From Planctomycetota bacterium (GTDB taxonomy: Bacteria; Planctomycetota; Phycisphaerae; UBA1845): a DNA stretch of 39,060 nt. This document shows, piece by piece, positions 1 to 39,060 of this stretch. How positions within the stretch are numbered: the stretch's first letter is position 1; every line of letters begins with the position of its first letter. The stretch is from assembly GCA_024280855.1 (NCBI GenBank), contig JAJRPG010000091.1, positions 1 through 39,060 on the forward strand, given 5' to 3'. The position numbers were made by a program, and so were the translations under genes. A model generated the notes under the pieces. The model did no database searches. It saw only the letters and a program-made list of their open reading frames with translations, and had not been told where the DNA came from.

Positions 1-22
1 GCACTTACCGCCGTCAATTCAA

Positions 23-604
23 TTGCCCCCCTTATGGCGACGACACTTGGTTTTATGCGTAGCTGTCGCGTTGACTGGCCTCACGCTGGTATGCAACCGC
101 GTAGCTTATATCGCGCCTTCGGGTACTGATTGGGGTCGATATCACAACAAAACGTTTCGCGTGACTCGTGTAGTAGACGGAGACACGCTGGACATCGACA
201 TACCCGACAGTGACAAGGACACGACACGCATTCGCCTGTGGGGTGTAGATACCCCGGAAGTAGCCAGAGGCAAAAAGCCCGGCATGCACTATGGTCAACA
301 AGCCTCAGATTTCGCTAAAAGAACTTTGACGAATCGAAAGGTTCATATCGTGCTTTCACGCGATGATACGCGCGGGAAATATGGGCGATTGCTCGCTTAC
401 GTTTTTCTTGAACGAGGCGGTGAGATGTTCAACGAAATGCTCCTCAAGCAAGGATTTGCCTATGCGGACCTGCGGTTCAAGCACCATTACTACAACAAAT
501 TCCGAGACATGGAAAAACGCGCCCGCCGCGAGGGTAAAGGTTTATGGGCTGACATCACGATAGAAAAAATGCCCAAGTGGAAACAGCGATACGAAAGCAA
601 ATAG
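23..604 (+). CDS. Thermonuclease-family (SNase-like) exported nuclease
   Basis: Predicted Ca2+-dependent phosphodiesterase of the staphylococcal nuclease fold, acting on DNA/RNA outside the cytoplasm. The N-terminus (about residues 8-30) is a hydrophobic signal or anchor segment preceded by two Arg. The SNase domain covers about residues 44-175. The metal-binding aspartates are in VVDGDT (D52, D54), the first catalytic Arg in RIRLWGVDTPE (R71, with D76 and E79), and the second in GKYGRLLAYVF (R122). These correspond to the D21, R35, D40, E43 and R87 positions of the Staphylococcus enzyme. The start shown is a TTG, but the frame stays open to the left edge of the window, so the true start may lie outside. 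It stands alone on this strand, followed by 183 bp without a gene. Family assignment is secure; substrate and localisation are inferred. Confidence 0.88.
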   Translation: MPPLWRRHLVLCVAVALTGLTLVCNRVAYIAPSGTDWGRYHNKTFRVTRVVDGDTLDIDIPDSDKDTTRIRLWGVDTPEVARGKKPGMHYGQQASDFAKRTLTNRKVHIVLSRDDTRGKYGRLLAYVFLERGGEMFNEMLLKQGFAYADLRFKHHYYNKFRDMEKRARREGKGLWADITIEKMPKWKQRYESK

Positions 605-787
605 CAACACCCCGCAATTGTTGGTGCTATCTGCGAGCCATGCCATTCTCAAACTATTATTATAAGTTTTTCATATTTTACAACAGGATATGCCGCTGAG
701 CATCGTCTGTTGTGTTGAATTGCAATGGGCTACGGCATCAAAATAATGGTTTATGCCTGGATATCCCTGGCAGAAAGAACACTGGAA

Positions 788-1924
788 ATGCGACGACATC
801 ATAAAATCTGTAAAATTAACACGGTGATAGTAGCGATAGTTGTTTTACTTCCTTCGCTTGAAACTACAGCCAAAAGCGATAGCAAATTAGGCTCGCATAA
901 ATCGGCGAACTTGATTCGCGGTACGATCGGTAAAAAACTGGACAAACATCTCACCCGCATGACGCAAGACGGTTATTCAGGGGCTGTTATCGTAGCTAAA
1001 AAGGGTAAAATTCTCCTTCGTAAAGGCTATGGCTATGCGAACCGGGAGACGAAGCAGCCCGTCACGCCGGACACGGTTTTTACGATTGGGTCAATCACGA
1101 AGCAATTCACTGGCGCAGCTATCGTAAAACTTGAGATGCAGGGCAAGCTAAACGTCACAGATACCATCGATCAATACTTTGCAGACGTACCGAAAGATAA
1201 AAAAGCCATCACGATTCATCAATTGCTGACGCACACGGCTGGAATGCCTAACATGCTAGGAGATGATTTTGACACCAGTGCCACCAAAGAGTCAGTTTTT
1301 CACCTGGCCATGCAATCGAAGCTTCTTTTCAAACCTGGGAGTAAGCACGTTTATTCCAACGTCGGATATAGCTTGCTTGGCATGATTATAGAAAAAGCAT
1401 CCGGCATGAGCTATGAAGCATACCTCTGCAAAAACCTGTTCGAGCCTGCGGGCATGATGCACACGGGCTACTTTCTGCCTAAATTTGCACCAGAATCATT
1501 AGCCATCGGATACCGCGACGATAAACCCTGGGGGACGGTGCTAGGCCATCCCATGCTAGACGACGGACCTTGCTGGCATCTCCGAGCTAACGGGGGCATT
1601 CACTCAACCATTGACGACATGTTCAAGTGGCATCTCGCGCTTGATGGAACGGATATATTCTCCGATGAAGCTAAGAAGAAATACCTTGCGCCTCACGTTA
1701 ACGAAGGATACGGCGACACATTTTACGGCTATGGGTGGGTAACATTCAAAACTCGGCGCGGTACAAAACTACTGGCTCACAATGGCGGCAATATGATATA
1801 TTCAGCAGATTTCAGGCGATATGTAGACGAAGACGTGATGATTTTCCAAGCGACGAACAGTGCCAAATACGATCCCGACAGCATCAGCGAAGGCTTGGCA
1901 AGGATCATCTTCGCCAAACGGTGA
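788..1924 (+). CDS. Class C beta-lactamase-related serine hydrolase (exported)
   Basis: Serine hydrolase of the beta-lactamase/DD-peptidase (COG1680) type, about 378 aa. I chose the ATG at 788 rather than the in-frame ATGs at 725 and 746 because it opens directly on a normal signal peptide: basic MRRHHK, then a hydrophobic stretch ending near TTAKS. All three active-site motifs are visible: SxxK as SITK (about residues 102-105), YxN as YSN (about 189-191), and HxG as HNGG (about 332) replacing the KTG box, which is usual for EstB/Pab87-like members. The family includes esterases, D-aminopeptidases and DD-carboxypeptidases, so antibiotic resistance should not be assumed. It converges on the anti-sigma gene with a 22-bp gap and no clear terminator between them. 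Confidence 0.87.
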   Translation: MRRHHKICKINTVIVAIVVLLPSLETTAKSDSKLGSHKSANLIRGTIGKKLDKHLTRMTQDGYSGAVIVAKKGKILLRKGYGYANRETKQPVTPDTVFTIGSITKQFTGAAIVKLEMQGKLNVTDTIDQYFADVPKDKKAITIHQLLTHTAGMPNMLGDDFDTSATKESVFHLAMQSKLLFKPGSKHVYSNVGYSLLGMIIEKASGMSYEAYLCKNLFEPAGMMHTGYFLPKFAPESLAIGYRDDKPWGTVLGHPMLDDGPCWHLRANGGIHSTIDDMFKWHLALDGTDIFSDEAKKKYLAPHVNEGYGDTFYGYGWVTFKTRRGTKLLAHNGGNMIYSADFRRYVDEDVMIFQATNSAKYDPDSISEGLARIIFAKR

Positions 1925-1946
1925 ATCAAAATCCGTGGCTAACCCC

Positions 1947-2447
1947 TCAGCGCAATTCTGAAATAGGGTCGGTCACAGCGACGGCTAGACGAACTACGCC
2001 GTCCTTGCGAATCAGGCCACTGGGGCGTCCGATGGATGATAGTGTGTCCACTAGCTCGCGATCATTAACATAATAGTGAGAAAGGTCTCCAGCAGGATGC
2101 GCGATCATCGCAGCTACGGCTTCGGGGCGCGTTTGCATAATCTGAATACGCGAAATGAATTCATTTTTTTCAGTTTTATTGCTTACAGTCAAAACAACCG
2201 GCGCATGAACCGCAGGCCTCGTCGCCACGAACGTTACGCCGACACCAATCATCACCATTGCCAACGACGCACTACGCATGACGTTACGTCTCACACGCCG
2301 CCGACGCCCTTCCCCAACGACCGCACCTTGCAATTCAACTAACAGCGCATCTCGGCGCGAACGACCTAGTTCAGACAGCATAAGGTCGTCATTTCCATCA
2401 GCGTAGTTAGTCCCGAATCTGTTTTCATTCCCAATTTTACTCATCAT
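1947..2447 (-). CDS. Putative single-pass anti-sigma factor
   Basis: About 166 aa. The N-terminal ~55 residues are charged and cytoplasmic, followed by an Arg-rich stretch, one membrane segment (about residues 60-80) and a ~85-residue C-terminal part predicted outside the membrane. No zinc-finger HxxxCxxC anti-sigma motif is visible, so the call rests on topology and position. The gene overlaps the end of the ECF sigma gene by 11 bp. ATG 2447 is preferred over the upstream TTG at 2450 because a GAG-type ribosome site sits in the end of the sigma gene. The extracytoplasmic tail contains YYVNDRELVDTL and a VVRLAVAVTDP segment, suggesting a small beta-rich sensor domain. Inferred role: membrane sequestration of the sigma factor. 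A simple envelope protein of unknown role is the alternative. Confidence 0.6.
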   Translation of the reverse strand: MMSKIGNENRFGTNYADGNDDLMLSELGRSRRDALLVELQGAVVGEGRRRRVRRNVMRSASLAMVMIGVGVTFVATRPAVHAPVVLTVSNKTEKNEFISRIQIMQTRPEAVAAMIAHPAGDLSHYYVNDRELVDTLSSIGRPSGLIRKDGVVRLAVAVTDPISELR

Positions 2448-3039
2448 CAATCTCTTTCATTCGTCGCCGCAGCGCTTTCATCGAACGATGCAGCCGAGAG
2501 TGAACAGCACCAGTTGATAAACCGAGTCGTTCGCCAATCGCTTTCAACGTCAGGTCTGCATAAAAACGCAACTCGATAATACCCGCGCCGACACGATCCA
2601 GGCCCGAAAGTTCTCGACGTATCCGCGCGACTTTTTCGCTCACATCTTCGATGCGCTCTTGCGCCACTTGAAAACGACCGTTCATCGAGGCGAGTTCTCT
2701 CATCCGTCGCCGACGATCACGTTTTAGATAATCCAACGCTACGTTTATCGCGATTCGTGCCAACCAACTATCGAGTGCCTTCTCATCCTCGAATGGCTTC
2801 ATGTATCGCACGACACGCATCATCGCATCCTGCACCATATCCAACGACGCCTGCTCATCGAATCGGGTTGTCGTTCGCACCACGCGCAGCACAAAATCGA
2901 ACTTAGCCTTATATATACGGGCAAACGCCTCAGGATCACCTGAAGCGATAGCCGTTGTCAGTCTGTGAATATGATCCACGTCCTGATTACTTTCATTAGC
3001 GATCGTCACGCAATCCTGCGCGACCTCGACAACTGTCAT
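2437..3039 (-). CDS. ECF-type RNA polymerase sigma factor
   Basis: 200-aa sigma-70 family protein with only regions 2 and 4. Region 2 (about residues 33-108) shows the DPEAFARIYKAKFDFVLRVV helix and the LDSWLARIAINVALDYLKRDRRRR segment typical of ECF 2.3/2.4. Region 4 (about 140-195) has the helix-turn-helix LTLKAIGERLGLSTGAVHSR, followed by a basic LHRSMKALRRRM tail. It is the middle gene of a three-gene operon. Its ATG overlaps the stop of the upstream exported protein as ATGA (3036-3039), and its end overlaps the putative anti-sigma gene, so the three are translationally coupled. Its regulon is unknown; autoregulation of the operon is likely for this class but is not shown by the sequence. 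Confidence 0.93.
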   Translation of the reverse strand: MTVVEVAQDCVTIANESNQDVDHIHRLTTAIASGDPEAFARIYKAKFDFVLRVVRTTTRFDEQASLDMVQDAMMRVVRYMKPFEDEKALDSWLARIAINVALDYLKRDRRRRMRELASMNGRFQVAQERIEDVSEKVARIRRELSGLDRVGAGIIELRFYADLTLKAIGERLGLSTGAVHSRLHRSMKALRRRMKEIDDE

Positions 3040-3965
3040 AAGTTCGACCCGGTAAGCTCTGCAAGTACATCCTGGGCTTTCTTCAATTGTTCGTTGATCC
3101 GTTTCAAACGATCATTTGCAAGATCATATTGCGCCTGGGCACGTTTGACATCACTCTTGAGTTCGATCATGTCGCTCCGATACTCTGGCTTATCTGATCC
3201 CTCTTCATCAAGTACCACTTTTGCTTCTGCTAATGCAGCATCCGCGTTTATCTTAGCTGTCATACCTTCTTGCAGCTGATCCATTAATTTTTTAATAGTC
3301 AACCTCAGTTTGAGGATACGATGCTGCTTTTTCTCCTCACTTTGAATAAGTTGGTCAATAACTTGTTGAACCAAGCCCAATTGCTCTTTCGTCCCGCGTG
3401 CGATTAATAACTTCGTAGCCGGATGAAACTTGATCTCAGCCTTACCAGAAAATAATGACTGTACAACATCGATAGCGCCAAGTACCTCACTTTCAGATTG
3501 TCCTTCAAATAACTCTGTCAAACTCCAAACCGACGACGCGATACGACTGAACTTGTAAAACCTTAGCGCCACTTTGAACACCATGTCAGGCGAAGCACCA
3601 ATTCTATAAGCCTCAACGTCGGCCCCCACTTTGCGACCGCTGGGCATTGTGTACATACCCTCCAACAAGCGAACCGCCGCTTCCACCGTTACCGAAACCA
3701 GCGAGACTGGCGGAACCTCTAATTCTTTCGCACTGGACATCACGACAATGTTAGCCGTCCCCTTAGGGCAAGAGCGACGAATGGTTTCTACGTAATCGAT
3801 GAGTTTCCCACCAGCAAAATCCACATCAAGTCGGGCCGCCGGTCGCTTCTGCGCTTCCTTTACTTCCTTGGTCTCTGCTTGTGCCAACACCTTATCAACT
3901 TGGCCAGCAATCAATGTCAACACCATCGTCGTTCCAATCAGCAAGCGAAACCGTCCTCGTATCAT
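3036..3965 (-). CDS. Exported protein with secretin-N/STN-like modules and C-terminal coiled coil
   Basis: About 309 aa with a signal peptide (basic MIRGRFR, hydrophobic core, possible cleavage after VLA). Residues ~45-110 have a beta-alpha-beta pattern (LDVDFAGGKLIDYVETI, then IVVMSS, then VSLVSVTVEAAVRLLEG) resembling the STN/secretin N-terminal domain. Residues ~180-205 (ATKLLIARGTKEQLGLVQQV) match the secretin_N signature of a recurring 'N-x-L-I-V-x-G' strand followed by a helix. The last ~90 residues are a charged, probably coiled-coil helix. There is no secretin pore domain. ATG 3965 is preceded by GGAG eight nucleotides upstream. It is the first gene of the sigma/anti-sigma operon and overlaps sigma by ATGA, so it may be the envelope signal or target of the sigma system. 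That role is inference. Confidence 0.6.
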   Translation of the reverse strand: MIRGRFRLLIGTTMVLTLIAGQVDKVLAQAETKEVKEAQKRPAARLDVDFAGGKLIDYVETIRRSCPKGTANIVVMSSAKELEVPPVSLVSVTVEAAVRLLEGMYTMPSGRKVGADVEAYRIGASPDMVFKVALRFYKFSRIASSVWSLTELFEGQSESEVLGAIDVVQSLFSGKAEIKFHPATKLLIARGTKEQLGLVQQVIDQLIQSEEKKQHRILKLRLTIKKLMDQLQEGMTAKINADAALAEAKVVLDEEGSDKPEYRSDMIELKSDVKRAQAQYDLANDRLKRINEQLKKAQDVLAELTGSNL

Positions 3966-4089
3966 CAATTTTCTCCATCGTTAAGATAGTATGCAACAAA
4001 TAACCAACCGCCTCACCTACTTAAACGCCGCCCAAGCTGATTTTTCCTTCTTTCTGCACTTATTTTTCATACGACGCCTCGCACAGGAT

Positions 4090-4251
4090 GCAAGACAGTT
4101 TCGGCGGGATGGGCACACCGAGCGGGGTCAGAGCCGCATGGCGCCAGCCTGCGGGCCGGATGAATCAACATGGCCAATTGTATCCAGCCGCTGGTATGCC
4201 ACCAGGCTTGCGCCAGGTGCTCTGACAGGACTCGCGCCAAAACTGTCTTAC
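4090..4251. repeat. Nested inverted-repeat structure around paired-arm element copy A
   Basis: An outer inverted pair flanks copy A. The left arm at about 4090-4108 contains AAGACAGTTTCGGCGGGA, and the right arm at about 4231-4251, reverse complemented, contains AAGACAGTTTTGGCGCGA. It encloses the 96-bp element, so the whole could fold as a long interrupted hairpin. Confidence 0.6.
4129..4224. repeat. Paired-arm repeat element, copy A (96 bp)
   Basis: The left arm is 4129-4156 (starts CAGAGCCGCATGG, ends CCTGCGGGC) and the right arm is 4197-4224 (starts TGCCACCAGGC, ends GGTGCTCTG). The arms are imperfect inverted copies sharing CAGAGC and GGCGC(A/C)AGCCTG with a 4- versus 5-nt mismatch bulge. 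The 40-nt interior has no similarity to the interiors of copies B and C. Confidence 0.8.
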
Positions 4252-4421
4252 ACCCTCTCGCACATGCTTCAAGGCTCTCGTTTATACCATTTTCCAGCGA
4301 AAACGATGCATAAGGCCCCGTTTATCCTTCACACTCAAATTGCTGTTTAAGGACTGACGGGCCATAACCGACATGATTATCAGCCCTTTGGCGTTCCCAT
4401 TGGAAAGGCCTCGTATACACA

Positions 4422-6134
4422 ATGCAGCCAAACGCTCCCTGTGACATGGCAGAAAACGCGAACACCATCATCACCCCCGCCCCTCAAAGAGCATGGGTGG
4501 TCGCGTGGTTCATCGCGCTCATCACGGTAAGTGTGACCATGCAATTGTCTGACCCCACAGGCTGGCTTGGGTCTGACGACTCTGGATATTACTCCGCAGC
4601 CGAGTATCTACTCGCTGGCGAAACTCTTGAACGAGCACACCACCAATACGCACGCATGTCGGTTGTCGTACCCGTAGCTATTTCAATGTGGGCTTTCGGC
4701 GATAGCACAACAGCGGTGATAGCACCTACGGTCATTTTTTCGATGGGCTGCATTGCGCTAGTCGCCGTCGCGGGTTGGCTATTGTGGGGATGGATGGAAG
4801 GCCTCATCGCGGCCAGTGTGGTTTCGTGCATTCCTTATTTTCGCGTGATATCCACAGCCGCCTACCCCGACGTTCACGTCTGCTTCTGGACTACCGCTGC
4901 CGTTGTATTGGCACTCTTCGCCATACGCAGCCAGAACCAACGACGCATGTGGGTACTCGGAATATGTAGCGGACTAACCATAGGCCTTGCCTGTTCCGCG
5001 AAAATTTTCGGTATCTTCGCCATCGTGCCCGTCCTATGGATAGCCTGGCTGCCCAACACATGGACCAGTTACCATCGAATAAGATGGTTCGTAGCTGTCT
5101 CGGCAGGCGTAGCCGCACTCATTTTAGCGGAAAGTCTATTTTACTTATGGACCGCCGGAGATTTCTGGTTCAGACTTCACGCGATACAAAACGCCAAAGC
5201 AGATGATCGATATTTCCCAGCCGTTGGTTTCTTCCGCCACGACACCTACTTGGACTTGGCTTGGAACCGCCTCACCATGCTGCTTCATCCGAGCTTTTCA
5301 GGCTGGGGAAGAGTCGCAGCGTTCTTTATTCCAACGGTTGCGATAGCTTCACTATTGAATAAACCTGCCCGGCGAATGGGGGCATGGGCTGTGGTGACGT
5401 ATTTGTTTATCTCAGTCACACCCGTTATCTATCGCCACCATTGGCATCCATTCACACCTTTTGATGGACGACACATCCTCCTAACGTGCGTACCCTTAGC
5501 CCTATGCTTTTCCTGGGCACTATGTCGTACTGTCACGCTGGTGGCATCACCAGCATGGATAAAACGCGGTTGGCCCATAGCGCTGCTAGGCCTGGCTTGG
5601 CTATCATTTGCAGACGGAGATTCGCTGGGCGGATTCCGCAGTCGCCCCTCGCAACGGTGGGGATTAGCTATATCGCAACTCATCGCGTTAGAAGACTGGG
5701 ATGACGAACGTGACATTTTCATTCCAGCTTCGCTATATCTGAGACATCGAATTCTTTTCCCGAAAGAGCTTCGCACCCGACTTCGGGTAGCCATTGATGA
5801 AAACGCACTCGATTGGTGGCGCAAGGCGAGTGTCGATATAGAATCTCGCGTCAAACCATTGCCCGCACCGACCGATGCTTACCTCATAGCCACGCCAATC
5901 CAGTTAAGTGGCAAGTCGGGATTTTGGGATTACGGCGTAGGATTACCGAAAAACGAACTATTAGCCTGGCAACAATCGACCCCGCGTGTCCGAATCAAAC
6001 GCTACGGCTTTCATACCGTCGGACCGGAAGGTAGCCATGCGGGTAAAAATTATGATGTGCTAGTCTTGTTGGGCGGCGACATTCAAGAAAAGCAAGCAAA
6101 GCCAAACCGAGAAAAAATCGCGAATGCAAGATGA
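4422..6134 (+). CDS. GT39/PMT-like membrane glycosyltransferase
   Basis: 570-aa polytopic protein with about ten hydrophobic segments between residues 25 and 400, then a soluble C-terminal domain of ~170 residues. After the first membrane helix comes GWLGSDDSGYYSAAEYLLAG, matching the acidic first-loop motif (DD/DE) that PMT_2/GT39-type and ArnT-like enzymes use for catalysis and metal binding. Family members transfer sugars from polyprenyl-phosphate donors to protein or lipid acceptors on the outer face of the inner membrane. Donor and acceptor here are unknown. ATG 4422 has a GGAAAGG about 13 nt upstream, and the ATG at 4446 is an alternative. It converges with alaS across 63 bp. Confidence 0.75.
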   Translation: MQPNAPCDMAENANTIITPAPQRAWVVAWFIALITVSVTMQLSDPTGWLGSDDSGYYSAAEYLLAGETLERAHHQYARMSVVVPVAISMWAFGDSTTAVIAPTVIFSMGCIALVAVAGWLLWGWMEGLIAASVVSCIPYFRVISTAAYPDVHVCFWTTAAVVLALFAIRSQNQRRMWVLGICSGLTIGLACSAKIFGIFAIVPVLWIAWLPNTWTSYHRIRWFVAVSAGVAALILAESLFYLWTAGDFWFRLHAIQNAKADDRYFPAVGFFRHDTYLDLAWNRLTMLLHPSFSGWGRVAAFFIPTVAIASLLNKPARRMGAWAVVTYLFISVTPVIYRHHWHPFTPFDGRHILLTCVPLALCFSWALCRTVTLVASPAWIKRGWPIALLGLAWLSFADGDSLGGFRSRPSQRWGLAISQLIALEDWDDERDIFIPASLYLRHRILFPKELRTRLRVAIDENALDWWRKASVDIESRVKPLPAPTDAYLIATPIQLSGKSGFWDYGVGLPKNELLAWQQSTPRVRIKRYGFHTVGPEGSHAGKNYDVLVLLGGDIQEKQAKPNREKIANAR

Positions 6135-6197
6135 GCATTCGGTCTTCGCCTACGCGGGTATGACGTATAATTGGATATCATATCTGCACGATGCAGC

Positions 6198-9119
6198 CTA
6201 TACGCTCAACTTATCCGCAATCCACTGCTTAGCATGAACCAACGCTTTAGTCACCCCAGCCGGGTCACTCCCACCACCCTGAGCCATGTCTGGCCTGCCA
6301 CCACCTCGACCACCCACGAGCGGCGCAATCTCTTTTATTAAATCACCAGCCTTGACGCCTTTTCCCACGACAACCTTGCTCATCCCGGCGAGAAGTGTCA
6401 CCTTGTCGTCATCAACCGATACCAACAACACAGCCGAGGCGTCCGTCTTGTTACGAACCCAATCAATCGCACCACGCAGGGCATCACTCTTAGCTGAGGG
6501 GACTTCGCCAACGACAACCTTTACATCACCAACGACCGTAGCCTCATCAAGTAGCGCAGCCACTTTCTCTTGAACCTCGCCGGCAGAAGCGGAGTCAGCC
6601 TCTTTATCCTGCTTTTTAGCGACCTTTTGCAGCTTTGCGATCTTGTCGAGGATTAGCCTTCGCTTGCTCAATGGAATGATGGAAGTATTTATCCGGTTTT
6701 GAATATCAGAAATACACACAGACATAGACTCGGGGGTTGATTTACTATCGCAAGTCCGCGCGGGCTGAAGCCCGCGGCTCGATAAGACATCAATTTCCAA
6801 CTCAAACGCCTCGCCCGTTGCCACAGCCTGGTTAGCGACGTCGCCCGTCACACCCACCAGCCGGCGAATGCCCTTAGCTACGCCCTCCTCAGCCGTAATC
6901 ACCAACCGCCCCGCTTCCTTACTTGTCTTGAGATGAGTCCCACCGCAAAACTCCACGGAATACTTCATCCACTTAGCATCAGCCGGGTTAGCCAGCATTT
7001 CGTCGATGTCCGCGCCAACAGAAACCACACGAACCTTATCAGGATACTTTTCACCAAATACTGCCCGTAGCGTATTAATCTTACGAGCCGCCTCTTGACC
7101 TACTTCTTTAGTATATACGCAATGGTCAGCCTTGATCTGCTCGTTACACAAGCCGTCAACCCGTGCCAACTCCTCGTCAGTCAGCGGCTTATTATGAGAA
7201 AAATCAAAGCGAGTCTTCTCCGGATCAACCAATGAACCTTTCTGCTGAATGTGATCCCCCAACACGGCCCGCAACGCCCAGTTCAAAATATGCGTACTGG
7301 TGTGGTTCTGCATGATGGGAATGCGGCGATTGCGATCGACGATGACCTTAACACCCTGAGTAAAATCTGGTTTGGCATGTTGATGCAATTCTCCCGAAAT
7401 ACACTTGCCGTGATGGATAAAATATTCGCTTTTTTCAACAACCGCCTTGACCTGAAAGATGCCCGAATCGCACTCGATGGTACCTTGGTCGCTGACTTGT
7501 CCGCCCTTCTCAGCGTAAAAAGGAGTCGCCACTAGAATCAAAGCGCCAGATTCGCCATTCTTTATAATAGGTTTAGAGCCAGATCCGATTATGATGTCAA
7601 AAATCTCGGACTGCAATTCTAAATTATCGTAACCTACAAAACCGTAATTATTATTCGAGTCTGGTCCTAATACATATGAAGTACCTATAAATGTCGCGGT
7701 GTAACGATTTAATCCTGCTGCAGGCTTGTTCCGCGCCTTCTCCCGCGCCACTTCCATCAATCTTTCATACTCACCAATATCAACCGTAAGCCCTTGCTCC
7801 TCAGCCATGAGTTCTGTCAGGTCGATCGGAAAACCGTAGGTGTCATGCAGTTTGAAAGCATCTTCACCACTCACCCTGCCATGATGATGCTTGCGCGAAT
7901 ACTCCGCAGCTTCATTGAAAAGCTTAATGCCACGATCAAGCGTTTTACCAAACGATTCTTCCTCATCACGAAGAATCTCCGCAATATAAGCCACGTTATC
8001 TCGCGGCCGAGCTGCATCCGGGCCATTACGCAGTTCCGGGAAAACATCCCCCATGTGCGCGACCAATGGCTCAACAAGATCACAAAGAAACGGTTCGTGC
8101 ATATTGAGATATTGTCGGCCATAGCGCACCGCCCGGCGAAGAATCCGCCGCAGCACATAGCCTCTCCCCTCGTTGCTTGGCATTGCGCCGTCGGTAATCG
8201 CAAACGTCAGGCAACGAACGTGGTCAGCCATGACTCGATAAGTCACGTCCACCATAAGCTGCTGAGTCTCCGATGCCCCCGGCAACAGTCCCGTATACGC
8301 CGGCGCACCAGTTCGCTTTTGTATCGCGTCAAAAATCGGCGTAAAAACATCTGTATCATAATTGCTCGACTTGCCCTGCAAGAGCGCACAAAGCCGCTCG
8401 AACCCCATCCCCGTATCCACATGCTTCGCGGGCAGCGGCGACAATTTTCCATCCGTCGCCCGATTAAATTGGATAAACACGAGATTCCAAATTTCAATCA
8501 CTCGCGCATCCCCCGCGTTCACCAGCGAGGCCCCGCTTTTGTCGGGTGTAATATCAACATGAATCTCACTGCAAGGCCCGCAAGGGCCTGTCTCACCCAT
8601 CTCCCAAAAATTATCCTTCTTATTGCCGGTGTGAATATGCGTCGGGTCGATGTCCGTCTCGCTCTTCCAAAGCTCAGCCGCCTCCGTATCAGGCTCAAGC
8701 CCCTCAGCCTTGTCACCCTCAAAATAGGTCACATGAAGTCGAGACTTATCAATCCCCCAAACCTCGGTCAACAATTCCCACGCCCACGCGATAGCTTCCT
8801 TCTTGAAATAATCGCCGAAGGACCAGTTCCCCAGCATCTCGAAAAACGTGTGGTGATAAGTATCCTGCCCGACATCGTCGAGGTCGTTATGCTTCCCACC
8901 CGCCCGGATGCACTTCTGCGTATCAGCCGCCCGCTTATAATCTCGCGTCCCCGTCGCCAGGAACACATCCTTAAACTGGTTCATCCCCGCATTGGTAAAT
9001 AGCAGCGTCGGGTCATCGTGCGGAACCACCGGCGAGGACTCAACAATTTCGTGGGCCTTACCGCGAAAAAAGTCGAGAAATTCCTGTCGTATCTGATTAG
9101 CTGTCAATTTAGAGGGCAT
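6198..9119 (-). CDS. alaS: Alanyl-tRNA synthetase
   Basis: Charges tRNA-Ala with alanine in the cytoplasm and edits Ser/Gly-tRNA-Ala. 973 aa, about 100 longer than common bacterial AlaS. The class II catalytic domain occupies the first ~460 residues (TNAGMNQFK at 42-50, TGPCGPCSEIHVD near 177-189, LRRILRRAVRYG near 323-334). The editing domain has the zinc/active-site residues HTSTH (606-610) and C725GGTH729. The C-Ala domain ends with GGRGGGRPDMAQGGG. Residues ~780-789 (SSRGLQPART) are encoded by a 27-bp palindromic repeat sitting in frame in the linker before the coiled coil, a region that is variable in the family. All catalytic motifs are intact, so the enzyme should work. The gene is monocistronic, with repeat-rich DNA upstream. 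Confidence 0.97.
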   Translation of the reverse strand: MPSKLTANQIRQEFLDFFRGKAHEIVESSPVVPHDDPTLLFTNAGMNQFKDVFLATGTRDYKRAADTQKCIRAGGKHNDLDDVGQDTYHHTFFEMLGNWSFGDYFKKEAIAWAWELLTEVWGIDKSRLHVTYFEGDKAEGLEPDTEAAELWKSETDIDPTHIHTGNKKDNFWEMGETGPCGPCSEIHVDITPDKSGASLVNAGDARVIEIWNLVFIQFNRATDGKLSPLPAKHVDTGMGFERLCALLQGKSSNYDTDVFTPIFDAIQKRTGAPAYTGLLPGASETQQLMVDVTYRVMADHVRCLTFAITDGAMPSNEGRGYVLRRILRRAVRYGRQYLNMHEPFLCDLVEPLVAHMGDVFPELRNGPDAARPRDNVAYIAEILRDEEESFGKTLDRGIKLFNEAAEYSRKHHHGRVSGEDAFKLHDTYGFPIDLTELMAEEQGLTVDIGEYERLMEVAREKARNKPAAGLNRYTATFIGTSYVLGPDSNNNYGFVGYDNLELQSEIFDIIIGSGSKPIIKNGESGALILVATPFYAEKGGQVSDQGTIECDSGIFQVKAVVEKSEYFIHHGKCISGELHQHAKPDFTQGVKVIVDRNRRIPIMQNHTSTHILNWALRAVLGDHIQQKGSLVDPEKTRFDFSHNKPLTDEELARVDGLCNEQIKADHCVYTKEVGQEAARKINTLRAVFGEKYPDKVRVVSVGADIDEMLANPADAKWMKYSVEFCGGTHLKTSKEAGRLVITAEEGVAKGIRRLVGVTGDVANQAVATGEAFELEIDVLSSRGLQPARTCDSKSTPESMSVCISDIQNRINTSIIPLSKRRLILDKIAKLQKVAKKQDKEADSASAGEVQEKVAALLDEATVVGDVKVVVGEVPSAKSDALRGAIDWVRNKTDASAVLLVSVDDDKVTLLAGMSKVVVGKGVKAGDLIKEIAPLVGGRGGGRPDMAQGGGSDPAGVTKALVHAKQWIADKLSV
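6755..6781 (-). repeat. 27-bp palindromic repeat inside alaS (in frame)
   Basis: GC-rich palindrome with a TTCA/TGAA loop. Its reverse complement is identical over all 27 bp to 13396-13422 at the end of the O-antigen polymerase gene. Being 27 bp long it adds nine codons (read as ...SRGLQPAR...) without disturbing the frame. Confidence 0.9.
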
Positions 9120-9263
9120 AGTTAAACCTGTTAGAATTAAAGAACCAACGCATCCGACACCTTCGTCGATTTCGCCAGCCTGCTTATCGTTGCGATACTG
9201 TACTCTGCCGTGGGGGATTTTCCAGTTTTACTCCTACAATGCTATAGGATAGGCAAGCCAAAC

Positions 9264-9360
9264 CAGAGCCGCACGGCGCAAGCCTGCGGGCAAGTCATGT
9301 GAATTTTGTGAAGGTTTGACGTAGTGAAGACATGCCACCAGGCTCGCGCCAGGTACTCTG
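9264..9360. repeat. Paired-arm repeat element, copy B (97 bp)
   Basis: The left arm 9264-9291 is identical to the left arm of copy C (CAGAGCCGCACGGCGCAAGC...). The right arm is 9333-9360 (TGCCACCAGGCTCGCGCC...ACTCTG). The 41-nt interior is unrelated to the other copies. The bases just after it (ACATGACTCGC) resemble those after copy A (ACAGGACTCGC). Confidence 0.8.
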
Positions 9361-9391
9361 ACATGACTCGCAGCCAATTCGTTCTTGCATC

Positions 9392-9410
9392 CCACGGCGC
9401 AAGCCTGCGG
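9392..9410. repeat. Solitary half-arm of the paired-arm repeat
   Basis: CCACGGCGCAAGCCTGCGG matches the core of the left arms of copies B and C. No right arm follows at the expected ~40-nt distance; only a short CACCAGGCC at about 9424 is seen. It is probably a decayed copy. Confidence 0.6.
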
Positions 9411-9492
9411 ACCAAATCGTTGACACCAGGCCAACTCGACCTTAGCGTCACACACATTAAGAGATTTCTTCACCATTGACCGGGGAGCGACC

Positions 9493-10050
9493 ATGCAGCG
9501 TTTTCGAGTAACAACCATTGCAGCCATAGCTATCATCACCTTAATCCAGGGGTGCGCGACGACAAACTCCTCATCGAAACTAGGCCGGGGCAAACATAGT
9601 CTCGACAATTTAGCTAAACCAGCTGCGTGGATTCAAATCGACGGCCACGCCGGCGAATACCGCAACGACGCCGATGGCCAACCGCTTATACCTTGGTACA
9701 TCACCGCCTCAGCTAGCCCCACACCCACGTTTCGCGTTGACGTTCACAAACCACTACTTGGCGATGCCGTAGACTTTCAATGCATCATCCAATCTCAGGA
9801 CATGAGCGACAAAGCCACCGCTATCGCTTATGGAATTAAAGCTAACGAAGGTACATTTGAGCTAGGCACGGATTACAATCTGCTCGCGCCCGGCGAAAAT
9901 TTTGAACTTCGCAAAGCCGCCACCGCCAATATCATCACCGAAGCCGATCCGCTCGCCGCCGGAGATTATGTCATAGCCGCGACACTGACCAACAGAGAAA
10001 CCGGCCAAAGCGCAGTAGCCATAAGCCACTTTACTGTAGCCACAAACTAA
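9493..10050 (+). CDS. Putative lipoprotein of unknown function
   Basis: 185 aa. Type II signal peptide with lipobox LIQGC (Cys21), so it should be lipidated and membrane-anchored. The mature part has predicted beta-strands and no family I recognise. The C-terminal half (ITEADPLAAGDYVIAATL, then AVAISHFTV) reads like an Ig-like or beta-sandwich fold often seen in cell-surface lipoproteins. The start ATG at 9493 has a strong GGGGAG ribosome site. It converges with the kinase-like gene, and a palindromic repeat (10080-10110) between them may end both transcripts. Confidence 0.7.
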   Translation: MQRFRVTTIAAIAIITLIQGCATTNSSSKLGRGKHSLDNLAKPAAWIQIDGHAGEYRNDADGQPLIPWYITASASPTPTFRVDVHKPLLGDAVDFQCIIQSQDMSDKATAIAYGIKANEGTFELGTDYNLLAPGENFELRKAATANIITEADPLAAGDYVIAATLTNRETGQSAVAISHFTVATN

Positions 10051-10079
10051 TTCTTTGACGCGAACGACATAGCCGTCGG

Positions 10080-10110
10080 GTGGCATGGGTAAGCTACTGC
10101 TTACCCGTGG
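10080..10110. repeat. TGGCATGGGTA...TACCCGTG palindromic repeat, copy 1; possible bidirectional terminator
   Basis: Perfect 8-bp stem GGGTAAGC/GCTTACCC with a 4-nt loop, extended by a partly paired outer turn. It lies between the convergent ends of two genes. There is no clear T-tract, so a terminator role is inferred from position only. Confidence 0.65.
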
Positions 10111-10131
10111 TCTGTGCTGTTAAGTGGTTTG

Positions 10132-10923
10132 TTAAGGCGAATCCGCAGCCTCATCATGCACCCGCCCGCGCTCATGGCCATCTCGTCGCGGGTCAATCCG
10201 ATTGAGAATTTTTCTTCGACACCAGAGTAACGGAAATACCATCGTGCGATGCCATCTCACATACCAAGGCCGGCGATAAGACGCGGCTAACTCCTCCGCC
10301 GACATCTGGTCTCGCCGCGTGCGCCGTTTCAATTTTTGTAGATGATACAAATCACTATTCTGAAACCACCGCCGCATCGCCCGCATCAGCCAAAGCTCAC
10401 CACCCCACCGCTTCGACCAATACCAACTAATTTGAAAATCAAACAAGTGAGGCTGACCGTCATCCCCGACCAGCACATTCTCACATTTTTCCAAATCCAC
10501 ATAAGCCATGCCTCGGTCGTGAATCTCTTGAATGAGCGCAGCTAGTAAGCCATGAAAATCGTCCGGGACTTGCTCCCCTTTTTCCAAAGGATGCCCTTCG
10601 GCAAACTCACGAATCACCCCCGTCTGCTCCCATCGCGCAATCGGCTTGGGAATCCCATGCAAATCCTGGAGCCTCGACAGCGCCCCCCACTCACGATTCG
10701 CCAGCCATCTGCCGGTCCATTCCAGCGGAAACAAGAAAAAAGATGCCTGCCGACCCACTTTAAGCACAACCCGATGCCCCTCACGCTCGTACATACTGGT
10801 AATGGCGAAGAAATCGTTCTTAAAAATCCGCTGCAACGAATACGGCTGCCCCGCAACATCAATCTCCTTTGGCAACTCACGACGCCCCAGAGCTTTCAAA
10901 CAAGATGGCACTTTTTTTGACAA
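10132..10923 (-). CDS. Lipopolysaccharide-kinase-like (Kdo/WaaP family) protein
   Basis: 263-aa protein of the protein-kinase-like fold used by Kdo and heptose kinases of LPS core. Visible elements are the lysine strand HRVVLKVGR (about residues 49-57), a helix Glu in NREWGAL, a catalytic-loop equivalent GMAYVDLEKCENVLV (about 138-152; HRD replaced by YVD), and LFDFQIS in place of DFG. It probably phosphorylates a sugar of the lipid A core at the inner membrane, but a protein kinase cannot be excluded. The start is uncertain: TTG at 10923 has GGAAA upstream, and GTG at 10911 is an alternative. It is divergent from the O-antigen polymerase gene, which fits a shared LPS role. Confidence 0.7.
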   Translation of the reverse strand: MSKKVPSCLKALGRRELPKEIDVAGQPYSLQRIFKNDFFAITSMYEREGHRVVLKVGRQASFFLFPLEWTGRWLANREWGALSRLQDLHGIPKPIARWEQTGVIREFAEGHPLEKGEQVPDDFHGLLAALIQEIHDRGMAYVDLEKCENVLVGDDGQPHLFDFQISWYWSKRWGGELWLMRAMRRWFQNSDLYHLQKLKRRTRRDQMSAEELAASYRRPWYVRWHRTMVFPLLWCRRKILNRIDPRRDGHERGRVHDEAADSP

Positions 10924-11034
10924 GGCTGATAGTTTCCGATTATCGATTGCGTAACCTAAATTTTAATCGCGTTTGACCACGATTCGCCAATCATAGTGCA
11001 AGCGCTCACCGTTTCCAGTACAGTGCGGCAGAAG

Positions 11035-13455
11035 ATGACAAAAAGCCCGAGCCAACCTGAAAACCTACACCCGCGAAGCCAATCCGCCTTCGCCACCGTC
11101 GCCCTGTTCACTATCCTATGCGTCATCGCCCTACGCCCGTTGATTTCAGAATCTTACGACGCCTCGCCAAGCAGCATCACACAAGCTATCTCACAGGTAA
11201 GCGACCCCTCACCGCTAAGAACGATTATTTTCGACCTATCCATCCTATTAGCCACACTTCTTTGGCTGATTGGTAGAACCATATCACGAATAAATTATTC
11301 CAAAAACGAGCCGCGGGCGCAATATAATCCCGATTCATCGGGAGCCCGCGCGGACGCCAACGTGATTCCAGACTCGCAGACGAAAACAAATTACCAAAAA
11401 ACCGGTCTTGAGTGGGGCCTGCTCTTACTAACCATCGCCGGCATCATCTCCTGCTGTTTCGCAGGAAACAAACGCCTAGCCATCAACGCCACCGTCGATT
11501 GGCTATGCCTCCCCGTCATGACAATCGCACTCGTCAACCTCCTACGAACCAGCGGCCAACGCCAATTACTACTCGCCGTCATCATCGCCTCAGCCTGCGC
11601 ACAATCCGCTCATTGCCTGGAGCAATCGCTAATCGGTAACGCAGATGCCTGGGCACATTACGAAAGTATCAAAGAATCTTTTTGGGCGACCCAAGGCATA
11701 TCACTAGACAACCCCACCGTCACGCTCTTCGAAAATCGCATCAAAGCCAATGAAGCTCAAGGCTTTTTACCGCACAGCAACGTCACCGGGTCATACCTGG
11801 TACTCGCCCTATTCCTAGCCATTGGCAGCCTATGGCAGCGATGGCGAAATGGCGGATTCACCTACGCCCCCTTACGAAGTTTCGGCTTGATTCTACTCAC
11901 CGCCGCCATCGGCGCAGGCGTCGTCACCACGCGAAGCTTAGGCGCGTATCTTTCGGCTGTGGTTAGTTTGTTGCTGTTAGCAGCTTTAGTTCGATGGTCT
12001 AAATTCATATCTGCTAACAAGATTAAAATCCTATGGGCGAGTTGGGCAGGCTTCATCATAGCTATCATCGCCACAGTCGGGCATGGCCTATACCACAACA
12101 GCTTCCCGCACATGTCACTGACATTCCGATGGCAGTATTGGAAAGCCTCAGCCAAGCTTATCAGTGACTACTTTCTGACGGGCGTGGGACGAGAGAACTT
12201 CGGCAGGCATTACCTGCAATACAAATCCATCCAAAGCCCCGAAGAAATCTCCAACCCGCATAACCTGTTCGTCCAAGCGGCTTCCGAATGGGGCATTCTT
12301 GGCTTAGCGGGCATAATAGCGATGCTCGTCGGCGTCACTTATTTAATAGCTCGAAGTCGCAACCCGCAAACAATAACAGCCCCATCGCCCCAACAAGAAT
12401 CTTCGCCCCGATGGTGGCTATGGGGCATCAGCCTAACCCTCGTCGTCGCCATCGTTCGCATCCCCATGCTAGGCTCGACCGACCTCAACTTTATCTACTA
12501 CGCCACCGTCATCACCGCCGCATCTTGGCTATTAGGCTTCACCTGCATAGCGTATGTAGCCACTCCTGCGAGCTATAGCGCAAACCGCTACACGATCTCC
12601 GCCATCTTTGCCGGCCTATTCGCTTTCTTGCTGCACGACATGATTAACTTCGCTATGTTCGTACCAGCCTCTGCGACCACCTTTTTCGCAGCCTTAGCCT
12701 TAATTATTCCTGTTTCACGAAACATAAAACACATCGCCCCCAAAGCCAATCAATACCCCTGGTTTTGGCCCATTGCCAACCTGACGGCACTTGGCGTGGT
12801 GTGCGGGTTGACACTTTTTCCTTCGTACCAAACTTTTAGATGTCTGGAAATTCTCACACCAATTAAACAAGCGGGGCTCGTAAAAGACCGAGAACAACCG
12901 CCATTCAAATACATTCCCGAATCATGCTATGCAGACGAATCAGAACCCGCACCCTTTATTGAATTAGCGAATTTGTGGATTCTAGCTTCAGTTGAGAGAG
13001 AACGACCGGCCAATTATTTTCGCAGAGCGAACGATGTATTATACGAAGCCAAATTGCGAGACCCCTACGACATTCGCTTGCAACGCCTGATAGCCAAGGC
13101 TTCAATTGAACTAGCTCGCACTGATGACAGTATGCGCGCCTACTTCGCCGCAGCAAAAGCCGCACGAGCAGTCATCGAGTTATACCCTGACGACCCCAAT
13201 GGCCTCATCGACGCCGCCAACATTCAATCAGAAGTAGCCTCAGTCTTGCAAGAAATGTCAATCATGCAAGACGCCATAAACCACTATACCAAAGCGCTAT
13301 CCCTTGACGACGCTCGACCGCAGTGGGAGCGCATTCAAAAATTAAGCGAACAAAAACGAGCCAAGGTAGCAGCCGAAATCCAAAAACTTAAAAAACGAGC
13401 CGCGGGCTTCAGCCCGCGCGGAGCCACGACCACAATAACACCTACAACTAAATAA
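11035..13455 (+). CDS. O-antigen polymerase/ligase-like (Wzy_C) membrane protein with TPR tail
   Basis: About 806 aa. Roughly a dozen hydrophobic segments lie between residues 20 and 610. The Wzy_C motif HNLFVQAASEWGILGL lies near residue 410 after a large periplasmic loop, as in O-antigen ligases (WaaL), polymerases and PglL-type O-oligosaccharyltransferases. The last ~150 residues are TPR-like helices (YFRRANDVLYEAKLRDP, later AINHYTKALSLD). Planctomycete-type members often carry such TPR ends. Start choice is weak: ATG 11035 and GTG 10996 are both possible and neither has a clear ribosome site. Two copies of a palindromic repeat are translated in this gene, at residues ~91-107 and as the last few residues (KRAAGFSPRG...). 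It is followed by a 25-bp-stem hairpin. Confidence 0.78.
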   Translation: MTKSPSQPENLHPRSQSAFATVALFTILCVIALRPLISESYDASPSSITQAISQVSDPSPLRTIIFDLSILLATLLWLIGRTISRINYSKNEPRAQYNPDSSGARADANVIPDSQTKTNYQKTGLEWGLLLLTIAGIISCCFAGNKRLAINATVDWLCLPVMTIALVNLLRTSGQRQLLLAVIIASACAQSAHCLEQSLIGNADAWAHYESIKESFWATQGISLDNPTVTLFENRIKANEAQGFLPHSNVTGSYLVLALFLAIGSLWQRWRNGGFTYAPLRSFGLILLTAAIGAGVVTTRSLGAYLSAVVSLLLLAALVRWSKFISANKIKILWASWAGFIIAIIATVGHGLYHNSFPHMSLTFRWQYWKASAKLISDYFLTGVGRENFGRHYLQYKSIQSPEEISNPHNLFVQAASEWGILGLAGIIAMLVGVTYLIARSRNPQTITAPSPQQESSPRWWLWGISLTLVVAIVRIPMLGSTDLNFIYYATVITAASWLLGFTCIAYVATPASYSANRYTISAIFAGLFAFLLHDMINFAMFVPASATTFFAALALIIPVSRNIKHIAPKANQYPWFWPIANLTALGVVCGLTLFPSYQTFRCLEILTPIKQAGLVKDREQPPFKYIPESCYADESEPAPFIELANLWILASVERERPANYFRRANDVLYEAKLRDPYDIRLQRLIAKASIELARTDDSMRAYFAAAKAARAVIELYPDDPNGLIDAANIQSEVASVLQEMSIMQDAINHYTKALSLDDARPQWERIQKLSEQKRAKVAAEIQKLKKRAAGFSPRGATTTITPTTK
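11307..11354 (+). repeat. Long-loop variant of the 27-bp palindrome, inside the O-antigen polymerase gene
   Basis: The outer arms CGAGCCGCGGGC and GCCCGCGCGGA are those of the 27-bp repeat, but the TTCA loop is replaced by about 25 nt. That insert carries its own small hairpin (TCCCGAT...ATCGGGA). It is translated in frame in a loop between membrane helices. Confidence 0.75.
13396..13422 (+). repeat. 27-bp palindromic repeat at the 3' end of the O-antigen polymerase gene
   Basis: Identical over 27 bp to the reverse complement of 6755-6781 in alaS. Here it is read in a different frame (RAAGFSPRG) and supplies part of the C-terminus, ending 33 bp before the stop codon. Confidence 0.9.
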
Positions 13456-13460
13456 TGCAC

Positions 13461-13540
13461 CGTCATTCCCGCGCAGGCGGGAATCCAGTCTTGAACTGTC
13501 TATACCACTACACTAGATTCCCGCCTGCGCGGGAATGACG
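13461..13540. terminator. Perfect 25-bp inverted repeat between convergent genes; likely bidirectional terminator
   Basis: Arms 13461-13485 and 13516-13540 are exact inverted copies (left arm begins CGTCATTCCCGCGCAGG) separated by 30 nt. It starts five bases after the stop of the O-antigen gene and ends seven bases from the stop of the opposing lipoprotein gene. A related single arm occurs at 17897-17924. Confidence 0.75.
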
Positions 13541-13547
13541 CGATGCA

Positions 13548-13994
13548 CTACTTCCCAGGCTCCTCAACAACCCAGGCCCCGCTATGATCTAGCGAAAAAT
13601 TAAGCAACTGATAATCTCGTTTGCGCAGCTCACTATTACGGCCATCAATCCGCAAAATCACCAGCTTTTTCCAATTGATCGTCACCCGACTTGTATCAAC
13701 CACAAACGATTCCACATCGTGCGTTTCGATAACTATTTTATTTCGCCCTCGATCAAACGCCCCCGTCGCCCAACCACCATCCCCACCGCTACTCACCTTT
13801 TTCACAATCAGCCAACGATTCGAATCTTCTATTACCGGCAGCACCACCGGCACCGGCTTAACCTCTTTCGGCTGACGTACAACAGGCTTATCCCCCCCCA
13901 CCTTCACCGCAGGCTCACTACAACCGCCAAGCCATAACATCAGCACAGCCAAACATCCCAAAGATGCTCCGCGTAAAAAAAACCGTTTCAGCAT
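13548..13994 (-). CDS. Putative lipoprotein of unknown function
   Basis: About 148 aa from the ATG at 13994. Upstream in-frame ATGs at 14012 and 14042 would only lengthen the region before the signal peptide. The type II signal peptide is MLKRFFLRGASLGC followed by a hydrophobic stretch and lipobox LGGC (Cys25). After a short Pro/Lys/Val linker (PKEVKPVPVVLPV), the mature domain has a beta-rich pattern (RWLIVKKV, NKIVIETHDVESFVVD, WKKLVILRIDG). I recognise no family. It is divergent from hslV, and its 3' end abuts the 25-bp-stem hairpin. Confidence 0.65.
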   Translation of the reverse strand: MLKRFFLRGASLGCLAVLMLWLGGCSEPAVKVGGDKPVVRQPKEVKPVPVVLPVIEDSNRWLIVKKVSSGGDGGWATGAFDRGRNKIVIETHDVESFVVDTSRVTINWKKLVILRIDGRNSELRKRDYQLLNFSLDHSGAWVVEEPGK

Positions 13995-14142
13995 ATCTTT
14001 TTCAAAGTGCATAACACGCCATCCATCCTCACGCTCGCCCATCCACTATATCATCGGGAATTCAGGCTAAGCTATATCACGACAAGTTGCCAAATCGCCC
14101 ATTTTATTGTACCTTCCCGGCCCAACATAGGATGCAAAAATA

Positions 14143-14715
14143 ATGAATCACAAGCATGAATCGAGTATCATTCGTTCCACCACCATCCTCACCGTCAGGC
14201 GAGGTTCATCCGTCGCTATCGGAGGTGATGGCCAAGTATCATTGGGCAATACCGTCATCAAGCACGACGCCAAAAAAATCCGCCCACTCGCCGATGGCCA
14301 AGTCCTCTGCGGGTTCGCAGGGTCAGCCGCCGACGCCTTCGCCTTATTAGAACGCTTCGAGGGCAAGCTAAGTCAGCATAAAGCCAACCTCAAACGCGCC
14401 GCCATCGAATTAGCCAAGGAATGGCGCACCGACAAAGCTCTACGCCGCCTGGAATCACTACTCATCGCCGTGTCAGATTCGACTACGCTTATGATCGGAG
14501 GCTCTGGCGACGTCATTGAACCCACAGACGGCGTCATCGGCATCGGCTCTGGCGGCATGTTCGCCACTGCAGCCGCAAGAGCGCTCATCGCCAATACCGA
14601 CCTCTCAGCCGAGGACATCGTCAAAAAATCTCTCGAAATCGCCGGAGATATTTGCGTGTACACCAATCAAGACATCGACGTAGAATCACTAACACAACGC
14701 AAGCCCGGCGCATAA
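14143..14715 (+). CDS. hslV: ATP-dependent protease proteolytic subunit HslV
   Basis: Cytoplasmic threonine peptidase forming a double hexamer capped by HslU. 190 aa with the family pattern [10 protein letters not shown], then [14 protein letters not shown], then [12 protein letters not shown] and [16 protein letters not shown]. The catalytic Thr is residue 13 if the ATG at 14143 is used, so a 12-residue leader ([12 protein letters not shown]) must be removed. Many HslV proteins start within one or a few residues of this Thr. An AGGATG ribosome site lies upstream. hslU follows after 54 nt in the same direction, so they are presumably co-transcribed. Confidence 0.95.
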
Positions 14716-14769
14716 GATAGTGTGTGCGAGGCATGATAAATTTATTAACACCAGAATGTAGCCATAGAA

Positions 14770-16113
14770 ATGAATGATCTTACACCACAACAAATCGTAG
14801 ACGCCTTAGACAAATACATCGTTGGCCAAGCCGACGCCAAGCGAGCCTCAGCCGTCGCCATCCGCAATCGCTGGCGACGTCGTCAGCTACCGGAAGAATT
14901 GCGCAACGAAGTTGGCCCCAGCAACATGATCCTCATTGGCCCTACAGGCGTAGGTAAAACCGAGATTGCAAGACGCCTAGCCAGCCTCGTCAACGCTCCA
15001 TTCATCAAAGTCGAAGCCACGAAATATACCGAAGTAGGCTATCATGGCCGAGACGTCGAAAGCATGATCCGCGACCTCGTTGAACTCGCCGTACACATGG
15101 TCCACGACGAGCAAACCGAAGTCGTTCGCACAGAAGCCGAAAGACGCTCCGAAGAACAACTCATCGACGCCATTCTTCCTCCTACAGATTTCGACCGACA
15201 GGACACAGCCGCTGAGAGCGATACCGCCGAGCGGCGTCATCGGTCACGTGAAAAAATCCGTATTCAATTACAAAGCGGCGAGCTGGAAGAACGCAACATC
15301 GACATCACAGTAGAATCAAAAGGTACGCCCATCGGAATTATGTCCAACGTGGGCATGGACCAGCTAGAACCCGAAATGCAAAACTTCATGGAACGCCTCA
15401 TGCCCACCCAGCAGAAAAAGCGTTCTACGACGGTCAAAGAAGCTCGAAAAATTATATTCAACCAGCAGTGCGAGCAGCTTATCGACCGTGACAAAACTAC
15501 AGAAATAGCCATCCGCCGCACGGAAGATAGCGGCATCGTCTTCCTGGACGAAATTGATAAACTAGCCGCCCCATCACAATCGCACGGGCCAGACATCTCC
15601 CGCCAGGGCGTGCAGCGAGACTTATTACCCATCATCGAGGGATGCACGGTGCAATGTCGATATGGGCCAGTCAAAACCGACCACATTTTATTCATCTCCG
15701 CCGGCGCGTTTCACTCCAGTAAGCCCAGTGACCTGATGCCAGAATTGCAAGGCCGATTGCCCATTCGCGTTGAGTTAGTCGATCTAACCAAAGAGGATTT
15801 CAAGCGAATCCTAACCGCCCCGCAAAACGCCCTCACCAAACAGCAGGTAGCCCTCCTTGCCACCGAGGGTGTTCTCATCGACTTCACCGAAGACGCCGTC
15901 GACGCTCTAGCTGACGCCGCCTTCCGGGTGAATGAATCCACGGACAACATAGGCGCCCGCCGCCTCACCACCGTAATGGAACGAGTCATGGAAGAAATAA
16001 GCTTCGACGCCCCAGAGCGCAATGGCGAAACCATCAAAATCGATAGGGCTTATGTAGAAAAAAGACTGGAAGGCGTATCAGAAGACAGCGACCTAAGCCG
16101 GTTTATCCTGTAA
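14770..16113 (+). CDS. hslU: ATP-dependent protease ATPase subunit HslU
   Basis: AAA+ unfoldase partner of HslV, 447 aa, normal length. The N-terminus LTPQQIVDALDKYIVGQADAKR is typical. Walker A is GPTGVGKTE (about 57-65), Walker B is VFLDEID (about 257-263), and the pore/I-domain region lies between them. The C-terminus ends DLSRFIL, the conserved tail that inserts into HslV to activate it. Together with hslV it forms a complete two-gene module. No heat-shock promoter was identified by eye upstream. Confidence 0.97.
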   Translation: MNDLTPQQIVDALDKYIVGQADAKRASAVAIRNRWRRRQLPEELRNEVGPSNMILIGPTGVGKTEIARRLASLVNAPFIKVEATKYTEVGYHGRDVESMIRDLVELAVHMVHDEQTEVVRTEAERRSEEQLIDAILPPTDFDRQDTAAESDTAERRHRSREKIRIQLQSGELEERNIDITVESKGTPIGIMSNVGMDQLEPEMQNFMERLMPTQQKKRSTTVKEARKIIFNQQCEQLIDRDKTTEIAIRRTEDSGIVFLDEIDKLAAPSQSHGPDISRQGVQRDLLPIIEGCTVQCRYGPVKTDHILFISAGAFHSSKPSDLMPELQGRLPIRVELVDLTKEDFKRILTAPQNALTKQQVALLATEGVLIDFTEDAVDALADAAFRVNESTDNIGARRLTTVMERVMEEISFDAPERNGETIKIDRAYVEKRLEGVSEDSDLSRFIL

Positions 16114-16523
16114 TTAAAGAGTATATCGAAGAGTCGCAAATAAAAGGTTTAAAGGTTTAGCGCCACCAGAGCCGCACGGCGCAAGCCTGCGGGCATGCCT
16201 TACGCGTTTATGCCCCATGGACGTTGCCCCAGATTGCCACCAGGCTAGCGCCAGGTGCTCTGGTCGCTTGCCATCGTCACTCAAAACAAACCAGTCTCAC
16301 CCGTCACCACAGTTATCGGACCTTACTCCACCCTCACCTTCCACACCTTACCTTTCACCTCAAAACGAATAAACATCCCATATTTTCATCACGCTACCAC
16401 TAGCAGGTGTCGATGCCTTGGCTTATACTGCCCGGCTCTTCGCTGCTTGGCTCAGCTTCTTAGCGGAGAAAATCGTGCGATTAGGGTAACTTTAGGTGCT
16501 AGTTTTTTGGGAATGAGTTTGTT
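16114..16523. other. 410-bp intergenic region with repeat copy C and the rpsU leader
   Basis: Contains paired-arm copy C (16167-16262). A TTATACT sequence near 16423-16429, about 95 nt before rpsU, could be a -10 element, but no good -35 is seen. A 90-codon open frame at 16255-16527 overlapping the rpsU start is not convincing as a gene. Confidence 0.5.
16167..16262. repeat. Paired-arm repeat element, copy C (96 bp)
   Basis: The left arm 16167-16194 is identical to that of copy B. The right arm 16235-16262 (TGCCACCAGGCTAGCGCC...GCTCTG) differs from that of copy A by one base. The 40-nt interior is unrelated to A and B. Confidence 0.8.
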
Positions 16524-16745
16524 TTGATTAAGGTACGGCCTCGCGGTAACGAATCCATCCAGCAAATGTTGAAACGGTTTAAGCGTCTTTGTCAGCGTGA
16601 AGGTTTAACACGCGACCTCAAACGACATAGCTACTACGAAAAACCATCCGAACGAAAACGCCGTCAGTCGCGCAAGGCTATCCGTAAGTCTGAAAAAGAC
16701 GAAGAGCTAGCCAATAGCGCATCGTCGAACACACGGCGCAAGTAG
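16524..16745 (+). CDS. rpsU: 30S ribosomal protein S21
   Basis: Small basic ribosomal protein of the 30S platform that helps early mRNA base-pairing. 73 aa with the family signature IKVRPRGNESIQQMLKRFKR, then REGLTRDLKRHSYYEKPSERKRR and a Lys/Arg-rich tail. It begins at TTG: no ATG or GTG is available in frame because an in-frame TAG lies at 16500-16502. GAATGAG about seven bases upstream could serve as ribosome site. A TTG start in a ribosomal protein gene may reflect regulated or low translation. It stands alone on the + strand. Confidence 0.93.
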   Translation: MIKVRPRGNESIQQMLKRFKRLCQREGLTRDLKRHSYYEKPSERKRRQSRKAIRKSEKDEELANSASSNTRRK

Positions 16746-16863
16746 TCTTTACGATTTCCCAACGCTCATCACATGGATAACAAAAAGTTATTCATGACTG
16801 ACTGATGAGCGATGTCACGCGCAGACAATACTGTATCACTCCATCAGACACACCTCCCAGCCT

Positions 16864-16893
16864 GGTGGCATGGGTACGCGCAGCTTACCCGTG
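16864..16893. repeat. TGGCATGGGTA...TACCCGTG palindromic repeat, copy 2
   Basis: Same consensus as the copies at 10080 and 34397 (GGTGGCATGGGTA, short variable loop, AGCTTACCCGTG). It lies in the 298-bp gap between rpsU and the SDR gene, where I see no gene. Confidence 0.65.
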
Positions 16894-17043
16894 TATTCAT
16901 TAGCCAATAACATCATCGCACACATCCCCACTACCGAGCGCCCCAGCGCAATCAATCTTACTCTAGTGACCAGCACGGAAACAACGCCTATGATAATCGC
17001 AATGAATACGCCCTAGCGTGAATGGCTGAGTCAAAATAAATAA

Positions 17044-17841
17044 GTGAGAACCATTGTGCCTAATACACAAAAAGTTGCCCTAGTCACTGGCGGATCGCGC
17101 GGCATAGGCCGGGCCATCTGTCTCGAACTTGCCAGCCTAGGCTACGCCGTCGTCATCAACTTCAACGAAAACATCACCGCAGCCGAGGACACGCGCGAAG
17201 CCGTCGAGGCCTTGGGCGTCCCAGCTGAAACCTGCCAGGGCGACATCTCCGCAAAATCTCATCGTGACTTGATGGTGGCATTCACCTTGGAACGCTTTGG
17301 CCGAATCGACTTACTCGTCAACAACGCGGGCATCGCACCAAAAGTCAGAGCAGACATTTTAGAAACCGACGAAGAAGTCTTCGACGAAATCCTGAACACC
17401 AACCTCAAAGCCCCCTACTTCATGACCCAAGGCGTAGCTAATGCCATGGTAGACCTGCGTAACGACAACACCATAGATAGCGGCATTATCATCAACCTCA
17501 GCTCCCTTCGGTCATATACAGCTGCCCGCAACTACGGCGAGTATTGCATCAGCAAAGCTGGCGTGAGCATGATAACGAAACTATTCGCCGTTCGGCTAGC
17601 CGAGCATGGCATCAACGTTTACGAAATTAGTCCTGGCATAATCGAAACAGACATGACCTCCGGCGACGCCACCAAGGAATATTACAACGCAAAAATAGCC
17701 AAGGGCATGGCCCCAATAAATCGCTGGGGCAAACCAGAAGAAGTAGCCAAAGCCGTGGGCGCAATCGCACAAGGAAGCTACCCCTTTAGCACCGGCCAAG
17801 TATTCCACATAGACGGCGGCTGGCATTTAAGGGAACTGTAA
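17044..17841 (+). CDS. Short-chain dehydrogenase/reductase, FabG-like (3-ketoacyl-ACP reductase family)
   Basis: Classical SDR, 265 aa, NAD(P)-dependent and cytoplasmic. The Rossmann glycine motif is TGGSRGIG (about residues 15-22), with NNAG near 95, catalytic Ser in NLSSLRSY and the YxxxK pair in YGEYCISKAG. The C-terminus carries PINRWGKPEEVAKAV and the usual closing DGG. Members annotated as 3-ketoacyl-ACP reductase share this tail, but the substrate cannot be told from sequence. The start is GTG 17044, with GTG 17056 as an alternative. It is monocistronic and converges with a lipoprotein gene. Confidence 0.88.
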   Translation: MRTIVPNTQKVALVTGGSRGIGRAICLELASLGYAVVINFNENITAAEDTREAVEALGVPAETCQGDISAKSHRDLMVAFTLERFGRIDLLVNNAGIAPKVRADILETDEEVFDEILNTNLKAPYFMTQGVANAMVDLRNDNTIDSGIIINLSSLRSYTAARNYGEYCISKAGVSMITKLFAVRLAEHGINVYEISPGIIETDMTSGDATKEYYNAKIAKGMAPINRWGKPEEVAKAVGAIAQGSYPFSTGQVFHIDGGWHLREL

Positions 17842-17896
17842 CGTCACGCACTGCCTAACCATTTGGTAATGCCCCGTCATCCCGTCGCAGCCCCAC

Positions 17897-17924
17897 CGTC
17901 ATTCCCACGAAGGCGGGAATCCAG
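17897..17924. repeat. Single arm of the CGTCATTCCC...GGCGGGAATCCAG repeat
   Basis: Closely resembles the left arm of the 13461-13540 hairpin and is itself partly palindromic (ATTCCC...GGGAAT). It lies between convergent genes ending at 17841 (+) and 17976 (-), where it may act in termination. Confidence 0.65.
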
Positions 17925-17975
17925 ACGAACCTCGCACATTTTGAATCAATAGCAGAAACGCCTAGATAGCTTCTA

Positions 17976-18725
17976 CTACGAGCCTGAATTGTCAGCCGGA
18001 GCATCCGCGTCGTTGGTGGTAAAGTTATCTACCGCAAAAACAGTACTCGCAGCCTCGTCACTAATGGCGTCAACGAAAATAGTAATGAAGCCAATACCTC
18101 CGGTTAGCGAAACACCGTAGACCGTTTTCAGTGATTCGAGGTCTAAATCTATCCGTCCTGAGAACCCAGTGACATCTTGGAAAACGGCACCGGCAGGGAA
18201 CGTGTTGTTGAGCGGCATTTCTATGATTTCGGCTTCGTCTCCATCTGCCGGCACAGCACTACGGACCCCGAGGGATACAATTCCTGGATCAACGGAACCT
18301 ACCCATGCGAAATCGAAAGCCGCTCTTGCTACCGGCGGGCTGATACGAATCACTACTGCTTCGGAAACGCTCACATCGTTATCAATGGGCTTTGGGCTGC
18401 CCCACATCGCCTCGCCAGTGATACCATTACCAGCAACGACGTCGTCGGGAAGTAAGTAGTTATCGTCGAAGAACAAGTTGTTACCGATATCGTTTTGGAA
18501 TGAAATACCGTCGGGAGTTTCGAAGTTCAATCCCGGAAAAGCAGACACGAGTAACCCACTCCCCGCTGATGGCCAATCAAAACCATCGCCGCCATCAAGC
18601 ATCACCCCGGACTTGAATGTGTATAGAACTGTTGGAGAAACTTCAGCGACTTCAGGCGGCACGGCTGAGCACCCTGCGATCATCGCCACCGTAACAACCG
18701 AAAATTCAACCATTCGTTTTAACAT
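17976..18725 (-). CDS. Putative secreted lipoprotein, unknown function
   Basis: 249 aa. Type II signal peptide MLKRMVEFSVVTVAMIAGC with the lipid-modified Cys at residue 19. A strong AGGGGG ribosome site precedes the ATG at 18725. The mature part is acidic and beta-rich (VLYTFKSGVMLDGGDGFDW, then FDFAWVGSVDPGIVSLGVRS, FSGRIDLDLESL, then FAVDNFTTN). The end resembles the discoidin/PEP-CTERM-type beta-sandwich proteins common in planctomycetes, where a closing 'VDNF' strand is typical, but no PEP-CTERM anchor is present. No enzymatic motif was seen. Confidence 0.65.
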   Translation of the reverse strand: MLKRMVEFSVVTVAMIAGCSAVPPEVAEVSPTVLYTFKSGVMLDGGDGFDWPSAGSGLLVSAFPGLNFETPDGISFQNDIGNNLFFDDNYLLPDDVVAGNGITGEAMWGSPKPIDNDVSVSEAVVIRISPPVARAAFDFAWVGSVDPGIVSLGVRSAVPADGDEAEIIEMPLNNTFPAGAVFQDVTGFSGRIDLDLESLKTVYGVSLTGGIGFITIFVDAISDEAASTVFAVDNFTTNDADAPADNSGS

Positions 18726-18879
18726 GCTTGCCCCCTACAATTTTCTTCCATAGATTTCATGCCATCGAAACTCAGTCAGATAAGTTCCCTACGGGTCTTA
18801 CTTACGAATAAAAATCGCGTCAACGCCACACATTGCGATAGAGTGTGCAAGTCTTTTTACGCAATGATACCGATTATTT

Positions 18880-19689
18880 TTAGGCCACCTGATGTAAATG
18901 AACGTCACGTTGGGGAAATGGGAAACTGATATTCTCAGCGTCGAACCTTAGTTTGACTAATTCGATAATATCACAGTGCACGCTCCAATAGTCTGACGTG
19001 TTGACCCAAGGCCTGACTATGATGTTTACGCTATTATCAGCAAGTTCCGCGACTGCAATAGCCGCTGCTGGCTCTCTTAATATACGTTTGTCTTTAGCGA
19101 TAATGTCTTGCAGAACATCCTTAGCTTGCTTGATGTCGTCGCCGTAACCAATACCGAATACAAAGTCTATGCGTCTGGTGTCGTTGGTGGAATAGTTTGT
19201 GATTGTGCCACTAGTTATCGCAGCATTAGGCACAATGACACGCTTGTTGTCTGGGGTTTTGAGAATGGTGGCGAAGACTTGAACTTCTTCAATCGTTCCG
19301 CTCACGCCACCGGCTTCGACAAAATCTCCGGCTTTGAATGGGCGGAATATGATGACCATGACGCCAGAGGCAAAGTTCGCAAGTGAACTTTGAAGGGCTA
19401 ATCCGATGGCTAGTCCTGCGGCGCCGACTACCGCGACAAATGATGTCGTGGGTACGCCGAGTTTTTGGATGGCCGAGATTACAACCATGGTCATTAACAT
19501 GGCGTATGCGAGGGTTGTTGCGAATCCTATCAGGGTAGGTTCGACCTTGGCTTTGCGCATGATCCGATCAAGGATGCCTGTGAGAGACTTGGCTATCAGC
19601 CATCCAACTACGAGTGTGGCAAGTGATGTTAGAACGATGGGGCCGTAAAGTGCCAGCCAATATTGAATCGATCCAGGATACTGATACAT
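18880..19689 (-). CDS. MscS-family small-conductance mechanosensitive channel
   Basis: Inner-membrane osmotic safety valve, about 269 aa. I chose ATG 19689 (MYQYPGS...) because AAGGAGA lies about nine bases upstream; the longer frame runs into a hairpin repeat. Three membrane helices are visible: about residues 10-30, 50-70 and the Gly/Ala-rich pore helix near 80-100 (VGAAGLAIGLALQSSLANFASG). The beta-domain signature follows (FRPFKAGDFVEAGGVSGTIEEV, then VPNAAITSGTITNYS). The C-terminal alpha/beta domain is complete. It stands apart from its neighbours. Confidence 0.92.
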   Translation of the reverse strand: MYQYPGSIQYWLALYGPIVLTSLATLVVGWLIAKSLTGILDRIMRKAKVEPTLIGFATTLAYAMLMTMVVISAIQKLGVPTTSFVAVVGAAGLAIGLALQSSLANFASGVMVIIFRPFKAGDFVEAGGVSGTIEEVQVFATILKTPDNKRVIVPNAAITSGTITNYSTNDTRRIDFVFGIGYGDDIKQAKDVLQDIIAKDKRILREPAAAIAVAELADNSVNIIVRPWVNTSDYWSVHCDIIELVKLRFDAENISFPFPQRDVHLHQVA

Positions 19690-19727
19690 GGAAAATGTCT
19701 CCTTACTAGTTAGTGTATGCCAGTGAC

Positions 19728-19792
19728 GTAGGTCGGGGCATCGACCCGGCGCATCACGAGCCAAGAATCGTCGGGTCGATGAACCGACCTAC
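19728..19792. repeat. GTAGGTCGG inverted repeat (long hairpin)
   Basis: Left arm GTAGGTCGGGGCATCGACCC and right arm GGGTCGATGAACCGACCTAC pair over about 20 positions with two adjacent mismatches and a ~25-nt loop. It lies between the orphan AT-rich gene, whose stop is five bases away, and mscS. It could end transcription of the orphan gene or mark an insertion boundary. Confidence 0.75.
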
Positions 19793-19796
19793 ACGC

Positions 19797-20456
19797 TTAT
19801 CTATTGAGATAGAACTGATCATTTTCGCCGCCAAACTGAAATGCTAATACACCCTCCCCCTTAGGCATATTTAGATTTTGCCATGCCACAAAGTGGAAGT
19901 CGTAAGCCTTTCCCGGCATGATTATTTCATAGTGTAACATCATGGCATTACCGAGAACTGGGGGAGACCATTCAAGTTCTTTCTTAATGCAATATATAGT
20001 ACACATAACTGGTGCATGCGGAAATCCATTGAGCGGGAAATGTTGTTGATTCTTCTTATGGGCGTTTACTTCGTCAATTGTTGCGCTTGGTAAATTAACT
20101 ATCGAGTTAAATTGTACCGTCGCAACGTGCCTAATATCAGTCTTTTTATTTAATTGCATGCGCTGTCGATGTGTCGGATCACTCGTGTGTATATTCACTA
20201 CTCCCGATTCATGCAGTGAAATATAGATGTTTCCTCCTCTTCTACATTGTAACGAATGACGCAAATCGTCTTTTATAGACTCTATAGAGTAGTCTGAATT
20301 AGAAAAGGGAAAAAATAGTAGCGAATGATCTTTATTACTGAATTTGATTTTGAATAACCATCGAAATTCTAGTCGATTATCCGTTGTATAAAACTTGATC
20401 TCGTGCTTTGGCTGCCACTTAATAGTTATACGCATTCTTGGTACTTTAATGCACAT
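19797..20456 (-). CDS. AT-rich orphan protein, unknown function
   Basis: 219 aa from the ATG at 20456 (ATG 20435, MRITIKW, is an alternative). I do not recognise a family. It has no signal peptide or membrane segment. The sequence is rich in His, Asn, Lys and Phe, with beta-strand-like stretches (GGNIYISLHESGVVNIH, then IRHVATVQFNSIVNLP). Base use differs clearly from the neighbours: 20341-20400 has 17 G+C in 60, while flanking genes are near half G+C. It has intact reading over 660 bp and is flanked by AT-rich DNA on one side and a hairpin repeat on the other. This suggests a recently acquired single-gene insert between mscS and the epimerase gene. Coding status is likely but unproven. Confidence 0.55.
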   Translation of the reverse strand: MCIKVPRMRITIKWQPKHEIKFYTTDNRLEFRWLFKIKFSNKDHSLLFFPFSNSDYSIESIKDDLRHSLQCRRGGNIYISLHESGVVNIHTSDPTHRQRMQLNKKTDIRHVATVQFNSIVNLPSATIDEVNAHKKNQQHFPLNGFPHAPVMCTIYCIKKELEWSPPVLGNAMMLHYEIIMPGKAYDFHFVAWQNLNMPKGEGVLAFQFGGENDQFYLNR

Positions 20457-20536
20457 ACAAATTATTATCTCATGTTATATGATTATACTTACTAAGGAAC
20501 ACCCGTCTAATTTCCTGAACTACAAGCCAAATATGT

Positions 20537-21334
20537 CTAAACACCAAACTCTTCAACTCGCCCACGTGCGGCTATTAAATCACTCATCGGATCATTCGAT
20601 CCTGTACGCCGAAGTATGTACGCACCGCGATAGTCTGTTGATTCTAGCGTGACCATGGCCCCGGTGAGATCGACGTCTCCTTCACCCATGCGCACTTCGC
20701 AGCCTGGGCGATCAGCCCTTCCTGCGCGGGCGTCTCGGACGTGAACGATAGCTATGCTCGTTGCGAATCTCTCCACATAGCGAATTGGATTATTCCCAGC
20801 TATGACCAAAGGCGTGAGGTCCAAACCTAATTGTATTGCGGGGCAAGCGACCGCGTCGAACAGCGTTGCGAATCCGTCAGGCTCATCTGATGACGGACGT
20901 AGTGCCAAGCGGATGCCATATGTGTCTGCTGCTTCCCCCATCTGTTGCAGCGCCTCAACAGCTACCGGAGATGGCTCAGATGTTTCGGGATGGGTGACAG
21001 CGCCAATGGCTGTACTCACCACAGAAACGTGCAGGTCAGCCGCGAGTTTGAGTATATCATGGGTCAATGCGATGCGATGATCTATCGTAGAAGGATCAGT
21101 CAGCCGAAGCATGGCATGGTCAGCCGTGAGGGAAGTTAGTTGCAACCCCGTCCCTTCAACAAATCGTAATAAGTGACGCCGGCCACTAGCCGACAGCACG
21201 CTTGGCGACATATCCGGCGCGTGCGCAGCTAACTCCACCAGCTGCACGTCGAGCTTACCGGCCTGTTGCAAAGCACGTTTGGTATCACCATGAAGGTCGT
21301 GCGCATTAACGCCTAGTCGTTCAGTTACACTCAT
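20537..21334 (-). CDS. Sugar phosphate isomerase/epimerase-like (AP endonuclease family 2 TIM barrel)
   Basis: About 265 aa from ATG 21334 (MSVTERLGVN), which has GGTGG a few bases upstream. The longer frame to 21430 adds a hydrophobic, unlikely leader. The pattern is that of xylose-isomerase-like TIM barrels: VQLVELAAH after strand 1, LTSLTADHA, VSVVSTAIGAV, GIRLALRPSS, IQLGLDLTPLVIAG and IVHVRDARAG. It closes with GEGDVDLTGAMVTLESTDYRGAYIL. The usual metal ligands (Glu, Asp, His, Glu) are only partly recognisable: ALRPSS replaces the common E-x-H strand, so catalytic activity is uncertain. It may be co-transcribed with the upstream membrane proteins, although a strong hairpin separates them. 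Confidence 0.72.
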   Translation of the reverse strand: MSVTERLGVNAHDLHGDTKRALQQAGKLDVQLVELAAHAPDMSPSVLSASGRRHLLRFVEGTGLQLTSLTADHAMLRLTDPSTIDHRIALTHDILKLAADLHVSVVSTAIGAVTHPETSEPSPVAVEALQQMGEAADTYGIRLALRPSSDEPDGFATLFDAVACPAIQLGLDLTPLVIAGNNPIRYVERFATSIAIVHVRDARAGRADRPGCEVRMGEGDVDLTGAMVTLESTDYRGAYILRRTGSNDPMSDLIAARGRVEEFGV

Positions 21335-21479
21335 ATCGCCACCACGCCTCACACCTATAATTATGACACTCAATTCACTACATTGTAGTAGCCATATTAT
21401 AGCGGACACGCAAGCCTTTAGTAGACACAAGAATGGTAGCGAGCGCTCGAATTTTGAATGAGGGGCAGCAAGCCGAGTG

Positions 21480-21511
21480 CCCCATTCTTCGGGTACTCCC
21501 GAAGAATGGGG
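21480..21511. terminator. Perfect 14-bp stem-loop, possible terminator
   Basis: CCCCATTCTTCGGG and CCCGAAGAATGGGG are exact inverted copies with a TACT loop, in the 261-bp gap between two minus-strand genes. It lies ~85 bases past the stop of the 21596-22207 gene. There is no T-tract on either side, so termination is inferred. Confidence 0.6.
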
Positions 21512-21595
21512 GAAGTAGAATCATGAATGAGTCGCGTGGCACTTAGACCAACGTGCTACAGGCGACAACAGCGAGAGATGAAACAATGTCGGTCA

Positions 21596-22207
21596 TTAAA
21601 CATCAGTATGAGTACGATTCACTTCACCCACCTGATAGAAACAGCTAACCACAGCCGGGACAATAATTAAAAACGGTCCAACGAAACTGTTGTTGCTTCC
21701 CAAAGACGTCATCGTGCCATAGAGATTAGGCCAAGCCATGACCAAAGCGGCGATGCCAGACACTAAAAGAAAAGCGCCAATGATCGAAGTCACAAATACG
21801 ATGACGAGTTGCCTATTGATGTACGCATATGCCGTACCAACAAGTAGCGTCGCGATAACTACGAATATAAAAACCGAACCTCTCATACCGGATTGTTCAA
21901 GCAAGTATCCAATCATAAACGCAATAATCATGCCACCCAAGACCGCCGCGGCGTATTTCGCCGGCTTATAACAAGCCGCCGCTATGACGATACCAACTAC
22001 TACAGCACAAACTGTTTGCAGTCCTCCAGAACCGACAAACTGCGCGGTCATCATTGCAGCCATCAATCCGAAAGACGCGACGACGCATAGACGCCACATA
22101 CGAAATCCAAAAATCATCAACGCTGTTCCTGCGACTAACAACGGAAAACCTATCAAATGGTCAGCGTTTCGTAGAAAAATGAGCCAGTCATTTATGGTAT
22201 CGCTCAT
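21596..22207 (-). CDS. Glycine-rich polytopic membrane protein (TMEM198/DUF4203-like)
   Basis: 203 aa with about seven hydrophobic segments and almost no soluble part. Pattern: LLVAGTALMIFGFRMWRL, then VVASFGLMAAMMTAQFVG, TVCAVVVGIVIAAACY, AAAVLGGMIIAFMIGYLL and two more. The spacing of Gly/Ala-rich helices matches the first half of the neighbouring 22353-23195 protein, so the two are probably distant paralogs. The start ATG has GGGAG upstream. Function is unknown; similar proteins are annotated only as membrane proteins. Its position downstream of ftsQ on the same strand suggests an envelope role, but co-transcription is not shown. Confidence 0.7.
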   Translation of the reverse strand: MSDTINDWLIFLRNADHLIGFPLLVAGTALMIFGFRMWRLCVVASFGLMAAMMTAQFVGSGGLQTVCAVVVGIVIAAACYKPAKYAAAVLGGMIIAFMIGYLLEQSGMRGSVFIFVVIATLLVGTAYAYINRQLVIVFVTSIIGAFLLVSGIAALVMAWPNLYGTMTSLGSNNSFVGPFLIIVPAVVSCFYQVGEVNRTHTDV

Positions 22208-22352
22208 GACATAATCTCCCGGCCTCGAACAGATGCGTATCCGAAGCCCAATAGCGCGTACGGCGGCGTCATAGACCTCTTATCATCTCTAAATTTACAA
22301 TTCCGATCTCGCAATAGCGAAACGAAAAGAGATTTTTCGGAAGATATGTAAG

Positions 22353-23195
22353 TTATTTACCGGAACCGGACTCAGACTTTTCAGGTGCTTTACGGGTTAA
22401 TAGCGTTTGCAAAATGATTGACGTCACAAAAAAACCGCCTACACCCATCCCCAGCATCGACGGTTTGTCTTGTAGCGACGTATAAGCTGTGGGCGCCATT
22501 TTTGCGAGTAACGTAGCCACGCCCGATAAAGCAATGCTCGTGCCTAGAATTGAAGTCGATACAATAGCCATCGTACGCACAACTATGACGCCCAGAAAAA
22601 GTCCGGTAAACATAGCGGCTAATCCGATCAGCTTTCCGTTAAGTGCCACAGTTTTATCTCGCTGATTTACGAAGGTCCAAAATTTCTCCAACCAAAGCTT
22701 TGGCTCGCCAGGAATGCTCGAATCTGTCGATGTCATAGTCATGTCACCAGATTGCAACACATCCAAACCGCGAGCGAATGGCTGAGGCATGACCTGGCCA
22801 TGCTGAAATTCCACTACATGAGGCGCGACTTCACGATAGCCAAACGTGCCAAGCGCCACGGAACCGAATACGGCTGCCGTGAGTACGCCGACCCATAAGC
22901 GAAAAGTAATGAACGTGACGGTGGCTAACATGCCCGCGCCGATGATTCCGCCAAATAATGCCGTGTAACCAGCCGCGTTGGCGACGTACATGCCGGTCAA
23001 ACCACCAACAACCACGCCGGCGGTGGTCAGGCCTGCACGGGCAAATTTCGCGCCTAATACCGCGAGGGTAATGCCGCACATGACCATGCCCAACGCGACC
23101 CAACTGATGTTGTCAGTCATCGCCGGAGCCTGAGTCTGTAAATATCCACGAAACTGGTTGAGTATTGGTGATAAGTCTGTCATGGTCCTATCCAT
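22353..23195 (-). CDS. Polytopic membrane protein downstream of ftsQ
   Basis: 280 aa (ATG 23183 is an alternative start). Six or more Gly/Ala-rich membrane helices lie at about residues 30-130. They are followed by a ~60-residue soluble loop (REVAPHVVEFQHGQ... to ...NQRDKTVALNG), then about three more helices (GLAAMFTGLFLGVIVV, ILGTSIALSGVATLL, GMGVGGFFVTSIIL), and a short charged tail KAPEKSESGSGK. The helix spacing of the first half resembles the next gene. It follows ftsQ by 123 nt, in the place where many bacteria have ftsA and ftsZ. Function unknown. Confidence 0.7.
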   Translation of the reverse strand: MDRTMTDLSPILNQFRGYLQTQAPAMTDNISWVALGMVMCGITLAVLGAKFARAGLTTAGVVVGGLTGMYVANAAGYTALFGGIIGAGMLATVTFITFRLWVGVLTAAVFGSVALGTFGYREVAPHVVEFQHGQVMPQPFARGLDVLQSGDMTMTSTDSSIPGEPKLWLEKFWTFVNQRDKTVALNGKLIGLAAMFTGLFLGVIVVRTMAIVSTSILGTSIALSGVATLLAKMAPTAYTSLQDKPSMLGMGVGGFFVTSIILQTLLTRKAPEKSESGSGK

Positions 23196-23318
23196 CCGCT
23201 AAATTGCATATCGAGGCCACCGTAGCCATTCTACCACTATATTCGGAGGCCGGTGCGTAATATTTGGTCAAAGACGGTCGTTTTCTGCCCGCTGATGAGG
23301 CCTCAACCCGGCAATTCT

Positions 23319-24206
23319 TTATCCTGGCACAGTAAAACGGTCTGGGAAGGTCGAAACGTCCACGATCACATGTCCTGCATCCACTCGGCCTGTCCGAAAA
23401 TAATTCTGTCGCAAAATCGCAAGCTTTTCCCCCATCATGTTTTCTTCGATCTCCTCACCCGGCGCAGACCCCCATCGAATGCGGCCACCCATCCGATCAG
23501 TGGCTAATTCTACATGACTGCTTTTTGGATCAACGCGCCCGCCGTAATTCTCTACAAAGGCAGCCGTAATCTGCTGTGTAAATGGCTCATTCAACACGGC
23601 GGCTAATAAGGCTACGCCTGCGCCAACGTCGCGTCCTTGCCATGGCTGCCCTTCTTTAGGAGCGCTAGCCTGTACGCCTTGGATGACCGGCCACGCGGGA
23701 TCGTAACCATAAATACCTGGCAATCGTACGCCTTCCACATCAATGAGCGAAAACGTATTTTCCTGCTGAACCATCGCAAAAGGCGCACGGTAATCACAAC
23801 TGATTCTAAATTTCGCATCACTACCGCGACGGACGGAATATACATTCTTAACCCAGCCTACGCTGGATAAACGCTGGGCTAATCGCTTGCATAAATCATC
23901 AGCTAGCCAATCGCCATCAAGCACAGGAAGCAGCGCACCATCAAGGTCACTACCCGCAATGCGAGCAATAGAAGGCGGGAGGTCTACAAATTCGAGTACA
24001 GGGTCCGGGTGAGCCGCTCGAACCTGGTCCAATAGTTGCGTATCCAACCATTCGACCGCCCCGGCTCCGAGCATGGTCGCGGGTAAAATTATCAGCACAG
24101 CTAGCCCCGCCCACATGATGCGCCGACGACCGACAATACTCAGCTCAGCTAACCATTCGCCCAGTCGCGCGAATGAGGAGGATTTTTTTTTCGACTTCCT
24201 AGCCAT
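23319..24206 (-). CDS. ftsQ: Divergent FtsQ-like cell division protein
   Basis: About 295 aa from ATG 24206 (MARKSKKKSSS), which gives the expected basic cytoplasmic head. One membrane helix follows (about residues 32-52, MWAGLAVLIILPATMLGAGAV), then a periplasmic domain with a POTRA-like start, and then LAQRLSSVGWVKNVYSVRRGSDAKFRISCDYRAPFAMVQ, matching the FtsQ pattern 'W-V-x-x-v-x-V-x-R...P-x-v-x-v-x-e-r-x-P'. IDVEGVRLPG (for 'D-x-x-G-x-x-L') also fits. The assignment rests on topology, these patterns and location after ddl at the end of the dcw cluster; sequence similarity is weak. It would link the division site to FtsL and the FtsW/FtsI synthase. Confidence 0.72.
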   Translation of the reverse strand: MARKSKKKSSSFARLGEWLAELSIVGRRRIMWAGLAVLIILPATMLGAGAVEWLDTQLLDQVRAAHPDPVLEFVDLPPSIARIAGSDLDGALLPVLDGDWLADDLCKRLAQRLSSVGWVKNVYSVRRGSDAKFRISCDYRAPFAMVQQENTFSLIDVEGVRLPGIYGYDPAWPVIQGVQASAPKEGQPWQGRDVGAGVALLAAVLNEPFTQQITAAFVENYGGRVDPKSSHVELATDRMGGRIRWGSAPGEEIEENMMGEKLAILRQNYFRTGRVDAGHVIVDVSTFPDRFTVPG

Positions 24207-24287
24207 GAATTCGCAATCTCGCTTACAAATATCAACCCAAACCCTACGCGCGCAGCGTAACCCTGTAGCTACGCCAAACGACAACTA

Positions 24288-24671
24288 CTATTCACAAGAT
24301 CGGTCAATGAGGTACGAGTCCGCCACTATTGCTTGGCAGAGGCTTTCAAAGTCGATTCCGACCCTCGCGGCGGCTTTGGGGAGCAGGGAATGACTGGTAA
24401 AACCGGGTATAGTGTTGATTTCAAGTAAGTATGGATTTCCTGTGGCAGAATCGACGAGCCAATCTACCCGCGACATGACCTGACAGCCCAATGCCCGGTG
24501 AGCGTCTAAGCTGAGCGATTGGATTTTAGAAAGAAACGTTTCTGGTAATTCTAGATCGAAAAGGTATTGGGTATCGTCTACGAGATACTTGGCCTGGTAA
24601 TCGTAAAACTCTCGTGAGGTGCGGATTTCGCAAACGGGTAAAGCCTGGTCTCCTAAAATGCTCACGGTCAA
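24288..24671 (-). CDS. ddl: D-alanine--D-alanine ligase, C-terminal part (frame-shifted)
   Basis: 127 codons beginning at TTG 24671 (TVSILGDQALPV...). They continue the ATP-grasp domain interrupted at the end of the preceding frame. Ddl hallmarks are here: YQAKYL, SRVDWLVDSATGNPYLLEINTIPGFTSHSLLPKAA with the Mg/phosphate-binding E-x-N and the closing helix. A normal Ddl reads ...SGPELTVSILGD..., which these two frames reproduce if one base is restored. Start and the previous stop overlap as TTGA (24668-24671). On its own the fragment cannot be catalytic. Confidence 0.8.
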   Translation of the reverse strand: MTVSILGDQALPVCEIRTSREFYDYQAKYLVDDTQYLFDLELPETFLSKIQSLSLDAHRALGCQVMSRVDWLVDSATGNPYLLEINTIPGFTSHSLLPKAAARVGIDFESLCQAIVADSYLIDRSCE

Positions 24672-25252
24672 CTCGGACCAGAGATGAACTGCTCTACCAA
24701 AGCCTGGCCATATTTTTTGGCAACTTCGCCCGAAGTTTTAATCATCTGCTCGGCGGTCTTAACTAAAAACGTATCAACGCTGCTGCCGGATGATACTGGC
24801 TTCACTACGGCGGGGAGCGAAATGTGATCTGGCCAGGTGTTCAAATTTTCCAACGTCGCTACGAAAAAAACTGGGGTTGGTAAATCTGACGAAAGGAATT
24901 TCTGCTTCGCACGAACTTTGTCCATGGCTAAGCTGGAGGCTGCGCTGCCGCAACCGCTATAACGCTTGCCCCTTTCGTTCAGGATTTTCTGCAACGTGCC
25001 ATCTTCGCCGAATTGGCCATGCAGTGCGATGAATATGAAATCGTCATCTCGGTCCAATGCGTCAAGATGAGCGGCGCTGATGTCATGTTGCTCTACACGA
25101 TGACCTAAGTTTTTTAGCGCCTGTGTGACACATTTTCCGCTGTTCAGGCTGACTTCGCGTTCTTCGCTATCGCCGCCGGCGAAAACGGTGATGTCTAACG
25201 GCTGGACCGATGGCGTGGTGGATGATGATGGCGTTTTTTTTTCTTGTGTCAT
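24668..25252 (-). CDS. ddl: D-alanine--D-alanine ligase, N-terminal part (frame-shifted)
   Basis: Ligates two D-Ala for MurF. ATG 25252 is the likely start and overlaps the murB stop as ATGA; the longer frame to 25291 runs back into murB. Visible: VFAGGDSEEREVSLNSG near residue 20, IALHGQFGEDGTLQ (the HGxxGEDG loop), YSGCGSAASSLAMDK, and the ATP-binding PAVVKPVSSGSSV. The frame ends ...EQFISGPS-stop, exactly where LTV should follow. The fault is a loss of one base equivalent near 24671-24675, or a -1 shift. No other lesion is seen in either half, so a sequencing or assembly error, a very recent mutation, or recoding are the options. Confidence 0.8.
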   Translation of the reverse strand: MTQEKKTPSSSTTPSVQPLDITVFAGGDSEEREVSLNSGKCVTQALKNLGHRVEQHDISAAHLDALDRDDDFIFIALHGQFGEDGTLQKILNERGKRYSGCGSAASSLAMDKVRAKQKFLSSDLPTPVFFVATLENLNTWPDHISLPAVVKPVSSGSSVDTFLVKTAEQMIKTSGEVAKKYGQALVEQFISGPS

Positions 25253-26163
25253 AGTCCTGTCGCTACGGCTTCCTGGCCTACTGGTTCCCATACTTCAATT
25301 TCTCGTTCAAGTGTGATGCCATGATGGTCCAAGACGCGCTGTCCAATGACATCCATCAGTGAGAGTATGTCTGCGGCGGTAGCTTCTTGTGAGGCGACGA
25401 TAAAGTTGGCATGTCGATCTGAAACCACCGCTCCGCCGACGCGCGTTCCTTTCAGTCCGGCGGAGTCGATTAACTGTCCGGCTTTGTGACCAGTCGGGTT
25501 TTTGAAAATGCAGCCTGCACTTTTATCTGCGAGTGGTTGGGACTGCTGCTTTTGCTGGAACAATTTTTCATACCTGCTGGCTACTTTTTTGGGATCGTCC
25601 GCGTCAAACTCCAGCTCTGCAACTAATAGAACTTGGCAGGTGATCGCACTTGATCTATATCCGAGCATCAGGCGGTCAACAGGCCAGGTGTCGATGGTTC
25701 CGTCTGGATTTACGAGCGTGACATTACGGACGATGGCCCCAATTTCGCCCGCGCTACCGCCTGCATTCATGCGAATCGCGCCGCCGATAGTGGCGGGGAC
25801 GCCGGCTAGGCACTCTAAACCGGTTAGGCCTAGCTCACTGCATTTGCGAGAAAAGGGCATGAGGTCTACGCCGCAGCCGACCTGAGCGGTGGTCGCCTGC
25901 CAGGAGACGGTGCGAAAGGTGGGATGATTCAACTTGATGACTATGCCATCGAATCCGGCGTCGCTGACTAAAACATTCGCTCCCGCGCCGAGTACACGGA
26001 CAGGGACGCCTTCCTCATGAGCGCGTTTTATCGCAAGCGTCAAGCACAAGACACTGTTGGGTCGAAACAAAAAACGCGCACAGCCCCCCACGCGAAACCA
26101 GGTGAGCGTACTCAGCGGCGCATGATGCTCGATATTATTCTCGAATTCTTGCCACCAATTCAT
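25249..26163 (-). CDS. murB: UDP-N-acetylmuramate dehydrogenase (UDP-N-acetylenolpyruvoylglucosamine reductase)
   Basis: FAD/NADPH enzyme reducing UDP-GlcNAc-enolpyruvate to UDP-MurNAc. 304 aa. FAD-binding motifs are TWFRVGG, then VRVLGAGANVLVSD and LAGVPATIGGAIRMNAGG. SAGCIFKNP carries Cys where many type II MurB enzymes have the proton-donating Ser, a substitution known in several lineages. The C-terminal Glu is in LEREIEVW. The 5' end overlaps the murC 3' end by 29 bp and the 3' end overlaps ddl by ATGA, so the block murC-murB-ddl is translationally coupled. Confidence 0.96.
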   Translation of the reverse strand: MNWWQEFENNIEHHAPLSTLTWFRVGGCARFLFRPNSVLCLTLAIKRAHEEGVPVRVLGAGANVLVSDAGFDGIVIKLNHPTFRTVSWQATTAQVGCGVDLMPFSRKCSELGLTGLECLAGVPATIGGAIRMNAGGSAGEIGAIVRNVTLVNPDGTIDTWPVDRLMLGYRSSAITCQVLLVAELEFDADDPKKVASRYEKLFQQKQQSQPLADKSAGCIFKNPTGHKAGQLIDSAGLKGTRVGGAVVSDRHANFIVASQEATAADILSLMDVIGQRVLDHHGITLEREIEVWEPVGQEAVATGL

Positions 26164-27565
26164 CAGTTACATTCCAAATGTCTCCGGCTCCCATCGTGAC
26201 GACAACATCGCCTTGGGTTAGCAGAGGAAGTATTTTTTCAACTATCGCTTCCATCGCGGCGATGTATTGTGCCCGGCCTCCCTGGTCGCAAATGCGTGAG
26301 ACTAAATCCTGCGAACTGATGGCTTCGCTGTCGTCTGAGGCTTCGCGTGCGCCGTAAATATCGGGGATGATAATTTCGTCGGCGTCTGAGAATGCTGAGG
26401 CAAAATCGTCTAAGAAAAAACGTGTCCGCGCATGTTGGTGAGGCTGAAAAATCACCCATAACCTTTTGGGCTGATATTGCTTGCGAATGGCGTCGAGCGT
26501 GACACGAATTTCTGTGGGGTGATGGGCGTAATCATCCACGACTGTTATGCCGGACCATTGGCCTCGATGGGTTAAGCGGCGACCTATGCCTGCAAACTTT
26601 GGTAACGCTTCGGCGAGCGCCGCTGGTTCAGCGCCAGCGTAATGGGCGAGGGCAATCGCAGCTAAGGCGTTGGACACGTTATATTTTCCGGGTACGGTTA
26701 GATGAGTCGAGAAAAGTAGCTCTTTTCGATAAACAACATCAAACGAATAGCAGGCTTTGTCAGCCAACAGATTTTTCACTTGCCAATCGGCGGAATCGTT
26801 TTCAATGCTTAGCGTAATGACTTCCGCTGAGACTTCTGCCACGGCTTGCAAGGCTAGTTGATTGTCAGCATTTACAAATACGACGCCGTCAGATGGTACA
26901 TTTGAAGCAAAGGCGGCGAAGGCTTCGACGACGTTTTCGATGGAACCAAAATAGTCGAGATGGTCAGGCTCGATGTTTAGAATAGCGGCGGCTTGTGGAT
27001 GAAGATGTAAAAAGGAGCGATCATATTCACACGACTCCACAACAAAATGGTCGCCGCTGCCAGCTGCGCTGCTTCCGCCTAGTTGTTCGGAAGTTGCGCC
27101 AACCACAAACGAAGGGGCCAATCCAACTTCTCGCATAAGGAAAGCACACATCGCGGTCGTGGTAGATTTTCCGTGCGTACCCGCGATAGCTAATCCTTGG
27201 CGATATCGCATTAGCTCACCGAGCAGTTGGGCGTATTTAATGACGGGGATGTCTAGTTGGCGGGCTTCAGCAAGTTCGGGGTTGGTTTCGGGAACGGCGG
27301 CGCTAATGACGACGAGGTCTGTGCGCGGGATGACATGGTCAGCGTTATGGCCAATGAAAATGCAGGCGCCTGCCTGGACGAGTTTGCCCATGCCTTCGAA
27401 GGGAACGAGGTCTGACCCTGCGACCTTAGCTCCGAGGTCTAGTAACATGCGGGCTGCCCCGCACATGCCTGCGCCACCGACGCCTACCAAATGGACATTA
27501 GCCCCTTCGAGGCGCAGTTCACGCGATGCGGTTTGAATTCGTGGCTGCTGTACACAAACGGTCAT
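26135..27565 (-). CDS. murC: UDP-N-acetylmuramate--L-alanine ligase
   Basis: Adds L-Ala to UDP-MurNAc. 476 aa with the full Mur ligase layout: N-terminal Rossmann domain VHLVGVGGAGMCGAA (about residues 24-38), ATP loop AGTHGKSTTT (about 128-137), the central ESCEYDRSFLHLHP and IEPDHLDYFG, and the C-terminal DDYAHHPTEIRVTL plus QPHQHARTR typical of MurC. The start ATG has GAGAGAAC upstream. murG precedes it with a 56-nt gap and murB overlaps its end. Confidence 0.98.
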   Translation of the reverse strand: MTVCVQQPRIQTASRELRLEGANVHLVGVGGAGMCGAARMLLDLGAKVAGSDLVPFEGMGKLVQAGACIFIGHNADHVIPRTDLVVISAAVPETNPELAEARQLDIPVIKYAQLLGELMRYRQGLAIAGTHGKSTTTAMCAFLMREVGLAPSFVVGATSEQLGGSSAAGSGDHFVVESCEYDRSFLHLHPQAAAILNIEPDHLDYFGSIENVVEAFAAFASNVPSDGVVFVNADNQLALQAVAEVSAEVITLSIENDSADWQVKNLLADKACYSFDVVYRKELLFSTHLTVPGKYNVSNALAAIALAHYAGAEPAALAEALPKFAGIGRRLTHRGQWSGITVVDDYAHHPTEIRVTLDAIRKQYQPKRLWVIFQPHQHARTRFFLDDFASAFSDADEIIIPDIYGAREASDDSEAISSQDLVSRICDQGGRAQYIAAMEAIVEKILPLLTQGDVVVTMGAGDIWNVTDELVARIRE

Positions 27566-27621
27566 AACTGTTCTCTCTTAGAGACTTCACCCCTGTAGCA
27601 TTTCGTCGTCGCGTAATCGTC

Positions 27622-28806
27622 TTATCGTCCCATGCAAAAGTCTGGCTCCATTGATTCGTCTGCTGTTGCGTGGGTCTTACCATAAACAAGTGCGAGAATT
27701 TCCTTGGCAACCTCAGCAGCTGCATCTGGACGAGCGACCTCGCTGGTGGCCTGGGCCATGGCGGCTAGTTGCTTTTCGTCGTTCAATAAAGACATGAGAA
27801 TTTTTCGCATCGCAGGGGCGTTCTGCGAAACGTTTTTCATATCTTTCATGACTACAGCTGCACCATGCTGAGCCATCATTTCGGCGTTGGCTAATTGGTG
27901 CATGTCTTTATGAAACGGATAAGGCAGTAGCAGGGACGGGCAACCCATCGTAGCGAGTTCGGATAAGGTTGATGCCCCCGCGCGAGAAATCACCAACGCA
28001 GCAATGGACATCGCAGCAGACATCTGATGCGTGAATGGTAGCACCGAAGAGGCTATCTTTTGGCCTGTATACGCCTGTTTTACCGATTCGTAATCTAACT
28101 GACCCGCGAGGTGTAACACCTGCCATTGAGGCAGCATTTGAATGTCATCCAATAGTGCGATTACTGTTTGGTTGATGGTTCGAGCGCCTTGGGATGCGCC
28201 GGTGACAAGCAGGGTCTTTTTGTTGGGGTCAAGATTAAACCGTTCGTGGGCATCGACAAATTTATGATTTATAAACGCCTCTCGCACCGGGCAACCTGTG
28301 ACGCGGATGTTGGTTTTGGGCGGTAAGTGCTTGGTGGAATTTTCCCATTGCGTAAAGACGATGTTAGTCCGCTTGGCCAAATTTCGATTGGCACGACCTG
28401 GGAGAAGGTCTGGGTTTAATAGGGCCGTGGGAATCCCCATCTTCATCGCGAGGCGCATGGGCGGAACGGACCCCAGTCCGCCGGTTCCAATAATCATCGT
28501 GGGCTTGTCGCGGCTAAATCTTTTTTGGCATAATTTTTTAGATTTTCTGTAGCTTCGCATGATTCCCGGCCAGCGCCAGGGTGCGGTGCTGAGGGGGGAG
28601 AGTGATTGCTTTACTAAATCGTACCCAGCTTGGCCTATGATTTGCTGGTCGATAGGTCGGTCAGTGCCAAAGAACACGAACCTCGCATGTGGTAACTGAA
28701 GCTTCAACGCTTCAACTACGGCTAAGGCGGGGTATAAGTGCCCACCGGTTCCACCGCCGGCAAAGCCGATTAAAGGTGCGTCTGAAGTTCCAATAGATGA
28801 CACCAT
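27622..28806 (-). CDS. murG: UDP-GlcNAc:MurNAc-pentapeptide-PP-undecaprenol GlcNAc transferase
   Basis: GT28 enzyme making lipid II from lipid I on the inner face of the membrane. About 394 aa from ATG 28806; a GTG six codons upstream is less likely because GTGAGG there looks like the ribosome site. The N-terminal glycine loop is GGGTGGHLYPALA, with IGTGGLGSVPPMRLA, and the donor-binding domain has VTGASQGARTIN and ISRAGASTLSELATMGCPSLLLPYP followed by DMHQLANAE. It lies between ftsW (41-nt gap) and murC. Confidence 0.97.
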   Translation of the reverse strand: MVSSIGTSDAPLIGFAGGGTGGHLYPALAVVEALKLQLPHARFVFFGTDRPIDQQIIGQAGYDLVKQSLSPLSTAPWRWPGIMRSYRKSKKLCQKRFSRDKPTMIIGTGGLGSVPPMRLAMKMGIPTALLNPDLLPGRANRNLAKRTNIVFTQWENSTKHLPPKTNIRVTGCPVREAFINHKFVDAHERFNLDPNKKTLLVTGASQGARTINQTVIALLDDIQMLPQWQVLHLAGQLDYESVKQAYTGQKIASSVLPFTHQMSAAMSIAALVISRAGASTLSELATMGCPSLLLPYPFHKDMHQLANAEMMAQHGAAVVMKDMKNVSQNAPAMRKILMSLLNDEKQLAAMAQATSEVARPDAAAEVAKEILALVYGKTHATADESMEPDFCMGR

Positions 28807-28847
28807 ACTGACACAATACCTCACGCTGCTTACGCAGTTTTCGCCGC

Positions 28848-30038
28848 TTACGCTAGTTCCATATCTAAATCTTGCGCCGCTTCATTCATTTCCGTCGCAT
28901 GGGCTGATCGATAAGCGATAGCCATTAACAATCCGACTGCTAAAGAAAAGGCCACGATGCCGCTGCCCCCGGCTGATATAAAGGGTAACGAAATTCCCGT
29001 GGTGGGGGTGACGACTGTTACGACGGCGATGTTCATAGCTGCTTGCAGGCCTAGCGTTGTTGTTAATCCAAAGGCTAGTAATCGCTCGAACGAATTTACG
29101 GCTGACATGGTGATGCGCAGGCCTATCCAGACAAAGGTGCAGTATAGGGCGATGACAAACCATCCGCCGACGATTCCTGCTTCTTCGCAGATGACCGAGA
29201 AAATAAAATCTGTTTGACTTTCAGGTAAGTAGCCGTATTTCTGAATGCCCCCGCCAAGGCCTGTGCCTAGCCAACCGCCGGAGGTAATGGCTGTGAGTGA
29301 TTGGATGGGTTGATAGCCATGACCTTGCGGGTCTGCCCAGATGTTTAAGTATGAGGTTAGTCTAGCCAAGCGGTAAGGCTCGGCTTTTAGCAGGGCTGCC
29401 ATGCCGGCGGCACCGATGATAGCCACCAAGGCAAGGTGGGTGAGGCGACAGCCGCCGAGTAGTAACATGGCGCCGCCGACTAACGCGAACAAACACGCGG
29501 TGCCGAAATCCTCCTTGCCGACCAAGGCAACAAAAACGCCGACTGTGCTAGCTGCGGGTAAAAAGCCGTGAAGGAAGGAGCGTACATCAACTTTGCGACC
29601 AGCTAACAAATAGGCGAGGAAAATGATTAAAGATAATTTCGCTAATTCCGAAGGTTGAAACCCGACGGGGCCTAGACCTGTGGAGAGAGCAATCCAGCGG
29701 CTCGAGCCTCGACTCTGGGAAGCAAGGCCTGGCAATATCGCGAATAACAGGGCTAAGATGGCTAAAACAGCCGTGAAGTATGCGAACCATTTTCGCCGTG
29801 ATTGATTGGCGAATACGAATCGTCCTGTAAGCATAGCTAAGGCGATGGCGACTATCCCTAGCCCAACGAAGATGAGCTGTCGGAAAAATACGCCTTGCAT
29901 CGCAGGCATGATGGAGACTGTTGGGGCCAACGACGCCGTGGCGGAATAGACCATGACTACGCCCAGCGACATGAGGGCAATCGTGGTGGCGATTAGCCAG
30001 GAACCGCGCGACGAGGTGGGTTGCGATATATTATCCAT
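28848..30038 (-). CDS. ftsW: Septal peptidoglycan polymerase FtsW (SEDS family)
   Basis: Membrane glycosyltransferase polymerising lipid II, partnered with FtsI. 396 aa with about ten membrane helices. SEDS hallmarks: SSRWIALSTGLGPVGFQPSELAKL, the catalytic Asp in VGKEDFGTA (KED where QPD is usual), HGYQPIQSLTAITSGG, and SLPFISAGGSGIVA near the end. AAGGATGA lies a few bases upstream of the ATG. The 160-bp gap before it holds a degenerate palindrome (30131-30157). FtsW is preferred to RodA because of location in the dcw cluster next to mraY and murG. Confidence 0.95.
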   Translation of the reverse strand: MDNISQPTSSRGSWLIATTIALMSLGVVMVYSATASLAPTVSIMPAMQGVFFRQLIFVGLGIVAIALAMLTGRFVFANQSRRKWFAYFTAVLAILALLFAILPGLASQSRGSSRWIALSTGLGPVGFQPSELAKLSLIIFLAYLLAGRKVDVRSFLHGFLPAASTVGVFVALVGKEDFGTACLFALVGGAMLLLGGCRLTHLALVAIIGAAGMAALLKAEPYRLARLTSYLNIWADPQGHGYQPIQSLTAITSGGWLGTGLGGGIQKYGYLPESQTDFIFSVICEEAGIVGGWFVIALYCTFVWIGLRITMSAVNSFERLLAFGLTTTLGLQAAMNIAVVTVVTPTTGISLPFISAGGSGIVAFSLAVGLLMAIAYRSAHATEMNEAAQDLDMELA

Positions 30039-30130
30039 CAGCAGTCATCCTTGACGTTTGAGACGAATCTTTGATAACTTACGGTCAGCGTGGCACGATA
30101 GTATTTTGAATGTGCGATTATCATCGTAAC

Positions 30131-30157
30131 TCCGCGCAAGCTGAAGCATGCGGCTCG
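30131..30157 (-). repeat. Degenerate copy of the 27-bp palindrome between mraY and ftsW
   Basis: Matches the alaS copy at 23 of 27 positions, in the same orientation. Differences are in the inner stem, so the hairpin is weaker. It is the only copy here that lies outside a coding frame. Confidence 0.65.
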
Positions 30158-30198
30158 ATTACGTTCATTAAAACTCGTCACAGCTTGCGTTCCTTTTA

Positions 30199-31344
30199 CT
30201 AACGAAGTTTCAGTGTGGCTAATGCCAATCCGGCGAACATGGACGCGACTAACCAAAATCTGACCACGGTTTGAGGCTCACTCCACCCGCTCAGGTGGAA
30301 ATGGTGATGGATAGGGGCACAGCGATACAAACGCTTGCCGCCGGTCCATTTGAAATAGCCTACCTGGGTGATGACGGAAATCGCCTCAATGACAAAAACG
30401 CCGCCAGCAATGAGTAACATTAACTCTTGCCTGGTAACGACAGCGACGAAACCGATTAGCCCACCAAGCGGCAATGAGCCTGTATCACCCATGAAAACGC
30501 GCGCAGGGTGACAATTGTACCAAAGGAATCCTAACGTAGCGCCCAAGATAGCCCCGCAGAGAATGACCAATTCTCCGCTACGAGGGATGTGCGGTACTAG
30601 AATTTTATGAGCAAGTTCCTGGGTTCCTACGATGTAAGTTAAGACCATGAAAAACAACGCAGCCATCGCGACGCATCCGGCGGCGAGTCCGTCCATCCCG
30701 TCGGTTAAATTTACCGCGTTGGATGTTCCGGTCATGACTAATACGGTAACTATCATAAAAGCAAATGTGCCCAAAGCTAAGCCTTGTTTGTAAAAAGGCA
30801 CGGCTAGGATTTTATATGCGGGCACGGACATAGGGTCGACGAGCGGGTTGATCGTAGCCATGTTGTTTCGGCCGTAGGAGTAAATGTAAAACCCTATCAC
30901 TACCCCTAAGCCGATTTGAAACAGCAGCTTTTCGTACATTTTCAGACCGTCGCGAGAAGAAATCTGCCGCCTTTTCGCCGTGAGCTTTAGCCAATCGTCT
31001 ACGGCGCCTAACGCGCATAGCCAAATCAAGCAGACGATTGACATTTGTACATAAAAACTGGAAATATCCGCTAATAATACGACGGCGAGTAGTACGACGG
31101 ATAAAAGAAAAATCCCGCCCATAGTCGGCACGTTACTCTTGTCTCGCGTTAGTTCATTCAACGTGGCGTGGTCGTACTCTGGTCGGTCGCCTAATTTCCA
31201 CTTGACTAACACACGAATGAAACGCGGTAGAAATAATAAAATAGTAACGAAACAAAAGAGCGCTGCACACGTTCCGCGAAAGAGCGTGTTTTCGTAGGCG
31301 TAATGTTGCCCATCTAGAAAATGTCGAAATAATAAATATAGCAC
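30199..31344 (-). CDS. mraY: Phospho-N-acetylmuramoyl-pentapeptide transferase
   Basis: Integral membrane enzyme making lipid I from UDP-MurNAc-pentapeptide and undecaprenyl phosphate. 381 aa with about ten helices. Signature motifs: KSNVPTMGGIF, GAVDDWLKL (catalytic Asp pair), AVNLTDGMDGLA, RVFMGDTGSLPLGG and the HHHFHLSGWSE loop. It starts at GTG 31344; no ATG is available before the first helix and no strong ribosome site is seen, so translation may be modest. murF precedes by 64 nt. Confidence 0.97.
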   Translation of the reverse strand: MLYLLFRHFLDGQHYAYENTLFRGTCAALFCFVTILLFLPRFIRVLVKWKLGDRPEYDHATLNELTRDKSNVPTMGGIFLLSVVLLAVVLLADISSFYVQMSIVCLIWLCALGAVDDWLKLTAKRRQISSRDGLKMYEKLLFQIGLGVVIGFYIYSYGRNNMATINPLVDPMSVPAYKILAVPFYKQGLALGTFAFMIVTVLVMTGTSNAVNLTDGMDGLAAGCVAMAALFFMVLTYIVGTQELAHKILVPHIPRSGELVILCGAILGATLGFLWYNCHPARVFMGDTGSLPLGGLIGFVAVVTRQELMLLIAGGVFVIEAISVITQVGYFKWTGGKRLYRCAPIHHHFHLSGWSEPQTVVRFWLVASMFAGLALATLKLR

Positions 31345-31408
31345 GTTGGCGCTTTGCCCGTTTCAAAAAAAGCATAGCTTCAGCTACGCATCATAACCCA
31401 CTTACAAA

Positions 31409-32815
31409 TCATGCTACCGCTATTGGCTGATGCCATTGTTCGCGTAGCGGTTCTACTAACTTATCAAGTCCTACTGCCCTGGAGCCTTTAATCCAAACCA
31501 AGTCGCCCGCACGCAGCAATCCGCGCAGCGCCGCAGCCGCTAATGTGGCATCCTGACAAGCGATAACCCGCATATCGCCGGTTAACCCAGCCGTTGCGAT
31601 GGATGCCTCCACGGCTAATTCGCCCACCACGACCAACAAGTGAATGCCAGCGTCGGCGGCTTGGCGTACCATTTGCTCATGGTAATCGGCGCTATCTTGG
31701 CCAAGCTCTCGCATGTCGCCCATAACGAAAACCCGCCGATTACAATCAGCCAATGACATCGACGCAATCGCCGCAGCCATGCTTGATGGATTGGCGTTGT
31801 ACGAATCGTCCACCATCGTCACCTGTCCGGCTTCGACCACGCGACATCGACCGCTAGCTGGTCTGTAGCTGGCCAGTCGTAAAATAATATGGGCAGGGTC
31901 CAGGCCAAACCATCGCGCGACGGCAAAAGTAGCGGCGGCGTTGGTGGCGTGATGTCCGCCGGGCATAGCTAATTCAATACGATGCTGACGGTCTAACGTG
32001 AAGGTACTTCGTCGAACCGAATCGGTCATCGCCTGAATCTGAAGTTCGGCGGCTTCATCGAAGCCAAAGGTCATCAGCCGAAGTCGCTCCAAACGTCGAA
32101 GCCGGTCCGGCGTCACTGGCCCATCTATGTTTATGACCCCCATGCCGCCGCGACGCACATGGTCGAACATGGAAAATTTTTCGGTGGTGATGCCTTCTAT
32201 CCCGCCAAGACCTTCCAAATGGGCAAAGCCGATTGACGTAAGCACGCCAATGTCGGGCTTAGCCATCGCGGAGAGCGCCGCGACTTCGCCGGGGCTATTG
32301 GTGCCGATTTCGATGACGAGGTATCTATCTTGAGCTTCTGCGCTGAGTAAGGTTAGCGGTACGCCGATATGATTGTTGAAACTTTTCAGCGCCGCTCTTC
32401 CGGGCATCGCATCGCCGAGAACGTGGTCGATCATTCTCTTGGTAGTAGTCTTGCCGTTGCTGCCAGTAATCGCGATGACCACTGTGGTAGGCGTCATGAC
32501 CTCGCTGCGGTAATATGTAGCTAGTGTTCCGAGTGTCGCAGTGGTGTCATCGACAAGCAAACAGGGGGCTTTCGGTTTTTCTAATTGCTTATGATACCAC
32601 GCCTCAGTTACCAGGCACGCGGCTGCGCCTTTCTCGATGGCTTGTAATACAAAATCGTGGCCATCAAATCGTTGCCCGTCGATAGCTACGAAAAGATCGC
32701 CAGTTTGCACATCGCGCGAATCAATGGTGACGCGGGTTACAATCACAGACTCGCATCCGGCAGGCGGTGTCGTATCAACGCCGAGGGCAACGGTGGCAAC
32801 GGGCATCGCAATCAT
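31409..32815 (-). CDS. murF: UDP-MurNAc-tripeptide--D-Ala-D-Ala ligase
   Basis: Adds D-Ala-D-Ala to the stem tripeptide. About 468 aa from ATG 32815, which overlaps the murE stop as ATGA; the longer frame to 32869 runs into murE. Motifs: TIDSRDVQTGDLFVAI, ATP loop AITGSNGKTTTK, NNHIGVPLTLL, VIEIGTNSPGE and VDDSYNANPSSM, all characteristic of MurF. It depends on Ddl for substrate, which makes the broken ddl frame notable. Confidence 0.97.
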   Translation of the reverse strand: MIAMPVATVALGVDTTPPAGCESVIVTRVTIDSRDVQTGDLFVAIDGQRFDGHDFVLQAIEKGAAACLVTEAWYHKQLEKPKAPCLLVDDTTATLGTLATYYRSEVMTPTTVVIAITGSNGKTTTKRMIDHVLGDAMPGRAALKSFNNHIGVPLTLLSAEAQDRYLVIEIGTNSPGEVAALSAMAKPDIGVLTSIGFAHLEGLGGIEGITTEKFSMFDHVRRGGMGVINIDGPVTPDRLRRLERLRLMTFGFDEAAELQIQAMTDSVRRSTFTLDRQHRIELAMPGGHHATNAAATFAVARWFGLDPAHIILRLASYRPASGRCRVVEAGQVTMVDDSYNANPSSMAAAIASMSLADCNRRVFVMGDMRELGQDSADYHEQMVRQAADAGIHLLVVVGELAVEASIATAGLTGDMRVIACQDATLAAAALRGLLRAGDLVWIKGSRAVGLDKLVEPLREQWHQPIAVA

Positions 32816-34341
32816 GCCACGTCCTCCGTGACCGGCGTCTTTGTTGGCGTTGTGGCTGAAGGTAGGCAAGCCTGCGCGACAGTCGCATCGTCGAATGCCA
32901 GAACCTTGTCACCAACGAGTTGATAATCTTCGTGACCTTTGCCAGCTATGAGTACCGTGTCTCCCGGATTGGCTAACTCGATAGCTAACTCAATCGCGAG
33001 GCGACGGTCTTGTTGCACTGATACGGACTGGCGTTGACTGCTATCAAACCCCGTCAATACATCTTCGATAATAGCCAAGGGGTCTTCATGACGCGGATTG
33101 TCGCTAGTTACAATAACATGGCTAGCAAACTCCGCAGCCGCCGCAGCCATGCGTGGCCGTTTGCTACGGTCACGATCTCCGCCGCAACCAAACACACATA
33201 TCAAACGGTTTTTCGTGAGCGGTTTTACTGCACGCAACACATGACGAAGCGCGTCGTCGGTGTGAGCGTAATCGACCAAGACACTAAATGGATAACCATC
33301 AGGCTCAATACGTTGTAATCGGCCTGGAACCATCGGAATACGCGACAAACCTTCAGCAATAGCAGCGCCATCTACGCCTAACGCTTCCGCGATCGCCCCG
33401 GCGAACATGGCGTTGAACACGTTATGCTCACCCAACAGTGCCAGGTTGATGTCTGCTTCAAAACCTTGGCCATGCAAAACAAATCGGCTACCGCTCGACG
33501 TCATGCCATTTATTGTCGCGAGCACGTCCGCATCCTTGTCGCATAAGCTAACATGTATCACGCGGGCCTGGCAATCTTGAACCATCATCGCCGAATAGGG
33601 ATCGTCTGCATTGACCACTGCTACCGCAGAAGGAGACAGTTGATCGAACAGCCGTTTCTTAGCGGCCGCGTAACTAGCCATGTCGGTATGAAAATCTAAA
33701 TGATCGCCGGATAAATTCGTGAAGCCAGCCACTTGAAAAGACAGCCCATCAGTGCGCCGCTGCTCAAGCGCGTGCGACGATACTTCCAACACAGCTACAT
33801 CAGCGCCGCGCGAACGCGATAAACTTAGCAAGCGACACAACTCTGAAGCGCCGGGAGTCGTTAACGGCGCTTTAACACATTCGTCAACGAGATCGTATTC
33901 TATCGTACCAAAGGTGGCAGGTCGCCGGTGGGCCGCCTTGAAAATTGAGCGGAGAAGCCACGCGACGGTGGTCTTGCCGTTGGTCCCTGTAATGCCTACG
34001 AGTGGAAAATTTTCTCGCGCGTCATCAAGACCGTAAAACGACGTAGCTAACTTGGCTAAGGCGGTGCGCGAATCCTCCACGCGAATCGTTGCGACATTTT
34101 CCGGACATGAAAACTCATCCTCAGAAATAATCGCCACCGCACCGTTGCCGATGGCTGACTCTAGGTAGCGATGTCCGTCAGTAGCACAGCCTCGCACCGC
34201 AACGAAACATGAGCCGGGTTTAACAAGACGAGAATCATCGACTAATGAGGTGATAACTATATCGGGAATGGAAGACGCATCCACATAGACACCAGCCTTG
34301 GCGAACAGTTGCGATAAAGATTGTGTCGTTTGCTCATCCAT
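32812..34341 (-). CDS. murE: UDP-MurNAc-L-Ala-D-Glu--2,6-diaminopimelate ligase
   Basis: Adds the third stem-peptide residue. 509 aa. N-terminal VDDSRLVKPGSCFVAVRG, ATP loop VGITGTNGKTTVAW (about residues 115-128), TTPGASELCRLL, FTNLSGDHLDFH and YAAAKKRLF (carbamylated Lys region). The SDNPRHEDP segment near residue 415 is the DNPR motif selective for meso-diaminopimelate, so the wall is predicted to be DAP-type. It follows ftsI after a 259-bp gap containing two palindromes, which may be an internal regulatory point of the cluster. Confidence 0.97.
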   Translation of the reverse strand: MDEQTTQSLSQLFAKAGVYVDASSIPDIVITSLVDDSRLVKPGSCFVAVRGCATDGHRYLESAIGNGAVAIISEDEFSCPENVATIRVEDSRTALAKLATSFYGLDDARENFPLVGITGTNGKTTVAWLLRSIFKAAHRRPATFGTIEYDLVDECVKAPLTTPGASELCRLLSLSRSRGADVAVLEVSSHALEQRRTDGLSFQVAGFTNLSGDHLDFHTDMASYAAAKKRLFDQLSPSAVAVVNADDPYSAMMVQDCQARVIHVSLCDKDADVLATINGMTSSGSRFVLHGQGFEADINLALLGEHNVFNAMFAGAIAEALGVDGAAIAEGLSRIPMVPGRLQRIEPDGYPFSVLVDYAHTDDALRHVLRAVKPLTKNRLICVFGCGGDRDRSKRPRMAAAAAEFASHVIVTSDNPRHEDPLAIIEDVLTGFDSSQRQSVSVQQDRRLAIELAIELANPGDTVLIAGKGHEDYQLVGDKVLAFDDATVAQACLPSATTPTKTPVTEDVA

Positions 34342-34396
34342 GAGTTCGGTCGATCGCGTTATCGCTCAAGTTCAATTTTCTGAAGTCGCTCAATAT

Positions 34397-34429
34397 CACG
34401 GGTAAGCTATATCGCATACCCATGCCACC
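34397..34429. repeat. TGGCATGGGTA...TACCCGTG palindromic repeat, copy 3 (reverse orientation)
   Basis: Reverse-complement copy of the repeat at 10080 and 16864, with a longer loop, in the ftsI-murE gap about 55 bases before the murE start codon. It may affect transcription through the cluster. Confidence 0.6.
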
Positions 34430-34564
34430 CATCATCTAATCAGTCACCTCGTCCCAGCAGCTGATTTTAGTGATGCTTAGCCATCTGTCATGGCTCACCC
34501 GCCAAGTTCTGTCAGCGATTGAATCCTGACTGCACTTATTATTTTCACTCTGCCACCCTTAATC

Positions 34565-34586
34565 TGTGATTTTCGAGAAAATCACA
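34565..34586. promoter_or_regulatory. Perfect 10-bp dyad after ftsI (operator- or terminator-like)
   Basis: TGTGATTTTC and GAAAATCACA are separated by two bases, beginning 15 bases after the ftsI stop. Such a compact dyad could bind a dimeric regulator; TGTGA/TCACA recalls CRP-type half-sites, but the spacing differs. No T-tract is present. Confidence 0.4.
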
Positions 34587-34600
34587 CCATCGCTTCGACG

Positions 34601-36328
34601 CTAGTTCCTTGTACCGTCAGCGATTACGTCATCTCGCGGAACATCCATGTAGGCTAGCGTCCGCGACATAATGCGTGCGGCTGCCGGCGCCGAAATTTTC
34701 CCGCCATAATAGCCTTTTTTGGCATCGGGCCTGCGGATCATCACGAGTACGACAATTCTAGGAGCCTCAACCGGCGCCGCCCCGACGAATGCGCCCATGT
34801 ATGCGCCGGGTTCATATTTTCTTCGATCTTTATATGTGAGCTTGGCCGTCCCCGTTTTCCCTGCCACCGCATAGCCGGGAATTTTCGCCCTGCGCCCGCC
34901 GCCATGGGTCACGACTGAACGCATCAAATCTTTGGTGAGGTAGTTGGCGACTTCTTCGCTCACGACGCGACGTACAACTTCCGGCTTATCATACGACGTA
35001 ACGACCTGGCCATCGGGACCAACTATGGCTTTGACCACATGAGGCTTGAGCAGCCAACCGTCGTTAAACAGCGCCGCAAAACTCGTGATTAATTGGATGG
35101 GGGTCACGGAAATTTCGTAGCCAAAAGATACCGAAGCCGTGGACATATTTGTCCACTTCTTTAACGGGCGAACCAAGCCTCGATTTTCTCCTGGGCATTC
35201 GATGCCGGTTAGCGCACCAAAGCCGAAGCGTCTAATCGTCTCGTGAAGCATCGGATTGCCCATTCGTGTGGCGATGATGCTCATGCCTATGTTGCTACTG
35301 TGCGTGATGATGCCGCGAATGTCTAAATCTGCGAATGGTTTCGAATCTATAATCCTGCGAGAGCCGATGCGGTAGATGCCGTTATGGGTGTTGATGCGTT
35401 CGGTTCTGCTCACGAATTTTCCAGCTAACGCTTCACTAGCGATGATCGGCTTGAAGGTGCTGCCGGGTTCGGTGGGGTCAGTCACACAGCGGTTGCGACG
35501 GTCGCCGCTGGGGCTTGAGCCTGGGTCGCGTGGATCAAAAGTCGGCACCGAACACATAGCCAGGACTGATGCGTTGGTCGGGTCCATGACAATAGCTATT
35601 CCAGACTCCGCCGAAAATTCTGCGATGCTATCAGCTAATGACTCCTCCGTGATGCGCTGAATCTCAGCGTCGAGCGTAAGTACTATATGGTTGCCATCAA
35701 TGGGTGGCTGAGGTGCGGCATCGCCGTAACGCAATGCCCGTCGCCGAGCATCACGAACGGTTAGACGTTTTCCATTTTTACCTGCGAGTTGATCGTTAAA
35801 GGCAAGCTCCAAACCTTCCTGCCCATTGCCTTCTCGCCCCACAAAGCCCAGCACATGAGCCATGGATTCGCCAAGCGGATAATCTCTGACCTCCTGATCG
35901 ACCAAACCTACGGATGATAAATGCAACTCTTTCACCGCATCCGCTGTGATGTGGTCCACGCGCCTAGCTATGGTGATAAATCTCGATTTAGGCTTATCTT
36001 TAAGCTTTTTTTCAATCCTGTCAGCCGAGAGGTTAAGCCTTGAGGCAAGCACTTCTGCTACTTTTTTACGATCCTTAACGAGGGCCGCATCAACAAATAC
36101 ATCGGGCATACGGCGAGAGGTAGCAAGCACTCGGCCTCGACAATCTAAAATGGAACCTCGGCGGGCAGGAATGACGGACCTTCCGGCACGCTGCTTGTGT
36201 GAAGATGCCAGAAGCTTGACACTATAAGTAGCTTTGACATAGGCAAGTCGTCCACCAAGTGCGACAAGTACGGCCATCACACAAGAGAGCAGCACGATAG
36301 CCAATGTTCGCTGTCGTTGATCTGACAT
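34601..36328 (-). CDS. ftsI: Class B penicillin-binding protein, septal transpeptidase FtsI
   Basis: Crosslinks septal peptidoglycan, paired with FtsW. About 575 aa from ATG 36328, which has AGGTGG just upstream. One N-terminal helix (about residues 9-30), PBP dimerisation domain (PARRGSILDCRGRVLA, then DYPLGESMAHVLGFVG), then the transpeptidase domain with SxxK as STFK (about 290), SSN (about 344) and KTGT (about 491). No PASTA repeats. It follows the ftsL-like gene by 24 bp. Confidence 0.95.
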   Translation of the reverse strand: MSDQRQRTLAIVLLSCVMAVLVALGGRLAYVKATYSVKLLASSHKQRAGRSVIPARRGSILDCRGRVLATSRRMPDVFVDAALVKDRKKVAEVLASRLNLSADRIEKKLKDKPKSRFITIARRVDHITADAVKELHLSSVGLVDQEVRDYPLGESMAHVLGFVGREGNGQEGLELAFNDQLAGKNGKRLTVRDARRRALRYGDAAPQPPIDGNHIVLTLDAEIQRITEESLADSIAEFSAESGIAIVMDPTNASVLAMCSVPTFDPRDPGSSPSGDRRNRCVTDPTEPGSTFKPIIASEALAGKFVSRTERINTHNGIYRIGSRRIIDSKPFADLDIRGIITHSSNIGMSIIATRMGNPMLHETIRRFGFGALTGIECPGENRGLVRPLKKWTNMSTASVSFGYEISVTPIQLITSFAALFNDGWLLKPHVVKAIVGPDGQVVTSYDKPEVVRRVVSEEVANYLTKDLMRSVVTHGGGRRAKIPGYAVAGKTGTAKLTYKDRRKYEPGAYMGAFVGAAPVEAPRIVVLVMIRRPDAKKGYYGGKISAPAAARIMSRTLAYMDVPRDDVIADGTRN

Positions 36329-36352
36329 GCCCACCTTTTCGTAAAAGAAATA

Positions 36353-36646
36353 TCAACCCCTTGGCGGATTGAGGACCATTCGCGTCGATGATTTTTCAAC
36401 GCCATTTTCATGCGGTGGCACAAGCGTGTCGTGAAACCAGCCTACACGATGATACACCCGCATCGGAGATTTTAGTCGCGCGACCCGTGCCTGCACCTGC
36501 CATAACTCGCGACGAAGCGATACCCAGTGCGACTCAAATTCTAACACGCGCACCGCTGTCGATGCCTGGGCCTGTCGCATGACAACGACCCCCAAGGCCA
36601 TCGCAGCTAACAACACGATGAATACGCATGTACGAAACGGCGTCAA
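36353..36646 (-). CDS. FtsL-like division protein
   Basis: 97 aa, bitopic: short cytoplasmic head, one membrane helix (about residues 7-24, CVFIVLLAAMALGVVVM), then a periplasmic helix of heptad character (VRVLEFESHWVSLRRELWQVQARVARL) and a proline-rich tail. FtsL is poorly conserved, so the call rests on size, topology and its place immediately before ftsI. The start overlaps the stop of the LysM gene as ATGA. Expected partners are FtsQ and the FtsW/FtsI pair. No gene symbol is given because similarity is too weak to be sure. Confidence 0.62.
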   Translation of the reverse strand: MTPFRTCVFIVLLAAMALGVVVMRQAQASTAVRVLEFESHWVSLRRELWQVQARVARLKSPMRVYHRVGWFHDTLVPPHENGVEKSSTRMVLNPPRG

Positions 36647-37710
36647 CGGCCCGGCCTCGAAGAAGCAACCGCGCTGGTTAAGGGTAATTTAATCCGAACA
36701 CCCACACGAATCTTGTCAGGGTCAGGAAAATTTCTCTTGTTGAGGTCGTGAATTTCGTGCCAACGTTTCGCGTCGCCTAATTCGGTTCTCGCAATGTTGA
36801 TGTAACGGTCGTTTTGTTTGATCTGATACCAGCGGAATTTCGGTGTACGGCGAGTAGGCGATGACCTGTGGCTATTCGGATTCGTCGCAGGACGTTGAAC
36901 GCTGCGTGACGTACCAGACGACATTGTTGATTGCGCGGACATAGCAGCGCGTGTAGGGATCACAATTTCCATGCCGACTTTTAGTTGGTCAGGACTCGAT
37001 AAGATTGCTCGATTGGCGTCGAAAATCGCATCCACATTTCGGCGTGACGACTTGCCCAACTTTCTCGCAGCTATTTTGTATAACGTATCGCCATCTTTGA
37101 CTTTATATTTCGCAGAAGCCCTTGGTGCATAAGATGGATTAGTAGCCGGGCGAGACGCGGGCACGATGGCCCCGGCTGCGTAGCGAATCAGCCCGTCAAC
37201 AGATTGGCCCCACGTCGATTTTTCGGTAGTTCCACGATTCGTCAATTCGCCACTGTTTGGAGAACCCTGCGAAGTCAGCGAACCGTAGCCGGCTGCGTCC
37301 TGTCGTGGTCGCCTGTTCTGGGGCGAGACATCTCGACGAGAAACTGGCGATTGAATGCGTTCGGGCAATTGATGCTGTCCACCTGTAGGCCCTGATGATT
37401 GCGATTGATGTTGAGCGGGCTGATATTGTCGTGCCCGTTGAGGCATATCAACGCGCGTTGGCGGACGCTGCGTCTGCCGAGTTACAGGGTTGTTGCGAGT
37501 CGTTCGAGACGATGCTTGGGGACGAGTATTTACCTGCCGACGCGGATTTCGCTCGTATCGTGTCCGTGAATTCGCTTGCGTGTTGGCTTTGGCGAGGAAC
37601 GTGTGGTCGCGGGTACGGGAATCTAACTGGCCTCGATTGGCGAGAATTACAGCAAAACACACAATAAACCCAAGCCCGGCTAACAGTCCGACCTTGGTCT
37701 CGCGTGCCAT
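36643..37710 (-). CDS. Membrane-anchored double-LysM protein in the dcw cluster
   Basis: 355 aa. N-terminal membrane anchor (about residues 7-25), a long Arg/Gln/Pro/Asn-rich disordered stretch (about 30-165), and two LysM domains: 201-253 (KYKVKDGDTLYKIAARKLG... ending MEIVIPT) and 292-344 (RWYQIKQNDRYINIARTELG... ending RIKLP). LysM binds GlcNAc-containing polymers, here most likely peptidoglycan. It lies between rsmH (57-nt gap) and the ftsL-like gene (ATGA overlap). This suggests a division or septal wall role that is not part of the textbook dcw set. The basic linker could also bind anionic polymers. Confidence 0.85.
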   Translation of the reverse strand: MARETKVGLLAGLGFIVCFAVILANRGQLDSRTRDHTFLAKANTQANSRTRYERNPRRQVNTRPQASSRTTRNNPVTRQTQRPPTRVDMPQRARQYQPAQHQSQSSGPTGGQHQLPERIQSPVSRRDVSPQNRRPRQDAAGYGSLTSQGSPNSGELTNRGTTEKSTWGQSVDGLIRYAAGAIVPASRPATNPSYAPRASAKYKVKDGDTLYKIAARKLGKSSRRNVDAIFDANRAILSSPDQLKVGMEIVIPTRAAMSAQSTMSSGTSRSVQRPATNPNSHRSSPTRRTPKFRWYQIKQNDRYINIARTELGDAKRWHEIHDLNKRNFPDPDKIRVGVRIKLPLTSAVASSRPGR

Positions 37711-37767
37711 GCTATGTCCCTCCCTTAAGTTACAACATCGACGTCGCCTGCGTCGAAAACTTCAAAA

Positions 37768-38691
37768 TTATTCGACCGGTAGTCGCTCGACGACCCGCAG
37801 CTTTGCACTACGGGCACGTGGGTTCGAGTCTCTTTCTTCGGCACTCGCTACTATAGGTTTTTTCGTCAAAATACGATAAATGCCATCAGTCTTTCGCTGT
37901 CGAAAATCAAGCTTTACCGGCCGGTCTTCAACACTATGAAAAGCGATCACACCAAAGCGGCCGCCTTCAACCAAAATATCAGGAGCTTTCGCTAGCAGCC
38001 CTTCCAAACAAGGTATCTCATCGTTGACCGCCATCCGCAACGCTTGAAACGTGCGCGTCGCAGGATGTATCTTAGACTTCCGAGATTCCGGATTCACTCC
38101 GACCGCCCGTGAGACAATTTCAGCGAGCCTGCCAGTATTGAGAATGCGTGAATCCTTTCGCTGCTCACAAATCCACTTCGCAATCCGACGACTTTTCATT
38201 TCCTGAGCGTTGTAAAAAAACAGGCTAGCAAGTTCCTTCTCCGTCAGACGGTTCACCAAATCAGCAGCCGTCGTGACCAACTTAGGATTCATCCGCATAT
38301 CCAGCGGGCCATCATGACGAAACGAAAAGCCTCTTTCCGGCTGATCTAAATGCGCAGAATTTACACCGAGGTCTGCGAGTATCAAATTCGCTCGCTCAAC
38401 ACCCACCTGCTCCAAAACGCTTGATAAATCGGCAAAATTAGCTTGGACCATCTCAACGCGCGGGGCTACGTCAGCCAATTTCTGCTTGGCGAGAGATAAA
38501 TTTTCGGGATCAACATCGAGCCCGATCAACGTCCCGGTCGGGCCGATTAACTCCGCAAAAAGCGAAGCATGGCCACCCAAACCAACTGTGACGTCGATGA
38601 CGACATCGCCAGCCTTGGCCGGCATCAGCTCGCAGACTTCGTGAGCCAATACCGGAATATGACCACGTGGCTCGTCCTCTTGATGACTCAT
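37768..38691 (-). CDS. rsmH: 16S rRNA (cytosine(1402)-N4)-methyltransferase
   Basis: Also known as mraW; S-adenosylmethionine-dependent enzyme methylating C1402 in the 30S decoding centre. 307 aa with HIPVLAHEVCELM at the start, the SAM site VIDVTVGLGGHASLFAEL, GLDVDPENL, LILADLGVNSAHLD, RGFSFRHDGPLDMRM, and the closing HPATRTFQALRMAVNDE and VIAFHSVEDRPVK. First gene of the dcw cluster; no mraZ is seen in the 369 bp upstream. Confidence 0.96.
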   Translation of the reverse strand: MSHQEDEPRGHIPVLAHEVCELMPAKAGDVVIDVTVGLGGHASLFAELIGPTGTLIGLDVDPENLSLAKQKLADVAPRVEMVQANFADLSSVLEQVGVERANLILADLGVNSAHLDQPERGFSFRHDGPLDMRMNPKLVTTAADLVNRLTEKELASLFFYNAQEMKSRRIAKWICEQRKDSRILNTGRLAEIVSRAVGVNPESRKSKIHPATRTFQALRMAVNDEIPCLEGLLAKAPDILVEGGRFGVIAFHSVEDRPVKLDFRQRKTDGIYRILTKKPIVASAEERDSNPRARSAKLRVVERLPVE

Positions 38692-39060
38692 GCCGATCTT
38701 TCACCAACGAGCGGGGGGCCGTTTCCATCCTTGGTCACGGAATCCCAGACCCGCCAAAAGGTACTAGCTACGTTTGCGCTTCATAGCTAAAAACGAGAAG
38801 ACCAAATTATTTGCCGCAACTATCAAACCTGAAACCGACGAAGCTGGTTTTACTTATGAGCGATCGTGTCGCTGTAAAAAAATTGCGAAACCCGCCAGCA
38901 GATTCAGATTTTTCAGACTAACAAAGCCGCACGAAACAGCCTTGCACAACAAATATAGACAGCCTCCTTGCTTATGCACCTTCAAAACATCGCAGCAGGA
39001 CGCATCCTTGCGAACCAAATCTGCCATGCTGTTGGTTATTCGTCCTAAATAATGTTCAAC
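38692..39060. other. Region upstream of the dcw cluster, no supported gene
   Basis: 369 bp reaching the window edge. It should hold the promoter of the rsmH-led cluster. I see no mraZ, no run of TGGG-type MraZ boxes and no convincing -35/-10 pair. A 92-codon open frame on the + strand and a 57-codon one on the - strand (38854-39027) lack family features. Confidence 0.5.

Follow-up and report, generated by a model that had tools for sequence, protein, structure and literature searches.

What would an exported, secretin-like protein do in one operon with a sigma factor and a small membrane protein? The question is posed by three minus-strand genes, here called A, S and N, in the window, that is, the whole 39,060-nucleotide stretch of planctomycete DNA that was analyzed. 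The window is the entire contig C4 of its assembly (4.56 Mb, 112 contigs); G, C and L numbers below are our handles for genomes, contigs and loci. The open reading frames, strand and coordinates match those described in an earlier, sequence-only reading of this DNA:

3965-3036, minus strand: gene A, 309 aa, predicted to be exported, with an STN/N0-like module, an N1-like module and a C-terminal helical hairpin
3039-2437, minus strand: gene S, 200 aa, ECF sigma factor
2447-1947, minus strand: gene N, 166 aa, single-pass membrane protein, probable anti-sigma

The overlaps claimed in that reading are confirmed by the open reading frames. A and S share 4 bp (ATGA), and S and N share 11 bp counted from the ATG of N, or 14 bp should N begin at the TTG further upstream, at 2450; gene calls were made with simple ORF scripts, and start positions are thus approximate. 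A fixed ratio of the three products may be inferred from these overlaps. Chance open reading frames were rejected on grounds of conservation, as the same three genes recur in the same order in other families and classes.

Judged by its sequence, S is an ECF sigma factor, with region 2 (residues 48-111) and region 4 (residues 153-191) contained within a short protein. The respective Pfam matches are Sigma70_r2 (4e-10) and Sigma70_r4 (2e-12), and the NCBIfam sigma70-ECF model is matched at 1.3e-23 with 83.5 bits against a cut-off of 42.9 bits.

The identity of N is less immediate. Neither Pfam nor NCBIfam searches matched N to a known anti-sigma family, and searches of solved-structure sequences and of PDB folds returned no match. 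FecR-type domains are likewise absent from N and its 22 homologues, none of the 23 rows having a Pfam match at E 0.01. The sequence-only reading had remarked that N lacks the usual zinc motif, and this extends to the family: N has no Cys and therefore no zinc anti-sigma motif, and HxxxCxxC occurs in 0/23 N rows (alignment A2). A zinc-binding anti-sigma (ZAS) identity was rejected on this absence from the window N and all 23 rows. A transmembrane-like stretch is retained in 23/23 rows, flanked by two conserved segments:

2277-2372, minus strand: N cytosolic helix, residues 26-57, conserved, with an Arg cluster at its end; candidate sigma-binding segment
2217-2276, minus strand: N transmembrane helix, residues 58-77 (hydrophobic stretch 56-80)
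1977-2069, minus strand: N periplasmic helix plus beta-hairpin module, residues 127-157, conserved; candidate contact for A

Position, topology and the conserved cytosolic helix together make N a probable anti-sigma. The periplasmic module follows the consensus DDxxLLxxLxxxGRPAGLIRxGGxVxL and resembles, by eye, the second half of an STN domain; profile comparison lends this no support, and a profile-profile comparison of the periplasmic end of N with A detected no sequence relation.

The architecture of A was delineated by combining sequence, alignment and a predicted structure:

3882-3965, minus strand: A predicted signal peptide, residues 1-28, with a VLA-Q site at 26-29, assigned by eye and hydropathy
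3648-3833, minus strand: A STN/N0-like domain, residues 45-106, from the AF2 model, Foldseek and alignment
3390-3638, minus strand: A Secretin_N/N1-like domain, residues 110-192, from Pfam, the AF2 model, Foldseek and alignment
3048-3389, minus strand: A helical hairpin (coiled coil), residues 193-306, poorly conserved in sequence

The Ala-Gln cleavage-like site recurs in most A homologues. The one Pfam match of A is to Secretin_N (E 1.2e-5, 25.9 bits, slightly below the 28.2-bit cut-off). The Secretin pore domain PF00263 is not matched by A at E 1 nor found among the Pfam families listed at E 0.01 for 27 rows of homologues, and Pfam STN is matched neither by A nor, at E 0.01, by any of those 27 rows. 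An AF2 model of A, for which ten family homologues served as input, reached a pLDDT of 78.5 and is confident except for the first 42 residues. It comprises a beta-alpha-beta-beta-alpha-beta block (residues 46-106), a second sheet-and-helix block (residues 112-192), and two long helices spanning 193-306, the last agreeing with the coiled coil that the sequence-only reading had anticipated. Foldseek placed the N0-N1 regions of MxiD, EscC, GspD and XcpQ at the top (E 1e-3 to 1e-2, probability ~1), and ranks 1-12 were all taken by secretin entries, from type II, III and IV systems, the best of them with E 9.7e-4. TM-scores were low, not exceeding 0.42 (by target) in the N0-N1 rows, and the VIA-align list was filled by the helical part of A and excludes no family; the fold call therefore rests on Foldseek together with secondary structure. 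Profile comparisons did not pick up the relation: A against the STN secretin of its own genome gave a probability of 0.7%, and no secretin came up when PDB sequences were searched with a profile.

Taken together, A likely adopts the secretin N0-N1 (STN/N0 plus N1) fold, as predicted by modeling, without the pore that defines a secretin, in keeping with the earlier suggestion of an exported protein with STN/secretin-N-like modules and no pore. In ten family rows, F50, G52 and G53 of the STN/N0-like domain and H181, T184, I188, A189 and G191 of the N1-like domain are invariant; homologues preserve the STN and N1 cores but not the coiled coil. The possibility that A is a secretin gene fragment or pseudogene was rejected, as A is a single intact copy in its own genome, with a constrained core. 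A few homologues (L026, L035) seem, by eye, to carry two STN-like copies.

The sequence-only reading had named two outcomes that would count against it, an unrelated fold of A and a gene order confined to this strain. The predicted fold is of the kind it proposed, and the order holds phylum-wide, with S following A in 70 of 79 A copies. The distribution of A itself is patchy but wide, as sequence searches place it in 3/3 genus genomes, 10/51 family genomes, 22/392 genomes of a phylum sample and, at E 1e-4, 61/397 class genomes. The 79 copies comprise 10 from the family, 21 from the phylum sample (own genome excluded), 12 further class loci and 36 in 34 class regions, and A is followed by S in 8/10, 21/21, 12/12 and 29/36 of these, respectively. 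Downstream S and N were recognized at E limits of 1e-3 (phylum sample and further class loci) or 1e-2 (class regions). The 79 do not include L022, which matches through its coiled coil only, repeat entries for one and the same locus, or the weak matches G333, G364:C47 and four lying in frames longer than 3,500 aa. Four of the remaining A copies lie at contig ends (G009, G020, G603 and the second copy of G669, cut by the contig start), one is joined to the remnant of a sigma gene and followed by N, a decaying cassette (G657, L194), and four stand alone with no S downstream (G697, the second copy of G710, G746:C91 and G736); A may therefore act without S. These standalone homologues are loci L178, L185, L190 and L193, and G746 has five A-type matches.

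A profile-recognized N follows S in 67 of the 70 A-S loci. The three others are G031, which meets a contig end; G473, where N is unrecognized and the S match is weak (1e-7); and G236, where a 163-aa single-pass ORF occupies the position of N and overlaps S by 8 bp. Searching the 51 family genomes with N alone, all ten matches with E < 1e-20 adjoin S. Three of these have no A in view: two are contig breaks (G025 and one G020 fragment), and the third, in G004 (L117), pairs N with a short truncated S and no A beside a seryl-tRNA-synthetase-like ORF (by eye), a decaying cassette. The S/N overlap is 8 or 11 bp in all seven family loci showing both genes. A-S(-N) coupling is kept among very diverged loci, with 18-59% identity to A (alignment A3), and only G236 has an extra gene inside the operon.

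The genes around the cassette are unrelated between loci, except for release-factor and alaS genes that recur at a few, and the cassette is therefore free-standing. Neighboring genes were rejected as functional partners, since at most 4 of 72 neighbor proteins share a family. In the window, a serine-hydrolase/beta-lactamase-family gene (725-1924) is convergent with N, and alaS (6198-9119) lies near A; in G002, alaS is directly upstream of A.

The DNA preceding A, where the sequence-only reading had proposed looking for a promoter motif of the sigma factor, contains such a candidate:

4023-4047, minus strand: promoter-like motif GGAAAAATCAGCTTGGGCGGCGTTT, upstream of A

A family motif, GAAA(A/T)-N12..14-NCGT(A/T)(C/T), is present in 10/10 A upstream regions at 74-107 bases from the A start, with a 13-base spacer in nine family loci and a 14-base spacer in L002. 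First-order shuffles gave 0.08 expected occurrences, a figure that is a guide only, because the ten regions scored are also those from which the relaxed motif was built. Beyond the family the motif occurs in 8/68 upstream regions against 0.4 expected, and either the motif or its spacing therefore drifts. Elsewhere, where the sequence-only reading had also proposed looking for the motif, no second conserved target emerged in the three genus genomes. A strict motif gave 22 matches in 17 of the 51 family genomes, five of them at the operon, against six for a reversed control pattern. The relaxed motif gave 63 sites in the three genus genomes, 50 of them within ORFs of at least 150 aa; that pattern misses the G002 operon, which has a 14-base spacer. 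Besides the A operon, this relaxed scan placed no promoter-like site before an orthologous gene in two of the three genus genomes. One motif sequence is identical in two genomes (L237, L259), at distances of 49 and 31 bp from the integrase-like ORFs (by eye) that follow it, and may not be a promoter; we have not taken it as one. At L234 (G000:C6:15370-15394), the relaxed motif precedes a gene whose 489-aa product is, judged by eye, exported and peptidase-like, a site absent from the other two genus genomes in the relaxed scan. As read from these sequence patterns, the simplest account is probably autoregulation with a small regulon; S may have additional targets that are dispersed and not conserved.

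Which known systems does this arrangement resemble? The closest precedent is PUMA3 (VreA-VreI-VreR) of P. aeruginosa, in which VreA is a mostly soluble STN protein with no barrel, vreA and vreI overlap by 4 bp, the receptor, sigma and regulator genes are clustered, and overexpression of the sigma factor raises expression of its own cluster (PMC2729926). Our trio shares the barrel-less STN-type protein, the 4-bp overlap with the sigma gene and the clustering. The second domain of VreA is TolA/TonB-like, whereas A carries N1 plus a coiled coil, and the PUMA3 regulator gene seems to be a separate transcription unit, whereas N overlaps S here. Unlike a PUMA3-type regulator, N matches no FecR-type family model. 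In FoxR and PupR, the STN-like periplasmic end of the anti-sigma pairs with the STN domain of the receptor (PMC11637429). The FecA-FecR-FecI and FoxA-FoxR systems of cell-surface signaling (CSS) have in common with the trio a periplasmic STN-fold module, a single-pass anti-sigma and an ECF sigma factor; they differ from it in possessing a TonB-dependent barrel receptor and FecR domains, and where the FecR-type periplasmic end is a beta-solenoid plus an STN-like domain, that of N is ~30 conserved residues.

The link to FecA-type signaling drawn in the sequence-only reading is an analogy; a free-standing STN protein beside a sigma/anti-sigma pair has a precedent in VreA. A predicted STN-fold periplasmic module does lie beside sigma and regulator genes, with Pfam STN itself unmatched, and classical FecA signaling was rejected: the single PF07660 (STN) match in the own genome is in a secretin, not in a TonB receptor, and N has no FecR-type Pfam domains. 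We hold with moderate confidence, by analogy, that the cassette works like PUMA3 and CSS while falling outside FecA/FecR-type membership by sequence. With the secretins (GspD, XcpQ, MxiD and PilQ) A has in common the predicted N0-N1 fold and a weak Secretin_N match, and it differs from them in lacking a pore domain, in its size of ~310 aa and in its coiled-coil end. CnrY-CnrX-CnrH of Cupriavidus combines a periplasmic sensor, a very short single-pass anti-sigma and an ECF sigma factor, a three-protein layout like the present one; CnrX, a helical sensor of metals, is anchored in the membrane, unlike A, which is predicted to be soluble and secretin-like.

A model for the cassette can be proposed, and we consider it somewhat better than an even bet: the trio would be a self-contained, probably autoregulated envelope signaling cassette, with A as a soluble periplasmic partner that resembles a secretin fragment. 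It probably carries a signal from the cell envelope to genes. Because of the PUMA3 and FoxR/PupR parallels, A is proposed, by analogy, as the periplasmic partner of N, either activating or guarding it. N would retain S at the membrane via its short cytosolic helix, and A, once exported to the periplasm, would dock through its STN/N1 module onto the small helix-hairpin conserved in the periplasmic part of N, standing in for the STN domain of a receptor that is absent. A change in A, or a competitor for it (a secretin, the inner-membrane platform of a secretin, or some other protein of the envelope), would act as the trigger that alters N, such that N is cut or releases S; the freed S would then transcribe its own operon and all three proteins would be reset together. 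Conservation falls where this mechanism requires it, in the STN/N1 core of A and in the cytosolic helix and periplasmic module of N.

Another possible role of A is that of a guard like RseB, in which A would shield the periplasmic end of N from proteolysis until titrated off by misfolded or mislocalized envelope proteins. The signal-peptide-like N-terminus of A and its place in the same operon fit such a guard, and in CSS the signal-free receptor binds the anti-sigma and protects it from proteolysis (PMC11637429). Pfam, however, returned no RseB or RseA domain match, and we regard this account, which differs from the preferred signaling cassette in sign only, as unlikely. To be placed no higher is the proposal that A is a product rather than a sensor, an N0-N1 coiled-coil protein acting on a secretin or envelope structure whose synthesis S and N control while sensing by other means. 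The position of A as first gene after the promoter-like motif and its four copies without S would suit a product; against this, even strongly diverged loci keep the A-S(-N) coupling, with an extra gene in G236 only, and the arrangement matches that of a known receptor-sigma-regulator system.

Less probable still is that a domesticated secretin fragment, A, competes with a real secretin for the type II secretion (T2SS) platform, so that S would read assembly failure. The predicted N0-N1 fold of A is consistent with this, as are the T2SS operon with a giant secretin in the own genome and the hxc T2SS genes in the PUMA3 regulon (PMC2729926). The extra gene between A and S in the distant genome G236 encodes a coiled-coil protein that includes a GspG domain (T2SSG, E 2.7e-24), a hint that comes from this one locus, whereas the genus scan placed no T2SS gene behind the promoter motif and the neighbors of the cassette are unrelated. 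The G236 protein (L204/L225) has a lipoprotein-like N-terminus by eye and is the sole direct hint at type II secretion. The T2SS operon of the own genome lies on C26 at ~25298-36613 (L106, L291), where F, G, K, PilM-like and M-like genes are followed by a giant pair. Its first member, of 3,018 aa, consists mostly of Secretin_N repeats (22 matches in its frame), and its second, of 1,522 aa, is a secretin that combines 11 repeat matches with the pore. Weak matches to the A profile, in its N1 and coiled-coil part, come from frames of 3,569-4,278 aa in G485, G416, G738 and G756, and such giants may therefore be class-wide.

No description of the A-S-N combination was found in the open-licence PMC literature. 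Work on STN-type signaling to sigma factors has, to our knowledge, centered almost entirely on TonB receptors from Proteobacteria and Bacteroidetes. By analogy, and with moderate confidence, we view the cassette as receptor-less STN-type signaling to an ECF sigma factor through a minimal regulator, in planctomycetes, with VreA as its precedent. Were the type II secretion account true, the sigma factor would read the assembly of a secretion machine across the envelope, here one with a giant N-domain-repeat secretin. If the preferred signaling cassette is borne out, the STN/anti-sigma partnership would exist without a receptor, in a phylum-wide planctomycete cassette that would provide a small three-protein system for solving the STN/anti-sigma contact and a handle on envelope signaling in bacteria with many ECF sigma factors and few known regulators.

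Follow-up and report, generated by a model that had tools for sequence, protein, structure and literature searches.

Short palindromic mobile repeats lying in frame inside protein genes, tRNA synthetases included, have already been described as intragenic REPs and Rickettsia palindromic elements (RPEs), and they probably occupy tolerant loops (PMC3733652). In REPIN/REPtron systems, high-copy imperfect hairpins and inverted pairs accompany a single repeat-flanked HUH/Y1 gene, the RAYT (TnpAREP). The planctomycete class 3 TnpA-Y1 enzymes are proteins of ~178 aa with NHVH, W[TA] and YV..Q motifs and atypical high-copy flanking hairpins; the study that described them set aside unexpectedly long proteins, and residence in essential genes was not described in it (PMC6006769). 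The repeat analysed here, which we named E1, shares the general features of the first two systems but differs from both in detail. Its conserved 5' bases are CGAG and not the GTAG or CGTC of intragenic REPs and RPEs (PMC3733652); the GTAG (or GTGG) foot of REPs is absent from E1, and so is the CGTC tag from its consensus. Repeats of the CGTC/RPE type lack a dedicated transposase (PMC3733652), while E1 brackets one in relatives of the genome studied; unlike the REPtron arrangement, that transposase is embedded in frame in host genes, and no cognate was detected in the studied genome itself. With respect to class 3, the transposase copies bordered by a second hairpin (E2, see below) show the Y----Q spacing, but in the E1-type copies the Q is one residue nearer (Y---Q), and the CGAG foot, preceded by A or C and set against the class 3 CnGA foot by eye only, does not clearly match it (PMC6006769). 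Taking the sequence evidence together, we consider it probable (about 0.8) that E1 is a REP/REPIN-type element, spread by an HUH/Y1 transposase, that entered an alanine--tRNA ligase gene in frame and has been tolerated there.

The window, that is, the whole stretch of 39,060 nucleotides that was analysed, belongs to a Phycisphaerae MAG of 4.56 Mb in 112 contigs, 96% complete (G000). A first-pass annotation had pointed out a 27-mer at 6755-6781 with its exact reverse complement at 13396-13422, and both are present in the window sequence. It had also taken them for a dispersed repeat and proposed a genome search with a count of coding copies, which confirmed this: across the 4.56 Mb there are 33 exact matches to the 16-base core and not one to its reversed control, and the 26-base core (GAGCCGCGGGCTTCAGCCCGCGCGGA), at three mismatches or fewer, has 88 copies against 0 for the control. 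Copy number and the lack of matches to the reversed control rule out a chance palindrome. Most of the 88 copies are intergenic (76), the remainder lying inside genes (two) or at C-terminal (three) and N-terminal (seven) gene edges, with coding status judged from the flanks by a codon-usage score and not by a full gene finder. Besides the alaS copy, the only internal one (G000:C69:4145-4170) is in frame in an apparent murD ORF, identified from its sequence by eye rather than through a family search. The copy at 13396-13422 (plus strand), read as RAAGFSPRG, does fall in another gene as first annotated, but it is not internal to it: by sequence match, codon-usage score and congener comparison, it supplies the end, a new C-terminal tail, of an O-antigen-ligase-like protein (Wzy_C, 819 aa; 10996-13455, plus strand) that in congeners ends without E1. 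A diverged copy (81% over 42 nt to that in alaS) is found at about 30118-30159 on the minus strand, intergenic between the ORFs at 28848-30038 and 30199-31344. The congeners G001 and G002 carry 106 and 15 copies, respectively, and at two mismatches or fewer E1 is present in 38 of 60 related genomes. Those AlaS relatives that bear a name come mostly from Phycisphaerae MAGs.

Although the repeat had been called a palindrome, and does form a hairpin, its symmetry is not perfect. The aligned copies depict a stem with a TTCA loop and a conserved bulged C, the conserved 5' CGAG and then a looser tail; the bases on the 5' side of the element show a marked G deficit. Among 170 distinct copies from G000 and its relatives, the bulged C is kept in 165, and in 17 of the 34 copies with two mismatches the changes are compensatory at one stem pair, so that pairing is kept, at four different pairs in all; because these copies were chosen for their closeness to the consensus and subfamilies have a common descent, the counts do not represent independent events. 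Folding energy alone is not distinctive. Most copies are single, and a neighbouring E1 at a distance of up to 300 bases was downstream and in inverted orientation in all 17 observations (both members of a pair being counted). E1 thus has the stem, loop, bulge and compensatory changes of a 20-40 nt imperfect palindrome folding as a hairpin, and the high copy number and mostly intergenic location of REPs, while its pairs have the two inverted units and short spacer of REPINs. The compensatory stem changes and the fixed orientation of the inverted pairs mark it as a probable REP/REPIN-type element, which would be non-autonomous and would act as a single-strand hairpin with its TTCA loop, bulged C and unpaired 5' CGAG.

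The alaS gene (6198-9119, minus strand) encodes an alanine--tRNA ligase of 973 aa (TIGR00344, 885.6 bits; Pfam tRNA-synt_2c, tRNA_SAD and DHHA1). Its E1 copy (6755-6781, core 6755-6780, minus strand) is read as SRGLQPAR at AlaS residues about 780-788 and, as first annotated, keeps the reading frame. We aligned AlaS with its relatives, as had been suggested. The protein of G001 (90% identical) carries the insert, whereas that of G002 (81% identical) lacks exactly 42 nt, or 14 residues, at the E1 site, which is therefore a clean empty site; most other aligned relatives also lack the insert residues. The refuting comparison proposed with the annotation, a look for relatives with the same residues encoded by unrelated codons, thus left its reading standing. 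Since the site is empty in G002 and filled in G001, the alaS E1 is an in-frame insertion, and it lies in a low-confidence loop between the editing and C-Ala domains. The SRGLQPAR core is read in frame as the annotation had it, but the added length of 27 nt and nine residues that it gave has to be replaced by the net 42 nt and 14 residues relative to G002, contained in the stretch 6733-6783 (minus strand) with exact ends that are ambiguous in the alignment. In an AlphaFold model built with 35 sequences (mean pLDDT 87, pTM 0.59), residues 786-792 are below 50 pLDDT, between helices 759-784 and 796-812. Domain matches place this loop after the editing domain (tRNA_SAD, 696-754) and before DHHA1 (866-968), in agreement with the linker originally proposed.

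The sharing of the core SRGLQPA by G000 and G001 could also mean that the peptide is ancestral or functional in AlaS and that its DNA likeness to other copies is coincidental. However, the peptide is absent from G002 and most other relatives, E1 has 88 copies elsewhere in the genome, and the same DNA is read in other AlaS frames in other genomes; the empty site of G002 rules an ancestral peptide out, and we attach practically no probability to this explanation. We believe instead that alaS acquired a single E1 unit (net 42 nt) before the window species split from its closest congener. Its survival may be explained by a length that is a multiple of three, by E1 being open in five of six frames and by the flexible loop at the site. 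From the open frame the insert would be translated, and presumably it is neutral. The annotation had left open whether the repeat was tolerated in the protein or recruited to it, and of the two tolerance fits better. Beyond the core, the two carriers have different residues, as expected for a tolerated sequence, the loop is one of the parts of the model with the lowest confidence, and at this linker other genomes have E1 in different frames or, in G022, a translated repeat unrelated to E1 (PPSPPFARGG). Recruitment for some useful property of AlaS would account for retention in two species whose AlaS are about 90% identical, but in view of these data it seems very improbable.

Insertions of E1 are recurrent in the AlaS of other genomes. 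In G042 and G046 the element occupies the same linker in another frame, read as EPRASARA, and other sites were found at about residue 282 (G001) and at about 414 and 849 (G036). Single alaS genes carry two copies in G020, three in G033 and four in G017, and all five readable frames are used among the AlaS genes of relatives. ValS, the only control gene, also carried E1 in three of the 30 loci fetched (G022, G047 and G049), which, with the apparent murD of G000, rules out AlaS as the sole target.

In the relatives, large inserts are found as well. Those in AlaS contain Y1_Tnp domains flanked by the other hairpin, E2 (read as SRDREGA or PLPYGRGS). A search of ten E1-rich genomes found Y1 genes between inverted E1 copies, open in frame, inside ValS (G020 and G036), LeuS (G036) and PurH (G042), and a later search added in-frame Y1 cases in the PurH of G046, G049 and G059. 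Two members of family f10 have standalone Y1 genes, one with inverted E1 on both sides (G265) and one with several diverged E1 copies nearby (G295). The PurH of G023 contains a different Y1 accompanied by a further repeat (TGLQPVK / RLKTGAT), in what seems to be the region taken by the E1 cassette in other genomes. The E1-type copies have the HUH motif and WT, and of the 31 aligned Y1 copies 30 have both the HUH and the Tyr motif intact, the exception (G048:C5) stopping before the latter. In a tree of 30 Y1 rows, from which G265 and G295 are absent, the E2-type AlaS and ValS copies form a clade of 11 members, each within a host gene (support 97/92), and the E1-type copies with their nearest relatives a group of 10 (93/98), eight scored as in host and two as unclear. 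The second AlaS copy of G048 groups with the ValS copy of G038 (98/95), which suggests movement between genes. Class-wide, E1-type Y1 matches (E<=1e-12) occur in 90 of 397 genomes, many in frames longer than 800 aa and many others of standalone size. The hosts that could be identified, some of them non-essential enzymes, are mostly ValS and AlaS, followed by PurH, LeuS, an MmeI-like enzyme and DUF1156 proteins. A hand tally of in-frame inserts, which mixes Pfam/NCBIfam, BLAST and motif evidence and in which not every insert is E1-flanked, gives about 35 (13 ValS, 12 AlaS, five PurH, one LeuS, one MmeI and three DUF1156). Misassembly is unlikely for G042, G046 and G204, since these are single-contig assemblies, and in G012 the interrupted gene is the sole match of the AlaS search.

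These cassettes suggest how E1 could be mobilised. It would be spread by an HUH/Y1 (IS200-like, REP-associated) transposase, the full form in relatives being E1, transposase and inverted E1, and we infer that this E1-flanked family also mobilised the copies in the window. For the latter the mobiliser is a putative one, because no E1-type Y1 was detected in G000; nor was one detected in G001, and both genomes are E1-rich. The gene may have been lost or left unbinned there, or another mobiliser may have taken its place. The other Y1 genes of the window genome have no E1 in their fetched flanks, for which reason they were rejected as cognates. It could still be argued that E1 is mobile but unconnected with the E1-flanked Y1, being moved by an unrelated enzyme or by those other Y1 genes of G000, and that the cassettes merely share its tolerant loops; a genome with other Y1 genes and no E1-type one, and the presence of E1 and cassettes in the same kinds of loops, agree with this. 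On the other hand, the Y1 genes of one group have inverted E1 copies close by on both sides, inside more than one host gene and, in one instance, where the Y1 stands alone, and the second Y1 group shows a different hairpin, E2, in an identical layout. We thus regard an unconnected mobiliser as rather unlikely, and mobilisation of E1 by its flanking Y1 family as the better explanation.

Large inserts in essential enzymes are expected to be costly, and the cassettes have hairpins at both ends, so that removal from the RNA or the protein (intron or intein), or skipping by the ribosome, might leave the host enzymes no longer than usual. An Rfam search of 17 carrier loci gave no match, catalytic group I/II intron RNA included, and no Hint splicing domain appeared among the Pfam matches of the carrier proteins, results on which an intron or intein identity was rejected. 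In addition, the frames are open throughout, which neither RNA removal nor skipping would require, and we see only a slight chance that the inserts are eliminated. Inteins are likewise mobile in-frame coding inserts of essential enzymes, but they differ from the present inserts, which have no Hint domain or sign of splicing and sit in variable loops, not in conserved active sites. Judging from the open frames, we infer that the Y1 cassettes are translated with their hosts.

It is conceivable, with the arguments for and against about evenly balanced, that the two Phycisphaerae HUH/Y1 groups exist mainly as internal domains translated within host enzymes, of which many are essential (ValS, AlaS, PurH and LeuS). 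Host expression would replace the element's own promoter, only in-frame insertions would survive, and the element would be protected, since losing it imprecisely would disrupt the host gene; the alaS insert would then be the smallest, transposase-free unit. The open-access literature yielded no account of Y1 cassettes residing in essential genes and no paper dealing with RAYT and aminoacyl-tRNA synthetases together. These observations connect the planctomycete repeat E1 with a likely transposase and point to essential enzymes as recurrent insertion targets of mobile DNA that appears to be read through and not removed. Should the cassettes indeed be translated, a tRNA synthetase can retain a transposase as one of its domains without any self-splicing, which would represent both a selfish-element lifestyle and a route of protein growth for which the open-access literature searched offered no description.

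Two further repeats were observed in the window. One, CGTCATTCCCGCGCAGGCGGGAATCCAG, forms an inverted pair at 13461-13540, directly past the second E1 copy, and recurs at 17894-17924. The other belongs to a third dispersed family of more than 100 nt (CAGAGCCGCACGGCGCAAGCCTGCGGGCA ... ATGCCACCAGGCTTGCGCCAGGTGCTCTGACA) and occupies three intergenic sites, at 4085-4256, 9254-9371 and 16157-16273.
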